Shown here piece after piece: positions 1-64,000 of a stretch of 64,000 nucleotides of DNA. This DNA is from Candidatus Poribacteria bacterium. Its GTDB lineage: Bacteria > Poribacteria > WGA-4E > WGA-3G. The DNA lies in assembly GCA_028821605.1 (NCBI GenBank), contig JAPPFM010000041.1:1-64000 (forward strand). The letters are read 5' to 3'. Within the stretch, counting starts at the first letter, position 1, and each line of letters starts with the position of its first letter. A program made the translations under genes and the position numbers. The notes beneath the pieces were generated by a model. The model was not told the origin of the DNA and ran no database searches. It was given only the letters and a program-made list of their open reading frames with translations.

Positions 1-210
1 TACGGCTACCGTTGGATCCGTCCCAAAGACGAGATGACGGTTGAACCGCTCTATGAACGCTGCGACGCGATTCGTCGGCAGCTGCTCGGGGCAGCCACCA
101 GAAACAACGGACGCTACGTTCCCTCCGAAGACGACGTGCCGCTGCGCGGCTGGCTCATTGAGAACCTCGGTGAAAATCCTGCTTATGCAATGGGACCCCG
201 GCACGCCTAG
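1..210 (+). CDS. C-terminal fragment of an unidentified protein (possibly PhyH family), cut by the window start
   Basis: An open frame runs from base 1 without a start codon to TAG at 208-210, giving the last 69 residues of a longer protein. The tail is basic and Trp/Arg-rich, beginning YGYRWIRPKDEM and containing RRQLLGA and DVPLRGWL. This resembles the C-terminal ends I associate with one phytanoyl-CoA dioxygenase (PhyH) subfamily, and PhyH genes are frequent in this window, but no catalytic residue lies in the visible part. The family call is a weak inference; that a coding frame ends here is better supported, because the frame is clean and is followed by an inverted repeat and a new gene. 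Confidence 0.45.
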   Translation, partial: YGYRWIRPKDEMTVEPLYERCDAIRRQLLGAATRNNGRYVPSEDDVPLRGWLIENLGENPAYAMGPRHA

Positions 211-263
211 ACCGTGGGCTGGAAGGATAAAAAGCAGCCCAATCTCCCATCAGAGAAAAAAAC

Positions 264-316
264 GGAAGGGTGGAAGAATGGAACACAGCCCAAGCCTTCC
301 ATTCTTCCACCTTTCC
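264..316. repeat. Purine-rich inverted repeat, 20-bp arms
   Basis: Arms at 264-283 and 297-316 are complementary with one mismatch and enclose a 13-base loop. The plus-strand arm is made of GGAAGG/GGAAGAATGGAA-type units. A similar purine-rich inverted repeat lies at 42501-42563, so this is probably one copy of a dispersed palindrome that may also act as a terminator for the upstream gene. There is no T-run after it. Confidence 0.6.
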
Positions 317-378
317 ATGTCTCCGTTCACTCTTCCACTGATTGCCCGCTATCCAAACGCACATTTAGGAGCATCCCC

Positions 379-1170
379 ATGAAAACTATATCGTTTATTT
401 GCATGCTGGCAGTACTTACCCTATCAAGTGCCTTTGCCGCACCTGAGTGGAAACCTTACGACGATTTTGAGGGCGATTTAGATGCCATTGATGAAACACC
501 TGGACAGACACCGGACCTTGGGACGAAATGGGTACGTTTTGTCCCAGAAAAACGCTTAGAAATGGGCGTTACGGATGGCGTGTTTCAGATGAAAGTCAAA
601 AGTCCTGGTGGACGCGATCCGGGATTCAAACTCGTTTTCGGATGGGAGCCGCGCGACATCCTCGGTATCCAGTTCACCGTGAAGGTTGCTGAACTTTCCG
701 AAGCCGGTGGATGGTTCGGGGTGCTATGTACCAATGAAGAACCGAACTGGAAGAATCCCAACTGGGTTTTTGGTATGTCGCCGAGTCATCAACACGGTTG
801 GGGACCTAAGGGGGTGTTCGGCTCTGGTTCCGTTGGACTGCTCGGAGGTGGCGGTTGGAAAGCGTTTGCCTACGAAGACATCCCCGAAAATACCAATATG
901 CTCCGAACGTTCCGTTTGGAATGGAACGATGCGAAACATGAGATGGCGGTCACCGTCGATCCGGGTGAAAAGACAGAATGGAAGAAGGACGATATCCCCT
1001 CTAATGCCGACTTAGGCGAATTCCCGTGGTGGAGCATCTATCTGACAGCCGACCAAGAGGTTGAGGTTGCCGTTGACGACGTTTTTGTAAAATCGGAGAG
1101 CCTGCCTTACCCCGTAGAAGCACGTGGTAAATTGGCTTCACGCTGGGGTGAAATTAAGTTAGTGGATTAG
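379..1170 (+). CDS. Secreted protein, probable concanavalin-like beta-sandwich, function unknown
   Basis: A 263-residue protein. I take ATG 379 because AGGAG lies at 367-371 and the first residues (MKTISFICMLAVLTLSSAFA) form a typical signal peptide with Ala-x-Ala cleavage near residue 20. The frame is open further upstream, but that part would be encoded by the inverted repeat at 264-316 and would bury the signal peptide. The mature part is rich in Trp, Gly and acidic residues, with alternating hydrophobic stretches (FRLEWND, VAVDDVFVKSE) like laminin-G/glucanase-type jelly-roll proteins with a terminal FVKS-type strand. No catalytic motif is recognised. It is likely exported to the periplasm or beyond; carbohydrate or matrix binding is only a guess from the fold impression. 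Confidence 0.7.
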   Translation: MKTISFICMLAVLTLSSAFAAPEWKPYDDFEGDLDAIDETPGQTPDLGTKWVRFVPEKRLEMGVTDGVFQMKVKSPGGRDPGFKLVFGWEPRDILGIQFTVKVAELSEAGGWFGVLCTNEEPNWKNPNWVFGMSPSHQHGWGPKGVFGSGSVGLLGGGGWKAFAYEDIPENTNMLRTFRLEWNDAKHEMAVTVDPGEKTEWKKDDIPSNADLGEFPWWSIYLTADQEVEVAVDDVFVKSESLPYPVEARGKLASRWGEIKLVD

Positions 1171-1219
1171 TGTGTTCTTACGTTCACAAATGTATGCAAA
1201 AGACAAATGACGACCTCCC

Positions 1220-1248
1220 TTGATTATTTGTACATTTCTGGGTATAAT
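1220..1248 (+). promoter_or_regulatory. Predicted sigma-70 promoter of mdh
   Basis: TTGATT at 1220-1225 and TATAAT at 1243-1248 are separated by exactly 17 bases, in the gap before malate dehydrogenase. The predicted transcript start is about 45 bases before the GTG start. Confidence 0.7.
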
Positions 1249-1301
1249 TAGTACTGTCAATCTAAGGATAAAAACCATACATTTTCATAATGGAGGAAGA
1301 A

Positions 1302-2228
1302 GTGGCAAGAAAAAAAATCAGTGTTATCGGTGCGGGGAATGTTGGCGCAACAGCGGCGTTCCTGATCGCACAAAAACAACTTGGGGATGTCGTCATGATA
1401 GACATCGTTGACGGAGTCCCACAAGGCAAAGCATTGGACATGGCACAAATGGGTCCCGTGGAACTGTTTGATGCCGCAGTTGACGGAGACCTGGATTACG
1501 CTGCAACCGCAGGCTCGGACTTAGTAATTATTACATCAGGTTCCCCGCGTAAACCGGGGATGACACGCGAAGATCTGTTGCAAACGAACGCCAATATCGT
1601 CGGAAGCGTCACAGAAAACGTTGTGAAAGAGTCGCCAGACTGTATCATCATGATGCTCACCAATCCGTTGGACATCATGACCTACCACGCATGGAAGGTT
1701 TCAGGATTCCCATCACACCGCGTCGTCGGTCAGGCAGGTGTATTGGATTCGGCACGGTTCCGTTATTTTATCTCGCTTGAACTCAGTGTCTCTGTAGAAG
1801 ACATCCATGCCCTCGTCCTCGGTGGACACGGCGACACGATGGTTCCGCTCCCGCGTTATACCACTGTCAACGGTATCCCGATTCCGCAGCTCATCCCAGA
1901 AGATCGCATTGAAGCGATGGCACAACGGACACGCGATGGTGGTGCTGAAATCGTCAATCTCCTGAAAACGAGTGGATATTATGCCGCCGGTTCCTCATTG
2001 GCACAGATGGCAGAGGCGATCATTCTGGACAAGAAACGGTTGCTGCCCTGCTCTGCACACCTCACCGGGCAATACGGTATCGACGACCTCTATATCGGTG
2101 TTCCTATTAAACTGGGTGGAAACGGTGTAGAGGAGATTCTCGAAATCGAATTAACGGACGACGAACTCGGTTCCTTACAGCACTCGGCACAAACCTATCG
2201 GGAAGGGATTGCGTTGTTGGGATACTAA
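1302..2228 (+). CDS. mdh: Malate dehydrogenase (NAD)
   Basis: Lactate/malate dehydrogenase family, 308 residues from GTG 1302. It interconverts malate and oxaloacetate in the citric acid cycle. The N terminus has the Rossmann motif VIGAGNVGAT, the mobile loop reads PRKPGMTREDLL with the substrate-binding Arg that marks malate rather than lactate specificity, and the catalytic His is in GGHGDTMVPL. An ATG at 1290 is in frame, but it immediately precedes and partly overlaps the ribosome-binding site: GGAGGA at 1292-1297 sits five bases before GTG 1302, which begins MARKKISVIG as in homologues. It stands alone between its own promoter and a strong palindrome. Identification is secure. Confidence 0.95.
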   Translation: MARKKISVIGAGNVGATAAFLIAQKQLGDVVMIDIVDGVPQGKALDMAQMGPVELFDAAVDGDLDYAATAGSDLVIITSGSPRKPGMTREDLLQTNANIVGSVTENVVKESPDCIIMMLTNPLDIMTYHAWKVSGFPSHRVVGQAGVLDSARFRYFISLELSVSVEDIHALVLGGHGDTMVPLPRYTTVNGIPIPQLIPEDRIEAMAQRTRDGGAEIVNLLKTSGYYAAGSSLAQMAEAIILDKKRLLPCSAHLTGQYGIDDLYIGVPIKLGGNGVEEILEIELTDDELGSLQHSAQTYREGIALLGY

Positions 2229-2238
2229 GTGGTCAATT

Positions 2239-2271
2239 TTGGGTTTCACATCCTGTTCAACCCAACCTACA
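2239..2271. repeat. Dispersed palindrome of the GTTGGGTT/AACCCAAC family
   Basis: TTGGGTT at 2239-2245 pairs with AACCCAA at 2259-2265, followed by CCTACA. The same palindrome in opposite orientation, with the TAGGTTGGGTT edge, is at 61071-61101. Similar intergenic repeats are common in other phyla such as cyanobacteria. Confidence 0.6.
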
Positions 2272-2328
2272 AACAGGCAAGATTACCCAAAAAGCACAAT
2301 CCACAATCAAAAGAGAACGGAACAAAGC

Positions 2329-2369
2329 GAGGGTGATGCATAACGCTATTTGAGTTATGCATCACCCTC
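2329..2369. terminator. Perfect 16-bp hairpin between convergent genes
   Basis: Bases 2329-2344 are the exact reverse complement of 2354-2369, with a nine-base loop. It sits between mdh (plus) and the convergent gene ending at 2398, so it may serve as a bidirectional transcription stop. It lacks a clear T-run on either side, so factor-dependent termination or transcript protection is possible. Confidence 0.6.
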
Positions 2370-2397
2370 AGATAAATTACATCTCCCTGTCTTGACC

Positions 2398-3003
2398 TTA
2401 CGCTTTTTGTGCCACCATACTGGAGAGGATGCCGAGGATCCTGTCGCACCGCTCAATTGTGTAAATTGTCATATCAATGTGCAGACATTTTCCTTCCAAC
2501 CTAAGAAATTTCCAATCTGTTCCCGAAGTTGTTGCCCCATAAACGCATCGGATGTCGTTCTCCTTTTCGGCATTAAAGCGTTGGGCAGCAACCATTTCGG
2601 AGACACACTGTCCCAAACCAATCAGTAGGTCGTCCTTCTTCGCTTCAACAAGGATAATGACAGGTGCCTCCAAGAAAGATTGCCCTGGTGATAGACTGAC
2701 TAAGAAATCACATACGCCAGTCAAACCATTTTCAGCATCAACATTGAAGTCAATGCCCGAAAAGAGACTAATGCGTTGCTCAAAGTGCTCCCGGAGTTCA
2801 ACAAGGACATCGGCGACAATCATCTCTGATTTTGCTTTCTCTGTTCCTATAGTTGTGGCTAAAGGTGCTTTCCTTGCCAATGCTGTCGTGAGATGGTCAC
2901 TCGGTTCGACTGTTTCTACTTCGGAAAAAAGTCCCGCGGTGTCAACCTTTTCGAGTTGGAACGTTGGCAGCACCGATTCTAAGGTGAACTCACTATAAGC
3001 CAT
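2398..3003 (-). CDS. Putative PD-(D/E)XK nuclease-fold protein
   Basis: A 201-residue soluble protein with a good ribosome-binding site (AGGAG) upstream of ATG 3003. Residues about 95-130 read GVCDFLVS, then a hydrophobic strand ending VIILVEAKKDD: an Asp followed by strand-borne E-x-K, the core of restriction-endonuclease-like folds. A Gln-containing helix (LIGLGQCVSEMVAAQ) follows, as in RecB-like nucleases. I do not know a specific family name. It lies 51 bases downstream of dnaK on the same strand and could be co-transcribed, though a functional link to DnaK is not evident. DNA cleavage activity is an inference from motif spacing only. Confidence 0.6.
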   Translation of the reverse strand: MAYSEFTLESVLPTFQLEKVDTAGLFSEVETVEPSDHLTTALARKAPLATTIGTEKAKSEMIVADVLVELREHFEQRISLFSGIDFNVDAENGLTGVCDFLVSLSPGQSFLEAPVIILVEAKKDDLLIGLGQCVSEMVAAQRFNAEKENDIRCVYGATTSGTDWKFLRLEGKCLHIDMTIYTIERCDRILGILSSMVAQKA

Positions 3004-3054
3004 TGATAAAATCTCCTATGTGGTACCAACAGGATCACAACTTAGCAATACCAT

Positions 3055-4989
3055 CTAACTTCTTTCTTTCTTTTCGTCCTCATCAACGACTTCATATTCA
3101 GCGTCAACGACATCACTTTCAGGAGCGTCAGTTGTCGCGTCCGCAGCGGATGGATCTTCTGTAGCAGCACCAGGATCCGCGTCTGCTGTCTGTTGATACA
3201 TCTGTGCAGAAACCTCATGCCAGACTTGCGTCAACTCCTCTGTTGAGGATTGAATTTCTGCATGGTTGTCTGCCTCTAACGCCTGCTTGACACGCGTAAC
3301 AGCAGCGTTCACTTTCTCCTTGGAGGCATCGTCTACCTTGTCGCCGAACTCACCCAGGTTTTTCTCTGTTTCGTAAACCATCGAATCGGCACGGTTGCGA
3401 ACCTCAACTTCTTCCCGTTTCTGCTTATCTTCTTCCGCATGCGCTTCGGCATCTTTCACCATCTGATCGATCTCGGCATCGGAGAGTCCAGAGGAAGCGG
3501 TAATGGTAATCTTTTGTTCCTTGCCGGTCGCGGTATCTTTGGCAGACACATTGAGGATACCGTTTGCGTCAATATCAAACTCTACTTCGATTTGGGGTAC
3601 ACCTCTTGGTGCGGGTGGCAATTCACCCAAGCGGAAACGTCCGATGGTTTTGTTGTAAACCGCCTGTTCCCGTTCGCCTTGAAGGACATGCACATCCACC
3701 GAGGTCTGATTGTCCTCAGGTGTCGTGAAGGTATTCGATTTTTTGGTCGGAATCGTTGTGTTCCTGTCAATCAACCGCGTGAACATCCCACCGAGCGTCT
3801 CAACCCCAAGTGAGAGAGGTGTGACATCTAACAAGAGAATGTCTTTGACTTCCTCATCGCCTGCGAGAACACCCCCTTGAATTGCAGCACCGATCGCGAC
3901 GACTTCATCCGGATTGACCCCTTTGTGTGGCTCTTTGCCGAAGAGTTGCTGCACGGCTTCCTGGACTTTTGGCATACGTGTCTGTCCACCGACAAGGATG
4001 ACTTCATTGATGTCAGAAGGTTGCATTTCTGCATCGGCAAGCGCTTGTCGACACGGCTCCAGCGAACGTTGGACGAGATCATCTGTAATCTGTTCCAACT
4101 TTGCGCGGGTGAGCGTCAAGTTAAGGTGTTTCGGACCAGCGGCATCAACAGTAATGAACGGTAGATTGATTTCTGCTTGTAGTGTACTGGAGAGTTCACA
4201 TTTTGCGGTTTCTGCTGCTTCTTTTAAGCGCTGCAATGCCATCTGATCGTTGCGCAGATCAATACCTTGGCTACTGAGGAATTCCTGTGCCATCCAGTCA
4301 ATAATGGCTTGGTCGAAATCGTCACCACCGAGGTGCGTATCACCATTTGTGCTTTTCACCTCAAAGACCCCATCCCCGATTTCAAGAATAGAGATGTCGA
4401 ATGTGCCACCTCCGAGGTCATAGACAGCAATTTTCCTATCTCCCTCACTTTGTAGCCCATAAGCGAGGGATGCAGCCGTAGGCTCATTGATAATCCGTTC
4501 AACTTCTAACCCCGCGATTTTGCCTGCATCTGCCGTCGCTTGACGTTGAGCATCGTTAAAGTAGGCAGGCACGGTGACAACCGCCTGCGTGACTTCCTCG
4601 CCGAGATACGCCTCGGCAGTCTCCTTCATTTTCCGTAAAACCATGGCGGAGATTTCAGGTGGCGAATAATCCTTGCCCTCAATATTTACAGCAACATCGC
4701 CATCTTTATCTGCTTTTAATTCATAAGGGACGCGGGCGGCATCATCACCAATCTCGTTATATTTCCGTCCCATGAACCTTTTAATTGAAAAGATTGTATT
4801 TTCAGGGTTTGTGGTAGCTTGTCTTTTGGCAACCAACCCAACAGGACGTTCGCCTTCTTTGGTAAAACCGACAACTGATGGCGTCGTCCGATTTCCTTCA
4901 GCGTTTTCAATTACTTTAGCATCGCCGCTCTCTAAAACGGCTACGCACGAATTTGTTGTTCCTAAATCAATTCCAATGACTTTACTCAT
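3055..4989 (-). CDS. dnaK: Chaperone protein DnaK (Hsp70)
   Basis: A full-length Hsp70 of 644 residues that binds exposed hydrophobic peptide segments in an ATP-driven cycle in the cytoplasm. Seen in order: phosphate loop [14 protein letters not shown] at the N terminus, the second ATP-binding motif [12 protein letters not shown] near residue 195, the interdomain linker and start of the substrate domain ([17 protein letters not shown], about 385-400), the helical lid, and an acidic tail ending [21 protein letters not shown] precedes ATG 4989. No dnaJ, grpE or hrcA lies nearby, unlike many bacterial heat-shock operons, and no CIRCE element is visible upstream. Control may involve the hairpin in its leader. 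Confidence 0.97.
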
Positions 4990-5023
4990 CTCTGATTTCT
5001 CTCCTTTGTATGAATAGTTTCAA

Positions 5024-5055
5024 GATAGGCACATCGCTCTCACGATGCACCTATC
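5024..5055 (-). promoter_or_regulatory. Imperfect hairpin in the dnaK leader
   Basis: Bases 5024-5036 and 5043-5055 form a 13-bp inverted repeat with two adjacent mismatches and a six-base loop. It lies about 35 bases upstream of the dnaK start and would be in its 5' untranslated RNA. It does not match the CIRCE consensus. A thermosensing or operator role is speculative. Confidence 0.35.
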
Positions 5056-5261
5056 CTTTAAATAAATACAGAAATTCTTTTAAGGTATCGCTACTATCAC
5101 ATCTTTCCGTCAGAAAACAGATCCGTAATATCTCCCCACTCACCAAAGAGTATGCAATATCTGTGCCAATATTAATTGCCTGAAATAGTAGAAATTCCCA
5201 CTGAATGTCTGCCAAATTGGCATAGTCCTGAGAGGGACAAAATTTTACCTGTCAATTTGAC

Positions 5262-6056
5262 TTACTGCGTCCCATACCTCTGCTTGAGAAGTCCCCATGT
5301 CGTCGGCAATTTTGCATCCGGTTCAACAGCCAAAATCTCTTGGATATTACCTTGAATCTCTTTAATCTCATCCTGTGAAAGACCACGGTTAAAAAGTGCA
5401 AACTCATCAATAATACCGTTATAGTAGCGATTGAGAGCCGGTGGTTCCTCCATACCGACCATAAGCGGCGCATCAATCGGCACCAGTTTATCGCCAGTCT
5501 TAGGGTAATCTATCAATACTTCACCATCAAGATAGGTCGTCCACCACTTTCCACTCTGAAACGAAACAGCAACATGCTGCCATTTGTCCTTGACGACATC
5601 ACGAGGACTCTGGGCAGGGACATTACGTCCACCTGTCAACTTCCATCCCATCCATATAAAACCGTCCGGATGGAGCAGCACCTCGAAAAATTCTTGCACA
5701 TCAGGTCCCTTCGCTGCGATAAGTTGCCATGTACCGGGTCCCGCCTTCAAGGTTGGCTTAATCCAAGCGGCAATCGTAATCCCATCGGTAAATTCAAACG
5801 CGTCGGAATGTTCTACTCGAACAATCCCATCTTTGCCCCCGAAATTAACCGCTTTCCCGAATTTACCATCCGTCCACGACGTATCGCCCTCTAATTTCCC
5901 ATCCTGTTTGTTACCAGAGAGATCCTTGACGGTCTTACCCGTCCCCTCTTCAAAAGCAAAATAGACGACTAAACCTTCCAATTCTTCGGCTGTGCTAACA
6001 CTTTGGAAACTCCCTACCAGATACACAGCACACAGGCAAATTACAAATTTACGCAT
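5262..6056 (-). CDS. Secreted LamG-domain protein
   Basis: A 264-residue exported protein. The start at 6056 is preferred over one six codons upstream because GGAGG lies just before it and the resulting N terminus (MRKFVICLCAVYLVGSFQSV) is a signal peptide. Residues about 25-230 form one laminin-G-like (LamG, concanavalin A-like) domain: VVYFAFEEGTGKTVKDLSGN, a middle ITIAAWIKP strand, WQHVAVSFQSG, WTTYLDGE and the terminal GIIDEFALFNRGLS motif. Such domains bind glycans or proteins outside the cytoplasm; the ligand is not predictable. A hairpin at 6101-6125 separates it from the PhyH gene upstream on the same strand. Confidence 0.85.
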   Translation of the reverse strand: MRKFVICLCAVYLVGSFQSVSTAEELEGLVVYFAFEEGTGKTVKDLSGNKQDGKLEGDTSWTDGKFGKAVNFGGKDGIVRVEHSDAFEFTDGITIAAWIKPTLKAGPGTWQLIAAKGPDVQEFFEVLLHPDGFIWMGWKLTGGRNVPAQSPRDVVKDKWQHVAVSFQSGKWWTTYLDGEVLIDYPKTGDKLVPIDAPLMVGMEEPPALNRYYNGIIDEFALFNRGLSQDEIKEIQGNIQEILAVEPDAKLPTTWGLLKQRYGTQ

Positions 6057-6100
6057 GAGTGTCCTCCAATTCATATAGGGTCCAGTTCATTAAGCAATAC

Positions 6101-6125
6101 GGGCGGATGTTTTATACATCCGCCC
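6101..6125. terminator. Hairpin between PhyH and LamG genes
   Basis: GGGCGGATGT (6101-6110) and ACATCCGCCC (6116-6125) form a perfect 10-bp stem with a five-base loop, 21 bases after the PhyH stop at 6147 on the minus strand. It is a plausible terminator for PhyH, although the following minus-strand bases are not T-rich. Confidence 0.6.
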
Positions 6126-6146
6126 TTTAAGCACTAATTTATATCT

Positions 6147-6869
6147 CTAAGCAAACGGGAATGTCCCTTGATAGCCACGCGGTCGAGAGACGTGCCAAAC
6201 GCCTTCATACATCGGGGTCACCTGATAATGACACACGACATTGCTCCGCTCCATATCGTCCCGTTCTTTTGCCCCTTGATGCGGGATATGGTTGATGAAC
6301 ACGACACAATCACCCGCCTTCGGATACAGGATCACGTGTTCTTGTGCATCACACCACTCCTCAAATTTAGGGCGATCTAACGGATAGAGATGCGGTGGCT
6401 CTGACAAATGTCCACCTTTGATAAACTTAAGATGCCCTTCACCGGGGGCGTTATCCTGAAAATAGTACGTTGTGTTAATCCCAACAGGTGCCATCGCAAA
6501 CGGATGTTCCTCAACATACCGCTGTTCCTGCCAATAGCCGTAAAAATCCATGTGCCACTCTTGGAGATAGGGACCTGGATTGATGTGTGCGCGTAGGCTC
6601 CGCAGTTGACACTGTTTACCCATCAATCCTTCAAGGTAAGGACGGACACTCGAATGCCCGACAAGCGATTCGTATGTATCCGGCTCACGGTCGAGCAAGG
6701 TGTCAAACCACATGTTTCCGACAGCGTTTAAACCTTCCTCCCAACCCTGTTCCCGTGCGTAGTTAATGCGCTGACGGATATGCTCCGTCTCTTCTGGTGA
6801 CAAGGCACCGTTTATTAAAACGAAACCGTCCTGCTGCAGTTGTGCAAGTTTATCCTTCATATCTGCCAT
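6147..6869 (-). CDS. Phytanoyl-CoA dioxygenase (PhyH) family Fe(II)/2-oxoglutarate oxygenase
   Basis: A 240-residue PhyH-family protein with AAGGAG upstream of ATG 6869. The family hydroxylates small molecules using Fe(II), 2-oxoglutarate and oxygen. The facial triad is complete: His106-x-Asp108 in QEWHMDFYG and distal His197 in HIPHQG, with a candidate 2-oxoglutarate-binding Arg about 11 residues later. The usual GHLKFIKGGHL segment follows the central strand. Substrate unknown; neighbours (an Nramp-fold transporter and a LamG protein) do not define it. It is one of at least three PhyH genes here, so a lineage-specific expansion is likely. Confidence 0.88.
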   Translation of the reverse strand: MADMKDKLAQLQQDGFVLINGALSPEETEHIRQRINYAREQGWEEGLNAVGNMWFDTLLDREPDTYESLVGHSSVRPYLEGLMGKQCQLRSLRAHINPGPYLQEWHMDFYGYWQEQRYVEEHPFAMAPVGINTTYYFQDNAPGEGHLKFIKGGHLSEPPHLYPLDRPKFEEWCDAQEHVILYPKAGDCVVFINHIPHQGAKERDDMERSNVVCHYQVTPMYEGVWHVSRPRGYQGTFPFA

Positions 6870-6951
6870 GGTTTCATCTCCTTTTAAAGATTAGAGTCGT
6901 TGACGGTATTCTATAGTTTCAAGGGTAAGGTGTCAATCTTAATCAGAATCA

Positions 6952-8439
6952 TTAGACGAAAAGTTTAGCGATTTTGACGAATAATCCCCAGCCGCTAATT
7001 CCCGCAAAGGTAATAAGCACAGCTGCAGAAATCAGGGCACCGACGAACATGAACGGCCGTGTCCGATAAGCAGCCGGTAACTTCGCGTTCAGATACAGTG
7101 CTGCAAGCATCATCAATGCGATTGAAAAATTCGCCAAAATAAAACCAGCGATCTGTGTCAGGATGTCGAACGGAATGTTCAACCAGATGAGCACCATCGT
7201 CGTAAGGAAAATATAGAGACAGACCCATCTGCGAAGTGTATCGTAACTCCATTCGCGTTGGGGCCAGATTGCTTGGAAGAACTCTTGCATCACCCGTGCG
7301 TAAATCTCTGGCAGTGCTTGCAGTGTTCCCCACAACGCGACGATGATACAGATATAGTAGACCCACACGAGAGACGCATGAATATTTTTCCAAACGCTCG
7401 CTTGATCGGTAAGCAGGCTCCATCCTTCAAAAGTGCTTTGCATCCCATATAGAACAGCGGCACCCGAAATCATGAAAGCACCCGTCACGATGAAAAGCAC
7501 GATCGCGCCCATACCGACATCCCATCGCAGCGGGGCGAGGATTTTTCGCAGTTGGCTCACCCGTTCAGGTTGCTCAGGAAGATAATCAATTTTATCACGA
7601 GTTGCAGCGCGTTGGCGGATAGCACCTATGTTCTGATGCGATGTCATGCCCCAGCGATGCATACTCACCCAATTTGCGTAAACGACGTATCCCATCACAG
7701 ACCCGCCGACATAACCGAACGCCGTCGCCATTGTCAATAAAGGGTTCTCAACCGCGTCCTTCGGTGCCCATTCAGGAAATTCAGGCAGATACCCAAAACG
7801 GAGACTTCCTACGAGTGCCTTACCAAAGTCTGGACGCACGATCAATGTGCCAATAATCGTTCCAACAACAAGAATCAGGCAGATAATGAGTTGCTGCTTT
7901 TCCAGTCTTTCAAAGGAGATACGTAAACCGAAAAGGAGTGCAAGCGTGATGAAACAGGACGTGATTAGATTTTCCCAAACAGGTTGTGCGATACCTGAAG
8001 ATAGCGTATCTTTGAACAGAAAATGGAGCAGGGCACCACACGGTTTAGCGATCGGTACCCATGCTAAAGGCGCGCCTACCATCTCAAAGATGACAATCGC
8101 AATCAGGAGCCAGCCCCGCGGCCCAGGTAGCTTCGCGAGCCGATTCCCGATGTATTCGCCACTAACAGCGGTATAGCGTCCGAGTAGATAGGTAACAAAA
8201 ACGCCTTTGACAACGCAGCTGAGGAGCACAAGCCAGAGCAAGTTATACCCTGCCCACGATCCTGCTCGGACGACGACAATCGTTTCACCTGCCCCGATAC
8301 TCACCGACGCAACAATCGCCGCGGGTCCAAACACCGATGCCAGCGCGATGATTTTTTTCAGCGACCACGGTTCAGCATAAGGGCCGGTGACGGGTGGAAT
8401 ATCAACAGGTTCAGTCGTTTGTGTCTCTTCTGTTTGCAT
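6952..8439 (-). CDS. Nramp-like (APC-fold) membrane transporter lacking the metal-binding motifs
   Basis: A 495-residue integral membrane protein with about eleven hydrophobic segments; AGGAAA precedes ATG 8439. The first membrane segment (FGPAAIVASVSIGAGETIVV) aligns by eye with the opening segment of Nramp metal transporters, but the DPGN metal-ligand motif is replaced by GAGE. In the sixth segment, where Nramp proteins have MPHN, this protein reads SVMGYVVYANW. The fold call therefore rests on overall pattern (GYNLLWLVLL, LGRYTAVSGEYIG), while Mn/Fe transport is doubtful; it may move another solute. ThuA lies upstream on the same strand, separated by a hairpin, and PhyH lies downstream. 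Confidence 0.75.
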   Translation of the reverse strand: MQTEETQTTEPVDIPPVTGPYAEPWSLKKIIALASVFGPAAIVASVSIGAGETIVVVRAGSWAGYNLLWLVLLSCVVKGVFVTYLLGRYTAVSGEYIGNRLAKLPGPRGWLLIAIVIFEMVGAPLAWVPIAKPCGALLHFLFKDTLSSGIAQPVWENLITSCFITLALLFGLRISFERLEKQQLIICLILVVGTIIGTLIVRPDFGKALVGSLRFGYLPEFPEWAPKDAVENPLLTMATAFGYVGGSVMGYVVYANWVSMHRWGMTSHQNIGAIRQRAATRDKIDYLPEQPERVSQLRKILAPLRWDVGMGAIVLFIVTGAFMISGAAVLYGMQSTFEGWSLLTDQASVWKNIHASLVWVYYICIIVALWGTLQALPEIYARVMQEFFQAIWPQREWSYDTLRRWVCLYIFLTTMVLIWLNIPFDILTQIAGFILANFSIALMMLAALYLNAKLPAAYRTRPFMFVGALISAAVLITFAGISGWGLFVKIAKLFV

Positions 8440-8460
8440 AAAAGATTTCCTAATAACAAG

Positions 8461-8484
8461 GAGCGGGCTTCAAAAAGCCCGCTC
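8461..8484. terminator. Perfect 10-bp hairpin after the ThuA gene
   Basis: GAGCGGGCTT (8461-8470) pairs with AAGCCCGCTC (8475-8484) around a four-base loop. On the minus strand it follows the ThuA stop by about 20 bases and precedes the transporter gene, so it probably ends or attenuates ThuA transcription. Confidence 0.65.
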
Positions 8485-8502
8485 ACCGCTACGTAATATG
8501 CT

Positions 8503-9231
8503 TTATTCTAATGGTTCTAAGGGTTGTGCATTCCCGAAGACAGGGGTCGGTGCATTGCCCGGTGCTGCCCATCGTGAAGCATTCGCGATCACATGCCGAA
8601 CGTTCTCATCGTAATAGATCGGATATGTCTCATGACCCGGACGGAAATAGAAGATTTTTCCTCTTCCGCGATAATAACAGCAGCCACTTCGGAAGACTTC
8701 ACCGCCGGGGAACCAGCTGACGAAAATAAGTGTGTCGGGTTCGGGAACATCAAAAGGCTCGCCATACATTTCGGCGTGCTCAATTTCAAAGTATTCACCT
8801 AAACCCTCAACAATCGGGTGCCCGTGCTCAATCACCCAGAGGCGTTCCTTTTCGCCTGCTTCACGCCACTTGAGACTACACGACGTGCCCATCAAACGGG
8901 TAAAGGGTTTAGAGTAGTGTGCGGAGTGCAGGACAATAAGTCCCATGCCATCTAATACACGTGCGCGAACTTTGTCAGCAATAGCATCTTCAACTGCACC
9001 GTGTGCGGCGTGTCCCCACCAAATTAAAACATCCGTGCTTGAGAGAACATCGTCGGTCAAACCGTGTTCGGGTTCATCTAACGTCGCGCTCCGGATTTTA
9101 AAGCCGCCGGATTTGTCCAGACCATCAGCAATTGCGGCATGGATGCCTTTCGGATAGATGCCGCGAATGGTCTCGTTTGTCTTCTCGTGCCTAAATTCAT
9201 TCCAGACCGTAACCTGAATTGGTTGTGCCAT
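8503..9231 (-). CDS. ThuA-domain protein (trehalose-utilisation-like)
   Basis: A 242-residue protein of the ThuA family, which has a class I glutamine amidotransferase-like flavodoxin fold and is usually found in sugar catabolism loci. It begins [12 protein letters not shown] and includes [26 protein letters not shown], the [12 protein letters not shown] segment and [16 protein letters not shown] near the C terminus, all typical. No catalytic Cys triad is obvious. AAGGAG precedes ATG 9231. The biochemical role of the family is not firmly established; association with degradation of sugars by other secreted enzymes in the genome is inferred. Confidence 0.88.
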
Positions 9232-9324
9232 ACGTTTCTCCTTACTTGTGTTTAATAACAGAAATATGTCAAAAACCTCTGCTGAGATTTTGTGTGCAAC
9301 TATAGTAATCCTGAATATATCCAG

Positions 9325-9738
9325 TTACCGGATATCACTACTCTCGGTAGAGATTTCAAGATTCGGATCTGCGCCCTCTCTTGGTATGCCCGGATAATTC
9401 TCGTCGGCACGATGCAGACTGGAGCCTGTATCCTTGAGCGGTTCAATCGATAAGCGGCACCCAAGTGCGGTGAGAAGGGGCGCGAGCATATCAATATGAG
9501 GCATTTCCTCACCTGATAGCATTTCTAAGAGTCCCTTCGGTTCAATGCAAGTTCGTTTCGCGAGCGCAGCGATCCCATCCTGTGATTCCACGACAGTCCG
9601 AAGGGCAAGTAAAAATAAATGAGCATCTTTATCAGATTGATATTCCTCAAGTGCCACATCAAGATAGTCAACCGCCCTTTCATGATCGGCAGTTAGTTTC
9701 TCAATTAAGTACTCGCGCCATGTTTGATATTCGCTCAT
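9325..9738 (-). CDS. higA: HigA-like antitoxin with helix-turn-helix
   Basis: A 137-residue protein whose start overlaps the stop of the upstream toxin by four bases, indicating translational coupling. Residues about 48-95 (DGIAALAKRTCIEPKGLLEMLSGEEMPHIDMLAPLLTALG, split here only by its turn) resemble the helix-turn-helix of the HigA-type addiction-module antidote group. The N-terminal 45 residues are acidic and helical. The C-terminal 35 residues are polar and probably disordered. It should neutralise the preceding toxin and repress the pair. AAGGAG lies upstream of ATG 9738. The order toxin first, antitoxin second fits HigBA systems. Confidence 0.75.
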   Translation of the reverse strand: MSEYQTWREYLIEKLTADHERAVDYLDVALEEYQSDKDAHLFLLALRTVVESQDGIAALAKRTCIEPKGLLEMLSGEEMPHIDMLAPLLTALGCRLSIEPLKDTGSSLHRADENYPGIPREGADPNLEISTESSDIR

Positions 9739-10073
9739 CGGTGTGTCTCCTTATATTGCGACCAATAGTTTTTTGCTCGCTTAATATCTCGCGCTTGTGA
9801 TGATTTGTCGCCTGCACAGACTAGAAGAACAATTGTATTACCGACTTCGCCAAAATAGATACGGTAGCCTGCTCCAAAGTGAAGACGTAGTTCAAATACG
9901 CCTTCACCCACAGCGGGACAATCACCAAAATTGCCTGCTTCAAGCCTGTCAAGCCGTGTTTGAATTCTGCTTCTGGTTCTTCTGTCTTGAATTGATTCCA
10001 ACCATTCAGCGAAGGGTCTCCTACCATTCGGTGTGCGATAGATTTGTAAACTTCTCGGACGAACATGACGCAT
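9735..10073 (-). CDS. higB: HigB/RelE-like toxin (addiction-module killer protein)
   Basis: A 112-residue basic protein. Key segments are PFAEWLESIQDRRTRSRIQ, GNFGDCPAVGEGVFELRLHFGAGYRIYF (shown in parts by its strands FELRLHFG and GYRIYFGE) and VLLVCAGDKSSQARDIKRA, the pattern of RelE/HigB-type mRNA interferases with a conserved ELR and YRIYF core and a C-terminal Lys/Arg helix. It should cleave mRNA at the ribosome when the antitoxin is lost. It begins 29 bases after the fabV stop on the same strand, so it may be partly read through from fabV. A second, differently diverged pair lies at 48416-49094. Confidence 0.82.
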   Translation of the reverse strand: MRHVRPRSLQIYRTPNGRRPFAEWLESIQDRRTRSRIQTRLDRLEAGNFGDCPAVGEGVFELRLHFGAGYRIYFGEVGNTIVLLVCAGDKSSQARDIKRAKNYWSQYKETHR

Positions 10074-10102
10074 TAAGGTTTGATCTCCACAGCCTGCTAC
10101 TC

Positions 10103-11296
10103 TTAGAACACTAATTCTGTCTCTACTGCTTCATCGTAGTCCACCCCTTCAACTTCAAATCCAAAGAGATTTCGGAAGCGTTGTCTGTAGCCTGCGTAAT
10201 CGGAGAGTTCATGGAAATTGTCGGTGTCAATTTGCCCCCAACGCTCAGTCACTGCATCGGTTACCTCAGGCTGCAACTCGCGGTCATCAAGACGAATGTA
10301 GCGTTCACTGTCGAGTTGTGGCTGTAAACCCGGTCCGAGATGTTCTGAGAAAAGTCGTTGCATCTGCCCAATCGGTGCCTCATTGATGCCCTTGGCGTTC
10401 ATAATGTCATAGAGGATACTGATATAAAGGGGCACGACAGGAATCGCTGCAGACGCTTGCGTAACAACGGCTTTGTTCACGGAAATATAGGCGTTGCCGC
10501 CGAGTTGATCCGCAAGTCTTTGGTCAAGGACATCTACACGTGCTTTTAGATCGTCCTTCGCTCTACCAATAGTCCCATCTCGGTAAATGGACCAGGTCAA
10601 GGAGCTCCCGATATAGGTATAGGCAACAACTGTGACCTCTGGCGCGAGCAGCTCAGCGTCCGCCAATGCCTCAACCCACATCTCCAAGTCTTCACCACCC
10701 ATTACCGCGATTGTGTCGGTGATCTCCTGTTCACTTGCGGGATCAATCGTTACAGGTGCGATAACTTCACGACTGAGATCAATCGTCTTTCCTGTATAGG
10801 GTGCACCGATTGGTTTGAGGACGGATTCGCATGAGACACCCGTATTCGGATGCGTTCGGCGTGGTGCAGCGATGCTATAGACGAGGATATCTATTTTGCC
10901 GAAGTCCGTTTTGAGTCGTTCAATGGCTTCCGTCTTCATTTCATCGGAAAATGCGTCTCCGTTGAGACTTTGTGCAGAAAAGCCGTCCGATGCCGCGGAT
11001 TGATGGAAAGCAGCAGTGTTATAGTATCCTGCTGATGCGGTGCGCCTGTCATCAGGGGGTCGTTCGTAGAGAAGCCCAAGCGTCTTGGCACCGTAAGCAT
11101 AAGTTAAAGCGATGCGAGAGGCGAGTCCGTAACCCGTCGATGCTCCGATAACAAGGGCATTCATACCTGTTTCTTTGTAAGGAATGCCCTGTTTAATCTC
11201 GCCTATCTGGCTCAGGATATTTGCCTGACACCCAACGGGGTGGGCATTCGTACAGATGAACCCGCGTATCCGAGGTTTAACAATTTGAACTGCCAT
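10103..11296 (-). CDS. fabV: Enoyl-ACP / trans-2-enoyl-CoA reductase FabV (NADH)
   Basis: A 397-residue FabV, the long-form enoyl reductase that completes each cycle of fatty-acid elongation. It starts with the typical IVKPRIRGFICTNAHPVGC segment, has the dinucleotide motif LVIGASTGYGLASRI near residue 50, and carries the FabV signature Tyr-x8-Lys (YRDGTIGRAK) around residue 235-244. The C-terminal part (DYDEAVETEL) is the extra region that distinguishes FabV from FabI. FabV enzymes are commonly insensitive to triclosan. AAGGAT precedes ATG 11296. RidA lies 26 bases upstream and the toxin-antitoxin pair downstream, all on one strand. Confidence 0.95.
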   Translation of the reverse strand: MAVQIVKPRIRGFICTNAHPVGCQANILSQIGEIKQGIPYKETGMNALVIGASTGYGLASRIALTYAYGAKTLGLLYERPPDDRRTASAGYYNTAAFHQSAASDGFSAQSLNGDAFSDEMKTEAIERLKTDFGKIDILVYSIAAPRRTHPNTGVSCESVLKPIGAPYTGKTIDLSREVIAPVTIDPASEQEITDTIAVMGGEDLEMWVEALADAELLAPEVTVVAYTYIGSSLTWSIYRDGTIGRAKDDLKARVDVLDQRLADQLGGNAYISVNKAVVTQASAAIPVVPLYISILYDIMNAKGINEAPIGQMQRLFSEHLGPGLQPQLDSERYIRLDDRELQPEVTDAVTERWGQIDTDNFHELSDYAGYRQRFRNLFGFEVEGVDYDEAVETELVF

Positions 11297-11322
11297 TGTA
11301 TCCTTCTTTTTTTCTAAAGAGG

Positions 11323-11784
11323 TTAGTCGTCAATCTCAACAACCATCTCAACTTCAACAGGGATACCACCGGGTAACTGGACCATACCGACTGCAGATCG
11401 GGCATGCCTACCCTTATCACCGAAGACCTCTACCAAAAAGTCGGACGCACCGTTGACGACCGCGGGTTGGTCAGTAAAGTCGGGCGCTGAATTGACGAAC
11501 CCAATTACCTTGACAACACGTTTGATTCTATCCAGATCACCGAGTGCGTGCTTGAGGGTACTCAGCAAACAGATCGCTACTTGGCGCGCGGAAGCATAGC
11601 CTTCTTCGATCGTTGCATCGGTACCGAGTTGGCTCTTGTAGATTGGACCTTCGCCTGTTCCGGGTCCGTGTCCTGATGTAAAGACAAGATTCCCGGTTTG
11701 CACCGTCGTAACGTAATTCGCTACGGGAACCGCGGGTTCTGGTAGTTCCACACCTAATTCTTCAAGTCTTTGTTCTATGTTCAT
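11323..11784 (-). CDS. RidA/YjgF family enamine-imine deaminase-like protein
   Basis: A 153-residue RidA-family protein. ATG 11784 is preferred because AAAGGAT lies upstream; a TTG six codons earlier overlaps that site. Typical segments are NYVTTVQTGNLVFTSGHGP, a central helix ASARQVAICLLSTLKHALG, and ARSAVGMVQLPGGIPVEVE, where the Arg that binds the substrate carboxylate in active RidA is in the HARSAVG part. Family members hydrolyse reactive 2-aminoacrylate-type intermediates; this longer form, with an N-terminal helix (EQRLEELGVELPEP), belongs to the less characterised YjgF subgroup. It sits first in a minus-strand run with fabV. Confidence 0.88.
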   Translation of the reverse strand: MNIEQRLEELGVELPEPAVPVANYVTTVQTGNLVFTSGHGPGTGEGPIYKSQLGTDATIEEGYASARQVAICLLSTLKHALGDLDRIKRVVKVIGFVNSAPDFTDQPAVVNGASDFLVEVFGDKGRHARSAVGMVQLPGGIPVEVEMVVEIDD

Positions 11785-12119
11785 TTGATTATCCTTTTGC
11801 AAAATAGATTAGATTCTCATAAGCCGCAAACACAGCATTTTTGGTGTAACCAGCAAGCGGAAAGCTTGCCGTGATTGTTTGCATCTGCCTCTATTATTAA
11901 ACAGGTTTTTACCAATTTTGTCAAGCAAACTTTTGAGTTATCAGCAGTCAGCGGTCAGCAAAGAGCATTTAGCAAAGAAACAGGTTTCTGTCGTCGAATC
12001 ACTGACATGGTGTCACGATTGGGAGTGCTTCGCGGGGAGAATCCTACAGCGAAGAAGTCTTGAGCGAAAATCAAAACCATGAGGGAACTGAACGGCTCTG
12101 GATATCAAAACTCCACAAT
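11785..12119. other. Gene-free stretch with one degenerate CAGTCAGCGGTCAGC-type repeat
   Basis: This divergent intergenic region between RidA and the alcohol dehydrogenase holds no convincing gene. At about 11938-11964 it has a short repeat of TCAGCAGTCAGCGGTCAGC type, one member of the dispersed ATCAGTCATCAG-like family seen at 19641, 25171, 31660, 36343 and 41320. The rest is unremarkable. Confidence 0.6.
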
Positions 12120-12148
12120 TTGCTTTATACAGCAACCTATGCTAAAAT
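12120..12148 (+). promoter_or_regulatory. Predicted promoter of the alcohol dehydrogenase-sulfatase pair
   Basis: TTGCTT at 12120-12125 and TAAAAT at 12143-12148 have a 17-base spacer and lie about 60 bases before the ATG at 12207. Confidence 0.5.
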
Positions 12149-12206
12149 ACGTGAAGGTTTAATCAGAATACCCCTGCATCTTTAGCAAAAAACATAAGGA
12201 GCAACT

Positions 12207-13229
12207 ATGAAGGTCGCAGCAATTTTAGGTGAACATCAAGCCGGACTCGTTGAAGTACCGGATCCGACTCCGAAAGAGGACTGGGTCGTTGTGAAAATCC
12301 ATGCCTCACCGATGTGTACCGAATACCACGCCTTTGAGCACGGAAGCAAAACGGATCGGATGGGGCACGAAGCAGCAGGCGAAGTCGTTGACATCGCACA
12401 ACCCGGAAAAGTGGAAATCGGCGATCGCGTCGTCGTGATGCCGCAATATCCGTGTGGGAAATGTGTGCTTTGCACCGACGGCGATTACATCCACTGCGAA
12501 AACAACTACAACTTTGAGGAATTCGTTGGATCCAGTTATGGGAGTGCGACAATGGCGCAGTATATCCTGAAACCCTCTTGGTTGCTCCCGAAAATACCGG
12601 ACAACGTTTCCTACGAACATGCATCGCTTGCGTGTTGTGCACTGGGACCTTCGTACCGTGCATTCGATGAGATGGGTGTTAATGCGACGCATACTGTGCT
12701 TATCACCGGCATCGGTCCCGTGGGTTTTGGCGCGATTACCAACGCTCGGTTTCGGGGTGCGAAAGTCATTGCAGCGGAACTGATCCCGTGGCGCGTTGAA
12801 CGCGCAAAACAGATGGGCGTTGAAGCGGTTATCAACCCAACTGATGAAGATGCAGTAGACCAGATCCGTGATCTCACGACAGATGGTCGCGGTGTTGACT
12901 TTGCACTTGATTGTTCTGGAAACGTCCAGGCACACCGACTCTGCATCGATGCGACGCGTCGGCGTGGGACAATCGCATTCGTCGGGCAGAGTGGCAGAAA
13001 TGACACCGTTATTCATATTAGTCCGGACCTCATCGGCAAGGGATTACGCCTCGCTGGTGCATGGCACTATAACCTGAACCAATTTCCCGGGTTGATGAAG
13101 GTCATCGAAGGATCGACCCTCCTTGATCTGCTCATCAGCAACATCTACCCGATGAGCGAGATCCAGCAGGCATTTGAAACCTCCGCCTCTCATGAAAGCT
13201 CAAAGATTATCCTGAAACCTTGGGAATAA
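12207..13229 (+). CDS. Zinc-dependent alcohol dehydrogenase (MDR superfamily)
   Basis: A 340-residue medium-chain dehydrogenase/reductase. Catalytic zinc ligands are Cys37 and the GHEAAGEV motif (His54, Glu55). The structural zinc lobe is intact with Cys83, Cys86, Cys89 and Cys97 (PCGKCVLC and HC). The Rossmann motif is LITGIGPVGFGA near residue 176. Together these indicate an NAD(P)-dependent oxidation of a hydroxyl group, as in sorbitol or threonine dehydrogenase relatives; the substrate cannot be read from sequence. AAGGAG precedes ATG 12207. The sulfatase starts three bases after its stop, so the two are an operon, suggesting joint catabolism of a sulfated sugar or similar compound. Confidence 0.9.
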   Translation: MKVAAILGEHQAGLVEVPDPTPKEDWVVVKIHASPMCTEYHAFEHGSKTDRMGHEAAGEVVDIAQPGKVEIGDRVVVMPQYPCGKCVLCTDGDYIHCENNYNFEEFVGSSYGSATMAQYILKPSWLLPKIPDNVSYEHASLACCALGPSYRAFDEMGVNATHTVLITGIGPVGFGAITNARFRGAKVIAAELIPWRVERAKQMGVEAVINPTDEDAVDQIRDLTTDGRGVDFALDCSGNVQAHRLCIDATRRRGTIAFVGQSGRNDTVIHISPDLIGKGLRLAGAWHYNLNQFPGLMKVIEGSTLLDLLISNIYPMSEIQQAFETSASHESSKIILKPWE

Positions 13230-13232
13230 GTT

Positions 13233-14627
13233 ATGTCAACGACACACAGACCAAATGTCCTACTCATCGTATCCGATGACCATGCGGCACCAGCGATTAG
13301 CTGCTACGGTAGCGAGATGAACCACACTCCCAACATTGACCGTATCGGTGATGGCGGGATGCGATTTAACAACTGTTTCTGTACAAACGCAATCTGCACA
13401 CCGGCACGCGGTTCTATCCTAACGGGAAAATACAGTCATAAGACCGGCATCAAAACCCTCGCGGATACAATTGATCATACGCAGGAACGGACGGTCGCAC
13501 AGATGCTACATGAAGAGGGGTATCAGACAGCGATTGTCGGGAAGTGGCACCTCGGACACGGGGGTGTCAGCGATCCGCACGGCTTCGATTACTGGAACGT
13601 CTTCCCTGGGCAAGGTGCACACATCAACCCTGAAATGATTGAGATGGGGGAACGGAAAAGATTCAATGGGTATTCCGCAGACATCGTGACGGACAGTTCG
13701 CTGAATTGGCTACAAAACAGAGAGACGGATCAACCGTTTTTCCTGATGACGACCTATAAAGCGACGCATGACCCGTTTTTTCCGAATCCCAAGCATCTGC
13801 ATCTCTATACGGACGAAATCCCTGAACCCTCGACTTTCAACGATACATACAAAAATCGAGTGGCAGCTGCCGCAATGAACACAGCAAAGGTGGATATCAT
13901 GCAACGGAAGAATCATCTACCGGAGCCGACCCCTGAAGGTCTCAAAGGCAACGATTTGAAGCGGTGGAACTATCAGTGCTACATGCAGAACTATCTCCGT
14001 TGTGCCCACGCTATCGACGAAAACGTTGGACGACTGCTTGATTATTTGGATACAGAGGGTCTCGCTGAAGACACGATTGTCATCTATTCAGCGGATCACG
14101 GATTCTTTCTAGGCGATCACGGTTGGTATGACAAAAGATTCATGTATGAGGAATCAATGCGGATTCCGTTGCTCGTCCGGTATCCACGCGAGATTCCAGC
14201 GGCGGGTGTCAGCGAACAGATTGCGCTGAATGTCGATTTCGCATCGACACTCCTCGACTACGCAGGTTTGCCGATTCCAGACAATATGCAAGGGCATAGC
14301 CTCCGAACGTCGTTGGCAGGTGAAACCCCTGCGGATTGGCGGACATCCATGTATTATCGGTATTGGATGCACCTCGCACATTTCAATATCCCGGCGCACT
14401 ATGGTGTGCGGACAGAACGCTATAAACTCATCTATTATTACGGCGAGGCGTTGGGATCAGGTGGTGCGATTGATCGTTCTACACCACCGGAATGGGAACT
14501 GTTCGATTTAGAAAAGGATCCGCATGAGATGCACAATGTTTACGAAGACCCGGCGTATGCGGGGATTGTCGTGGAATTGAAGGCGGAATTGGAACGGCTG
14601 AGGGATGCGTTGGGGGATTACGAGTAG
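13233..14627 (+). CDS. Sulfatase (formylglycine-dependent arylsulfatase family)
   Basis: A 464-residue type I sulfatase that hydrolyses sulfate esters. The metal-binding DD is at residues 15-16 (LLIVSDDHAAPA). The modification site is Cys55 in ICTPARGSILTG, matching the C-x-P-x-R rule with Ala in place of the usual Ser, so maturation to formylglycine is still expected. GKWHLGH, the YSADHGFFLGDHGWYDK metal/active-site segment and the C-terminal EWELFDLEKDPHE motif are all present. No signal peptide is visible, so it may act in the cytoplasm on imported substrate. It is translationally close to the upstream dehydrogenase. Confidence 0.95.
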   Translation: MSTTHRPNVLLIVSDDHAAPAISCYGSEMNHTPNIDRIGDGGMRFNNCFCTNAICTPARGSILTGKYSHKTGIKTLADTIDHTQERTVAQMLHEEGYQTAIVGKWHLGHGGVSDPHGFDYWNVFPGQGAHINPEMIEMGERKRFNGYSADIVTDSSLNWLQNRETDQPFFLMTTYKATHDPFFPNPKHLHLYTDEIPEPSTFNDTYKNRVAAAAMNTAKVDIMQRKNHLPEPTPEGLKGNDLKRWNYQCYMQNYLRCAHAIDENVGRLLDYLDTEGLAEDTIVIYSADHGFFLGDHGWYDKRFMYEESMRIPLLVRYPREIPAAGVSEQIALNVDFASTLLDYAGLPIPDNMQGHSLRTSLAGETPADWRTSMYYRYWMHLAHFNIPAHYGVRTERYKLIYYYGEALGSGGAIDRSTPPEWELFDLEKDPHEMHNVYEDPAYAGIVVELKAELERLRDALGDYE

Positions 14628-14647
14628 ATTGGTATCTACAAGATACA

Positions 14648-14854
14648 CTAATCTCTCCATTCCATTGTTTTTTTCTGAAGTTCAAGTGCTGTATATTGGT
14701 CACGATATTCCTCCAAACCACCGATCCAATCTAATTTAGGTTTCTTTTTTCGATTTGGAACCTTTTCAGTTAGAAGGGCATCAATGAAATGGATTACTTC
14801 TTTATGATATTCAGGCGGAAGCTGCTTGAGTTTTTCAACAATGATAGATTCCAT
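14648..14854 (-). CDS. DUF2281-like small protein, probable orphan antitoxin-type gene
   Basis: A 68-residue protein if ATG 14854 is used, which gives MESIIVEKLKQLPPEYHKEV; an upstream TTG-type start would add 20 residues. The helix LKQLPPEYHKEVIHFIDALL is typical of DUF2281-type proteins, whose small members often resemble antitoxin dimerisation parts. The C-terminal half (KKPKLDWIGGLEEYRDQYT) is basic then acidic. No toxin gene lies beside it: the flanking genes are the sulfatase and a PhyH gene. Function unknown. Confidence 0.6.
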   Translation of the reverse strand: MESIIVEKLKQLPPEYHKEVIHFIDALLTEKVPNRKKKPKLDWIGGLEEYRDQYTALELQKKTMEWRD

Positions 14855-15021
14855 TTTTACACCTATTTTTAAATTTTTTTCTTTTATCTGTTTGTATGAC
14901 CTCTGTAGCACCATCTGGGCTCAATTGTGTAAAATATTATAAACTATCTTGAAATTTAAAGCAATTCTTTATACTATATCTCGCAAGAACGTGATACTAA
15001 TACCCCGCTTGAGGATAGGAC

Positions 15022-15834
15022 ATGACTCCAAAACAGAAATACCTTTTTGACCTACGTGGCTATTTGCATTTAGAGAACGTCCTAACACCAGAGGAGCTCA
15101 GCAAGGCACAAGCAACAATCGAACGGCTTGTGCAGGCGGTACCAGATGAATTGCCACCTGGAATTAGTCGAGGCGGTGAAGGTTTCTCAAATGGGTTTTC
15201 AGCGGATAAATCGCTTGAAGCGTTGACACTACATCCTGTTACGTGGCCCATCATCAAAGAATTGACTTTCAACAAACCGCGTTTCAATCGCGGGTCGCTT
15301 GTTGTGAATACGCACGAGCGGCAGGAGATGACACCACTGCATTGTGCGGGTGAAGGTTTCCGTTGGACACGGCGGTATGATGTCAAAAATGGTCAAATCT
15401 TCACCAACGATGTTGTTGCTTTCTTCTATTTCACGGATGTCTATCCGGGGGACGGCGGTTTGATCGTTTTGCCGGGGTCCCATAAACGCAATTTTAAGCG
15501 TCCGAAAAACCTATTTTTCCCGGAACCTAACAATCCAGACGTTCCGCTCCATCCGGCTATCGTCAACGTGACACCAAAAGCGGGAGATGTCGTAATCATC
15601 ACCGAAATGTTGACACACGGTGTGCTGGTGTGGAAACCGCAGGATAGAGATCGACGATTCCTGATTTTACGATATAAGACGCAGTTTTTTCAGGACGAGC
15701 GGGGCATCCGAGAAGTCTTTCCCCCAGAAGTGATGGAAAGACTTTCCCCAGAGACGAAAGCGTTGGCGGCTTACGGATCAGAATGGGAAGTCAAGGAACT
15801 CGTCAAACAGGACACTGTAACGTTGACTGTATAG
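15022..15834 (+). CDS. PhyH-family protein with HxA in place of the HxD iron motif
   Basis: A 270-residue phytanoyl-CoA dioxygenase-like protein; GAGGATAGG precedes ATG 15022. The fold pattern is clear: an N-terminal DLRGYLHLENVLTPEEL segment, central VVAFFYFTDVYPGDGGLIV, PGSHKRNF, and a distal His199 in TEMLTHGVLVW with Arg211/Arg212. At the first iron-binding position it has His107-Cys-Ala109 (TPLHCAGEG) instead of His-x-Asp. In this superfamily, loss of the carboxylate is the hallmark of Fe/2-oxoglutarate halogenases, but it also occurs in uncharacterised or inactive proteins. I also recall related PhyH proteins with HGG at this place, so a subfamily trait is likelier than a mutation. Confidence 0.8.
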   Translation: MTPKQKYLFDLRGYLHLENVLTPEELSKAQATIERLVQAVPDELPPGISRGGEGFSNGFSADKSLEALTLHPVTWPIIKELTFNKPRFNRGSLVVNTHERQEMTPLHCAGEGFRWTRRYDVKNGQIFTNDVVAFFYFTDVYPGDGGLIVLPGSHKRNFKRPKNLFFPEPNNPDVPLHPAIVNVTPKAGDVVIITEMLTHGVLVWKPQDRDRRFLILRYKTQFFQDERGIREVFPPEVMERLSPETKALAAYGSEWEVKELVKQDTVTLTV

Positions 15835-15857
15835 ACAAAATTCACAGGAAATACACA

Positions 15858-16625
15858 ATGCTCAAGGAGTTAACAAAAAGTGAATGGTTGTCCCTTTTAA
15901 ATATCCCTGAGGACAGGATCCCGACAGTCTTAGTTCTTCGAGGTACCCGTAACCTGAAAACCAATTATGCCAAGCATAGAAATTTTTTCACCGACATTTT
16001 TGAAATTGGTTCACCGAATGGTATCTTCGAGGATGTACTGATTGGGACTTATAAAAATATAAATGTTGGTTATGCTTCCGTATACGGTGATGCCATGGCA
16101 TCCGAAGTTACACATCTTTTCGGGGTGCTGGGAACATCCTTAGTCATACAGACGGGCTGTTGCGGTGCACTGATTAATAGCATCCAAGCAGGCGACATCG
16201 TTTGCGTAACATCAGCATATTGTGGAGAAGGGGCATCGCAATATTATTTACATCAGAAGCGAGAAGTCAGTGCTTCGCTCGACCTTGTTGAACAGATTAA
16301 GCCTTCACGCGTTGCATCCGTTGAGGTACACAAAGGTACTATCTGGACGACATCGGCACTGCTTGCAGAAGGAAAAGCAGAAATTCAGAGTTGGGCGCAT
16401 CAAGGTTATATTGCTGTAGATATGGAAACGGCTACCACTTTCTCGGTTGCAGAATACTTTGGGATGCAATGCCTATCATTGCTGTTCGTTTTTGATAATC
16501 CGAGCAAGGGTGAGCATATTCTCTTGAGTGATGTTGAAAAACAACGACGAAGAGAAGAAGGCGAACAAACCATCATTGATACAGTGCTTACCATCATAGA
16601 AAAACATGAAAATGGAAATCGTTAG
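15858..16625 (+). CDS. Nucleoside phosphorylase-like protein (PNP/UDP family)
   Basis: A 255-residue protein starting at ATG 15858, which has AGGAA upstream; the frame is open further back into the PhyH gene, but that part has no support. The segments IQTGCCGALINSIQAGDIVCV and YIAVDMETATTFSVAEYFG match the phosphorylase superfamily that cleaves purine or pyrimidine nucleosides, including the conserved VDMET stretch that contacts ribose. Exact substrate (uridine, purine nucleoside or methylthioadenosine) is not resolved. The GNAT gene begins inside its last 20 bases, so the two are co-translated. Confidence 0.82.
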   Translation: MLKELTKSEWLSLLNIPEDRIPTVLVLRGTRNLKTNYAKHRNFFTDIFEIGSPNGIFEDVLIGTYKNINVGYASVYGDAMASEVTHLFGVLGTSLVIQTGCCGALINSIQAGDIVCVTSAYCGEGASQYYLHQKREVSASLDLVEQIKPSRVASVEVHKGTIWTTSALLAEGKAEIQSWAHQGYIAVDMETATTFSVAEYFGMQCLSLLFVFDNPSKGEHILLSDVEKQRRREEGEQTIIDTVLTIIEKHENGNR

Positions 16626-17019
16626 AGCCGAACTCACCGATGCTGAAACGCTTGCTGAACTGAATCAGCACCTCATTGAAGATGAACGGCACCCTAATTT
16701 GATGAACATAGGTGAACTCACCGAACGGATGAAAGAATGGTTGGCAACCGACTATATCTGCTATATAGTGAGAGAAAACGGACATATTATAGCGTATTGT
16801 CTATACAGAGATGACGGCGGATACTACTATATGCGGCAATTGTACGTGGACAGGGCACATCGACGAAAAGGGATCGCTACGCAATTGCTCGATTGGTTAT
16901 ACGAAAACGTATGGACAGATAAGAAAGTCAGATTAGATGTACTCGCCCACAACGGGGATGCCGTTGCCTTTTACAAGCGTTACGGCTTCAGAATCGGCGT
17001 TTTTAGAATGGAAAAATAA
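16606..17019 (+). CDS. GNAT family N-acetyltransferase
   Basis: A 137-residue acetyltransferase. The acetyl-CoA-binding segment RRKGIATQLLDWLYE is preceded by the strand YYMRQLYVDRAH and followed by LDVLAHNGDAVAFYKRYGF, the classical motif order. It overlaps the end of the phosphorylase-like gene by 20 bases; a second ATG at 16612 is also possible. The acceptor is unknown. A PhyH gene follows by 18 bases, so 15858-17952 is likely one transcript. Confidence 0.9.
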   Translation: MKMEIVRAELTDAETLAELNQHLIEDERHPNLMNIGELTERMKEWLATDYICYIVRENGHIIAYCLYRDDGGYYYMRQLYVDRAHRRKGIATQLLDWLYENVWTDKKVRLDVLAHNGDAVAFYKRYGFRIGVFRMEK

Positions 17020-17037
17020 GAAGTGTGAGGAATGAAA

Positions 17038-17952
17038 ATGAAACACGACGAAGTAAACCGCACCTTTGACTGTGAACCAACGCTCACCGATACACAAGTG
17101 CTGCAGTATTGCCGAGACGGCTACCTGCAACTCCAAGGCGTTGTTCCTGATGAGATTAATCAGCGGACGTGTGATTATCTCAACGGCGACTTACCGATAA
17201 ATCCGTGCTTTATTCCGCAGGGCATAACACACGCCGATTTAGAACGCATGCGGGATACACATGAACCGAGTTCCATTATGTTAGAGGATTGGTATATCGA
17301 GCATGTGCTGTTGAATCGGGAACTCGCTGGTGCATTGCGCTCATTACTCGGTAAGAACGTCGGGTTGCCTGTGCTGGTGAACAACCACCGTGTTGAATGC
17401 CCGATGCCCCCGCAGGGATGGCACCACGATGCTGACCACGTCTTTGGACCTGAAACTAACTTTGTTGAGGTCTTCTACTTTCCGCAGGATACACCTTTGG
17501 AAATGGGACCGACAGAACTCATGCCCGGTTCACATATCCGCTCCACAAGCCGGGATATAGCAGAGAAAGGTGTTTCAAGCGAAGGACCCGCAGGTTCTTT
17601 CGTTATTCATTCGCAGAGCATCCTCCATCGGCGCGGTGAATCCACTGCAGAAGGGCTACGTCACATGCTGAAATATAGCTACTGGCGGACAGTGCCACCA
17701 ACACGGGATTGGAAGCAAGAACCCGATTTCGATTTCCAGATGGCAGAGTATGGCGGGCACGGTGTGGCGAGATACGTGGCACACATGCTCTATTGGCTCT
17801 GCGGCAAAGGTGATGAATTCCGTCTCATCGGTGGGCAAGCGTGGCCCTGGTCAAGCGTGAACCAAATTGGTCCATCTTACGGTTTCGGGCATACGGAGGG
17901 GTATCTCCCGAATTGGCGGAAGGATAATCCAGACGATTACGCGACACCATAG
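17038..17952 (+). CDS. PhyH-family Fe(II)/2-oxoglutarate dioxygenase
   Basis: A 304-residue protein. ATG 17038 is chosen over ATG 17032 because GAGG at 17027-17030 is only one base from the latter and seven from the former. The iron triad is intact: His129-x-Asp131 in GWHHDADHVF and His197 in SILHRRGE, with LMPGSHIRS between them. N-terminal QYCRDGYLQLQGVV is typical of PhyH proteins. It hydroxylates an unknown small substrate. The C-terminal 60 residues (from about WLCGKGDEF onward) are a Trp/Gly-rich extension not seen in the other two PhyH proteins here. Confidence 0.87.
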   Translation: MKHDEVNRTFDCEPTLTDTQVLQYCRDGYLQLQGVVPDEINQRTCDYLNGDLPINPCFIPQGITHADLERMRDTHEPSSIMLEDWYIEHVLLNRELAGALRSLLGKNVGLPVLVNNHRVECPMPPQGWHHDADHVFGPETNFVEVFYFPQDTPLEMGPTELMPGSHIRSTSRDIAEKGVSSEGPAGSFVIHSQSILHRRGESTAEGLRHMLKYSYWRTVPPTRDWKQEPDFDFQMAEYGGHGVARYVAHMLYWLCGKGDEFRLIGGQAWPWSSVNQIGPSYGFGHTEGYLPNWRKDNPDDYATP

Positions 17953-17959
17953 GAACACA

Positions 17960-19618
17960 CTATTTTTCCGAAATAACAAGCACCTGATTCGTTTCAACGT
18001 TTTGTAAGGTTTGGACTTTGCCACAGAGCCATCGCACTGTTAGCGTATCAACCCGCGCTGCGTCCGCTAACCCGAAGTGTAAACGGAGATCGTTCTGACT
18101 GATGTAACCTGAACCGCTTTTGACCTCGCGAATCTGGGTCAAGTCTCCAGATACGACCGTTACCCGCGCCCCAATCGCATCTCGATTGCAATGCGTACCA
18201 ATAAGTTTGACGTTCAACCACCGGGAGGCATTACCACCGTCGTTTCGCAGAACGGTCGGCGAATCTTTGAGATTGGAGACAACAACATCCACATCGCCAT
18301 CGTTATCTATATCACCAAATGCGGTGCCTCGACTTACCTTCCGCTGTGCTATCGTCGCGTCAGGCATCTCCGAAAAATTAACGCCTCGGTTATTGAGAAA
18401 AAGTTGGTTCGGTTGTGTGTATGTACCAATCGGATCAATCTCAGCGATATTGTCATCCAAGTGCCCATTGGCAACAAACAGATCTAACCAACCGTCATTG
18501 TTAAAATCGATGAAATCGACACCCCATGCCAAATACGGAAGACTCCTCTCACCGATTCCTTTGGCGAAACTTACCTCGTTGAAAAATCCGCTCTGTGCAT
18601 TGTGATAGAGGCTATTCGTCTGATCCTGAAAATTCGTAATCACGATATCGAGATAGCCATCGTTATCAAAATCACCGAGATTCGCGCCCATCCCGCTATA
18701 GGCACGCCCTTCCTCACTGAGCGCAACGCCAGCGAAAAGCGCGTCCTCCGTCATTTTAAGGTTGTCGCGTTCGTTGCGGTAGAGAAAATTTGGGGTCGTA
18801 TCGTTCGCAACAAAGATGTCCACATCGCCATCGTTATCTATATCACCGCAAACAACCCCTAAACCTTTTCCACTCGTCGCGCCCACTCCTGCCTTTTCCG
18901 ATATATCCGTGAAAGTGCCATCTCTGTTGTTACGGTAGAGCACATCCGCCGCCCCCAGTAACGCCTCTGGTGTGCAATACGTCCGAACCCCCAGTCGAGT
19001 GCACTCCGGATTTGTAGCCGGATCGAACTGGACGTAGTTGACGACATAGAGATCCAGATAACCATCAGCATCAAGGTCTACAAAAGCACAACCGCTGCTG
19101 AATTGATCACCAGCAATCCCGGCAATGTCAGCAACATCCGTAAAAGTGCCATCCCCATTGTTTCGATAAAGCACATTTGCGCCGTAATTCGTCACGTAGA
19201 GATCGGTAAAACCATCGTTGTTGTAATCCCCAACGCAGCATCCCAGACCGTAACCCGTATCACCGACAGACGCTTCATTCGTTACATCGGTGAAAACACC
19301 CCCATCATTGCGATACAAGACGTTTGTTGGCGGTATTGGCGTGTCTACCTTTGGCAAAGTGCTGCCGTTGACAAAGTAGAGATCCAAATCCCCATCATTG
19401 TCAAAATCGAAGAGGGCAACACCACTTCCGATCGGTTCTATAAAGTATTTTTCGCCACGCTCGCCATTAGTATGCTGAAATTCAATACCGAGTTCCGCTG
19501 TTATGTCGGTGAAACGAAGCTCAGCATTTTGTGGATCATTGGATTGTGAAACGGCGTGTAGGATAAACAAAAGAAAAGTAAAGCCGATTGTGGGTAGTGT
19601 CAATTTTTTGTAACGCAT
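17960..19618 (-). CDS. Secreted FG-GAP/VCBS repeat protein with ASPIC/UnbV C terminus (CRTAC1-like)
   Basis: A 552-residue exported protein with an N-terminal signal peptide (IGFTFLLFILHAVS) and then a series of FG-GAP-type repeats, each with a calcium-binding loop such as DFDNDGDLDL, DYNNDGFTDL, DLDADGYLDL, DIDNDGDVDI and DFNNDGWLDL. These build a seven-bladed integrin-like propeller. The last 85 residues (LNVKLIGTHCNRDAIGARVTV and the GYISQNDLRLHFGL part) match the ASPIC/UnbV domain. Such proteins act outside the cell in adhesion or matrix binding. Ends eight bases from the convergent PhyH gene. The plus-strand promoter at 19634 lies just outside its start. Confidence 0.92.
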   Translation of the reverse strand: MRYKKLTLPTIGFTFLLFILHAVSQSNDPQNAELRFTDITAELGIEFQHTNGERGEKYFIEPIGSGVALFDFDNDGDLDLYFVNGSTLPKVDTPIPPTNVLYRNDGGVFTDVTNEASVGDTGYGLGCCVGDYNNDGFTDLYVTNYGANVLYRNNGDGTFTDVADIAGIAGDQFSSGCAFVDLDADGYLDLYVVNYVQFDPATNPECTRLGVRTYCTPEALLGAADVLYRNNRDGTFTDISEKAGVGATSGKGLGVVCGDIDNDGDVDIFVANDTTPNFLYRNERDNLKMTEDALFAGVALSEEGRAYSGMGANLGDFDNDGYLDIVITNFQDQTNSLYHNAQSGFFNEVSFAKGIGERSLPYLAWGVDFIDFNNDGWLDLFVANGHLDDNIAEIDPIGTYTQPNQLFLNNRGVNFSEMPDATIAQRKVSRGTAFGDIDNDGDVDVVVSNLKDSPTVLRNDGGNASRWLNVKLIGTHCNRDAIGARVTVVSGDLTQIREVKSGSGYISQNDLRLHFGLADAARVDTLTVRWLCGKVQTLQNVETNQVLVISEK

Positions 19619-19630
19619 GGTCTATGTATA

Positions 19631-19639
19631 TGCTATAAT
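19631..19639 (+). promoter_or_regulatory. Extended -10 promoter element for the Gfo/Idh/MocA gene
   Basis: TGCTATAAT at 19631-19639 is an exact extended -10 (TG-n-TATAAT). The best -35 candidate, TTGTAA at 19608-19613, is 20 bases away, so the extended element may carry recognition. Confidence 0.5.
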
Positions 19640-19640
19640 G

Positions 19641-19670
19641 GTCATCAGTCATCAGTCATCAGTCATCAGT
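19641..19670. repeat. Short tandem CATCAGT repeat, dispersed family
   Basis: Three consecutive copies of a seven-base CATCAGT-type unit followed by TGTCAG lie in the leader of the oxidoreductase gene. Related blocks occur at 11938, 25171, 31660, 36343, 36460, 41320 and 41420, mostly intergenic. Confidence 0.6.
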
Positions 19671-19715
19671 TGTCAGAGGAATACGCTGACGACTTATAAA
19701 AAAGGAGAATTTCTA

Positions 19716-20687
19716 ATGGCTAATACTCTACGTTTTGGCGTTGTCGGTTTAGGTATGGGCATGAACCGCTCGAATGTGATTCACGAAACGGACGGTGCCG
19801 AACTCGTTGCTGTAGCGGACCTCGTCGAAGAACGACGCAAAACAGCTGAAGAACGTTTCGGCTGCGAAAGCCACGAGGATGCGCTTGAGATGTTCGATCG
19901 CGACGACATCGACGTGGGAATGATTATGACCCCAAGCGGTCTCCACGGAAAATTTGGAGAAGAAGCGGCACGCCGCGGCAAACATGTTATCACTACAAAA
20001 CCGATGGATGTCAGCGTTGAAAATTGCAACTCCCTTATTAAAACATGCGAAGACAACGATGTCAAATTGCTTGTTGATTTCGGAGAACGCTACGGCACCC
20101 ACAATCGCCGAATCCAGCACGTACTGGAAACAGGTGGTCTCGGTAGACCGTTACTGTGTGAACTCCGTATGAAATGGAAACGTCCAGATAGTTACTACGT
20201 CGGTTGGCATGGTACATGGGAACTCGATGGTGGAGGCTCTATCATGAACCAAGGCGTACATTACATCGATCTGATGCTCTGGTTCATGGGTCCCGTCAAA
20301 CGCGTCATCGGTGCCCACTTTGATGTCTACGATCACGAAAATTGCGAAACCGAGGACATGACCTCGGCGATTCTTGAATTTGAAAACGGTGCGCTGGGAC
20401 ACGTTCTGACGACGACAACATTCCCCGGTAGTAGCGTCTCAATGATCCACATCCACGGCGAAAAAGGGATCGTCGGTCTCGGACCGGAGATGTGGCAGTT
20501 CGTCGATGATGATGAACCCGAAATTGAACTCCCGCCTTATCCGGGCAGTGTGATTGAGGATGCACTCCGTGTCATCAACGATGGCGCATCACCAGCAGTC
20601 GATGGCTATGAGGGCAGACGCTCTGTCGCGCTCAACATGGCTATCTACGAATGTGCACGTACCGGCAAAGCCGTTGAGTTATCGTAG
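19716..20687 (+). CDS. Gfo/Idh/MocA family oxidoreductase
   Basis: A 323-residue NAD(P)-dependent sugar or polyol dehydrogenase-like protein. ATG 19716 is chosen because AAAGGAG lies just upstream and the sequence then begins MANTLRFGVVGLGMGMNR, the Rossmann motif. MIMTPSGLHGKFGEEAARRG and ITTKPMDVSVENC show the nucleotide-domain end with the catalytic Lys in TTKP (the family EKP motif). GGGSIMNQGVHYIDLMLW carries the conserved His pair of the C-terminal domain. Substrate unknown; families like this are abundant in polysaccharide-degrading marine bacteria. A hairpin at 20699-20720 closes the unit. Confidence 0.93.
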   Translation: MANTLRFGVVGLGMGMNRSNVIHETDGAELVAVADLVEERRKTAEERFGCESHEDALEMFDRDDIDVGMIMTPSGLHGKFGEEAARRGKHVITTKPMDVSVENCNSLIKTCEDNDVKLLVDFGERYGTHNRRIQHVLETGGLGRPLLCELRMKWKRPDSYYVGWHGTWELDGGGSIMNQGVHYIDLMLWFMGPVKRVIGAHFDVYDHENCETEDMTSAILEFENGALGHVLTTTTFPGSSVSMIHIHGEKGIVGLGPEMWQFVDDDEPEIELPPYPGSVIEDALRVINDGASPAVDGYEGRRSVALNMAIYECARTGKAVELS

Positions 20688-20698
20688 ACCTCTCCATG

Positions 20699-20720
20699 AG
20701 GCGGGTCTTTGTGCCCGCCT
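20699..20720. terminator. Hairpin downstream of the oxidoreductase gene
   Basis: AGGCGGG (20699-20705) pairs with CCCGCCT (20714-20720) over an eight-base loop, 11 bases after the stop. A weak T-rich stretch (CTCCTTTTTC) follows about 12 bases later. Confidence 0.6.
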
Positions 20721-20756
20721 ATTCTCCCAATCTCCTTTTTCATACGCTAATGGAAG

Positions 20757-20780
20757 TCGCGAGCACAGCTCGCTCCTACA
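20757..20780 (-). repeat. REP-like palindrome, family A copy 1 (inverted)
   Basis: The core GCGAGCACAGCTCGC at 20759-20773 is palindromic and is followed by TCCTACA. It is the reverse complement of the copy at 20889-20910, so the two form an inverted pair about 110 bases apart, like a paired REP element. Confidence 0.75.
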
Positions 20781-20888
20781 AAAAGAGATTCCTTTGCAAT
20801 TCAGGTGAAAACTGAGTATAATATTTGAAATAGGCGAGGTTAATGAAGTTTAAGAATTTAATTCGGTAATGCATCAACAGTCTCTTGG

Positions 20889-20910
20889 TAGGAGCGAGCT
20901 GTGCTCGCGA
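20889..20910 (+). repeat. REP-like palindrome, family A copy 2
   Basis: TAGGA plus core GCGAGCTGTGCTCGC plus GA. Further members are at 49920-49941 and, with an insertion, 31611-31655. The 20688-21001 intergenic region between the oxidoreductase and mtaB holds only these repeats, the hairpin and, at about 20831 and 20951, two short GGCGAGGTT/AACCTCGCC segments; no gene is seen in it. Confidence 0.75.
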
Positions 20911-21001
20911 TCTGTAACAATTACCGAAATATTTATTTAATCTTCATCAAACCTCGCCAGCGAGAGCACATTTTTTCACATCGTCAAAAAGATGAGCAGA
21001 A

Positions 21002-22378
21002 ATGCCCATAATTAAAAATATGAAAAATGCAAAACTGATCACGATGGGCTGTAAGGTCAATCAATACGATACGCAATCTATGCGCGAGACCCTTCGACGT
21101 AATGGATACACCGTACTTGATGATGAGACTCAGCAGCAACAGACTGATCTTTACCTCATTAATACATGCACCGTAACAAACACCGCTGATCAGAAGGCGC
21201 GGCAAGTTATTCGGAGAGCAATTCGACAGCAGCCGAATGCAAAAGTGCTCGTTACAGGTTGCTATGCTGAAAGCGACCGCGAGGCGATCGAAAAAATACC
21301 GGGTGTGACGGTCGTTTTCGGCAATCGGGAAAAGGCTGATTTTCAGGATTACCTCGATATACTACACACCGAAACGTCCCTTTCAGCAGTAGAAGAGACA
21401 ACTCACACGCCGAATTCACTCCTCGATATAGAACCGGTTCAGCACGATGCGATCCGTGAACACGCACGCTTTAGCAAAGGCGTTAGCGAGGCTGGTAAAC
21501 GCACGCGCGCGCTCATTAAGGTGCAAGACGGCTGCAGTGCCTTCTGTACTTATTGTATTATCCCTTATGTGCGAGGCAGGATGACAAGCCGCCCGCTTAA
21601 CGACATTGCCGATGAAGCACACCGTATCGCTGACAGCGGTATCAAAGAGGTCGTCATCACCGGTGTGCATCTGGGTGCCTACGGACAAGACACGGACAGA
21701 GACAAGGATATCGCTGATATTTTACAACATATCCACGACATTGAAGGCATCGAACGCATCCGTTTCAGCTCCATTGAACCCATGTATTTTCCAGATACCC
21801 TCGGCGAACGGATGGCAGCACTTCCGAAATGCATGCCCCACTTCCATCTACCATTGCAAACCGGTTCCGATGATGTGTTGCGACAAATGCGTCGGCGTTA
21901 TACCACAGCACAATTCGCGCATCTCGTTGAAAACTTACGACGTGTCTTTAGCGATGAGGTCGGGATTACCACCGATATTATGGTCGGATTCCCCGGTGAA
22001 ACGGATGAACACTTTGAGGAATCATGCCAATTCGTTGAAGATATTGGATTCAGTCAACTGCATGTATTCCGCTATTCCCCTCGAAAAGGCACACCCGCGG
22101 CGACCTATCCGGATCAAGTGTCCCCGCATGTCTCTGCGGCACGCAGTCAAGCGATGATCGCACTCGGCGAACGCCTCAATACAGCGTTTCGACAACGGAT
22201 GCTTGGAAAACAGAAAGAGGTCCTCATTGAGGCAAGCAGGGAAGGTGAAAACAACCACCTCGCCGGTTTCACGGATAACTACCTCCGTGTCCTCATAGAT
22301 GCGCCAGAGAGTGCAATCAATCAGATCCAGCGCGTCACCCTCAATGCGTTAGACGGGGCTTGCATCGCTGCCGCCTAA
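21002..22378 (+). CDS. mtaB: tRNA (N6-threonylcarbamoyl-A37) methylthiotransferase MtaB-like
   Basis: A 458-residue radical-SAM methylthiotransferase that adds a methylthio group to t6A37 of tRNAs. The N-terminal UPF0004 domain shows its three cluster Cys residues (MGCKVNQYD, NTCTVT, VTGCYAE). The radical-SAM site is CSAFCTYC near residue 178-185, followed by the conserved IIPYVRGRMTSRP. The short variable C terminus and the VNQYD box favour MtaB over MiaB or RimO. The start could also be the ATG at 21020. Its last four bases overlap the end of mutS on the opposite strand. Confidence 0.9.
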   Translation: MPIIKNMKNAKLITMGCKVNQYDTQSMRETLRRNGYTVLDDETQQQQTDLYLINTCTVTNTADQKARQVIRRAIRQQPNAKVLVTGCYAESDREAIEKIPGVTVVFGNREKADFQDYLDILHTETSLSAVEETTHTPNSLLDIEPVQHDAIREHARFSKGVSEAGKRTRALIKVQDGCSAFCTYCIIPYVRGRMTSRPLNDIADEAHRIADSGIKEVVITGVHLGAYGQDTDRDKDIADILQHIHDIEGIERIRFSSIEPMYFPDTLGERMAALPKCMPHFHLPLQTGSDDVLRQMRRRYTTAQFAHLVENLRRVFSDEVGITTDIMVGFPGETDEHFEESCQFVEDIGFSQLHVFRYSPRKGTPAATYPDQVSPHVSAARSQAMIALGERLNTAFRQRMLGKQKEVLIEASREGENNHLAGFTDNYLRVLIDAPESAINQIQRVTLNALDGACIAAA

Positions 22379-25068
22379 CCCTCAGATTCCTCCGCTTTTG
22401 CTTTCAGATCATAGAGAATATTTACTGCATCTAAGGGTGTCACCTGCGTGAGTTCCAAGCGTCGGATCTCTTCAACGAGCGGGTGCGTCTTCGGTGTAAA
22501 GAGTGCCATCTGCAGTGAATCGCTCTGCATCGTTTTCCGTGAGACCCGGCGGCGGGGTTTTGGCATTGTTGGATGCGCTTTCGGTTGTTGTCCGGTTGCC
22601 CCGTCTGCTTCAACACTGAGGTTGTGTTGTTCAAGCACCTCAAGTATTTGCTGTGCGCGTGTAATCACGACTTGGGGTAGCCCAGCGAGGCGAGCGACAT
22701 GGATACCGTAACTCTGGTCTGCGCCACCGGGGACAACTTTTCGGAGAAATGTTACCTTCTGCCCATCTTCATGGACAGCGACGTTGTAGTTCTTGGCGCG
22801 TTTGTATTTGCTGGCGAGTTCCACCAACTCGTGATAGTGTGTTGCGAAGAGTGTCTTCGCACCCATCCGTTTTTCATCAAGGAGATACTCCGAAACCGCC
22901 CATGCGATGCTAAGCCCATCAAACGTGCTGGTCCCACGTCCGACCTCATCAAAGATAACGAGACTGTTGTGGGTCGCATTGTTGAGGATATTCGCTGTTT
23001 CGTTCATCTCAACAAGGAAAGTACTCTGCCCCATTACGAGGTTGTCTGACGCACCGACGCGTGTGAAAATGCGATCCACCAAGCCGATTTTCGCGGCGGC
23101 GGCAGGCACGAAACAGCCAACCTGTGCCATCAAGACGATGAGTGCCGTTTGCCGCAAATAGGTGCTTTTACCGCTCATATTCGGTCCCGTGATGATATGC
23201 AATTGTTCGTCATCGCAATTCAGGAGCGTATCGTTCGGAACAAAACCCTCTTGTGTAAATAGTTGCTCGACAACCGGGTGTCTGCCATCTCGGATAACGA
23301 TTTCGTCCACAGCTGCCACAGTCGGCTTTACATAATTGTATTTCGATGCGATGTATGCAAAATTGGCAAGTACATCAATCATCGCAAGTGCCGCCGCGAT
23401 TTTTTGGATAGCCTCCGTAAATTTTGATACCTCATCCCGAATCTGACAGAAGAGTTCATATTCTAAGGTTTGTATCCGATCCTCGGCGTTGAGGACCTTC
23501 GCCTCTTGCTCCTTGAGTTCAGGCGTGATGAACCGTTCGGAATTCCGCAGCGTCTGTTTACGGATATAGTGGTCAGGCACCATACTCAGGTTCGGTTTCG
23601 TCACATCAATGTAATAGCCGAAGACCTGATTGAATCCGATCTTCAAGGATTGGATACCGCTGCTTTTACGCTCTTCCGCTTCCATAGCAGCGATCCACTC
23701 CTTTCCCTGTCCGACAATTTGACGAAGTTCATCAAGTTCCTCGCTATGGCCATCGCGGATAACACCGCCTTCACGAATCGTTGCGGGTGGGTCAGGATGG
23801 ATTCCACGTTCAATCAACTCGACTAACTCCGGGAGAGGGTTCAAGGTGTCATTGAGGGATACCAACATAGAACTACCGCAGTTTTGGAGTTGTACCTTGA
23901 CATCCGGGATCAGTCGGAGGGAGTCCTTGAGTGAGTGGAGATCGCGCCCATTTACAGAGCCAAGACTGATACGCGAAATGAGTCGCTCAATATCGTACAT
24001 CTGCCCAAGTGCCTCCCGCAATTCCTCCTGCAGGTTGATTTGCGTCTTGAGTTCGTCAACCGCACCGAGGCGTTCCTCAATCTCTTTTTCATCGAGCAAG
24101 GGTTGCAAGAGGCACTGACGCATCTTCCTGCCTCCAATCGCAGTTACCGTCTGATCCAATACTTCAAGGAGTGTGCCTTTTGTAGAGCCGTCGCGGATAG
24201 AGGCTGTCAATTCAAGGTTACGTTGTGTATCGGCATCCAGCACCATAAAATCCGAGAGCGTGTAGGTGTGAAGCGAGACGATGTGTTCGACTTCCTGTTT
24301 CTGTGTTTCGTTGAGGTAATAGATGAGCGCACCCGCGGCAGAAATAGCCGTGGGGAGGTGTTCACACCCGAATCCGTCCAATGAAATCGTTTGGAAATGT
24401 TGCAGGAGTTCCGTTCGAGCGGTATCCAATTCAAATCGCCAGTCGGGTAAGTCATTAAGCGTCGCTTTGAGCTCAGTTTTGAGGCGGTCAAACATATCTT
24501 CATCTTCAAAAGTCTCAGCAAAGAGGCACTCTTTCGGAGAAAATCGATGGATCTCTGCCCAGAGGCGTGAGGGATCCGTGAGTTCAGTCACCTGAAATTC
24601 GCCTGTGGAGAGATCGGCAACGGCAACACCGTAGGTGCCTTTGTCAAGATAAATTGAGATGATGTAGTTGTTCACCTTATGCTCAAGCACCTTCGGATCG
24701 GTCACGGTGCCCGGTGTAACAATCCTGACGACATCGCGTTTGACGAGTCGATTCTCGTCTCGTGCGAGTTGTGCGTCCTCGGTCTGTTCTAAAATGGCGA
24801 CTTTATGTCCGGCTTTGACCAGTTTGTAGAGATAGGAATCAAGTGCGTGGTGTGGGATGCCTGCCATCGGTGGCGGCGGGGATTTTTGGTTCTTATGACT
24901 TCTCGCTGTCAAGGCGATCTCAAGCAGGCGGGCAATCAGTTCTGCGTCCTCAAAAAAGGCTTCATAGAAATCGCCGACGCGGCAAAGGAGAATGGCATCT
25001 TCATGCTGTTTTTTTACGTGTTTATAAAGCTCCATTAATGACAGGTCGGACTGTTTTGAACGTGCCAT
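22375..25068 (-). CDS. mutS: DNA mismatch repair protein MutS
   Basis: An 897-residue MutS, recognising mismatches as a clamp dimer. The N-terminal mismatch-binding motif GDFYEAFFED (Phe-x-Glu) is present near residue 31-40, as are the connector, lever and clamp regions. The ATPase has Walker A GPNMSGKSTYLRQ and Walker B VIFDEVGRGTSTFDGLSIAW, then the ATHYHEL switch segment. The final 80 residues are basic and Pro-rich, ending in a helix likely used for tetramerisation. No mutL lies in the window. It is convergent with mtaB and shares four bases with it. Confidence 0.97.
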   Translation of the reverse strand: MARSKQSDLSLMELYKHVKKQHEDAILLCRVGDFYEAFFEDAELIARLLEIALTARSHKNQKSPPPPMAGIPHHALDSYLYKLVKAGHKVAILEQTEDAQLARDENRLVKRDVVRIVTPGTVTDPKVLEHKVNNYIISIYLDKGTYGVAVADLSTGEFQVTELTDPSRLWAEIHRFSPKECLFAETFEDEDMFDRLKTELKATLNDLPDWRFELDTARTELLQHFQTISLDGFGCEHLPTAISAAGALIYYLNETQKQEVEHIVSLHTYTLSDFMVLDADTQRNLELTASIRDGSTKGTLLEVLDQTVTAIGGRKMRQCLLQPLLDEKEIEERLGAVDELKTQINLQEELREALGQMYDIERLISRISLGSVNGRDLHSLKDSLRLIPDVKVQLQNCGSSMLVSLNDTLNPLPELVELIERGIHPDPPATIREGGVIRDGHSEELDELRQIVGQGKEWIAAMEAEERKSSGIQSLKIGFNQVFGYYIDVTKPNLSMVPDHYIRKQTLRNSERFITPELKEQEAKVLNAEDRIQTLEYELFCQIRDEVSKFTEAIQKIAAALAMIDVLANFAYIASKYNYVKPTVAAVDEIVIRDGRHPVVEQLFTQEGFVPNDTLLNCDDEQLHIITGPNMSGKSTYLRQTALIVLMAQVGCFVPAAAAKIGLVDRIFTRVGASDNLVMGQSTFLVEMNETANILNNATHNSLVIFDEVGRGTSTFDGLSIAWAVSEYLLDEKRMGAKTLFATHYHELVELASKYKRAKNYNVAVHEDGQKVTFLRKVVPGGADQSYGIHVARLAGLPQVVITRAQQILEVLEQHNLSVEADGATGQQPKAHPTMPKPRRRVSRKTMQSDSLQMALFTPKTHPLVEEIRRLELTQVTPLDAVNILYDLKAKAEESEG

Positions 25069-25393
25069 ATAGTGTTCCTTAAATTCTAATTTGGGTAACT
25101 GTTTTTTAGACGAAAGGACAATTTTAAGTAGCGTAGCACATTCAGTGGTTTATGTCAAATGTTTTATAGTTTTCAGTTGTCAGTTACCAGTTGCCAGAAG
25201 GGCTAAAACGCGTTTCAGAGTATTTCAGAGTAAATCTTGAAACGCGATAGGTTTTGAAAAGGCTGTAAACCTATACTATGACTGGGTTTTGAGCGGTTTC
25301 CTTTAATGTTGATCGGAAGTTTACTCTGAAAATTTCACAAGTGGGAAAGCGTCCTTGAAGAAAGCAATGGCGTGGCTGTATAGAATGGATTAT
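25069..25393. other. Gene-free stretch with repeats and a 9-bp inverted repeat
   Basis: No gene is seen. At 25171-25196 is a CAGTTGTCAGTTACCAGTTGCCAG block of the dispersed CAGT-type family (three imperfect units). CGCGTTTCA at 25209-25217 pairs perfectly with TGAAACGCG at 25238-25246, and TTTCAGAGTA is repeated in tandem between the arms. Confidence 0.6.
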
Positions 25394-25756
25394 TCATTTT
25401 TTTCGGACAACGGACTCCGTTGACTTCAACTTCTGTGCTGCAAACGCGTAAAGGCTCATCCCCGCCTTCTGGGCTTCATCTGTCAAGGCACGATAAAGTT
25501 GTTCATCAACAGGAATATTGAACGGTCCCTCGTATCCATTCCGCGAAGGTGGTTTCGGAATGGGTTCACCGTCCTCCCGGTAGCATTCCTTCATCAATTC
25601 CCACGCCGTTTTCAATTCACGCAATGCCTCAGCAGGAGTCGGTCCGAAAGCCGAGACATTAGGGAGTTCGACAAGGTGCGCGAGATAGTCCGCATCTTCG
25701 TCAAGAAATATATTAACCATGAAGCCATCAAAATCGTCGTGGTTATTTTTCTCCAT
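25394..25756 (-). CDS. HicB-like antitoxin-type protein without a HicA partner
   Basis: A 120-residue protein with AGGAG upstream of ATG 25756. Residues about 8-70 follow the HicB partial RNase-H-like fold: FMVNIFLDEDADYLAHLVEL, then PNVSAFGPTPAEALRELKTA and a Pro-rich EPIPKPPS exit. The C-terminal 45 residues (IPVDEQLYRALTDEAQKAGM) resemble an Arc/CopG-type ribbon-helix-helix segment, as in DNA-binding HicB proteins. HicA toxins are about 60 residues and normally adjacent, but neither flank (25069-25393 or 25757-25869) encodes one. It could be a relic antitoxin or a stand-alone regulator. Confidence 0.8.
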   Translation of the reverse strand: MEKNNHDDFDGFMVNIFLDEDADYLAHLVELPNVSAFGPTPAEALRELKTAWELMKECYREDGEPIPKPPSRNGYEGPFNIPVDEQLYRALTDEAQKAGMSLYAFAAQKLKSTESVVRKK

Positions 25757-25825
25757 CTGCGTTCTCCTGATTATAGTAAAATCTGAAAATAAGAGGGCAC
25801 TTTGGAAAACACAAAACGCCTCTCC

Positions 25826-25850
25826 TTCGCTGGCGAGGTTTGTAACCTCG
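25826..25850. repeat. CTTCGCTGGCGAGGTT palindrome, family D
   Basis: CGAGGTT (25834-25840) pairs with AACCTCG (25844-25850). The leading CGCTGGCGAGG part recurs in inverted form at about 20951-20965 and in degraded form at about 31568-31592. It lies between the HicB-like gene and the broken restriction gene. Confidence 0.5.
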
Positions 25851-25869
25851 GCCTACGGAATTGAAAAGA

Positions 25870-27399
25870 TCAACTCTCAGCAGCAAATAGTTTATTCAAT
25901 TCCTGTCCTAATAGTTGTGGGTCTCTACAGACGAGGAAATCCCATTTTTTCAGTTTACCCCAGTTATTGACCGCCGAGACCCACCGTTTGGCAGCAGCGT
26001 GCTTGGCGTGAACCTGATCCGGTTCAAAACCTTTAATCTCCAAAACTACGTGGACACCGCTTGTGAGTCTGACAATAAAGTCAGGTTCATAAAGGTGAGA
26101 TATGCCGTCGTGTTCGTATGGGGTTCCAAGTCCGAGGTGGTCGTTGCGTACGTAACATTGGACAACTTCTGATTGCTCCAGTCGAAACTTGGCTGCACGT
26201 TCCCATGTGCCGGTATCCAATACGACCTGATTCACATGGCTCTTTTGTGTTTCGGTGCAGGGACGCGGCGTGAGGAAATCAACATCCGCAGACGTGCCGA
26301 TGGGTGCGTAGCGGTTTAGGATTGGTAGGAGCGGGATTTCGCCTTTTGTCTCATCGGGTTGGATCGCTGTCATGAGTCGCTCTACGATGCGCGTAACGTA
26401 TTTTTCCTGCCCGAGTTCGCACGGATTACACCCGCGGAAATCTACCTTCGTTTTGACATAAGCATCAACGAACCTAAAGACTTGTGGAAAGAGACGGTGT
26501 CGAGAGAGCAATCGGAGTTTTGGATTGCTGTTCGGATCCGGGGCGGTTTGGCTGTCACCGACTAACTTATGGACGATACGATGTGCAATTTCAAATTCAA
26601 TGGCTTGCAAATGTGTTGTTTGATAATATCCCTCTCGGTCTTGTAGGGTCGCACCTCCGGGACCTGATGCAGAGGGCATGCCGGTTTCGTATCCGACAGC
26701 GGCTTTGACATATAAAGCGGTAGGGTTAATTTCAGGTTGGATACTGAGCGGCTCCGTGGACGCAATATCAGCCTTAATCTCGTTCTTTTGAAGGGCAAAG
26801 GCATATCCCTCAACAACCGAGAATCTGATTTCAAGATGTTCGCGTTCTGGTACGGCGCGAACGTGATTTTTCGGTTTGTCGTCGGGTGTGCGGGCATTCG
26901 TGGCTCTGCCTCTGAAGGGAATAACTGAAAACGGGATGCCGTAGACATCGACGTATTCCTTGGTGAGCAGACCGGTTTCTGGATCGGATGTGTAATTCAT
27001 ACGACGCAACCCACGCCCGACAACCTGTTCACAGAGGAGTTGGCTGGTAAAGGCGCGTAGTCCGAGGATATGTGTGACGTTGTTCGCATCCCATCCAATG
27101 ATTAAAACAGGTGGTGTCTTCTCCTGGGCATTCGATGCCTCTTGAATGTATTCAAAGCGTTCCTTCTACTGACTGGCGAGCGTGATAAGAGCAGGCTCCG
27201 CTTCGCGATAGATGGCTTCAGGATTCGGTGTTCTGCGTCGCCTACCGGGTGATGTGTCCGCAGCAGAAAGATCGTCATTAATCGTCTTCCATAAGAGATT
27301 CTTCGTTTTCGTTTCGCTATCGGATACTCCTTTCAGTAAGATTGCATTGTAGCACAATCTTGGTTTAGAGGGTGGCCCTAATTTCCGATGGCAGTACAT
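25870..27399 (-). pseudogene. Decayed type III restriction enzyme (Res-like helicase-nuclease), 5' truncated with an internal stop
   Basis: One frame on the minus strand runs from 27399 to 25870, interrupted by an in-frame TAG at 27166-27168. Before the stop it reads ...EAIYREAEPALITLASQ; after it, KERFEYIQEAS, then PPVLIIGWDANNV, and FTSQLLCEQVVGRGLRRMNY, which is helicase motif VI of Res-type subunits. The C-terminal part has EPDFIVRL followed by VHVVLEIKG, a D...ExK endonuclease motif with PD-(D/E)XK character. The ATPase motifs I-III are missing, so the gene has lost its front, and no methyltransferase (Mod) is adjacent. The nuclease domain itself looks intact, so a short product from an internal TTG near 27009 cannot be excluded. 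Confidence 0.8.
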
Positions 27400-27815
27400 A
27401 TTTGTTTTCCCTAGAAAATTAAGTATGATTTTCCATTATATAAAGACTTTATTATTTTTTCATTGGATAATATTTAAAGTTGATTTATCATAACTAAGTT
27501 GCTACTTATAAGATTTTAGGTATGTAGAAACCGTTTTCGTTGAAAGTCGTTGAGGATCCGCGGGTTTTTGTAGCGTAAACTTTCAGTTTGCGCACGGATA
27601 TGCACAATCTAAAAGATTATGCTACAAAGGTGTCAACTTGAATTATGTAGTATTTTATCATCGCAAAAACCCCGAGCTTCAGGTAAAACGCAAACATTAC
27701 AGGATTCGACGATTTGGAGTTATGTCATTCCTGTGGCGCCAGAACGTCCTTCAACTCCTACTGCTCAAATTCAAACGGGACTTAGCAATTAACTTCCAAA
27801 AAAGGAAAACCATTT
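27400..27815. other. AT-rich gene-free stretch with a small palindrome
   Basis: The left half (27410-27520) is markedly AT-rich, unlike its surroundings. GCGTAAAC at 27573-27580 pairs with GTTTGCGC at 27586-27593 (one mismatch) in a TAGCGTAAACTTTCAG context, resembling a REP-like element. No credible gene was found; short frames overlapping the next gene have no support. Confidence 0.5.
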
Positions 27816-30800
27816 GTGAAAACAAAACCATATTTCGTAATTACACTGCTCGCGTTTTTTACGCTCATTGTTTTACCCAGAAGTTTTGCCCAAGGACCTT
27901 TGGCAGAACCCAGTGTGAGACTCGTTTACTTTTTGCCAGACGATCGTCCGGCTCGTCCAGACAGAATAGAAGCACTCCGTCAGTTGATTAAAGATGCACA
28001 AGAATTTTATGCTGATGAGATGGAGCGACACGGATACGGCAGAAAGACCTTCCGTGTTGAAACCGATAGAAGCGGAGAACCTATCGTGCATCGGTTTAAT
28101 GGACAGTTCAATGAACGTCATTATTATGAACCTGTCACAGATTTCAAAGTCTGGGAAGAATTTTTTCAACAGGTTAACGACCTTCAACACGTCTATTTGA
28201 TTGCCATAGATCTGAGTTACGAATCCCTTAACGGAGGCGAGTCGGGTGGTCTCGGTGGCGTGACTTTTCGCCCCTCGGCTGGAGATAGACCCTCATTTTC
28301 CTTTGATTCAGCTGCCGTGAGACATAGAAATGAAACATCAGGAGAAAAAGTCCTTGGAGGTTCCGCCATGATGCCAGCGTCGGGGGACAATTTTTACGAC
28401 ACTCGTGGCTTTCTACACCCTTTGCGGCTGATAACACATGAACTTGCACACGCCTTTGGATTGGACCACGATTTTAGTGACCCCGACTCCGCTGTTGGAG
28501 GCAGAGGATTTCGATTCTCTGAGTGCGATACAGAGTGGTTATCTGTCAGTCGTTTTTTTAATAGCAAGGCAGTCTCCGAAAACGCATCAGGGAACATTCA
28601 ACTCATATCGGCTCCAACCTACAGTCCTGAAGGAATAACTCTCCGCTTTGAAGTAACCGATGCTGATGGGCTCCATCAGGCACAATTGTTGGTGCCAGAA
28701 GACGGCTCTTGGGGACCTTGGAAGTTGATAGGCTGCCAAGCGTTAGACGGCCAAACGCAACGGGTTGAATTCCTTTCCTCAGAATTGACCTCAGCACCTG
28801 AGAGAGTCATGCTTCAATTTATGGACGATCTGGGGAACATCACTTGGGCGACTGTTCTTGTTGATATTGTTTCGTTGCTGCCGCCGCCCAAAGTTGTGTC
28901 AATACCAGACTCAAATTTAAAGCAAGCGATACGCTCCCAATTGGGATTAGCGTCAGGTGATACGCTTACAGACCGAGCGATGAAAAAATTAGGATCGTTA
29001 AATGTTGATGATCGCAAGATAACAAATATTGCTGGGTTGGAATATGCGACACAGTTACGAGAGTTGTTTATGGGTAGGAATCAAATCAAGAACTACGACC
29101 GGCTCGCGGAATTGCCGAACTTAACGACGCTATATCTCTGGACTAACAATATTAGCGATCTTAGTGTGCTTCCAATATTACCCAAGTTAGAATTTTTAGA
29201 CCTCAACTGGAACCACATTCGTGATGTCGGCCGACTCGCCGGATTTACGAATTTAACGACTTTGATGCTGAGGGATAATAAAATTAACGATGTGTCTCCA
29301 TTGACGGGATTAGTAAATCTTGAAGTCTTACATCTCAAGGGAAATCCGATTCAGGATACCTCCGTGCTTGCCAGCCTCACAAAATTGCGTGATGTAGATA
29401 TTGATATCCATCAACAGTCTGTGCCCGCAACCGGAACTTGGCTTGCTGTTGAACAGCCTGCTGGTTTATCAGCGGCGAATTTCGTTATCAAACCCGGGGC
29501 GTTTGCAATTTTTGTACATAAAAACCAGCCATCTGTCAGCCAACCGGCAGATTTTGATACTTACCGGCTGCGCAGCGTCCTCGGTGCTGCTGATTTTCCG
29601 AATCTTGCTGATTTTTTTCAAAACGGAGGGCGGATTGAACTTGTCAGTCACCCCTCTCTCAACCCTTTACCGCCTAACACGCGCGAATCTCAATTGGGGG
29701 ATGTCGTCATTAGCGAAATTATGTGGGGACTTAATGGTTTCGCCCAGGAGAAACAATACATTGAACTTTACAATGCTTCAGCACACACATACACTTTTGC
29801 TAATGGCGACTTAATGTTTCGTTTTTCTAAGGCATCCGAAGAACCTCTGCCGGAAGATATTTTCGCGCCGCCCTTTAACGCGAATGCACGGCTCAAGGTT
29901 ATTGATAAAGTCAGCAACAAGGCCTGGAAAGTCCCTGGGCAGAGCGGCAATATTTCCCAGAATCAACCACTGATCTCAATGTACCGGGCAATTGATTACA
30001 CAACAGGGACTACGCCAGAGGGCACCCTCGCCAGCAGTTGGAAAGAATCAACAGGGCGTGTCAACCTGTCTGCCCCCAGTTATGGCACGCCAGGCGCGGT
30101 GCATCTTCCACCAAGAACCGTTGTGCAGGTTGAATCGACCGATCATCCACCACTGTATTGGATAGACACAGCCTCAGGGACGTTGTATCGTCTCGTAGGG
30201 ACTGAGGTGGAAAACCTCGCACCGGGTGTTCGGAACGCTACCGGTCTTGCTATTGATATGACCGGTGGAAAACTCTATTGGATAGAGAAAACGGGCGATT
30301 GGACCGGAAAAATCCGTCGTGCCAATCTTGATGGCACAGATGTGCAACTCGTCAAGGATTTAACCAGCGTTCCTCACGGAATTGCGCTTGACACTGCAAA
30401 TGGTAAGATTTACTTGACGAACTCTCGGGGCAAAGTGCAGCGTCTGAATGTTGACGGTTCAAACTACCAATCGAATCTCATCACCGGATTGGAGGATCTA
30501 AGGGACCTTGCTGTAGATGTCGTAAATCATAAAGTCTATTGGACCGAACAGACGGGTGAGGATACTGGTAGGGTTCGCCGTGCTGATCTGGATGGTTCAA
30601 ACGTTGAGTTGGTGAAGGAGTTAAACAACGTGCCCCACGGTATTGCCGTTGATCCTTCAAATGGAAAGTTGTATCTGACGAACTCTCGGGGCAAAGTGCA
30701 GCGGTTCAACCTTGACGGATCTAACTTCGAGTGGAACTTCATCGTCGATTTGAGTTCTCCACAAGGTATCGCAGTGGATGTAGCGAAGGGAAAGATTTAT

Positions 30801-31553
30801 TGGACAGAGAAAACAGGTATCCGGCGTGCGAATCTCGATGGCACAAACATCCAAGACATAGTAACGGGATCAGGATCTGCCAACATCGTCTTGGGCACAC
30901 CAATCGCCATGGACGACACGTTAATTGCAATTCCCCCCGCCGACATCAATGAGGATGGAAGGATCAACGTAACTGACTTGTTATTGGTGGTGACAGCACT
31001 TCAAGGTGGTGAAACAGCCAATCCACGGGCAGATGTCAATGCCGATGGCACCGTTACCACGACAGATTTACTACTTGTAATTGAAAACTTGGACGATCCA
31101 GTAAACGCCTCCGCACCTATGAGTGCAGAAACAATAACGTCTCTGGACAAAGCAATGCTTGAGATCCAATTGAACATCTTACTTGCTCAATCTGATGGCT
31201 CACTTAGATACCAACAGGCAATAGCCTTCCTACAGACCCTTTTAGCAACAACACGTCCCAATAAGACACGTCTGCTCGCCAACTACCCGAATCCATTCAA
31301 CCCGGAGACGTGGATACCTTACCAATTGGCGGATGGTAGCGACGTGCAGATTCTGATTTATGATACAAAAGGCACCGTTGTCCGGCACCTCGAACTCGGT
31401 CATCAACCAGCAGGCTATTATATGAGTAGAAATCGTGCAGTGTATTGGGATGGTCGTAACACTTTGGGTGAACGCGTCGCAAGCGGTATCTATTTCTGTC
31501 AACTACAAGTGGATGAGCTCTCACTCTTGCGAAAGATGCTAATCAGGAAGTAG
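27816..31553 (+). CDS. Large mosaic secreted protein: metzincin-like protease, leucine-rich, YWTD, dockerin-like and FlgD/T9SS-like parts
   Basis: A 1245-residue exported protein starting at GTG 27816 (AAAGGAAAA upstream), with a signal peptide ending near SFAQG. Residues about 205-220 hold THELAHAFGLDHD, a zinc-protease HExxHxxGxxH motif (His208, Glu209, His212, His218). Next come a beta-rich segment, leucine-rich repeats (about 360-525), a lamin-tail-like region (about 626 on, EKQYIELYNAS), several YWTD/LDLR-B-like propeller repeats with KLYWIEKTGD and GKIYLTNSRGKVQR (about 775-1035), a dockerin-like pair of Ca loops (DINEDGRINVTDLL and DVNADGTVTTTDLL, about 1041-1095), and a 90-residue C-terminal domain opening NYPNPFNPETWIPYQL of FlgD/T9SS-tail type. 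The modular order suggests a surface or matrix-attached protease. Confidence 0.88.
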   Translation: MKTKPYFVITLLAFFTLIVLPRSFAQGPLAEPSVRLVYFLPDDRPARPDRIEALRQLIKDAQEFYADEMERHGYGRKTFRVETDRSGEPIVHRFNGQFNERHYYEPVTDFKVWEEFFQQVNDLQHVYLIAIDLSYESLNGGESGGLGGVTFRPSAGDRPSFSFDSAAVRHRNETSGEKVLGGSAMMPASGDNFYDTRGFLHPLRLITHELAHAFGLDHDFSDPDSAVGGRGFRFSECDTEWLSVSRFFNSKAVSENASGNIQLISAPTYSPEGITLRFEVTDADGLHQAQLLVPEDGSWGPWKLIGCQALDGQTQRVEFLSSELTSAPERVMLQFMDDLGNITWATVLVDIVSLLPPPKVVSIPDSNLKQAIRSQLGLASGDTLTDRAMKKLGSLNVDDRKITNIAGLEYATQLRELFMGRNQIKNYDRLAELPNLTTLYLWTNNISDLSVLPILPKLEFLDLNWNHIRDVGRLAGFTNLTTLMLRDNKINDVSPLTGLVNLEVLHLKGNPIQDTSVLASLTKLRDVDIDIHQQSVPATGTWLAVEQPAGLSAANFVIKPGAFAIFVHKNQPSVSQPADFDTYRLRSVLGAADFPNLADFFQNGGRIELVSHPSLNPLPPNTRESQLGDVVISEIMWGLNGFAQEKQYIELYNASAHTYTFANGDLMFRFSKASEEPLPEDIFAPPFNANARLKVIDKVSNKAWKVPGQSGNISQNQPLISMYRAIDYTTGTTPEGTLASSWKESTGRVNLSAPSYGTPGAVHLPPRTVVQVESTDHPPLYWIDTASGTLYRLVGTEVENLAPGVRNATGLAIDMTGGKLYWIEKTGDWTGKIRRANLDGTDVQLVKDLTSVPHGIALDTANGKIYLTNSRGKVQRLNVDGSNYQSNLITGLEDLRDLAVDVVNHKVYWTEQTGEDTGRVRRADLDGSNVELVKELNNVPHGIAVDPSNGKLYLTNSRGKVQRFNLDGSNFEWNFIVDLSSPQGIAVDVAKGKIYWTEKTGIRRANLDGTNIQDIVTGSGSANIVLGTPIAMDDTLIAIPPADINEDGRINVTDLLLVVTALQGGETANPRADVNADGTVTTTDLLLVIENLDDPVNASAPMSAETITSLDKAMLEIQLNILLAQSDGSLRYQQAIAFLQTLLATTRPNKTRLLANYPNPFNPETWIPYQLADGSDVQILIYDTKGTVVRHLELGHQPAGYYMSRNRAVYWDGRNTLGERVASGIYFCQLQVDELSLLRKMLIRK

Positions 31554-31610
31554 GCTTCAGCAGCCCAGTCTGGCGAGGTCCCCGTGCTTCGCCTGCTGAC
31601 TGCCTCTTTG

Positions 31611-31655
31611 TAGGAGCGAGTGTTTTTGCTTGGGTGTTTCTGCGTGCTCGTGATC
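31611..31655 (+). repeat. REP-like family A copy with internal insertion
   Basis: TAGGAGCGAG (31611-31620) and GTGCTCGTGATC (31644-31655) are the two halves of the family A palindrome, separated by 23 unrelated bases (31621-31643). This indicates an insertion into an older copy or a diverged variant. Confidence 0.5.
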
Positions 31656-31665
31656 TTCTTGACTA

Positions 31666-33081
31666 CTATTCTGCTGACGACTGATGGCTGACTGCTGAAA
31701 ACCGTTCAAGGTAAATATCACCCTTGTCTTCTTGCATGTTGCTCCAGACGACAACCCACTCCCCGTTTCCAACGGATGCCACAAAAGGTGGGTAGTGTCT
31801 TCCGGTACTTGTGGAGATAGGCACGCCGTCTTCTTCCCATAACAAAGTTCCTGATAGATCAATTTGCTGTCCATAGAGAGCATCTTTACTCTCTTCACCG
31901 AAGTCCTCTCGGTAATCTACCCATGCCACGGAAAACCGATCCTTCGCAGTTCGGACGATGAAGGGTTTGTCTTGGTGACCACCTGCCGTGCAAAGCGGAA
32001 TGCCGTCCTCTTTCCAGACAGGTGTTCCGTCTTTCCGGATGCGCTGCATGTACAGATCAGAATAGATATCGCGTTCGTCGCGCCAAACAGCGATAAAACC
32101 ACCTTCGCCATCGTTCACGATTGAGGCGTGTTTTTGGATGCCCGGCGCGGTACAGATCGGAATACCTGCCTCCTGCCACAATTTACTCCCGTTAGGACTC
32201 ATTCGCTGCGCATAGAGTTGATCGTTGATGAAATTTTCGTACACCTGCCAAAGCACGATAATACCGCCTTCGCCATCGGCAATCACACGCGGTTCGCCTT
32301 GCATCCCTTCTGTTGGAGAGACGAGACGCGGACTCTCCCATAACGGTGTCGCGTCCAAACGCATCCGATACGCCATGATATGCCACGCGTCATATCCGAT
32401 AACATCCCACCAAACCACATAGAAACCGCCTACCCCATCTGCAACCAGAATCGGCTCGCTCTGGAGAGATTCCGATGGAAAAACGGGGATCCCATCGGGT
32501 TTCCACATTGGTTCGCCTTTGGCATTAACCCGCTGGATATAAAGGTCTTGGAACTCAGAACTCCGACGTTCATCTTCCCAAATAAAAATGGCACCCCCTT
32601 CACCATCGCTCAAGATCGCCTGTGTTGATTGGTCAGCAGTATTTGTACAGATGGGAATCCCATCTGTTTGCCACAGAATCTCACCGTCGAGTGTCACTGC
32701 TTGGGCGTAAATATCCCAGTTGCTTCTATCGCGTCTGTCGTTCCAGACAACAATCGCGTGTCTATCGTGTCGAATCATCCGTAAACGACGTTGATTTCTA
32801 TCCACTGTGCAAACTGCTATACCGTTCTGTTCCCAACGCGTTGTGTTGGTGGAGTCAACACGTTGGGCGTAAACATCCCAATCCTTGCCGGTCCGATAAT
32901 CCTCCCACATAACGATAACACCTCCTTCACCGTCATCCACGACCCATGGAAGGAATTGTCCGTCTATAGCAGTTGAAACCGGAACTTCAGCCGCCGTGGT
33001 CCTGTACAATAGGCAAGAACCTACGAGTAATAGGAGTATTAAAAATTGTTTCAGTCGATGAAAAGTGTTTTGGGTGTCCAT
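31666..33081 (-). CDS. Secreted protein with eight DGEGG...W repeats, probable beta-propeller
   Basis: A 471-residue protein with a signal peptide (FLILLLLVGSCLLYRTTAA). It consists of eight 52-60 residue repeats, each built on a pattern such as DGEGGVIVMWEDYR, then DVYAQRVD, then W.....GIPICT. Repeats begin near residues 43, 94, 146, 203, 258, 312, 366 and 426. This arrangement is recurrent in Poribacteria-like and other environmental genomes and is probably a propeller. The last residues (FSAVSHQSSAE) are encoded inside a dispersed CAGTC/ATCAG-type repeat, so the original C terminus has been replaced. It overlaps the SixA-like gene by 31 bases. Confidence 0.8.
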   Translation of the reverse strand: MDTQNTFHRLKQFLILLLLVGSCLLYRTTAAEVPVSTAIDGQFLPWVVDDGEGGVIVMWEDYRTGKDWDVYAQRVDSTNTTRWEQNGIAVCTVDRNQRRLRMIRHDRHAIVVWNDRRDRSNWDIYAQAVTLDGEILWQTDGIPICTNTADQSTQAILSDGEGGAIFIWEDERRSSEFQDLYIQRVNAKGEPMWKPDGIPVFPSESLQSEPILVADGVGGFYVVWWDVIGYDAWHIMAYRMRLDATPLWESPRLVSPTEGMQGEPRVIADGEGGIIVLWQVYENFINDQLYAQRMSPNGSKLWQEAGIPICTAPGIQKHASIVNDGEGGFIAVWRDERDIYSDLYMQRIRKDGTPVWKEDGIPLCTAGGHQDKPFIVRTAKDRFSVAWVDYREDFGEESKDALYGQQIDLSGTLLWEEDGVPISTSTGRHYPPFVASVGNGEWVVVWSNMQEDKGDIYLERFSAVSHQSSAE

Positions 33082-33548
33082 AAGTTGACCAAGACTCCCT
33101 TTGTATACAGATTGAGTTCTTCCCAGTGTTGGATGGGAATTTCAATGTGAGCGAGTGCTGCTGTCGGCATTCGTTCAATGTGACCGGTCAGATGGCTCAC
33201 GAGTTGTTCCATTGTAGGGTTGTGTCCAACCACCATAACGCACTGATATTTGTTCGGAAGTGCCTGTAGTGTTTCAAAGTAAACTCCCGGTACAGTGTCA
33301 TAAAATGCATCTAATTTTTCTACTTTTCCGATATAACCGGACGTTTTTGCGACTTTACTCGCTGTTTTTCTTGCACGCTTTGCCGATGAGGTGAGGATCC
33401 GGTCAGGAATTAATCCCTCTTGACGCAAGTGTTCACCCATACGCGGCGCATCGCGTTTACCGCGTCTATTGAGAGGGCGGTCGTAATCGGAGAGTTCTGG
33501 GTAGTTCCAACTGGATTTGGCATGTCGCAGAATCAGTAGCGTTTTCAT
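33051..33548 (-). CDS. sixA: SixA-like phosphohistidine phosphatase (histidine phosphatase superfamily)
   Basis: A 165-residue protein starting at ATG 33548, with AGAGGAA upstream. The N-terminal RHAKS motif (LLILRHAKSSWNYPE) contains the catalytic His after Arg; the middle LNRRGKRDAPRMG and VVGHNPTMEQLV segments supply the second Arg/His pair. It matches the single-domain SixA group, which removes phosphate from histidine residues of signalling proteins. Its downstream partner overlaps by 31 bases, suggesting joint transcription, though there is no evident functional tie to the propeller protein. Confidence 0.87.
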   Translation of the reverse strand: MKTLLILRHAKSSWNYPELSDYDRPLNRRGKRDAPRMGEHLRQEGLIPDRILTSSAKRARKTASKVAKTSGYIGKVEKLDAFYDTVPGVYFETLQALPNKYQCVMVVGHNPTMEQLVSHLTGHIERMPTAALAHIEIPIQHWEELNLYTKGVLVNLWTPKTLFID

Positions 33549-33884
33549 TGTGTTTCCTCTAAGTTGATGTTGTATCTTTTTTCCTATCGTATCACAATTA
33601 GGTTCGCATGTCAATGAAGGAGAGGTAGATTAGGTTGAACAACATGAAACCCATAAGCGTCAATTTAAAGAAAATGAATTACACCTCTATCGCCTCGCTG
33701 GAGTTACCGACCCCCTTATTTTCACAGATTCAGACAAAGCACACCCTCAATCCCTTTCAAAACAGTAAAATTGACCCCTATGAGTTCCGTTGGATTCAAG
33801 CCAAGTTTATACAAACATAATAGGCGGATATTTGTCTAAACCATAAGGACTCAGTAATATCGAAAAAATCAAGAAAATTTTGTT
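33549..33884. other. Gene-free stretch
   Basis: No convincing gene. Only the segment at about 33690-33712, which reads TCGCCTCGCTGGAGTTACCG, resembles a degraded family D repeat. A 61-codon frame at 33635-33820 has no support from composition or motifs. Confidence 0.5.
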
Positions 33885-33913
33885 TTGCATTCTCAAGGCT
33901 TTTGTGATATTAT
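33885..33913 (+). promoter_or_regulatory. Predicted promoter of the FN3 lipoprotein-DUF operon
   Basis: TTGCAT at 33885-33890 and TATTAT at 33908-33913 have a 17-base spacer. The predicted leader is about 75 bases and contains the hairpin at 33957-33981. Confidence 0.65.
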
Positions 33914-33956
33914 TTAATAAAATGTCTGTCAACGATTTTACGGAAATCTCCGTTAT

Positions 33957-33981
33957 AGAGTCTAAATGTAATTTAAACTCT
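33957..33981 (+). promoter_or_regulatory. 11-bp hairpin directly before the ribosome-binding site
   Basis: AGAGTCTAAAT (33957-33967) pairs with ATTTAAACTCT (33971-33981) around a three-base loop, one mismatch, ending one base before TAAGGAG. A smaller ACGGA/TCCGT hairpin lies just upstream, around 33940-33953. It could hide or expose the ribosome-binding site or protect the mRNA end; a protein operator is also possible. Confidence 0.5.
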
Positions 33982-33996
33982 TAAGGAGATAGACAA

Positions 33997-34794
33997 ATGT
34001 TATCTAAAATTAACGGAATACTCATTACACTAATGTTCGCGATGCTGTTTGGTGGCATCAGTGGCTGTTACATTGACACTACTGACGATAGAGATAATGA
34101 ACCCCCTGCTGTGCCACGCGGTGTCAGGACTATTACAGGCGACGAACAAGTTATCATTGAGTGGTACCCTAACGGTGAATATGACTTAGCAGGTTATGAG
34201 GTGTGGCGCGGACGAGACGGCACCAATTTTGATCGTCTGGCAGACGTATCAGAAAACACAACCCGCTATATAGATACAACTGTCCGAAATGGAGAAACCT
34301 ACTTCTACGCCGTCTCCGCTTATGACATTCACGAAAATGAAAGCGAACTCAGCCCTGAAAATGCTTGGGATACACCACGACCGGAAGGACGGAATATTGC
34401 GCTTGATGACTACAACCTTTTTCCTGAAAGAAGCGGTTTCGATTTCTCACAACCGCAAAAAGGAAGTATCCCGTGGGATGCCGCCGCGACCGATATCTAT
34501 TTTGGACTTGATACCGAAATCGGTGTCACCTATCTCTATTCGGACAATGAAACGCTCATGCAGGATTTAGGGTATCACGAACACTTTGATGAGGTTGATG
34601 TCGTTCCGGAAGTCGGGTACACGACCCTATTTGTTGAACTGCTCGAAGGGCATATCTATGCCATCTATACACCCGATGGTAATTTCGCCAAGATTCGGGT
34701 GCGCGAGCTTTATGACGATGCCGTTATTTTCGATTGGGCATATCAGACGGATCCCGATAATGTCCAGTTGGCTCCGTCTCTCAAGATCCCTTGA
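33997..34794 (+). CDS. Lipoprotein with fibronectin type III domain
   Basis: A 265-residue lipoprotein. The N terminus is a signal peptide with a lipobox around ISGC (FGGISGCYID), so it is anchored in the membrane facing the periplasm. Residues about 35-125 form one FN3 domain: PPAVPRGVRTITGDEQVIIEW, then DLAGYEVWRGRDG and YFYAVSAYDIHENES. The remaining 140 residues (NIALDDYNLFPERSG onward) are a beta-rich segment of unknown kind. AAGGAG precedes ATG 33997. It starts a plus-strand series leading to envelope genes; its role is unknown. Confidence 0.83.
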   Translation: MLSKINGILITLMFAMLFGGISGCYIDTTDDRDNEPPAVPRGVRTITGDEQVIIEWYPNGEYDLAGYEVWRGRDGTNFDRLADVSENTTRYIDTTVRNGETYFYAVSAYDIHENESELSPENAWDTPRPEGRNIALDDYNLFPERSGFDFSQPQKGSIPWDAAATDIYFGLDTEIGVTYLYSDNETLMQDLGYHEHFDEVDVVPEVGYTTLFVELLEGHIYAIYTPDGNFAKIRVRELYDDAVIFDWAYQTDPDNVQLAPSLKIP

Positions 34795-34809
34795 TGAGGA
34801 GTGCACTTC

Positions 34810-35457
34810 ATGAAGAAAAAACTTGAGGCGGCACAGGTGTCGCCTCTATTATACATGCTTCTTACATTTCTGCTTGTTTTCATCATTGGCACTGTTTCGG
34901 TAAATGCTGAAACCAAAACCACTGATGAGAAATCTAAGGCTGAAAATCAAAGCACTCAACCGCTTCTGCGTAACTATTTGAATACGCCTGAAACTGAGTC
35001 GGAGTATCCACTGTTCCGGTCACACCCAGAGCGTTACTACCCTGCGCTTGATCTCCAGAAGGCAAGGCGGTTATCAATACTTATGCCGGGTTTGGGTCAG
35101 GCTTACGCTGGTAATTACACAAAAGCAACGCTTTTCCTTACTGTTGAATTGGGTACGTTTGCATTTGCTGGCTATAACATCGCGCGCGCCCTACATTACA
35201 ATAAACAGGATGTTTTTGAAACTGGATTTCAAGACATCCGGACAGGTGAGTTTTTAACGTATGAGCAGGGACGTACCCGAATGAAGAACCACGCATTTCT
35301 CAGCGGTGTTCTTCTCGCAACAGGCATCGGTATCCATATTTGGAATATTTTTGATGCCCCGAAGACTGCTGAAGCGTATAATAATCAAAGATTTTCCGTG
35401 CAAGTGCAACAAAGGAGTAGTGGCATCAGTTCTCTAATCTTTACACATCGCTTTTAA
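34810..35457 (+). CDS. DUF5683-like exported membrane protein
   Basis: A 215-residue protein starting at ATG 34810; GGAG at 34798-34801 is eight bases upstream, whereas the GTG at 34801 overlaps it. It has an N-terminal signal-type segment (MLLTFLLVFIIGTVSV), then a polar stretch, then the family core RRLSILMPGLGQAYAGNY followed by a hydrophobic ATLFLTVELGTFAFAGYNI and a second HAFLSGVLLATGIGIHIWNIFD. This pattern is seen in DUF5683-like proteins encoded near outer-membrane or cell-envelope genes. Function unknown; it begins 15 bases after the lipoprotein stop. Confidence 0.72.
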   Translation: MKKKLEAAQVSPLLYMLLTFLLVFIIGTVSVNAETKTTDEKSKAENQSTQPLLRNYLNTPETESEYPLFRSHPERYYPALDLQKARRLSILMPGLGQAYAGNYTKATLFLTVELGTFAFAGYNIARALHYNKQDVFETGFQDIRTGEFLTYEQGRTRMKNHAFLSGVLLATGIGIHIWNIFDAPKTAEAYNNQRFSVQVQQRSSGISSLIFTHRF

Positions 35458-35570
35458 CGTCCGCTATTGACACGGTTTAGTGCTCACAGCGGATTTCCCC
35501 TACTAACCTTGCCTGTTTTCACGCAAGCCAAAACATAAGTTGTACATTCACACATCGCGAGGACAAGAGT

Positions 35571-36341
35571 TTGCAGTACGCAGAGCACCTAATCTTCATC
35601 TTTCTTCTCATAGGCTGTCTTGCCGTAAACGGTGCCTCCCAATCGCTTGTTGAAAGTCCAAACATTGCACCTTCCCCACTGCGGGTCGGTGAAAAGTTAA
35701 CTTACAATATTCATGTGACAAAAATGCGTGCTGCTCAACGGACAGACTGGATTGTTAAAGAAGACTTGGTGAATGGAAAGACTATTTATCATGTTCAGTC
35801 TAAACTGAAAACGCGTGCCCTTTTCAGGCTTTATAGTTTCGAGAGGCAGGAAGAAACGTATTTGAATCCGAAAACCCTCTCACCTGTCCGCTTCCGAAAT
35901 CAGCTGCGGGATCAGAAATATCGCGCAACTGTGACGATTGACTTCCGAGAGGAAACGGCAGACTATGAAAAAATCTCGCGCCCGAAGCCGAAATCGCATC
36001 AAAAACGTGAAGCAAAAATTTTAGAGATACCTGCTGGCACACAAGATGAACTGTCGATGCTCTACTTCCTACGTTCTAAACAACTTGCAGTTGGTAAAAC
36101 CTATTTCTTTCCGATTATAGCAAAAGGCAAGGTTCAGAAGGTTACACTCACTGTTGAGCGCAGAGAGAAGATAAAGAATAAGAAATTGGGTGCCGTCACA
36201 ACCCTCGTCTTACGAACTTCAACAGGGGACCGCTTCTGGTTCACGGACGACAAACGTCGGATACTCGTCAAAGCAGCAACCAAAAGGGGACGCTGGACAG
36301 CAAATGCTACTTTAGTCGACATCGAATTTACAAAGGAGTAG
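35571..36341 (+). CDS. DUF3108-like exported protein
   Basis: A 256-residue protein beginning at TTG 35571 with GAGGA upstream. The signal peptide is LIFIFLLIGCLAVNGASQ. The mature sequence is a set of amphipathic beta strands typical of DUF3108: PLRVGEKLTYNIHVTKMRAAQ, FSFERQEETYLNP-like strand LYSFERQEETYLNPKT, and the C-terminal DRFWFTDDKRRILVKA. The family is periplasmic and has no known enzymatic role; it often lies beside envelope genes. It is 113 bases from the DUF5683-like gene and precedes mfd. Confidence 0.75.
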   Translation: MQYAEHLIFIFLLIGCLAVNGASQSLVESPNIAPSPLRVGEKLTYNIHVTKMRAAQRTDWIVKEDLVNGKTIYHVQSKLKTRALFRLYSFERQEETYLNPKTLSPVRFRNQLRDQKYRATVTIDFREETADYEKISRPKPKSHQKREAKILEIPAGTQDELSMLYFLRSKQLAVGKTYFFPIIAKGKVQKVTLTVERREKIKNKKLGAVTTLVLRTSTGDRFWFTDDKRRILVKAATKRGRWTANATLVDIEFTKE

Positions 36342-36342
36342 T

Positions 36343-36493
36343 TATCAGTTATCAGTTATCAGTTGTTAGTTAAAGAGGGAGCTTTGAACAATTCACCTTT
36401 CCCGAAGAATATGCAAGTTTGAGAAGATTGTTACGAGTTCCTTCCTCTTGTTATTGTTACTGACGACTGATGACTGACAACCGACAACCATTC
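36343..36493. repeat. MITE-like block bounded by inverted CAGT/ACTG repeat arrays
   Basis: The left end has about three TATCAGT units (36343-36373). The right end has the complementary ACTGA(C/T)GA-type units (about 36460-36492). They point towards each other, so together with the 90 bases between them they form a small element-like unit between the DUF3108-like gene and mfd. No transposase is present. Confidence 0.45.
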
Positions 36494-36500
36494 AGAAGTC

Positions 36501-39500
36501 GTGATAGAATTTTTACGCAAAACCGAAAATTACCAAACACTGGCGGCATGCCTCAGAGGTGGTAAAAAGCTTCCATGGCTCAGAGGATTGGCAAACGCAT
36601 CGACCGCGTACCTTTTAGCAACGCTCATCGACGATTTTCCCGAAAAATCCTTCCTGATTGTGCTCCCTTCGCAGCGTGAAGCCGAACAAGTATTGGAAGA
36701 AATCTGTACGTACCGGTCATATCCGGCCTTGGAAACCACACCTACTGCTGATGGACAGCCTAAAGTTAACTTGTTTCCTGCTTGGAACCCTAAACTTTTT
36801 GATCGTATCGCTCCTCCTAAAAATACTGTTTCTGACCGGATGCAGTGCCTGGAACGCTTAGCCCACGGGGAACGAAGCGTCGTTGTGACAACAAGCCAGG
36901 CGATGCTTTACAAGTTACCACTACGCGAACGTTTTGCTGATGCCTGTTGTGTCCTGAATCTTGGAGATGAGATAGATCCAGACGATGTCGCGGCAATACT
37001 CATACGTGGTGGTTACCAAAATGTTGAACTCGTAGAAGTGAAGGGTGAATTTGCACGTAGAGGCGATATTTTGGATGTTTATCCGCTTACTGTTGACAGT
37101 CCGGTACGCATCGAATTTTTCGGCGATGAAATTGATGCTATTCGCGCCTTTGATCCAATATCGCAACGCTCAACGGAATCGATTCAATCTGTTACGCTCA
37201 CGCCGCTACGGGAAGTCTTTTCCGCTGATGTATCCGTTGATCATTGGCAAGCACAAGCTGATGTCCTCATTCAGGCGCACGCGACACCGCAACTGATAAA
37301 TACTGTCCGGGAAATAACACAAATTTTAAAAGAGGCTGCGTCCTCTCAATATCGGCTTGAAGAATGTCCACTCAATGACGGGATCGAAGCATTTTTGCCG
37401 ATGCTCATTCCAGAAACTGGACTCCTGACTGATTATTTACCCGACGACACAATCGTCTGCTTGATAGAGCCACAGTGGCAGAAGCGCGAAGTATCGCAGA
37501 TGCACGAGCGGATGCGGGAATTATTTCAGAAGAAGTTGGAGGAATCCAGCCTCATGGTTCCGCCGGATGAGTTGTTAGCCTCCTTTGAAACACTCAGTGC
37601 CGAATTGAAGAGGTACCCCGTCATCTCGTCGTCTTTAGCACCGCCTCGTGAAGCTGCAAACAATGAATCGATACCCCTGCATTTTGAGATGAAACCGCTT
37701 GCACTGCCATCGGGGAACTATCAGACGGTCATCAATCAGATGAAAACATGGACAGAGGAAGGGATGCGGGTTCATGTTTTCTGTGAAACGCCTCAACAAT
37801 CGAGGCGTGTGTCTGAGATTTTAGGGGAGCGCGAGTTGTTCTCCCCAGACATTAATACCAGTGTGGGAGCAATCAGTGAAGGGTTTCTCAATGAATCGCT
37901 AAATCTTGTTGTCATTTCCGAGGATGAGCTCTTCGGCAGTCGCCAGCGTCGTCCGACTCGGCACCGACCCTCTACAGATGGCACCCCGATTCTCAGTCTA
38001 ATCGATCTGAAAGTTGGAGACTACGTCGTACACGTCTCACACGGCATCGCTGTTTACGATGGAATACGTCGATTGGCAATTGATGGCAAATCACAAGATT
38101 TCCTAATACTCAAATACAGTGCGGACGACATTCTCTATGTGCCGACTTATCAGGTTGATCTTGTTCAGAAGTATATCGGCAGCAAGGATAATAACTATAA
38201 GCCGCGTGTTGACAGGCTTGGAGGGACCGCTTGGGGGCGACGAAAAAGTAAAGTCAAAGCGTCAATTGAGCAGATGGCGGATGAATTGCTCAAACTCTAC
38301 GCCCTTCGACAAGCACGAAAAGGATACAGTTTTCCGACTGAGGTGCCGTGGCAAACTGACTTTGAGGCACTCTTTCCGTATCAGGAGACTGACGATCAGC
38401 TCCAAGCGATTGAAGACGTAAAAACCGACATGGAAGATGAACGTCCGATGGACAGACTCGTCTGTGGAGACGTTGGTTACGGGAAAACGGAGGTTGCGTT
38501 ACGTGCCGCTTTCAAAGCTGTCATGTCCGAAAAGCAGGTAGCGATTCTCGTGCCTACCACTATTCTCGCACTCCAACATCACGACACCTTTGAGAAACGT
38601 TTTCAATCTTTTCCAGTCAATATTGAGATGTTAAACCGGTTTCGGACACCGAAGGAAATAAAGGAAATTAAAGAGGGATTGGCGAACGGGACGGTGGATA
38701 TCGTCATTGGGACGCACAGTCTCCTCTCCGAAACGGTCGAATTTGATAACCTTGGGCTTTTGATTGTTGACGAGGAACACCGCTTCGGCGTTAAGCACAA
38801 AGAGAAAATCAAACAGTTTAAAAAGACGATTGATGTGCTTACGCTGACGGCTACGCCGATTCCACGCACACTTCACATGTCGCTTGTTGGTATCCGAGAT
38901 TTTAGTATTATTAACACTCCTCCGGCAGATCGATTACCGATTCAGACGTACGTTATACCTTATGATAGCGAGGTCATTCGTGAAGCGATTATTACCGAAT
39001 TAAGCCGCGATGGACAGGTGTTTTTTGTTCACAACCGCGTTCAGGATATTCAGAGCGTTGCGCTAATGGTTCAGCAACTCGTGCCGGAGGCGCGTATTGC
39101 TGTCGCGCATGGACAAATGCCAGAGCGTGAATTAGAGACCATTATGCTTGAGTTTGTCCGGCACAAACACGACATCCTCGTCTGTACAATGATTATTGAA
39201 TCGGGACTGGATATCCCTAACGTGAATACTATCCTCATTAATCGGGCAGATGCCCTCGGTTTGGCGCAACTCTATCAGTTGCGTGGGCGTGTCGGTCGCG
39301 CGACGACGCAGGCTTATGGCTATCTGTTCTATCCGCAGGACCGAGCGATCACTGAAGGTGCTCAGAAAAGACTCCGGGTTATTGAGGAATTCACAGACCT
39401 CGGTTCGGGTTTCAAAATAGCCCTCCGAGACTTAGAGATTCGGGGTACCGGGAATATTCTCGGTGCGGAACAGCACGGTCATATCATCACCGTAGGCTAT

Positions 39501-40004
39501 GAACTTTATTGTAGGCTCCTTGAAGAGGCAGTAATGGCGTTGAAGGGTGAAGAGGTCGAGGAAACCGTGGAAACACGTATCAGCCTCCCCGTTGAGGCTT
39601 ATCTACCTGATGATTACGTGCCGGATAGTCGTCAGAAGGTCTCTATCTATAAAAAGATTGCTGGATTAAAGGATCCGGAGGCACTTAATGAACTTCGCGA
39701 AGAATTGAGGGACCGATACGGTACGATCCCAGAACCCGCGGAAATGTTACTGGAGGTTGCCAATATCAAGCAACTCAGTCAACGTCTTGGTATCACGACC
39801 ATTGTTGCCGGAAAGGAACAGGTAAAGGTTACTTTTGACGAGCGAAAGCCGCGAATTAATGTGAAGAAATTCGTTGAGATTGTCCACCAAAGTAAAGATC
39901 TTGAACTACAACCTCCTGCGCAACTTAAAATTCGGATGCCGGGAGTGACTGGTACGAATATGTTAACCGAACTGCAACAAACCCTAAAGTCGTTTGTTGC
40001 GTAA
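36501..40004 (+). CDS. mfd: Transcription-repair coupling factor Mfd
   Basis: An 1167-residue Mfd translocase that removes stalled RNA polymerase and recruits UvrA. The N-terminal UvrB-like region and the KVGDYVVHVSHGIAVYDGI RNA-polymerase interaction region (about 500-560) are recognised. The RecG-like motor has Walker A VCGDVGYGKTEVALRA, the DEEHRFGVKHKE box, TATPIPRTLHMS and GRVGRATTQAYGY motif VI. The C-terminal region RRLS-like TRCF part includes YLPDDYVPDSRQKVSIYKK. It starts at GTG 36501. Its final 11 codons are duplicated just downstream. Confidence 0.95.
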   Translation: MIEFLRKTENYQTLAACLRGGKKLPWLRGLANASTAYLLATLIDDFPEKSFLIVLPSQREAEQVLEEICTYRSYPALETTPTADGQPKVNLFPAWNPKLFDRIAPPKNTVSDRMQCLERLAHGERSVVVTTSQAMLYKLPLRERFADACCVLNLGDEIDPDDVAAILIRGGYQNVELVEVKGEFARRGDILDVYPLTVDSPVRIEFFGDEIDAIRAFDPISQRSTESIQSVTLTPLREVFSADVSVDHWQAQADVLIQAHATPQLINTVREITQILKEAASSQYRLEECPLNDGIEAFLPMLIPETGLLTDYLPDDTIVCLIEPQWQKREVSQMHERMRELFQKKLEESSLMVPPDELLASFETLSAELKRYPVISSSLAPPREAANNESIPLHFEMKPLALPSGNYQTVINQMKTWTEEGMRVHVFCETPQQSRRVSEILGERELFSPDINTSVGAISEGFLNESLNLVVISEDELFGSRQRRPTRHRPSTDGTPILSLIDLKVGDYVVHVSHGIAVYDGIRRLAIDGKSQDFLILKYSADDILYVPTYQVDLVQKYIGSKDNNYKPRVDRLGGTAWGRRKSKVKASIEQMADELLKLYALRQARKGYSFPTEVPWQTDFEALFPYQETDDQLQAIEDVKTDMEDERPMDRLVCGDVGYGKTEVALRAAFKAVMSEKQVAILVPTTILALQHHDTFEKRFQSFPVNIEMLNRFRTPKEIKEIKEGLANGTVDIVIGTHSLLSETVEFDNLGLLIVDEEHRFGVKHKEKIKQFKKTIDVLTLTATPIPRTLHMSLVGIRDFSIINTPPADRLPIQTYVIPYDSEVIREAIITELSRDGQVFFVHNRVQDIQSVALMVQQLVPEARIAVAHGQMPERELETIMLEFVRHKHDILVCTMIIESGLDIPNVNTILINRADALGLAQLYQLRGRVGRATTQAYGYLFYPQDRAITEGAQKRLRVIEEFTDLGSGFKIALRDLEIRGTGNILGAEQHGHIITVGYELYCRLLEEAVMALKGEEVEETVETRISLPVEAYLPDDYVPDSRQKVSIYKKIAGLKDPEALNELREELRDRYGTIPEPAEMLLEVANIKQLSQRLGITTIVAGKEQVKVTFDERKPRINVKKFVEIVHQSKDLELQPPAQLKIRMPGVTGTNMLTELQQTLKSFVA

Positions 40005-40340
40005 TCGTAAAAACGAAGGGTTAACTGAAAGAAGGGTTACGCGCGTTGTCCAAAGTGCGTAAGCCTAACCGGGGTCCCCACCCGTTACTGGGAAGGGGCG
40101 GGCAGACTGGATATACAGAAAAGCACTTTATTTTCTAAACCGGTCTGACCGAACCGCAAGGAACATTACTGCAACAAACCCTAAAGTTGTTTGTTGCGTG
40201 ATTGTGAGAACGAAAGGTCAAGTGAAAAAGATGGGCTACGCGCATTTTCCAAAGTGCGTAAGCCTAACCAACGGGCAGGCTGGGTATACGGAAAGATACT
40301 TTATTTCCCAAACTGGTCTGACCGAACCTCAAGGAACATT
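39971..40340 (+). repeat. Tandem duplication of the mfd 3' end and the following leader
   Basis: Copy 1 (39971-40167) and copy 2 (40168-40340) begin with ACTGCAACAAACCCTAAAGT and end with CAAGGAACATT. Copy 1 contains the last 11 codons and stop of mfd plus 160 bases of spacer. Copy 2 repeats them out of use, including the same LQQTLK-type codons and a TGA. Copy 2 lacks about 24 bases (GGGGTCCCC... block near 40073-40098). The second copy also supplies the ribosome-binding AAGGAA of the next gene. No gene is seen in 40005-40346. Confidence 0.85.
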
Positions 40341-40346
40341 AAAGAT

Positions 40347-41318
40347 ATGAAAAAAGCGATTACTGTTTTTGTAATTGTCGCTATGACTTGTCTGTTAACG
40401 TGGCGGTTTGTTCAGTCTGATAGTCATGAACAACCTGAAGTTACTATGGACGAGAGCCAAGTGATTTTGGTGGAATACAAATGGAATGGTGAATCCCATC
40501 AAATCTCGTTGGCAGACTTAAACGCTGCAATCTCGGAATTGCCGGTTTACCGTCAGCAGAACTATAAGAGTCGAGCAGACAAAGCCGAGTATCTTGAGGA
40601 GTTGATAGAGGAGAAACTCAAAATCCTTCGTGCTGCTGACGATGGGTTTGATACACTCCCTGAACACCTCAAAAAACTGGAAGATTACACCCATCAGCTC
40701 ATGGTCGAGAAATTAACCGAGGCGGAAGTAGATAACAAAATCGCCTATACCGACGAGGAGCTCATGGCGCACTATCAAGCGAATTTAGGTGAGTACGTTG
40801 AGGATGCCAAAGTTCGCGCGATCTGCATTACCCTTGATGACGAGGATTTCGCGAATGAGACGTTGGATACTATCAAAGCGGGTAAGGACATCATTGAGAT
40901 GGCGAAGGAGCTCTCGGAAGCTGGAAAACTTGCTAACGGACCCGGTAGTTCCGACCCGGATAATCCAGGCAATACCTTCTTCTTCACAAAATCTGCCTCA
41001 CCACGCTGGGAGGAATTCATTGAGGCTGTTTTTGAGCAAGAAGTTGGCGAAATGACGGATGTCCTTTTTGAGACTGATGTCAACGACGAAACCTTCTATC
41101 TCATCTTCCGTAAGGAAGAGCACCATCCAGACCGTCAGCAGGAATTCGATGAGGTCAAGAGCGATATCCAAAGGACTGTTGAACGTGAAAAGAAACGCTC
41201 ACGCATCAATGAGTGGGTTACCCAGATTACTGAGAAAGGCAAGTTAAAAACCTATCCTGAAAATATTCCGGAACCGCCGAAACCAGAAGAAGCGGAAACC
41301 GACGAGTCAGACCAGTAG
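40347..41318 (+). CDS. PpiC/PrsA-like periplasmic chaperone with degenerate parvulin domain, paralogue 1
   Basis: A 323-residue exported protein starting at ATG 40347 with AAGGAA upstream in repeat copy 2; an earlier TTG in the frame is in the duplicated spacer. The N terminus MKKAITVFVIVAMTCLLTW is a signal or anchor segment. A helical N-terminal part (ISELPVYRQQNYKSRADKAE) leads to a parvulin-like fold: DAKVRAICITLDDEDF, then FIEAVFEQEVGEMTDVLFE and FYLIFRKEE. Typical catalytic His residues of parvulins are absent (the RHIL-type strand reads RAICIT), so it is probably a holdase only. The C terminus is acidic and Pro-rich. It resembles the next gene over its full length. Confidence 0.8.
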   Translation: MKKAITVFVIVAMTCLLTWRFVQSDSHEQPEVTMDESQVILVEYKWNGESHQISLADLNAAISELPVYRQQNYKSRADKAEYLEELIEEKLKILRAADDGFDTLPEHLKKLEDYTHQLMVEKLTEAEVDNKIAYTDEELMAHYQANLGEYVEDAKVRAICITLDDEDFANETLDTIKAGKDIIEMAKELSEAGKLANGPGSSDPDNPGNTFFFTKSASPRWEEFIEAVFEQEVGEMTDVLFETDVNDETFYLIFRKEEHHPDRQQEFDEVKSDIQRTVEREKKRSRINEWVTQITEKGKLKTYPENIPEPPKPEEAETDESDQ

Positions 41319-41351
41319 CAATTAGCCGTCAGCCATCGGTAGAGAAGTAAA

Positions 41352-41408
41352 TCTGTAACAACAGACCCGATCTTGGCGTACTCGTAGGACGCGGTAAATT
41401 GTTACAGA
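41352..41408. repeat. 10-bp inverted repeat, REP-related
   Basis: TCTGTAACAA (41352-41361) and TTGTTACAGA (41399-41408) pair perfectly. The spacer holds a CTCGTAGGACGCG piece. TCTGTAACAA also follows the family A REP at 20909-20920, so this may be a related compound element. It lies between the two PpiC-like genes. Confidence 0.5.
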
Positions 41409-41455
41409 GAACCCTTTTTGCTGATTGCTGATAGCGATAAGAAAAGGAGTAAAAA

Positions 41456-42490
41456 ATGCTCACAGCAGTTGCCCGCTTCATGGGCAGAATCAATAGTCAG
41501 TTCCGGCTTCCGGTTGTCCCTTTACTTTTACTTGGGATTCTTGCCACACACCCTATTTTCTATAGTTGTGGCGACAAGGCAATTGGTGCTGACGGAACAG
41601 TCATTGCTGAATTTGATTGGAATGGTAAACAACGCATCACCCTTGAAGAGATGATGCAAGAGATTAGCGAACTCCCTGAGTACAAGCAGCGTCAATATCA
41701 AGACAAAGAGGGGTTGGAAACCTACATGCTTCTCATGGCAGAGAGTCGCTTAATTCTCAATCTCGCCCGGGACGAAAAGCTCAACGAAGACCCGGAAATT
41801 CTCAAGAAGGTTCAGGATTACCTTCACGAGTTGATGGTTAAGAGGATTACGACGCAGGAGGTCGACGATAAGCTCATTTTAAGTGAAGACGACTATATTC
41901 AATACTACGAAGCACACAAAGAGGACTACGTGCGTCCGGCGCAAGTGAGGCTTTCATGTATTACCCTTATGAATCAAGAGCGGGCTGATGAGTCGTTCGC
42001 ACAAATCAAAGAAGGCAAAGACATCCTTGAAGTCGCCCAAGAACTTTCCGATCGCGGTGAACTCGTCGGTCCTGGGGCGAATCCAGCCTCCCCGGGTGAC
42101 ACGGACTACATTGGTCGGGATTCCTTCCCAACGGGAACTGAGCCTTTCTTAGATGCAGCGTTCGCTGGAGAGATCGGTAAACTCCATGATGGGGTTATTG
42201 AGGTCGATGTCCAGGGGCAGAAGTACTACATGATATTCCGAAAAGATGAGGCTCGTGACGAATACCAAAAGCCATTTGAGGACGAAGATGTTCGTAAGAG
42301 TGTCGAGCGGAAAGCGGAACGCGAAAAACGACAACAACTCATGGATGATTGGGTTCGTCAGCTTCGTGAACGTGCCGAGGTCAAAACCTACATAGATCGC
42401 ATCCCAGAGGCACAATCCGAAGAAGCTGAAGAGGCATCAGAGGAAGAGCACTCCGAAGAATCTTCTGAGGAGACAGAACCTGAAGAGTAG
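41456..42490 (+). CDS. PpiC/PrsA-like chaperone with degenerate parvulin domain, paralogue 2 (possible lipoprotein)
   Basis: A 344-residue protein with AAGGAG before ATG 41456. The hydrophobic LPVVPLLLLGILATHPIFYSC ends with a Cys that could be a weak lipobox (FYSC). It shares with the previous gene the FDWNGKQRITLEE opening, a helical ISELPEYKQRQY segment, a parvulin-like core (QVRLSCITLMN, FLDAAFAGEIGKLHDGVIE, KYYMIFRKDEA) and a basic helix at the end (ERKAEREKRQQLMDDWVRQL). The catalytic pattern is again lost. The tail EEAEEASEEEHSEESSEETE is strongly acidic. It is probably a periplasmic chaperone for outer-membrane or secreted proteins. Confidence 0.8.
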   Translation: MLTAVARFMGRINSQFRLPVVPLLLLGILATHPIFYSCGDKAIGADGTVIAEFDWNGKQRITLEEMMQEISELPEYKQRQYQDKEGLETYMLLMAESRLILNLARDEKLNEDPEILKKVQDYLHELMVKRITTQEVDDKLILSEDDYIQYYEAHKEDYVRPAQVRLSCITLMNQERADESFAQIKEGKDILEVAQELSDRGELVGPGANPASPGDTDYIGRDSFPTGTEPFLDAAFAGEIGKLHDGVIEVDVQGQKYYMIFRKDEARDEYQKPFEDEDVRKSVERKAEREKRQQLMDDWVRQLRERAEVKTYIDRIPEAQSEEAEEASEEEHSEESSEETEPEE

Positions 42491-42500
42491 CAAACTCTTG

Positions 42501-42563
42501 GATGGAAAAAAGGAAGGTTGGAAGGATAGGCACCCAATCTTCCTTTCTTCCATCCAACCTTCC
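42501..42563. repeat. Purine-rich inverted repeat, second member
   Basis: Bases 42501-42516 pair with 42539-42554 (16 bp, one mismatch), and GGAAGGTTGGA (42512-42522) pairs exactly with TCCAACCTTCC (42553-42563), giving two overlapping stem possibilities. It resembles the palindrome at 264-316. It sits 10 bases after the paralogue 2 stop and may double as its terminator. Confidence 0.6.
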
Positions 42564-42598
42564 ACCCCCTATCATTTACTGCGAGGAATCATTAAAAA

Positions 42599-43909
42599 AT
42601 GGCTTACAGAATTGTCGCTTATCTTATGTTCTGTTTATTTTTTATCTGCAGTGGTGTAAGCGTCAGTGTCGCTCGCACTTTTGACAGGATCATCGCTTAC
42701 GTCAATGACGATGTTGTAACCAAACGAGAACTTGATGTCTTGGTGAAGCAACGCGCGATGGAACTCCAGCAAGTCTATCGCTACAGCGAGCGTGAAGCAC
42801 TCAATGAGTCCGAACGACAACGACCTGAACTTCTCGATCGGCTTATCAGACAAATGCTTCTTTTGGAAGCCGCGCTAACCTTGAAGATTACCGTCAGTGA
42901 CGCAGATATAGAGCAGTACGTTCAAGACTTTAAAAAGAGATACCAAATTGAAACCGATGAGGAGTTTGAAAAGCAGTTAAACCGAGAAGGCATGACACTC
43001 TTTGCTTTTCGAGAGCAATCGGAGCGGAACCTTAAAGCGGAGAGACTTGTGATGGGAAGAATTGTTCCGCGATTACAAGTCCGCGACAGCGAGATCCAAA
43101 AGTTTTTTGAAGAGAATCGAGACCAACTGCCAACTAAATCAGATAAAGTCCACTTGCGGCATATTTTTGTCGCTTTTAAACCGAACCAAGCGGACCGAGA
43201 TGCTGCATTTGAAACCGTTCGGAAAGCACTTGATGAAATCGCAGCAGATAAAGATAACGCGAAGTTTGAAGAATTCGCACGGCGATATGCCCCGAAAAAG
43301 AATCCGAGTTCGCAAGCCGGGATGCTCATAGAAGCTACGACTGAAGAACTCAATCGATTTCCAGAGATATTTCAGAATGTCCTGAAAGACTTGACAGAGG
43401 GTGCGCTGAGCGAACCGATTGAGGGAAACGAAGGACTCTACGTTTTCGCTGTGGAACAGAAAACGGACGAGATGATTGCGTTTCGGTATCTCATTGTTCC
43501 ACTTGTGCCCAGTGCGGAGGCTATGCATGAGGCGCGCGAGCACATCGTTGAAGTTTACAAAAAGTTGGAAAATGGTGATGATTTTACAGCACTTGCGGCA
43601 GCACATTCCGACGATGTTGAAACGCGAGAGAACGGCGGTGACCTTGGGGTTCGGTCCTTGGTGGAACTCAATCCTAAAACGCGTGCGGTAATTGAAGCAT
43701 TGGAAGCCGGGGCTTACACTCAACCCCACGAAACTGAATCCGGTCTTCACATTTTTAGAGTTGACGAGCGAAATAGCCCTGATCTAAGTGAAGCGGAGAA
43801 GATACAGATCACCTCAATACTCCGTCAGCAACGGTTTCAGGAAGAATGGGATGCGTATACCAACAAACTCCTCGAAAATGCCTACGTCAAAATTGAACTG
43901 AAAGAGTAA
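42599..43909 (+). CDS. SurA-like periplasmic chaperone / peptidyl-prolyl isomerase with two parvulin domains
   Basis: A 436-residue exported protein. Signal peptide: FCLFFICSGVSVSVA. Residues about 27-180 form the SurA N domain, recognisable from FDRIIAYVNDDVVTKREL and DRLIRQMLLLEAALTLK. The first parvulin domain has KVHLRHIFVAFKP and FARRYAPKKNPSSQAGML; the second has IAFRYLIVPLVP, FTALAAAHSDD, NGGDLGVRSL and ESGLHIFRVDE. In E. coli SurA handles outer-membrane porins and LptD. The gene ends seven bases before the LptD-like gene, a close coupling that matches surA/lptD linkage in proteobacteria. The isomerase activity of each domain is not predictable. Confidence 0.88.
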   Translation: MAYRIVAYLMFCLFFICSGVSVSVARTFDRIIAYVNDDVVTKRELDVLVKQRAMELQQVYRYSEREALNESERQRPELLDRLIRQMLLLEAALTLKITVSDADIEQYVQDFKKRYQIETDEEFEKQLNREGMTLFAFREQSERNLKAERLVMGRIVPRLQVRDSEIQKFFEENRDQLPTKSDKVHLRHIFVAFKPNQADRDAAFETVRKALDEIAADKDNAKFEEFARRYAPKKNPSSQAGMLIEATTEELNRFPEIFQNVLKDLTEGALSEPIEGNEGLYVFAVEQKTDEMIAFRYLIVPLVPSAEAMHEAREHIVEVYKKLENGDDFTALAAAHSDDVETRENGGDLGVRSLVELNPKTRAVIEALEAGAYTQPHETESGLHIFRVDERNSPDLSEAEKIQITSILRQQRFQEEWDAYTNKLLENAYVKIELKE

Positions 43910-43916
43910 GAAATCT

Positions 43917-46900
43917 GTGAGAAAGAACGCGTCTGACGTGCCTACCCGTTATCAGTATCAATACGCGAGGGCGGTGCAGCATTACGCTGCCCGCATCGCA
44001 ACGTCAGGAATTGAGCATGTAATGCTCACGATGTTCGTTATCCTATGTCTGCTTTGTCCACTACAGGTCGTTATCGCGCAAGGTGCGCAACCCCCTGAAC
44101 CTCCCACGACTGAAACCGCACCCCCCGAATCCACAGATCAAACACAGCAGGAAGAATCCGCCGCAGAACGGTTGAATCCTGAAACAGATGTCCCTGGAGA
44201 GGGCATGGTCATCGGCGATGGCGACGATATGGCTATGGTCGATAATTTCGTTCAAATTCACGGGAACGCGCTTATCAAATTTGAGGATGTCATTCTCCGG
44301 GCTGACCATATCTGGGCTGATTTTGATGAAAACCTGATGCGTGCCTCAGGGAACGTCCACCTTAAGATAGGAGACGAGGAAACTTACTCCGATGAACTCA
44401 TCTTCAACCTTGAAAATAAAAAAGGAATTGCCCGCAACGGCTTTACATTTAGCGATCCGTGGTATTTTGGCGGTAGTGAAATCTTTAAAATCCAGGAGGA
44501 TCGTTCCTATATCCGCGGTGCGACGCTAACGACCTGTTCGTTGAAACATCCGCACTACTATTTCAGTGTTTCTGAAGTCATTGTCCGAATGAACCAGGAG
44601 ATGATCGCCAAAAATATTGTTTTGCGTATTGGTGGGTTTCCGCTGTTTTATTTTCCCGCGATTCGGCGGGATCTGCGTAAAGGTAAGATCGCAAAGATTA
44701 TTGTCAAGGTTGGAACGGATAGTTACCAAGGTCCCAACCTGAGTATCATCTTACCTGTGGCACGCAAACGGCGTTATGATGGGGCGTTGCTCTATGATAG
44801 GAGTGCGAGACGTGGGCAAGGTTACGGGTTTGAAGGAAAATACCGATTCAATGATACACAGTTTCAAGAAATCTATATTCCGATTCCGCCTGACGTAACA
44901 CCGAACCAACGCACAAAGTTAAAGGAGAAGGCGGATGAATTACATGACCGGCTTGACGGTGAATATGATCGCTATTGGTTGCGGCAAATTTTCCTTGAGT
45001 ATAAGATCACTGACGAGGATGTGAAGCGCGCGAAAGATCGCGCCGAAGAACTCCGCACGCAGCTTCAGGAAGAGGATGCTGACTTCGCACAAATTGCCCA
45101 GAGCAATTCAGACCATTACGATACCCGCTACGATGGTGGTGATATGGGATTCCTCGTTCCCGGTGAGGTTGATGAGGAAGGTAACCCGAAGCTTGATCCC
45201 GTTTTGGAGGAAGCTGTCTTTGCACTGGAAGATGGTGAAATTAGTGCTGTTATCCAAACCGAATCCGCTTTTCATATCTTCAAAGCGGAACAGGTCCTTG
45301 ATGTCTATGGTGAGCGCGAAATTAAACTCAGCCGTATTGATGTCGCTATTTCTGCGAGTGATGATACAGAATACGTCATACGCGAGTTGGCGAATGATAT
45401 GCTCAAACGTGCCCAAGAAGGGGAGCCTTTTGAGCAATTGATACAAATTCCCGATGAATTTACTGATGTTGCCCAACCGGTCTTGTCGGAACTCAACGAA
45501 GGTGAAGGGATGCTGCTAAATGAGATGGAATCCTCTTGGCAGCCCTCAGTCAAACGCTTAGAAAATCCAGGTGATGTCACTGAACGTAGACCTATTTCTA
45601 TGCCCGAAGGACTTTACATTTTCCAACTCATCAGAAAAGAGCAAACCCCAACTTTTGAGGAAGTCGCTGAACAGTTTGAAGCAGAATGGGATGCTTTTTA
45701 CGAGGAGTTGATGAATCCTCCGCCAGAGGAAGCCGTAGAAGATGGAATGCCCACGGATGACAGTGGAGATGTGGAGCAGAGCGAGCCAGAGGATGGAGAG
45801 GAGAGCGAAACAGCGTCTGAAGAAACCGCAGAAGGTGATAAAGCAGAAAACACAACCGAAAACGTTCAACCCCAAGAACCGGATACTGTTACCACTGCAC
45901 CAGAGCTGCGACAAGCACCTGATCCCACCGATGCTGACGATGCTGCTGACAACAGCGAGGATATGGAACAGAGCGAACCGGAGAATGTGGAGGAAGACGA
46001 AACTGATTCTGATCAGGTTGAAGGCGAAGTTACCGATGGAGACGAAGAAGGTGAAACCTCCGAAGAAGACGCGGAGGACGAAGACGAACTTAAGGTCTAT
46101 CGGAAACACGGATTTCGAGGACGGTGGGAGGATCCAAGTGCTGTAGCCTCAGACGCACAAAGCATGTACGCTGGTGAATTTAGCAGACGCCCCGTTCAAA
46201 CCAAAAAGTCCTTCCGTCTCCTCAAGGTTGATAAAAAACGAACGTATCGAGGGGACATCTACTTCTACGGAGCAGACCGCTACTCCTACGAGCGACAGAA
46301 TGCCACCCGAATCGGTAGGCGGTGGAATATGCGGTGGGCACATACCCAATCCTTTTATACGCCGTGGGATGACCGCCAAGCTGGTAGGCGTCCGATCAAT
46401 TTCACAGGTAGGACGGAGTTGCAAGCCCGGAATTTTAAGGAGGAATTAAAACTTCCCAGCGAATCCACACTCAACTCTTTTGGAATACTCACTTACGGGA
46501 CAGGTTTTTCCACCGTTGCTGACGAGGATGTTGATGAGAACGGCAACCTGAGGTTCTCGCGAGAAACTATCGGTGATTTGACAAGCAGGCTTGAAGTGCG
46601 ACACATTCACGATTTCACGGGTGAAGGCACGACATCGCTACAAAAGCTTCCGCAGCTCACTGTAAATTTATCGCGGATGCGTGTGGATGCTTTTCCGCTC
46701 TTTAAGACCCTTAACGATGGCATGGAGACCCTTGCCGAAAGATTCGGAACCGAAAAGCCATTTCTTTCACTGCTCGCTTTTCCAACCCTTGACAGCACAA
46801 GTGTTGACCTTGATTTTGAGTTCGGCAATTTCTTTAGGGAAGTTTATCGCGCTAAAGCGGGTGAAGAGAGAGATGTATTCCTACAGACAATAGACCTTGG

Positions 46901-47924
46901 ATTTGATGTCCGCAAGCAGTCAACGCTCCTTATTACGCCTTTGCGCGAGCTTCAACTCGGTCTCAATCTCAATACGAACATGGTTTGGCACGACCGGGAT
47001 CAGGAAAATAATAAGAATATTATAAGGGGCGTTTACAGTTTTAATGGAACTGCTACGAACACCCTTTTCCGTATCTATAATATCAGTTATATCCCCGGAA
47101 TGCGAAGGTTGCGACACGAAATACAATCCTCACTCCGGTTTAATTATCAGCCCGCTGTCGATCAAGATGAGAGTCTCTATCCTTTCGGTCCCAGTACCTA
47201 TTTCTATGAACGGAAGAGACTCACGTATAACTTCAATACGAACTTTGAAATCAAGACCCGACGGAGTCAGTCGGCACACCGTATCTTCTATTTTGATACA
47301 CGGCTTACCGCCGATTTCACTGAATTCGATCCTTTGTATGAGCGTCAATTTGAGCCTATTGAGAGTGATTTTACATTCGTTCCGCTTCCAAGCCGAAACC
47401 TAAACATGACCTTTCGGGTCACGCATGATCCCAATCCGCATCCGGTTGATGGCAAACAGTTCAAAGTGGTTGGAATCCGTACCAATATCCGTTATACTCG
47501 GCAGTCGTGGAACGTTAGTATCGGTAACTCGTTTAGTAAACGCCATACATCGAGACGCGCGTCGCGGTCACTCACTGCCACCGGTCGTTATCGTTATAGC
47601 CAAAATCTTGAATTCGATCTGAGTCTCATCTATTATCCTATTGATCGGCAGTTTTACTCACAACGTCTCACAGTTACACGTAACCTCCACGATTGGAGTC
47701 TCCGAATTTCTTGGAGTCGCGTCGGCATTGACCGCGGCGACCCGCGTTACAACAACGTCCGTCAGGACTTTACGTTCCAAGTGAGTCTGATTCAAGAACC
47801 CGCAGTTTCTATGGGTGTCGGTTACGACGCGACGACTGAAACTTGGGGACTCCGAACCATACCGGCTGGCATGCCTTATAACGCATTTGGCTCCGGAAAT
47901 TCACTCGGCAGGTCTTACTTCTAA
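43917..47924 (+). CDS. lptD: LptD/OstA-like LPS-assembly barrel with inserted SurA-like parvulin module and acidic linker
   Basis: A 1335-residue protein, far longer than usual LptD (about 780). The GTG 43917 start gives 35 extra residues before the signal segment; ATG 44022 (MLTMFVILCLLCPLQVV) is an alternative. Residues about 95-250 form an OstA/LptA-like beta-jellyroll (VQIHGNALIKFEDVILRADH to FPLFYFPAIRR). The first barrel strands follow (GALLYDRSARRGQGYGFEGK). Then comes an insert of about 400 residues: a parvulin domain (352-462; FAQIAQSNSD, GGDMGFL, SAFHIFKAEQV), a second more degenerate one (about 466-590; EGLYIFQLIRKEQ), and an acidic linker (600-725). Barrel strands then continue to the end (KHGFRGRW, SYFYERKRL-type strands). 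Only one Cys is visible in the mature part, so the E. coli disulfide pairing is absent. Confidence 0.85.
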   Translation: MRKNASDVPTRYQYQYARAVQHYAARIATSGIEHVMLTMFVILCLLCPLQVVIAQGAQPPEPPTTETAPPESTDQTQQEESAAERLNPETDVPGEGMVIGDGDDMAMVDNFVQIHGNALIKFEDVILRADHIWADFDENLMRASGNVHLKIGDEETYSDELIFNLENKKGIARNGFTFSDPWYFGGSEIFKIQEDRSYIRGATLTTCSLKHPHYYFSVSEVIVRMNQEMIAKNIVLRIGGFPLFYFPAIRRDLRKGKIAKIIVKVGTDSYQGPNLSIILPVARKRRYDGALLYDRSARRGQGYGFEGKYRFNDTQFQEIYIPIPPDVTPNQRTKLKEKADELHDRLDGEYDRYWLRQIFLEYKITDEDVKRAKDRAEELRTQLQEEDADFAQIAQSNSDHYDTRYDGGDMGFLVPGEVDEEGNPKLDPVLEEAVFALEDGEISAVIQTESAFHIFKAEQVLDVYGEREIKLSRIDVAISASDDTEYVIRELANDMLKRAQEGEPFEQLIQIPDEFTDVAQPVLSELNEGEGMLLNEMESSWQPSVKRLENPGDVTERRPISMPEGLYIFQLIRKEQTPTFEEVAEQFEAEWDAFYEELMNPPPEEAVEDGMPTDDSGDVEQSEPEDGEESETASEETAEGDKAENTTENVQPQEPDTVTTAPELRQAPDPTDADDAADNSEDMEQSEPENVEEDETDSDQVEGEVTDGDEEGETSEEDAEDEDELKVYRKHGFRGRWEDPSAVASDAQSMYAGEFSRRPVQTKKSFRLLKVDKKRTYRGDIYFYGADRYSYERQNATRIGRRWNMRWAHTQSFYTPWDDRQAGRRPINFTGRTELQARNFKEELKLPSESTLNSFGILTYGTGFSTVADEDVDENGNLRFSRETIGDLTSRLEVRHIHDFTGEGTTSLQKLPQLTVNLSRMRVDAFPLFKTLNDGMETLAERFGTEKPFLSLLAFPTLDSTSVDLDFEFGNFFREVYRAKAGEERDVFLQTIDLGFDVRKQSTLLITPLRELQLGLNLNTNMVWHDRDQENNKNIIRGVYSFNGTATNTLFRIYNISYIPGMRRLRHEIQSSLRFNYQPAVDQDESLYPFGPSTYFYERKRLTYNFNTNFEIKTRRSQSAHRIFYFDTRLTADFTEFDPLYERQFEPIESDFTFVPLPSRNLNMTFRVTHDPNPHPVDGKQFKVVGIRTNIRYTRQSWNVSIGNSFSKRHTSRRASRSLTATGRYRYSQNLEFDLSLIYYPIDRQFYSQRLTVTRNLHDWSLRISWSRVGIDRGDPRYNNVRQDFTFQVSLIQEPAVSMGVGYDATTETWGLRTIPAGMPYNAFGSGNSLGRSYF

Positions 47925-47933
47925 TTCTACCCC

Positions 47934-48395
47934 TTGCTCTGGTTTTTCGACAAGTTGAAACGGGATAGTGACAGACGTGATAAAGTGTTGTTTATTGATG
48001 CACGCCATCTCTATCGGCAGGTAAGTCGTGCCCATCGGGAATTCACACCTTTGCAGCTTGAATTCCTTGCGAATATTGTGAGGCTCTATCGTGGAGAAAC
48101 TCCCGAAAATCAACACGACAGCGCGGATTTCCTCGCCACGAAATTCCCCGATGCAGAATATATTGATGTTCTTGGACTTTGTAAGGTGGCTACCGTTGCT
48201 GAGATTGAAGCGCAAGGATGGAGCCTCAACCCCGGACGGTATGTTGGTGTTGCTGAACAGACGGCTGATGATTTTGATTTCGCCGAACGATTTGGGGAAC
48301 TCAACGAGGAATTAGCGGTACTAAATGCCGAGGCGCGTCAATTGGAGGAACGGATTGCTGAAAACGTTGCGAAGATTTTGGAAGATAGGGTATAA
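47934..48395 (+). pseudogene. HsdM C-terminal fragment (type I restriction-modification methyltransferase)
   Basis: A 153-codon frame opening at TTG 47934, nine bases after the lptD stop. The sequence matches the C-terminal part of HsdM N6-adenine methyltransferases: [67 protein letters not shown], and the final coiled coil [19 protein letters not shown]. The SAM-binding and NPPF motifs, which lie earlier, are missing, so it cannot methylate DNA. No hsdS or hsdR remains. It is a remnant of a deleted type I system beside a toxin-antitoxin pair that is still complete. Confidence 0.85.
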
Positions 48396-48396
48396 T
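48367..48396 (+). promoter_or_regulatory. Predicted promoter of the HigBA pair, inside the HsdM fragment end
   Basis: TTGCGA at 48367-48372 and TATAAT at 48391-48396 have an 18-base spacer. The predicted start is only about 15 bases before the toxin start, giving a very short leader. The -10 overlaps the fragment's stop codon. Confidence 0.6.
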
Positions 48397-48415
48397 ATCA
48401 AAGGGGAGTAGGATT

Positions 48416-48772
48416 TTGGCTCAAGCGATAAAAGATGTGAAATGGATTGGGAACTCCCATGAGATGTTACGGAGTTTCCCCAAAGCTGCGAGACAGATAG
48501 TAGGTGATGCCCTACGTATTGCTCAAATTGGAGGTAAACATCGGAATGCTAAACCTCTGATAGGGGTAGGTTCAGGTGTATTTGAGATCGTCGCTCGTTA
48601 CGATAGGAACACCTACCGGGCGGTTTATACTGTTAAGATTGGCGAGAACATCTATGTACTTCATGTATTTCAGAAGAAATCCACTCGTGGTATCAGAACA
48701 CCCAAAAGGGAAATTGACCTGATTAAACAACGCCTGAGAATAGCGCGAGAGATGGAGGAAAAAAATGAGTGA
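48416..48772 (+). CDS. higB: HigB-like toxin (phage Gp49-like / DUF891)
   Basis: A 118-residue basic protein starting at TTG 48416 with AAGGGGAG upstream. Segments typical of the DUF891/Gp49-like RelE-fold toxins are SFPKAARQIVGDALRIAQIG, the GSGVFEIVARYDRNTYRAVY core and IYVLHVFQKKSTRGIRTP, followed by a C-terminal basic helix. It should be an mRNA interferase. The antitoxin starts eight bases before its stop. It is a different subfamily from the toxin at 9735-10073, which has the ELR-type core and lacks this KKSTRG segment. Confidence 0.85.
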   Translation: MAQAIKDVKWIGNSHEMLRSFPKAARQIVGDALRIAQIGGKHRNAKPLIGVGSGVFEIVARYDRNTYRAVYTVKIGENIYVLHVFQKKSTRGIRTPKREIDLIKQRLRIAREMEEKNE

Positions 48773-49094
48773 AGAGATCAAAATTGTGGAGAGTTCTGGG
48801 AATGTGTTTTTGGACATCGGTTTCTCTGAGGAAGAAGCGGAATATCATCTGTTAAGGGTAGACCTTGCCTTCGCAATCCACCATCTTCTTGAGGAGCAAA
48901 AGCTAACACCAGCAAAAACAGAAGCACGCTTTGGACTCGATCCGTCTGATGTGTCCCGCCTGAAGGAAATGGATTTTACAGATTTCACTGTGGAACGGTT
49001 GCTAATGATTCTGAAGCGGCTGAACCGCAAGGTTGAAATTCATATTAAGCCTTCGGATGGAAAGGACAAGCACCAGCGAGTTTTTGTTACATAG
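48765..49094 (+). CDS. higA: HigA-like antitoxin (XRE-family helix-turn-helix)
   Basis: A 109-residue protein with an eight-base overlap with the toxin, so translation is coupled. Residues about 30-90 hold the XRE-type fold: LAFAIHHLLEEQKLTPAKTE, then RFGLDPSDVSRLKEMDFTDF as the recognition region, and VERLLMILKRLNRKVEIHI. N-terminal residues are acidic. It should bind and neutralise the toxin and repress the promoter at 48367-48396. Confidence 0.85.
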   Translation: MSEEIKIVESSGNVFLDIGFSEEEAEYHLLRVDLAFAIHHLLEEQKLTPAKTEARFGLDPSDVSRLKEMDFTDFTVERLLMILKRLNRKVEIHIKPSDGKDKHQRVFVT

Positions 49095-49126
49095 CCATGT
49101 CCGTTTGCTTTGGGGGAAAAACGCTA

Positions 49127-49900
49127 ATGCTACTCAAAGATCGCGTTTGCATTGTAACCGGTGGGAGTTCAGGCATCGGGCGTGGTATTGCACTCGAATT
49201 TGCCCGTGAGGGTGCGCGTGTTGCCGTTGTAGATAGGCGGGAGGCACCCCTCCGCGGCAAATATCACGAAACCGATGTCACAACACCAACCGTCGCAGAG
49301 ATCGAAAAACTCGGTGCCCAGGGTATCTTCCTCCAAACCGATGTCGCTGACGAATCGCAGGTCGCTGACGCAATCCAGCAGACTGTCGAACACTTTGGTG
49401 GACTCGATATTCTCGTCAATAATGCAGGTATCCACATCCCGGGTGGCGCGCAAGAAATCTCTATCGCTGACTGGGACAAGGTTGTTGGTGTCAACCTCCG
49501 CGGCGTTTTCGTCGCGACGAAACTCGCAATTCCACACCTAAAGCAATCGAAATTTGGAAGGATAATCCAGATTGCTTCTGTCCATGCCTACGGAGGCGGC
49601 GCGGGACCTGCGTATGCCCCCGCGAAAGCCGCACTCGTCAACATGGTCCGAGATACGGCGTTAGAAATCGGGGAATTCGGTATAACCGTCAATGCCATCT
49701 GCCCCGGTTATATTGAGACGGCAATCCAAGATTACCTCACCCCTGAACAGATAGAAGAAGCATTGGAAAAGACAGCCCTGCCGCGTTTTGGTCTACCAAG
49801 AGACATCGGACGTGCCTGTGTCTTTCTCGCCTCCGACGATGCGGAATGGGTCACCGGTGCTTCTCTGCTCGTTGATGGTGGATTCGCCGCAGGCGTTTAG
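49127..49900 (+). CDS. Short-chain dehydrogenase/reductase (SDR)
   Basis: A 257-residue classical SDR starting at ATG 49127, which yields MLLKDRVCIVTGGSSGIGRG; the upstream ATG at 49097 adds ten residues without family support. The cofactor motif TGGSSGIG, NNAG (ILVNNAGIHIP) and catalytic Tyr-x3-Lys (AYAPAKAAL) with a preceding Ser (IASVHAYG) are present. C-terminal LASDDAEWVTGASLLVDGGF is typical. It converts a hydroxyl/keto group with NAD(P)H; substrate unknown. A second SDR follows 85 bases on, separated by a REP-like palindrome. Confidence 0.92.
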   Translation: MLLKDRVCIVTGGSSGIGRGIALEFAREGARVAVVDRREAPLRGKYHETDVTTPTVAEIEKLGAQGIFLQTDVADESQVADAIQQTVEHFGGLDILVNNAGIHIPGGAQEISIADWDKVVGVNLRGVFVATKLAIPHLKQSKFGRIIQIASVHAYGGGAGPAYAPAKAALVNMVRDTALEIGEFGITVNAICPGYIETAIQDYLTPEQIEEALEKTALPRFGLPRDIGRACVFLASDDAEWVTGASLLVDGGFAAGV

Positions 49901-49919
49901 AAAAACTGTATTTCTTCTG

Positions 49920-49941
49920 TAGGAGCGAGTTTTACTCGCGA
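49920..49941 (+). repeat. REP-like palindrome, family A copy
   Basis: TAGGA plus GCGAGTTTTACTCGC plus GA. It lies between the two SDR genes and has the same flanks as 20889-20910, with a different loop (TTTTA in place of CTGTG). Confidence 0.75.
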
Positions 49942-49985
49942 CTGTTATAGGTGTATGACTAAAAACTAAAAAGGCTTAGCAACAC

Positions 49986-50783
49986 ATGCAAACAAACCCA
50001 TGGGGAACAATCCGTTTTACAGATAAAGTTGCATTGATAACCGGCGGTGCTTCCGGTATCGGCAGAGCAACGGCGAACCGCCTCGCAGCTGAAGGTGCGC
50101 ACGTCATTATCGCTGATAACAACGCCGAGATGGCGAATAAGGCAGTCGCCGAAATCCAAGAATCAGGTGGGAAGGCACTTTTTATAGAAGTTGATCTTGC
50201 TGATGATGAAAGCGTTATCGCCGCTGCGCGTGCTGTTGCCGAAAAATTTTCCGCGCTTCATGTCCTCGTCAATAACGCCGCTATCCTGAGAACTGGCAAG
50301 ATCGAGGATGGGGCATGGCTGCCAAATTGGGACCCTGAAACCGCAATCGGTCTCCGAGGCTGGGTGCTGATAACACAACATCTGTTGCCATTGTTGAAAA
50401 AAGAGGGTGCCGCGATTGTTAACCTCTCATCAGAGGGTGGATTTCTCGGTAGACCCGGACAGTGGATCTACGATGCGATTAAAGCCGGATTGGTTTCTCT
50501 CACCAAAACGATGGCTTATGAGTTTGTCGAATACGGTATCCGAGTCAACGCTATTGCGCCAGGGTGGATTGTTACGGAGATGCACTTCGGTAAAGCACCT
50601 GACCCCACTGCTCGTAAGAAAGAATTAGAGGAAACCGCGATCAATTCGTGTATCATGAAACGCCTTGCTAAACCAGAGGAGGTTGCTGCCGCGATCGCTT
50701 TTCTCGTCAGCGACGATGCTTCTTACATCACAGGGCAGACGCTTCATGTGGATGGAGGCCGTTGGGGAATGTCCGTTGGCTGA
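49986..50783 (+). CDS. Short-chain dehydrogenase/reductase (SDR)
   Basis: A 265-residue SDR with TGGASGIGRATANRL, VLVNNAAILRT and catalytic Ser/Tyr/Lys (NLSSEGG and IYDAIKAGLVSLTKT). The C-terminal FLVSDDASYITGQTLHVDGG completes the fold. AAGG is upstream of ATG 49986. It is only moderately similar to the neighbouring SDR, so it is probably an independently acquired enzyme rather than a recent duplicate. Substrate unknown. Confidence 0.92.
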   Translation: MQTNPWGTIRFTDKVALITGGASGIGRATANRLAAEGAHVIIADNNAEMANKAVAEIQESGGKALFIEVDLADDESVIAAARAVAEKFSALHVLVNNAAILRTGKIEDGAWLPNWDPETAIGLRGWVLITQHLLPLLKKEGAAIVNLSSEGGFLGRPGQWIYDAIKAGLVSLTKTMAYEFVEYGIRVNAIAPGWIVTEMHFGKAPDPTARKKELEETAINSCIMKRLAKPEEVAAAIAFLVSDDASYITGQTLHVDGGRWGMSVG

Positions 50784-50813
50784 TGATTGCCAAAGTGCTT
50801 ATATTTTTTGGTT

Positions 50814-51347
50814 ATGTCGAATAAAACCTATACTACAGCCGTTGTCCTCATCCCATCAGAAACGGTGCAGCCGCCTATCCAAGCGATCCGCCGGATCCAC
50901 GACCGGAACTTCAGGCGATGGATGCCACACATAACATTGCTCTATCCGTTTGCAGAACGTCGCGATTTCACAGAGGTCACGCCTGCACTCACAAAAGCCG
51001 TGCAACAGATGTCCTCTTTTTCTGTTGAACTCGCACGCTTTGACGCTTTCAAACACCGCAAATCGTGTACGATGTTCCTTGTTCCAGAACCCGAAAACGA
51101 AATCGTGCGATTGCACAACGTTCTGTTGGAACATCTACCAGACTATGACGACACTGCGCGGTTTGCGGGTGGATTCCATCCACATCTTTCGGTTGGGCAA
51201 TTCCAGCACCGTTCCCTGCCATCCGAACAACAGCGACTTCAAACCGAATGGCAACCGATACAGTGTGGAATGGAAGCAATCAGTCTCATCTACCGCTCCC
51301 CTGAAACGGATGACAGATTCGTCGTCGCAGAGCAGTTCGATTTCTGA
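50814..51347 (+). CDS. 2H phosphoesterase superfamily protein (2'-5' RNA ligase-like)
   Basis: A 177-residue protein taken from ATG 50814 (MSNKTYTTAVVLIP). It has the two His-x-Thr/Ser motifs of the 2H superfamily: PHITLLYPF near residue 40 and HPHLSVGQF near residue 121, each after a strand. Members hydrolyse 2',3'-cyclic phosphates or ligate 2'-5' RNA; which reaction this one performs is not known. It follows the SDR gene by 30 bases. Confidence 0.82.
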   Translation: MSNKTYTTAVVLIPSETVQPPIQAIRRIHDRNFRRWMPHITLLYPFAERRDFTEVTPALTKAVQQMSSFSVELARFDAFKHRKSCTMFLVPEPENEIVRLHNVLLEHLPDYDDTARFAGGFHPHLSVGQFQHRSLPSEQQRLQTEWQPIQCGMEAISLIYRSPETDDRFVVAEQFDF

Positions 51348-51354
51348 CATCAAT

Positions 51355-51383
51355 TTGCAAACCGAAGTGCAGCGCATTATAAT
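51355..51383 (+). promoter_or_regulatory. Predicted promoter of the binding-lipoprotein gene
   Basis: TTGCAA at 51355-51360 and TATAAT at 51378-51383, with a 17-base spacer, lie about 100 bases before GTG 51485. Confidence 0.7.
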
Positions 51384-51484
51384 ATTATAGATCAAATTAA
51401 CTTGAGGTCGTATCGTTTCTTCTTTGGTTTAGCGGAGCGGTCCGACAATAGCATATTAATCTTAATTCAAAAAAGGAATCAGTA

Positions 51485-52669
51485 GTGAATACAAAAATTT
51501 TTACCCCGATTTTCCTAACTTTAATCGCAATCTTAATCATATCCGTTTCCGGATGCGAACGGATACAGCAGGTTATCCTATCCGAACCCGTCCCCTCAGA
51601 CGCGGTGTCCACCGTCAAAGTTGGCGTGATTCAGCCCTCAGGACTCGCTCCCAATTTCACTAAGGGCGCAGAACTCGCAAGGTCTCAGATTAACGAGGCT
51701 GGTGGGATCCTGGGAATGCAGGTCGAATTTATCGTTATGGATAATCAAGGCGAGCGGGAATTCCCAGATACCGCGGAAAGTGTCCGCATCGCCCAATTAC
51801 TGATTGAACGAGAAGGGGTTGTCGCAATCCTCGGTCCCCTCCTCTCAACGAATTCCATGCAGGTCGGACCGGTTGTTTCTCTGCTTCGGCGACCCATAAT
51901 TACGGGTTCGTCCGGTGAGAAAGTAACCTCAACAGGCGAATTCGTGTTTATTACGGTTACTCCGTCCTCAGTTCAGGGCATGAAAACAGCGCAGTTCGCA
52001 TTAGATCCGACAGAACGCAACGCGAAAACCGCCGCAACGATCCGTCAGGCTGGCGATGTATACTCCGGTGCTGTTGCTGATGCCTTTGAGGAGAATTTCC
52101 AAAAATTCGGTGGTGAACTCGTCGCGCGTGAGGTCTATCAACACGGCGATAGGGACTTCACAGCGCAGTTGACAAAGATTAAAGCTGGGGCACCGGATGT
52201 GCTTCTCGTTGCCGGTTTTAGCCCAGAAATTCCGCTGTTTGCGTTGCAAGCGAGGGATATGGGGGTTGACGCAACTTTTATTGGGACCAACGGTTGGGAT
52301 GAACCCGACAAACTTCTCGGCACTTTAGATGACAATACGCCGTTAGAAGGTTCTTACTTTACGAGAGGTTTCAATATTGAATCTGTCAGTGCAGCTGCTT
52401 TTGTTAAAGCCTACACCGCGATGTATAAGGAACCGCCAGACGGTCCCTCAGCGTGGGGCTACGATGCGATGTCGTTACTGGCACTCGCCATCAAAAACGC
52501 TGAGACATTGGAACCTGATGCTATTCGGGATGCCTTGGCAAACACGACTAACTATCAAGGCGCGACGGCTATCTCCCATTTTGATGAGAATCGGCATCCT
52601 GTCAAGTACCTTGAACTTTATACCATCCGCAATGGAGAGATAGAACTCTACAAGGTTATTACGCCGTAA
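51485..52669 (+). CDS. Branched-chain amino acid-type ABC substrate-binding lipoprotein
   Basis: A 394-residue lipoprotein starting at GTG 51485 (AAGGAA upstream). The signal peptide ends ISVSGC, so it is anchored at the membrane. The mature protein follows the LivJ/LivK-type fold (periplasmic binding protein type 1): VKVGVIQPSGLAPNFTKGA, EFIVMDNQGE, VVAILGPLLSTNSMQVGPV, DVLLVAGFSPEIPLFALQAR and the WGYDAMSLLALAI segment. Ligands include amino acids, amides and short-chain acids. No permease or ATPase gene lies nearby, so it is an orphan that must use a distant transporter or act in sensing. Confidence 0.88.
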   Translation: MNTKIFTPIFLTLIAILIISVSGCERIQQVILSEPVPSDAVSTVKVGVIQPSGLAPNFTKGAELARSQINEAGGILGMQVEFIVMDNQGEREFPDTAESVRIAQLLIEREGVVAILGPLLSTNSMQVGPVVSLLRRPIITGSSGEKVTSTGEFVFITVTPSSVQGMKTAQFALDPTERNAKTAATIRQAGDVYSGAVADAFEENFQKFGGELVAREVYQHGDRDFTAQLTKIKAGAPDVLLVAGFSPEIPLFALQARDMGVDATFIGTNGWDEPDKLLGTLDDNTPLEGSYFTRGFNIESVSAAAFVKAYTAMYKEPPDGPSAWGYDAMSLLALAIKNAETLEPDAIRDALANTTNYQGATAISHFDENRHPVKYLELYTIRNGEIELYKVITP

Positions 52670-52693
52670 CAACAAACCTGGTCCAAAAATGGT

Positions 52694-52716
52694 AGGCGCG
52701 GTTTAAAACCGCGCCT
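52694..52716. terminator. 11-bp palindrome between convergent genes
   Basis: AGGCGCGGTTT (52694-52704) and AAACCGCGCCT (52706-52716) are perfectly complementary. It lies between the binding-lipoprotein gene and the convergent phosphofructokinase. It may be a bidirectional stop and resembles a REP-like family. Confidence 0.65.
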
Positions 52717-52739
52717 GTATTTACTGAAAACCCTGATTT

Positions 52740-53942
52740 TTACGCAATTTCCCCAATCTCAATCAATCGATCATCCAGAGACACATCTGGACGTGGGAGA
52801 TCACCGAACAACGGACGGAAATATCCTACTCCTGCTGGAGATATCTGGTACCGTTCGGTGTCGTAGAACCGCAGATCCAGACTTCTCCGAATGACATGTC
52901 CCGATGCATCCCGCTTCAGGACTTGATCTAACGGCAACAGTGTCGGTTCAATGCCGATCTCTGTTCGCGTAATCGTTGCGACACCGTTGAACATCCCGTC
53001 TGAGAGTGCTTGCACCGCCATAGCACCAGCCTTCATAGCGATGTCTCTATCCAATGGTATCGGGCTACCGCACCTCTGGAGATAACCGAGGATCAAAGCA
53101 CGAAACGCCGACTCTGAAATATCAGGGAGTCGTTTCTTCATCGCTTCAACGATGATTTCTGAGCAGCCACCCGGTTTCGTATGCCCGAAAGCATCGAGTT
53201 CCGCTTCCGATGTAATCATCAATTCACCCGCTTCATTCCGAATACCTTCCGATACGACGACAATGACGTTGCCTTGTTCAGTGTGTTTCTCACGGATCGC
53301 TTCCGCCATTTTATCGGGTTGATACGGGATTTCGGGGACAACGATAAGATCCGCCTGTCCGTAGGCTGCAGATAGCGTTAACCAACCCGCATCTCTCCCC
53401 ATCGCTTCAACAACAATCACACGATCGTGAGAGTAGGTCGTTGTCCGCAGATCTTGGACGTAATTGATGACTCTGTTCGCAGATGAAGGGAAGCCGGGAC
53501 AGAAATAGTTCACCATCTTAGAGTAATCGACAGCATCCCCTTCAGGTGGATTGATACCCACATCGTTATCAATTGTTTTGGTGACGAACGTGGTTGTGAA
53601 TTGATCGGACAGTGCGGTTCCGACCGTTAAAGTATCATCACCACCTATCGGAATCAGACCGCTAATATCCAGTTTTTTCAGATTACTGACTGCCTCATCT
53701 AACTTATTATCTTTGATTAGATTCGTGCGTGAACTCTTTAATAACGTTCCACCTCGGTTTTCGTCAATCAGGTCGGGTGTGAGCGTAAAATAGCGTCCAC
53801 CTTTCAAAACACCCCGCCAGCCCTCCATAAATCCGATGAGTTCAAAACCGAGTTCTTCGGATTTCAATGCGATGCCTTTGAGGGTGGCGTTAAGTGCGCT
53901 CGTATCGCCGCCCCCTGTTAGAACACCGATCTTTTTTGCCAT
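52740..53942 (-). CDS. Phosphofructokinase, GGDD type (probably pyrophosphate-dependent)
   Basis: A 400-residue phosphofructokinase with AAAGGAG before ATG 53942. The first phosphate loop is GVLTGGGDTSALN, and the key residues are GGDD at 100-103, where ATP-dependent enzymes usually have GGDG; Asp at this place favours pyrophosphate. The substrate-binding TKTIDND sequence follows. Further on EAMGRDAGWLT and GYLQRCGSPIPLDR complete the fructose-6-phosphate region. It would catalyse reversible phosphorylation of fructose 6-phosphate, saving ATP. No other glycolytic gene is adjacent. Confidence 0.9.
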   Translation of the reverse strand: MAKKIGVLTGGGDTSALNATLKGIALKSEELGFELIGFMEGWRGVLKGGRYFTLTPDLIDENRGGTLLKSSRTNLIKDNKLDEAVSNLKKLDISGLIPIGGDDTLTVGTALSDQFTTTFVTKTIDNDVGINPPEGDAVDYSKMVNYFCPGFPSSANRVINYVQDLRTTTYSHDRVIVVEAMGRDAGWLTLSAAYGQADLIVVPEIPYQPDKMAEAIREKHTEQGNVIVVVSEGIRNEAGELMITSEAELDAFGHTKPGGCSEIIVEAMKKRLPDISESAFRALILGYLQRCGSPIPLDRDIAMKAGAMAVQALSDGMFNGVATITRTEIGIEPTLLPLDQVLKRDASGHVIRRSLDLRFYDTERYQISPAGVGYFRPLFGDLPRPDVSLDDRLIEIGEIA

Positions 53943-54059
53943 ACCAAACTCCTTTATATTGGCTTTCAGTTTTCGGTCTTCGGCTTTCGGTCAAGAGATT
54001 GCTTCTCTTCTACGGATAACTAACAGCCGATAGCCATTAGAACGATTGTGCGATATGGG

Positions 54060-55619
54060 TTACTTAATCACTTCGAGGAGAACTGGCTTATCCAATGCGA
54101 GTGCCTTTTCAAAGGTCGGCTTAAAGTCTCCTGGGTCTTCAACCCGTAATCCAACCGCACCGAACGATTCAGCAAACTGCACGAAGTCCGGGTTGACCAA
54201 TTCGACACCGATCCGTTTACCGAAGCGTCGAAGCTGCCCGCGTTCAATTGAGGTGTACTGATTGTCGTTCATCACGAGCGTCACAACCGGTAGGTTATAC
54301 ATCACCGCGGTTGCGAAATCCGGACACGTCATTAAAAACCCGCCATCACCGCTCAGCGCGACGACTTTCCGTTCAGGATACGCAACTTGCGCACCGATGG
54401 CACCTGTCAATCCGATTCCCATTGCCACGGAGACACCTGAGAAGATGTAACTCCCCGGATGATAGCAGGGGAAATGCTGCAGGGCACCGTAGCCGGTGAT
54501 GTTAACGTCAACCGATAGGATGGCATCGTGAGGCAGGACATCGCGCATCTCCTGAAGGATTCGAGGACGTTCAATCGCCATAAATTGTCGGCGTAAATCG
54601 CGTAACACGTCCCCCCAACCACCTGTCCGTTTCTCATCGCGCAGCGCGGCGTTCAATTGGCGTAAAACCAATTTCGGATTCGCACCGATACCAACAGTCG
54701 CTGGATATTCTTTATGAATCTCTTCGGGATCCGCTTCAATATGTAACAAGGGTTGTGGAATCTTGAGGCTCCAGTTGCCGGTATCACGATAGTTAAATCG
54801 CGTGCCGACGGCAACGATGAGGTCGGAGAAATTCATCGCAGTTTGGGCAACGCCGTCTCGGAAGATACCGATGGAATGCGGTGAGTCCTCCGGCACTGAA
54901 CCTTTTCCAAAACCTGTCATCACGATTGGCGCGTCAAGTAGTTGTGCGAACTCAAGTATTTCTTCAGTGGCGCGTGTGTGGTTAATACCGCCGCCTGCGA
55001 CAATCAACGGACATTCCGAGGTGTTCAACAGTGCCAACGCTGCGTCTACATCTTGCGGACTCGCTGTCGTCTGGATACCGTTGTTGTATGCGGGGATTGG
55101 CAAGTCAGCCTCGGCATCCAATGCGTCTTTTGCCAGTTCAATCAGTACGGGACCAGGTCTCCCTGAACGCAGCGCACTGAAACTCCGATTGACAGCATCG
55201 GGAATCTGGTCTACCCGATGGATAATCTCCAGATGTTTCGTCATCGGAGTGAAGGCGGCTCTCTGATCCAACCCATGGAAACTCTTTTTCGGATCCCGTG
55301 ATGCCAAATAGGATGGATTCTGTCCGGTAATCCAAAGCACAGGCGAAGACGCTGTGTTTGCTTCGCCGATACCGATAGAGGCGTTATTTGAACCGGGACC
55401 CGGGACAGTCATACAGACACCGACCTCGCCTGTGGCGCGCGCGTAGCCATCCGCCATAAATGATGCGCCGCCTTCGTGCCGTGTGACGTAGTGCTGGATG
55501 CTGTCTTGATTGTTGTATAGCGATTCGTAAACGGTGTCTAAATGGTTCCCCGGTAAACCGAAAATGACGCTAACACCTTGTGCTTTCAAACATTCAACAA
55601 AAATATCTCCACCTGTCAT
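54060..55619 (-). CDS. Thiamine-diphosphate enzyme of the acetolactate synthase family
   Basis: A 519-residue ThDP enzyme with AAAGGAG before ATG 55619. The N-terminal pyrimidine-binding domain has the catalytic Glu49 in VTRHEGGASFMADGYARA. The middle domain is a Rossmann-type region (PLIVAGGGINHTRATEEI). The C-terminal domain has the metal/diphosphate motif SGDGGFLM...MNDNQYTS near residue 422. The order and length match acetolactate synthase or related 2-keto acid decarboxylases; without the FAD-binding features a precise reaction cannot be stated. A short repetitive spacer at 53961-53992 separates it from the phosphofructokinase gene. Confidence 0.9.
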   Translation of the reverse strand: MTGGDIFVECLKAQGVSVIFGLPGNHLDTVYESLYNNQDSIQHYVTRHEGGASFMADGYARATGEVGVCMTVPGPGSNNASIGIGEANTASSPVLWITGQNPSYLASRDPKKSFHGLDQRAAFTPMTKHLEIIHRVDQIPDAVNRSFSALRSGRPGPVLIELAKDALDAEADLPIPAYNNGIQTTASPQDVDAALALLNTSECPLIVAGGGINHTRATEEILEFAQLLDAPIVMTGFGKGSVPEDSPHSIGIFRDGVAQTAMNFSDLIVAVGTRFNYRDTGNWSLKIPQPLLHIEADPEEIHKEYPATVGIGANPKLVLRQLNAALRDEKRTGGWGDVLRDLRRQFMAIERPRILQEMRDVLPHDAILSVDVNITGYGALQHFPCYHPGSYIFSGVSVAMGIGLTGAIGAQVAYPERKVVALSGDGGFLMTCPDFATAVMYNLPVVTLVMNDNQYTSIERGQLRRFGKRIGVELVNPDFVQFAESFGAVGLRVEDPGDFKPTFEKALALDKPVLLEVIK

Positions 55620-55761
55620 AGTTAACTCCTTTCAAATTTTAAATGTTCCTTGCGGCCTATTCTGTGCGTTTTACTGATGACCATTGATGAGAGAATCCAG
55701 TCTCACCGATGGTAAGCCTTAGAATCTTCGGCAAATAGTAAGGCACTATCAAAAGCGATCG

Positions 55762-57582
55762 TCAACTGTACGAAACCACGAAAAGCCGTCCCTGTTTAGG
55801 TGTAAACGTGCTATTTAAATACGTCTTTTCATCAGCGTGCCAAAAGTCGATGCTCTCTCTGACATTCTTGGACAGCTCCCACTCCGCGAGATGGGATGCC
55901 TTTCGGTGGATCTCAATCAAGGTATCAATTGCTTCAGTCCCTGTATGGAAAAGATAAAAAAGTTCAGATTCCTCCGCCACCCGATGGTGGACTTGAACGG
56001 TATTCGTGGCTTCGTTTTTAGGTTTTAGATACACCGATACGTTAGGATGCACCCATTTTCGGAGACATTTTTCGAGTTTCACCTTTTTCTCATCGGGTGG
56101 ACCGCGGAGAATGGTTGTGCGCCGCCCATAGATGAGTTGTTCCAGTGGATACGGTTCCAATCCAATCCTCCCATTGAGCAGATACGGTATCGGTTCGTCT
56201 GCTATCAATCTACCTTTCGCTTTTGTGAATGTCCTTAGGCACTTGACGCTCTCCTCTTGAAGCGATATGCAGCTCGGAAGTAGAACGACACCATAGACTT
56301 CTTGAGTGCTTGTCCGGTTGTTGAAGAAACTGAGTCCGCCACTTCTGCTACTACGACCTCCTGTGCTTACAATTTCTGCTGCGCTCAGTTCCTGCTCCGA
56401 GACGATTCTGAAATCGTATCCGAGTTCCCAGACGCTTTTGCACAACCACCCCCACGTTTTTGTCAATCCATTCCACTGTTTCTCATCAGGTTTTGTCCAA
56501 AGGCTCTGTGTCGGTGCCACCATAAGGAGTGGTCTCTTCGGATAACCGTGTGATAACCTTTCCGTTATAGAGATAGATTCCGGTGTCGCAACACGGTATC
56601 TGTTTATCCACAGATTAAAGCCGAGGCTCGCCTCTTCAAGTACTATCTTTTTATCCGTTTTACCGGTCTCCTTCCGTGAAATACCCGCATATTGTGTGTC
56701 GCTGCAGACCCATTTTGCAACGACGAATCGCTTTGGTGTATCTATTTCCGTGGTTTTTAGAATCGGACAATCCACATGTGCCAACATTGCGCTGAGTTCA
56801 AACTCCAACGTCTTTGCACTCGTAGGAAGGCTTAAAGCAAATCGTAGTTCCTCCTGATGACAGAAATCGCGAACACCACGGAGAAAACAGGTCGCGAATC
56901 GCGTCGTCAATTCACGCCAAAACGTGTTCCTGACCGCTGCTGAGTTGTAGGTTTCATAGAACACTAAAGGGAGATATTTTGTGAGTGTCTCCCCTATCGT
57001 GCTTGACAGTTTAGGACTCCACGGGACCGACGATGTTTTTCCGCCCAAAACGCTTGCGAGCGACAGAAACCTTGGTAATTCACAGGTGAAACCGACAAGA
57101 TGTTTTTTGCCGTGAGCCTTTAAATAACTTACCAGTGTGTGTTCTATGAATCTCGAAGTTCCGGTATCGCTTAAAAAATCCGCTGCCGCGCCTTCCGTCT
57201 GGTAGATATTAATCACTGTTCGCCCGCGGAGCCGTTCAGCAATTGCGAGATCACCTGTGATACATTTTTGGATGTAATCGCTGATGTTATAGCAGGGAGC
57301 CTCCGCCTGCGGTTCCGCAATTAAGTAGTGCTGTCCGAGTTCTGGACTGTGCTGTAGGTAGGACTGCCGAAGTGTTGCTTGGATTGCTGCTGGTTCAGCA
57401 TCTCCAAAGGAATATTCTACAGCGTTCAACCGATATCGCGTTTCCAGTAATCCAGCCGGTAGTGCAACCCATGCGCGCTCGCCTCGTCGCAGCAACCGGG
57501 TTAATTCTGCTCGATGTGCTGTTGCTTCGTGTCCGCTCCGCCACGATAGAATGCTGCCCGCGTCAAAAGAATCCGTCTGCAC
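55762..57582 (-). CDS. Glycoside hydrolase-like protein (alpha-L-rhamnosidase GH106-like, tentative)
   Basis: A 606-residue protein starting at GTG 57582 with GGGAG upstream and no clear signal peptide. Segments resembling the central part of GH106/large glycosidases are LTKYLPLVFYETYNSAAVRN, FWRELTTRFATCFLRGVRDF and HQEELRFALSLPTSAK. A later flavodoxin-like stretch (YGVVLLPSCISLQEESVKCL, then FTKAKGRLIADEPIPYLL) matches the beta-galactosidase trimerisation-like part in such enzymes. The expected catalytic Glu pair is not certain. It is a divergent member, and its match should be treated as a fold-level hint. The gene is isolated on its strand. Confidence 0.5.
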   Translation of the reverse strand: MQTDSFDAGSILSWRSGHEATAHRAELTRLLRRGERAWVALPAGLLETRYRLNAVEYSFGDAEPAAIQATLRQSYLQHSPELGQHYLIAEPQAEAPCYNISDYIQKCITGDLAIAERLRGRTVINIYQTEGAAADFLSDTGTSRFIEHTLVSYLKAHGKKHLVGFTCELPRFLSLASVLGGKTSSVPWSPKLSSTIGETLTKYLPLVFYETYNSAAVRNTFWRELTTRFATCFLRGVRDFCHQEELRFALSLPTSAKTLEFELSAMLAHVDCPILKTTEIDTPKRFVVAKWVCSDTQYAGISRKETGKTDKKIVLEEASLGFNLWINRYRVATPESISITERLSHGYPKRPLLMVAPTQSLWTKPDEKQWNGLTKTWGWLCKSVWELGYDFRIVSEQELSAAEIVSTGGRSSRSGGLSFFNNRTSTQEVYGVVLLPSCISLQEESVKCLRTFTKAKGRLIADEPIPYLLNGRIGLEPYPLEQLIYGRRTTILRGPPDEKKVKLEKCLRKWVHPNVSVYLKPKNEATNTVQVHHRVAEESELFYLFHTGTEAIDTLIEIHRKASHLAEWELSKNVRESIDFWHADEKTYLNSTFTPKQGRLFVVSYS

Positions 57583-57616
57583 AACTATCTACTCCCAGTT
57601 ATGAAACCCAAAAGAT

Positions 57617-57645
57617 TTGCAACGCTTAGCGTTCTGTGATATACT
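57617..57645 (+). promoter_or_regulatory. Predicted promoter of the MacB-like permease pair
   Basis: TTGCAA at 57617-57622 and TATACT at 57640-57645, spacer 17, lie about 110 bases before the first permease start. Confidence 0.65.
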
Positions 57646-57757
57646 TTTAACACTGACAGAAGGGTGAAGGTTTGCGAGTTTTCTCCATATTTTGTATTAA
57701 GAGTTTAGCACACCTTGAGAATTCGTGCAATCAAAAGTTTTCTTGTGAGGGATAGAC

Positions 57758-59008
57758 ATGAACATACTGGAAAATCTCATCTCAGCATTTTCTGTGCTTC
57801 GTGGGAGCAAACTCCGCACTATCCTCACGCTTTTGGGAATTACGATCGGCATTGCGGGTGTAATAGCGATGATGTCTTTCGGGGCAGGTGCTGAAAAACT
57901 CCTTATGTCCGAGATCAACAATATCGGTGGTCCGAGTATGTTCGGTGTTTATCGCCCCGGATATGTCCGAAAGAACAACCGTTGGCAACGCAACAACAGC
58001 CCACATCATTTAGAGATGAAAGACCTTCGCGACGTTCTGGCGGACTGTCCCTCCGTTGAGGTCGCTACTGTTGAAGGGAGCTACTATATCAGTCTCGGTG
58101 TTGATGGGAAATTTCAGAAAACCTATCTCCGCGCAACAACAAAGGAATACCAAGACGTTCGCGAATGGCAGACACAATACGGCAGATTCCTCGCTGACAC
58201 TGACATGGACACTTGGACAAAGGTTTGTGTCATCGGTTCAAAGATTTGGAAAGAGCAGTTTAAAGGACAAGATCCAATCGGTAAGGAAGTCATCATCAAC
58301 AATCATGGAAACAATAAACGTTTCACTGTTATCGGGATTATGGAGAGCCGAGGGGATGGGTTAGAGCGAGGAAAGAGCGACGACAATATGCTCTTTATTC
58401 CCATTACGACCGCACAGAAACGGTTTTGGGGACACGATCACGTTGGACATATCATGGTGCGCGCCAAGAGTCCGCTTTTAGTTGATCAAGCGTTGAAAGA
58501 GGTAAAGACTGTTATTATGCGCAACCATGGTGGTGATGACACTTTTTTCCGAACATGGTCGGCGAAAAAGGGAATCGAACATGCGAAAAGAATGATTTTT
58601 ATCATAGAATCGGTGCTCGTAATTATTGCGTCTGTTGCATTGATTGTCGCGGGTATCGGTATTCTGAATATCATGCTTGTCTCAGTAACAGAGCGGATAC
58701 CGGAAATTGGTCTACGAAAAGCAGTCGGCGCGAAGAGTTTTAACATCCGTTTGCAGTTCCTCACGGAATCCGTGTTGTTGTGCCTGATTGGAAGTCTACT
58801 GGGCATTGCGTTCGGTGCTGTGGTTGGGAAAGGCTTCGCGTGGGTGGTTGCTCAATTCATTCCAGAGCTTGCTTGGCCCTCTGTGCTTACGCTGGAAGCT
58901 ATCTCTATCTCTGTCGGAGCGGGTGCAGCGGTAGGTATCTTCTTTGGATATTATCCCGCTAGCCAAGCCGCGAAAATGACCCCCATTGATGCCATCCGCC
59001 ATACATAG
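57758..59008 (+). CDS. MacB/FtsX-type ABC transporter permease, copy 1
   Basis: A 416-residue permease. The N-terminal helix LRTILTLLGITIGIAGVIA is followed by a periplasmic MacB_PCD-like domain (about 45-280; GPSMFGVYRPGYVRKNNRW) and three C-terminal membrane segments around VLVIIASVALIVAGIGILNI and the ERIPEIGLRKAVGAK motif, with a final AKMTPIDAIRHT tail. GAGGGA precedes ATG 57758. MacB-type permeases normally pair with an ATPase, but none is in the window. The next gene, nine bases on, is a close paralogue. Confidence 0.92.
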   Translation: MNILENLISAFSVLRGSKLRTILTLLGITIGIAGVIAMMSFGAGAEKLLMSEINNIGGPSMFGVYRPGYVRKNNRWQRNNSPHHLEMKDLRDVLADCPSVEVATVEGSYYISLGVDGKFQKTYLRATTKEYQDVREWQTQYGRFLADTDMDTWTKVCVIGSKIWKEQFKGQDPIGKEVIINNHGNNKRFTVIGIMESRGDGLERGKSDDNMLFIPITTAQKRFWGHDHVGHIMVRAKSPLLVDQALKEVKTVIMRNHGGDDTFFRTWSAKKGIEHAKRMIFIIESVLVIIASVALIVAGIGILNIMLVSVTERIPEIGLRKAVGAKSFNIRLQFLTESVLLCLIGSLLGIAFGAVVGKGFAWVVAQFIPELAWPSVLTLEAISISVGAGAAVGIFFGYYPASQAAKMTPIDAIRHT

Positions 59009-59017
59009 GGAGCGCAA

Positions 59018-60256
59018 GTGCAAATATTAGAAAATCTCATCTCAGCGTTTTCCGTGCTTCGCGGGAGTAAACTCCGCACGATCCTAACACTCTTAGGGAT
59101 TACCATCGGTATTGCGGGTGTGATAGCGATGATGTCTTTCGGCGCAGGTGCTGAAAAACTCATGATGGCAGAAATTGAGAATATCGGTGGTCCGAGTATG
59201 TTCGGTGTTTATCGTCCCGGATATGTCCGAAAGAATGACCGTTGGCAACGCAACAACAGCCCACATTACTTAGAGATGCGGGATCTGCACGACATTCTGG
59301 CGGACTGCCCCTCTGTTGAAGTCGCCACCGTTGAAAGAAGTCACCCCATTGACTTTGAAGTTGAGGGTAAGCACCAACGGACCTACCTCCGCGCAACAAC
59401 AAAGGAATACCAAGCCGTCCGACGATGGCAGACTGAATACGGTAGATTTCTCGCCGATACCGATATGGACTTCTGGAATAAGGTTTGCGTCATCGGGGCA
59501 AGGGTCTGGAAAGAGCAATTTAAAGGGCAGAATCCGATTGGCGAGGAAGTCAGCATTAACAATAGACGCTTTACCGTTATTGGCGTTATGGAGAGCCGTG
59601 GTGATGGGTTAGAACAGGGCAGAAGTGACGATAATATGATCTTTATCCCAATTACGACTGCACAAACCCGTTTTGGTGGACGGAATCGGGTCGGGGCTAT
59701 CATGGCGCGTGCCAAGAGCATCGATTTAGTTGAGCAGGCACTTAAAGAGGTGAAGACCGTTATTATGCGCAACCACGGTGGCGACGAGACGTTTTTCCGA
59801 ACATGGAACGCAAAAAAAGGAATTGAAGGCGGAAAAAGGATCATTTTTATTATTGAGATGGTGCTCGTGGTTATTGCGTCTGTTGCGTTGATTGTTGCTG
59901 GCATCGGTATTCTGAATATCATGCTCGTTTCAGTCACAGAGCGGATACCGGAAATTGGACTCCGAAAAGCGGTCGGCGCGAAAAGTCTTGATATTCGGCT
60001 GCAGTTCCTCACGGAATCTGTGTTGTTGTGTCTGATTGGGAGTCTACTCGGTATTGCGTTTGGTGCTGTGGTTGGAAACGGTTTTGCATGGGCGGTGGGT
60101 CACTTCTTTAATGAGCTTTCCTGGCCCGCAGTCATTACCCTGAGAGCCGTGCTGATCTCAGTTGGTGCGGGCGCGGCCGTGGGTATCTTCTTCGGCTACT
60201 ATCCCGCCAGCCAAGCCGCCAAGATGACACCGATTGATGCGATTCGGCATACTTAA
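59018..60256 (+). CDS. MacB/FtsX-type ABC transporter permease, copy 2
   Basis: A 412-residue paralogue starting at GTG 59018 with AGGGAG upstream. It is highly similar along its whole length to copy 1 in both protein and DNA, and differs mainly in the periplasmic part (DFEVEGKHQRTYLR for SLGVDGKFQKTYLR, and a four-residue shorter loop near residue 190). The same motifs ERIPEIGLRKAVGAK and GYYPASQAAKMTPID are present. The pair could form a heterodimer with a shared ATPase encoded elsewhere. It arose by tandem duplication. Confidence 0.92.
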   Translation: MQILENLISAFSVLRGSKLRTILTLLGITIGIAGVIAMMSFGAGAEKLMMAEIENIGGPSMFGVYRPGYVRKNDRWQRNNSPHYLEMRDLHDILADCPSVEVATVERSHPIDFEVEGKHQRTYLRATTKEYQAVRRWQTEYGRFLADTDMDFWNKVCVIGARVWKEQFKGQNPIGEEVSINNRRFTVIGVMESRGDGLEQGRSDDNMIFIPITTAQTRFGGRNRVGAIMARAKSIDLVEQALKEVKTVIMRNHGGDETFFRTWNAKKGIEGGKRIIFIIEMVLVVIASVALIVAGIGILNIMLVSVTERIPEIGLRKAVGAKSLDIRLQFLTESVLLCLIGSLLGIAFGAVVGNGFAWAVGHFFNELSWPAVITLRAVLISVGAGAAVGIFFGYYPASQAAKMTPIDAIRHT

Positions 60257-60289
60257 ACACTTAATACCAAATTTGGGAGGAGGCAACTG

Positions 60290-60859
60290 ATGCTTAATAC
60301 GCAAACAAGCCCTGAGGCTATACAAGAGATGCCCGCACACAAAAGCCCAATGACGCTGGAGGAATTTATCGAAAACGACTTAGAAGGGTATGAATATGTA
60401 AAAGGAGAATTAATAGCAATGCCACCAGCGACGATGATACATGGTCAAATTAGTAGTAAGCTTCATATACGCTTAGGTCTGCACGTTGAGGAAAATCGGT
60501 TAGGGCAATTATATATTGCCGAAACAACATTTCAGTTGGATGACCGAGCAGTAAAGCCAGATGTTGCGTTTGTTTCAACAGACCGATTACCCGAAAATAG
60601 AGAGCAAGCATCACCTATACCGCCGGATTTGGCGGTTGAAGTCGTCTCACCAACGGATAAACACTACGATGTTACCGAAAAAGCATTAGCCTATTTGAAA
60701 GCGGGAACACGCCTTGTTTGGGTGATTGAACCCGTCGCGAAAACGGTAATGGTCTATCGATCCGAGACCGATTTCACCGTGCTGAACTATGAGGACACAT
60801 TGACAGGTGAAGATGTCGTTGAAGGATTTACATGTCCCGTCGCGCAGCTCTTTGAATAG
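60290..60859 (+). CDS. Uma2 family endonuclease-like protein
   Basis: A 189-residue Uma2 (DUF820) protein with GGAGGAGG before ATG 60290. Typical parts are MTLEEFIENDLEGYEYVKGE, MIHGQISSKLHIRLG, VKPDVAFVSTDRLP, PDLAVEVVSPTDKHYDVTEK and LAYLKAGTRLVWVIEP. The PD plus E-x-V order is that of PD-(D/E)XK nuclease folds, where the Lys is moved into the helix. Uma2 genes expand in cyanobacteria and related environmental bacteria, with unclear function. It lies 33 bases after the permease pair. Confidence 0.9.
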   Translation: MLNTQTSPEAIQEMPAHKSPMTLEEFIENDLEGYEYVKGELIAMPPATMIHGQISSKLHIRLGLHVEENRLGQLYIAETTFQLDDRAVKPDVAFVSTDRLPENREQASPIPPDLAVEVVSPTDKHYDVTEKALAYLKAGTRLVWVIEPVAKTVMVYRSETDFTVLNYEDTLTGEDVVEGFTCPVAQLFE

Positions 60860-60887
60860 ATTTTAAGGTGAGACAATCCTAAAATTG

Positions 60888-61082
60888 ATGAATAAGCCAA
60901 AGATGACCTACTTTGAGAAAGAAGATATATTGCATCTCGTGATTTCTGATGAACCCCAAAGCGACTGTATTGAACTGATTCCCAATATCACGGCTGAATT
61001 GAATGAGAATGGTGAGCTTATCGGTATTGAGATTCTTAATGCAAGGACTTTCATTCAAGATATAGCGTGTAGGTTGGGTTGA
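60888..61082 (+). CDS. DUF2283-like protein with a repeat-derived C terminus
   Basis: A 64-residue protein. The core MTYFEKEDILHLVISDEP and NITAELNENGELIGIEILNA match DUF2283, a small beta-rich family seen near Uma2-like genes. The last residues (DIACRLG) are translated from the GTTGGGTT palindrome at 61061-61107, so the natural C terminus has been replaced by the repeat. It may still fold, because the core is intact. Starts at 60888 or the TTG three bases before; the ribosome-binding site is weak. Confidence 0.7.
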   Translation: MNKPKMTYFEKEDILHLVISDEPQSDCIELIPNITAELNENGELIGIEILNARTFIQDIACRLG

Positions 61083-61107
61083 AACGGAGTTGAAACCCAA
61101 CGCTATA
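61061..61107. repeat. GTTGGGTT/AACCCAAC palindrome inside the DUF2283-like gene end
   Basis: GTTGGGTT (61073-61080) pairs with AACCCAAC (61094-61101), and outside these TATAGCG (61061-61067) pairs with CGCTATA (61101-61107). It is the same family as 2239-2271 and supplies the stop of the DUF2283-like gene. Confidence 0.7.
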
Positions 61108-61150
61108 CTAAGTCCGTGAATATACAGAAACCCCAAAATCCGCGAAATCT

Positions 61151-62329
61151 GTGAAATCCGCGTCAATCCGTGATTCAGACGAGATACACCACCGACATAA
61201 AACCGTGCAACAAACACCCCACGCCCCTCCCACCGAAGGCATCAAATACATCGGTTCCAAACTGAAACTCATTCCACAAGTGCTGGAACTTGTCAAAAAA
61301 GTCAACGCCAAAACAATCCTTGACGGCTTCTCAGGTACAACCCGTGTCTCACAAGCACTCGCCAAACTCGGCTATACCGTTATCAGCAACGATATTGCAC
61401 CTTGGTCAGCGATTTTCGGTACGTGTTATCTTCTCAACACGAAACCGAGAGAAGTGTATCAGTCGCTTATTGATCATCTCAACGCCGTACCTCCTATTGA
61501 TGGTTGGTTCACAGAACACTACGGTGGACACGCCAACGGCGGCTGTGCCATTCAAGCGGACGGACTTAAGAAACCGTGGCAGCTTCACAACACCCGCAAA
61601 TTAGATGCGATTCGACAGGAGATCGAAACCCTCAATCTCGATCCAGTTGAAAAAGCGGTGGCACTCACAAGCCTGATGTTGGCACTTGACCGTGTTGACA
61701 GCACGATCGGTCACTTTTCTGCGTATCTCAAAGCGTGGGCACCTCGTGCTTATAAGGAATTGGTGCTTGAGGTGCCGGAAGTTTTCACGTCAGAAGGCAA
61801 ACATCAGGTTTATCAAACCGACATTTTTGAACTCCTGCCGCGTGTTTCCGTTGACCTTGCCTACTTCGATCCACCCTACGGTTCAAACAACGAGAAGATG
61901 CCCCCCTCGCGCGTCAGATATGCCGCCTACTACCACCTCTGGAAAAGCGTCGTCCTGTTTGACAAACCCACGCTTTTCGGCAAAGCAAAACGGCGAGAAG
62001 ATACATCAGACCGCCTCGCCGCGTCTGTATTTGAGGAATTCCGCTGTAACGGTGATGGACGTTTCATCGCCGTTGAAGCCATTGCGCGGTTAATCCAAGA
62101 GACACAAGCGCGTTGGATTCTGCTGTCCTACAGTTCCGGTGGTCGCGCAACTGCTGAGCAACTCAACGAAGTCATGCAAAATAACGGAAAACTCCTTGCC
62201 GTCCTCGAACTTGATTACAAAAAGAACGTCATGGCGGGTATGAGATGGACAGACGAATGGATCAGTGACGCTGAAACGCCGAACCGTGAATTCCTCTTCT
62301 TACTTGAAAAAACCAAAGTCACAGTTTAA
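61151..62329 (+). CDS. Solitary DNA adenine methyltransferase (D12-class-like)
   Basis: A 392-residue methyltransferase. The N-terminal GIKYIGSKLKLIPQVLEL and FSGTTRVSQALAKLG (residue about 59) are the target-recognition/SAM-binding order of D12-class N6-adenine methylases. The catalytic motif IV is YFDPPYGSNN near residue 237. No restriction enzyme lies beside it, so it is probably an orphan with regulatory or protective use. The start is uncertain: GTG 61151 lies in a repeat-like AAATCCGCG segment, and GTG 61205 (VQQTPHAPPTEG) is an alternative. Its end overlaps the convergent dehydrogenase by 11 bases. Confidence 0.85.
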   Translation: MKSASIRDSDEIHHRHKTVQQTPHAPPTEGIKYIGSKLKLIPQVLELVKKVNAKTILDGFSGTTRVSQALAKLGYTVISNDIAPWSAIFGTCYLLNTKPREVYQSLIDHLNAVPPIDGWFTEHYGGHANGGCAIQADGLKKPWQLHNTRKLDAIRQEIETLNLDPVEKAVALTSLMLALDRVDSTIGHFSAYLKAWAPRAYKELVLEVPEVFTSEGKHQVYQTDIFELLPRVSVDLAYFDPPYGSNNEKMPPSRVRYAAYYHLWKSVVLFDKPTLFGKAKRREDTSDRLAASVFEEFRCNGDGRFIAVEAIARLIQETQARWILLSYSSGGRATAEQLNEVMQNNGKLLAVLELDYKKNVMAGMRWTDEWISDAETPNREFLFLLEKTKVTV

Positions 62330-63326
62330 GCGGTTGCGAGGTATCCTTGCAAAATGCCTTAACCTTCGGATGCTCCAAGACTTCTGGGTTCAGCATGTAT
62401 GCCGGTGCACGCCCCTGAATCGCGTCTGTAACCTGCCCAATCGTCCGAAGATCCAATCGAATACCAGATTCAACAGTCATGCCAGCGTTGTGATTCGTAC
62501 AGATGATGCGCGGATGGTCTTTGTGGATCGCCCGCGGTCCGTTAACCGGATCGTCCACGACATAATACCAGAGTCGGTTTTCGCTGACTGCTCGATTGGC
62601 GGCTTCATCGTCAACGAGGTTCCCACGCGATGGGTTGATGAGGGACGCGTGCGGTTTCATGGCGCAGAATTCCTCATAGCCGACAACAGTATCCGCGCCC
62701 GATAGGTGTAGCGAGACAGTATCACTCTCTTCAAAGAGTTCCAACGGTGTATCAACAGTCTCCGCACCGAATTCCGCTGCGACTTCAGCGATGTCCGGAC
62801 GAACATCGTAAACCAGGAGTCGCCCTTGCTCACCGAGTAGCGGACGCGCACGCTGGGCAACCTCTTGCCCAATCCGACCAAATCCGTACAGACCGAGCGT
62901 AGAATCCATTACTTCGTGTGTCTTAATAAGCCCGAAATTCCCGCTGTGGGAGGCTCTATTGAGCGTGTAGACCCGTTTCATAGTCGCGAACCACTGTGCA
63001 ATCGCATATTCAGCAACGGTCACCATGTGTTCAGGGGCAATCGTAACAATGACCCCGTATTCTGTTGCCAAGTCTACATTAACGGTTTCGTATCCGACAC
63101 CCCAACGCGCGATAATTCGGAGGGATTCCGCCGCTTGATAGAAACTTTCATGAAAGGGCACGCCGCTTGCGATCACACCAACAACACCATCAGCGTGTTC
63201 CCCAGTTAGTTCTCGGGGGTGAATGCTCAACTCACCCAGTTGCTGCAAATCTGCTAACGCTGCTCGGCGTTCCGCAGTATCAAACTCGGTATTTTCAAAA
63301 ACATGCGAGAGTAAAATTTTTTTCAT
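62319..63326 (-). CDS. D-isomer-specific 2-hydroxyacid dehydrogenase
   Basis: A 335-residue dehydrogenase of the phosphoglycerate/glyoxylate group. Its Rossmann motif is LGLYGFGRIGQEVAQR near residue 145. The catalytic Arg is in NPSRGNLVDDEAA, and the His lies in TNHNAGMTVES (usually PHxG). The N-terminal ARWGVGYETVNVDLATEYG is typical. It reduces a 2-keto acid with NAD(P)H or the reverse. It begins 12 bases after the stop of the sugar kinase on the same strand, so the two form an operon that may convert a sugar acid. Confidence 0.9.
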   Translation of the reverse strand: MKKILLSHVFENTEFDTAERRAALADLQQLGELSIHPRELTGEHADGVVGVIASGVPFHESFYQAAESLRIIARWGVGYETVNVDLATEYGVIVTIAPEHMVTVAEYAIAQWFATMKRVYTLNRASHSGNFGLIKTHEVMDSTLGLYGFGRIGQEVAQRARPLLGEQGRLLVYDVRPDIAEVAAEFGAETVDTPLELFEESDTVSLHLSGADTVVGYEEFCAMKPHASLINPSRGNLVDDEAANRAVSENRLWYYVVDDPVNGPRAIHKDHPRIICTNHNAGMTVESGIRLDLRTIGQVTDAIQGRAPAYMLNPEVLEHPKVKAFCKDTSQPLKL

Positions 63327-63338
63327 AGGTTTATCCGT

Positions 63339-64000
63339 TTAACGGCTGATACGCACGCCCCCTGCCTGCATCGCTTTCTCTGCCTCTTCTACAGTTGCCC
63401 AATTAAAGTCACCGGGGAAAGTATGTGCCAAGGCGGAATACCCGCCTGCGAAATCGACGGCTTCCTGTGGCGATTTTCCGTTCAAGAGGCTATAGATGAG
63501 TCCCGACGAAAAACTATCACCACCACCCACTCGGTCTACGAGTTCCAAATCCTCATAGATACGGGACAGGTAGAACTCTTCACCATCAAACAGGAGCGTC
63601 CGCCAATCGTTCAACCAACCCGTTTTGGCATCACGCAACGTCGTACCGATCATTTCAACATTCGGGAAAGCTTCCTTGACACGCTCTGCAACTGCTTTGT
63701 AACTTTCAGGTTCAAGGCTGCTATATGCTTCAGTTGTTCCTTCCGCCGCGAAACCGAGGGACTTCTCAAAATCCTCTTCATTACCGATAAGAACGGAGAC
63801 ATGCTCTATCATCGGTCGATTAGCCGCTTGTGCTTCCTCAGCACTCCACAGTTTAGAGCGGAAGTTCAGATCGTAACTTGTTTTGACCCCTGCCGCGCGT
63901 GCCGCTTTGAGTGCTTCCGCCGAGACAGCCGCCGCGGACGCTGACAACGCGGGTGTAATTCCGCTGAGATGGAACCAGCGTGCACCGCTGAAAATAGATG
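63339..64000 (-). CDS. PfkB-family sugar kinase (2-keto-3-deoxygluconate kinase-like), cut at the window edge
   Basis: The frame continues through the right edge (reading SIFSGARWFHLSGITPA upstream of the internal TTG at 63947), so the N terminus is missing. The visible 220 residues show VKTSYDLNFRSKLWS, typical of KDG kinases, GNEEDFEKSLGF, and the anion-hole/catalytic motif GGGDSFSSGLIYSLL with the catalytic Asp. It would phosphorylate a keto sugar acid. Downstream is the 2-hydroxyacid dehydrogenase. The link to pectin or alginate breakdown is a guess from this pairing. Confidence 0.85.
   Translation of the reverse strand, partial: SIFSGARWFHLSGITPALSASAAAVSAEALKAARAAGVKTSYDLNFRSKLWSAEEAQAANRPMIEHVSVLIGNEEDFEKSLGFAAEGTTEAYSSLEPESYKAVAERVKEAFPNVEMIGTTLRDAKTGWLNDWRTLLFDGEEFYLSRIYEDLELVDRVGGGDSFSSGLIYSLLNGKSPQEAVDFAGGYSALAHTFPGDFNWATVEEAEKAMQAGGVRISR

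Follow-up and report, generated by a model that had tools for sequence, protein, structure and literature searches.

SurA-like parvulin domains built into the outer-membrane barrel of poribacterial LptD

LptD is a key client of outer-membrane assembly and a target of antibiotics; how it depends on SurA and the BAM complex has been much studied in E. coli and its relatives. The locus described here raises the question of whether an LptD can carry a chaperone of the SurA kind within its own polypeptide, and what such a module might do there. In the window (the whole stretch of 64,000 nucleotides that was analysed) the original prediction had recognised an LptD homologue whose barrel contains a SurA-like parvulin module, encoded in one continuous frame of 1335 residues. 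The frame is exactly as described, starting with GTG and running uninterrupted through 1335 codons at 43917..47924 of the plus strand (as are the parts of the gene and the upstream parvulin genes given below), and sequence, structure prediction and phylum-wide recurrence agree on the proposed architecture. It is the sole LptD-like locus of its genome (6.0 Mb, 60 contigs), in which no second, unfused lptD was found. The probable core of a signal peptide (residues ~36-55, MLTMFVILCLLCPLQVVIAQ; 44022..44081) was recognised by inspection of the sequence; the GTG lies 35 codons 5' of this core, and translation may begin there or at another codon.

A Pfam scan of the window protein yielded a single Rotamase stretch (PF00639, residues 360-458, E=2.5e-21) and no match to an LptD model. 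Because Pfam sees only the parvulin in this protein, LptD identity was tested in four other ways. Of the LptD family models PF19838 and PF04453, the former (LptD_2) matched 13 of 32 orthologues (best 4.7e-9), and LptD_N/OstA_2 gave weak matches in orthologues. LptDs from 20 genomes of other phyla matched the profile of the fusion on either side of the insert, skipping the insert itself, with an N-terminal match (window residues ~91-329) and a C-terminal one (~1008-1285, up to 2.3e-12). Two AlphaFold2 models were made, one of L071, the shortest intact orthologue (1105 aa; mean pLDDT 77.9, pTM 0.52), the other of window residues 136-1335 (pLDDT 73.1, pTM 0.55). With the L071 model Foldseek returned LptD first (E 4e-21), then PPIase/SurA at the insert, then LptA, and its jellyroll matched LptA 2r19 (TMt 0.62-0.67) and whole LptDs; LptD was also the top match of the window model (E 1.9e-13), with SurA/PPIase structures again matching the insert. 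The L071 model has ~26-28 barrel strands. The Foldseek TM-scores are moderate (0.3-0.5), so that the LptD fold class is secure and the details of the barrel are not.

These comparisons delimit an LptA/OstA-type beta-jellyroll (beta-taco) at residues ~97-250 (44205..44666), supported by the weak LptD_N/OstA_2 matches, Foldseek and the unfused-LptD profile matches, and barrel strands beta1-beta4 at ~256-315 (44682..44861), located by alignment to unfused and E. coli LptD and by DSSP of the models, in good agreement with the prediction of both elements at residues ~95-320. The remaining barrel (beta5-beta26; ~777-1335; 46245..47921) is likewise LptD, as predicted, both by profile (unfused LptDs match hmm ~884-1160) and by Foldseek. 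The protein resembles ordinary LptD (E. coli LptDE structures 4q35 and 9kn3) in having a jellyroll and a ~26-strand barrel, in the conserved TTC..PH motif and in a gene adjoining surA, although in E. coli surA follows lptD, whereas here it precedes the fusion. LpxC, LptF, LptG, an LptA/LptD_N-like ORF and Omp85 are all present in the same genome. The fusion protein is the LptD of the poribacterial LPS translocon.

Alignment with unfused LptDs and our own strand count put the junction at residue ~281 of E. coli K-12 LptD, in the beta4-beta5 turn, and the strand count in the two models places the insert in the same turn. Since this turn follows an even-numbered strand, topology would put the insert on the periplasmic side of the barrel. 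In ordinary LptD the turn is tight (2-4 residues), whereas in the fusion it comprises ~460 residues, somewhat more than the about 400 first estimated, and holds three parvulin units. The original prediction had distinguished one clear and one degenerate parvulin. These were borne out as P1 (residues 353-458; 44973..45290; PF00639; 5.7e-32 with an iterated parvulin profile) and the degenerate P2 (residues 469-571; 45321..45629; 1.3e-17), which aligns with P2 of SurA, but a third, discontinuous unit outside them had been missed.

With the iterated profile all analysed fusions except the contig-truncated L079 had, besides P1 and P2, a third match, to the C-terminal half; in the window protein the third match ends at residue 772. 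Three Rotamase stretches each were found in L071, L076 and L077. The segment before P1 corresponds to profile positions 1-34 and that after P2 to positions 33-98, therefore the two can be taken as halves of one discontinuous parvulin. Its N-half (beta1-alpha1) occupies residues ~316-350 (44862..44966), its alpha2 is a helix at ~577-598 (45645..45710), recognised by homology to the TPTFEELARQF segment of L071 and as a helix in the model, and its C-half spans ~726-776 (46092..46244), the last strand running into barrel beta5. As a control, P1-P2 were masked in the fusions, which were then scanned with half-profiles built without the outer halves. In 29 of the 31 fusions the N-half profile scored best directly before P1, and in all 31 the C-half profile scored best after P2, for L078 in its second insertion; shuffled sequences averaged lower scores (-2.8 and -2.9 bits, with maxima of 3.7 and 1.9). 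It must be noted that the N-half scores are weak singly and the rows are related, thus the case for the outer parvulin rests on the consistent place and on the models.

In both models one unbroken strand (residues 300-322 of the window protein) leads from barrel beta4 into outer beta1 and another (765-789) from outer beta4 into barrel beta5; in the window model a helix occupies residues 329-347. In parvulins beta1 and beta4 are adjacent, which would explain how a hairpin of the barrel can carry such a domain. The computations show that a discontinuous parvulin takes the place of the turn, with edge strands that extend beta4 and beta5, and that the alpha1-alpha2 loop of this outer domain houses a SurA-like P1-P2 pair. 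How the arm is oriented towards the barrel should be regarded as tentative, the pTM of the models being only 0.52-0.55. The acidic low-complexity linker was correctly predicted to be present, but its place had to be corrected to the inside of the outer parvulin (~604-724; 45726..46088). It consists of 42% D/E, has pLDDT < 35 and no secondary structure in the model, and is predicted to be disordered. The linker has 50-158 aa in one order and ~12 aa elsewhere, that is, it arose or expanded in one order only, inside an otherwise conserved domain.

It is instructive to compare the insert with SurA itself (PF09312/PF13624 plus two PPIC parvulins; 1m5y, 8pz1). Among PDB sequences the insert profile comes closest to E. 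coli SurA, across P1+P2 (E 2.3e-15, ~259 positions), and the insert has the same contiguous P1-P2 pair. A P1-P2 tree has a branch (100/96; 98% of bootstraps) that separates the SurAs of other phyla from the poribacterial inserts and the poribacterial SurAs, which remain together; the tree neither demonstrates nor rejects one common origin for the inserts. The label SurA-like, chosen in the original prediction, is fitting in these respects, but the insert lacks the SurA N-domain and the first active-site histidine, and SurA is a free protein whereas the insert is part of its presumed client. SurA_N did not match the fusion; it did match the adjacent, complete surA gene (SurA_N plus two parvulins; 42599..43909), which is separated from the fusion ORF downstream by 7 nt. 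Judged from sequence, the module was apparently copied from SurA, and its origin is likely to have been a duplicated stretch of the neighbouring surA, captured in the ancestor of the phylum. Single parvulin domains of the insert are also similar to those of the multi-parvulin foldases PrsA and PpiD (2jzv, 8zht), which, however, are membrane-anchored or soluble foldases and do not have their parvulins inserted in a barrel. Upstream of surA, and in tandem with it, the window has two genes of PpiC-type periplasmic parvulins, identified by domain search (A, 40191..41318; B, 41456..42490), and mfd. L074, L075 and L079 have one ORF of 664-733 aa with two parvulins of the PpiC type, perhaps a merged form of the upstream pair.

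The explanation we favour, tentatively, is that LptD is helped in cis by its SurA-derived module, which would serve as a folding clamp or chaperone and not as an enzyme. It is favoured by the LptD identity of the flanks, the periplasmic placement and SurA ancestry of the insert, the retention of the module throughout the phylum with dN/dS values (0-0.15) that are barrel-like and well below those of the linker, the second parvulin insertion that the deepest class has in a further turn predicted to be periplasmic (beta10-beta11), and the presence of LpxC, LptF/G and Omp85. It is also favoured by what has been described for E. coli, where SurA is the main chaperone of LptD (PMC3944529) and LptD is an unusually slow client of BAM with an assembly time of ~20 min (PMC13067283).

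By this mechanism the outer parvulin would fold early in the periplasm and, being fused to beta4 and beta5, would pre-form that hairpin and clamp it in register. The nested P1-P2 pair, like the parvulins of SurA, would bind unfolded strands of the same chain and/or contact BAM, the tethered module holding its client strands at fixed stoichiometry. Each LptD would travel with its own chaperone, free SurA would serve other clients and still help, and after assembly the module would stay as a periplasmic collar beside the jellyroll. In E. coli the binding of substrates and of BAM centres on the SurA N-domain, and its absence from the insert counts against a chaperone acting in cis. Since a complete surA is kept next door, the insert is not a replacement of SurA and the module is not needed for general SurA activity. 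We regard self-chaperoning as a plausible hypothesis. The bolder proposal of a phylum-wide covalent chaperone-client fusion, in which the essential barrel has its own SurA-derived chaperone, built into a hairpin without a seam, and assembles without the disulfide checkpoint of E. coli, is one we would advance with still more reserve.

It is possible, and has to be weighed seriously, that the arm instead serves as a scaffold of the mature translocon, either as a collar which positions the jellyroll or the LptA bridge or by steadying the lateral gate, and that it replaces the interdomain disulfides of E. coli and perhaps also partner lipoproteins. Cys207 is the single cysteine of the mature window protein, and most fusions have none or one, compared with four in ordinary LptD. 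The double disulfide by which E. coli LptD is linked to its beta24-beta25 turn (Cys31/173-724/725; PMC12644819) can therefore not form, and the arm could hold the jellyroll instead. The disulfides of LptD are not universal, N. gonorrhoeae being different (PMC8983717). The scaffold function would also agree with the first catalytic histidine missing from P1, with the rigid continuity between outer parvulin and barrel strands in the models, and with the retention of free SurA. A further point in its favour, that LptE (PF04390) had no match in the genome, is weak because the same model missed four of seven control genomes bearing LptF/G. Against a scaffold, the contact between arm and jellyroll is putative, and the SurA ancestry of the insert points to chaperoning.

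That the insert is an active prolyl isomerase or foldase, with LptD and further outer-membrane proteins around the translocon as its substrates, seems unlikely to us. P1 scores far over the Rotamase cut-off, has kept the GGD(L/M)G motif, and retains the second parvulin histidine in 23 of 31 representatives. The first histidine, however, is absent from P1 in all 31, replaced mostly by Q or R, which leaves the canonical His/Cys-Asp/His catalytic set incomplete in every representative and makes catalysis by the insert unlikely; moreover, P2 and the outer unit are degenerate, and the P1 motifs are lost in family f5.

Still less probable is that the insert is neutral, a functionless addition tolerated in a periplasmic turn. 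The fast-evolving, lineage-specific acidic linker and the varying P1 motifs of family f5 would fit neutrality. The parvulin segments, however, were never lost across the phylum, and their dN/dS values relative to near relatives are low: 0-0.03 for the outer N-half, 0.03-0.05 for P1, 0.07-0.15 for P2 and 0.02-0.08 for the outer C-half, compared with 0.01-0.08 for the barrel and 0.28-0.37 for the linker. These ratios indicate that the parvulin module is maintained under strong purifying selection.

Recurrence in relatives had been suggested as a check of the original prediction, and a chimeric contig as a way in which it could fail. The whole-fusion profile and a junction profile were each run on 386 genomes, partly the same ones, which represent a sample, not a census. 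Among the 84 poribacterial genomes searched, lptD was detectable in 81 by our count, and 80 of these have the in-frame junction, in a few cases on contig-edge pieces; the remaining one is uninformative, its contigs breaking at the junction. An artefact of assembly or gene calling is hardly conceivable, because about 80 genomes share the junction, several of them single-contig (including G004, G009, G021, G028, G045 and G055), which excludes misassembly. Neither profile found the junction among ~300 genomes outside Poribacteria, a sponge- and ocean-associated phylum, and the fusion design seems to be common to the whole of it. Two large multi-parvulin frames from other phyla (L168, L169) were rejected as SurA_N/PpiD-like and not LptD, and L123, an LptD of 1087 aa, was rejected as it is without parvulin. 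In the accessible parts of the open-licence literature we found no description of an LptD with parvulin domains or of such a fusion, and nothing on poribacterial LptD.

The SurA-derived parvulins fused into LptD represent a natural chaperone-client pair of fixed stoichiometry, and they show that a periplasmic turn of the barrel can carry a large folded domain. The fusion suggests an alternative to the assembly route that uses disulfides and LptE. The fusion protein remains an LptD and the insert a parvulin. The nested domain-in-domain-in-barrel architecture escapes family scans, Pfam detecting no more than a Rotamase stretch in the window protein and missing LptD.

G071 and G072, the deepest class sampled, have an extra parvulin in a second turn of the LptD barrel, beta10-beta11 by our count and predicted to be periplasmic (L078, residues ~743-880 of the minus-strand ORF L078:1-3786; L090, frame 1, residues ~248-380). 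Its C-half precedes its N-half, as if it were circularly permuted. Beyond the fusion gene the window contains, at 47934-48395, an ORF of 153 aa which matches only the C-terminal end of the N6 DNA methylase profile (PF02384, 3.1e-9) and is probably a methylase remnant, and, at 48416-49094, a probable toxin-antitoxin pair in which a Gp49-like gene (PF05973, HigB-type) overlaps with the HTH_37 gene that follows it.
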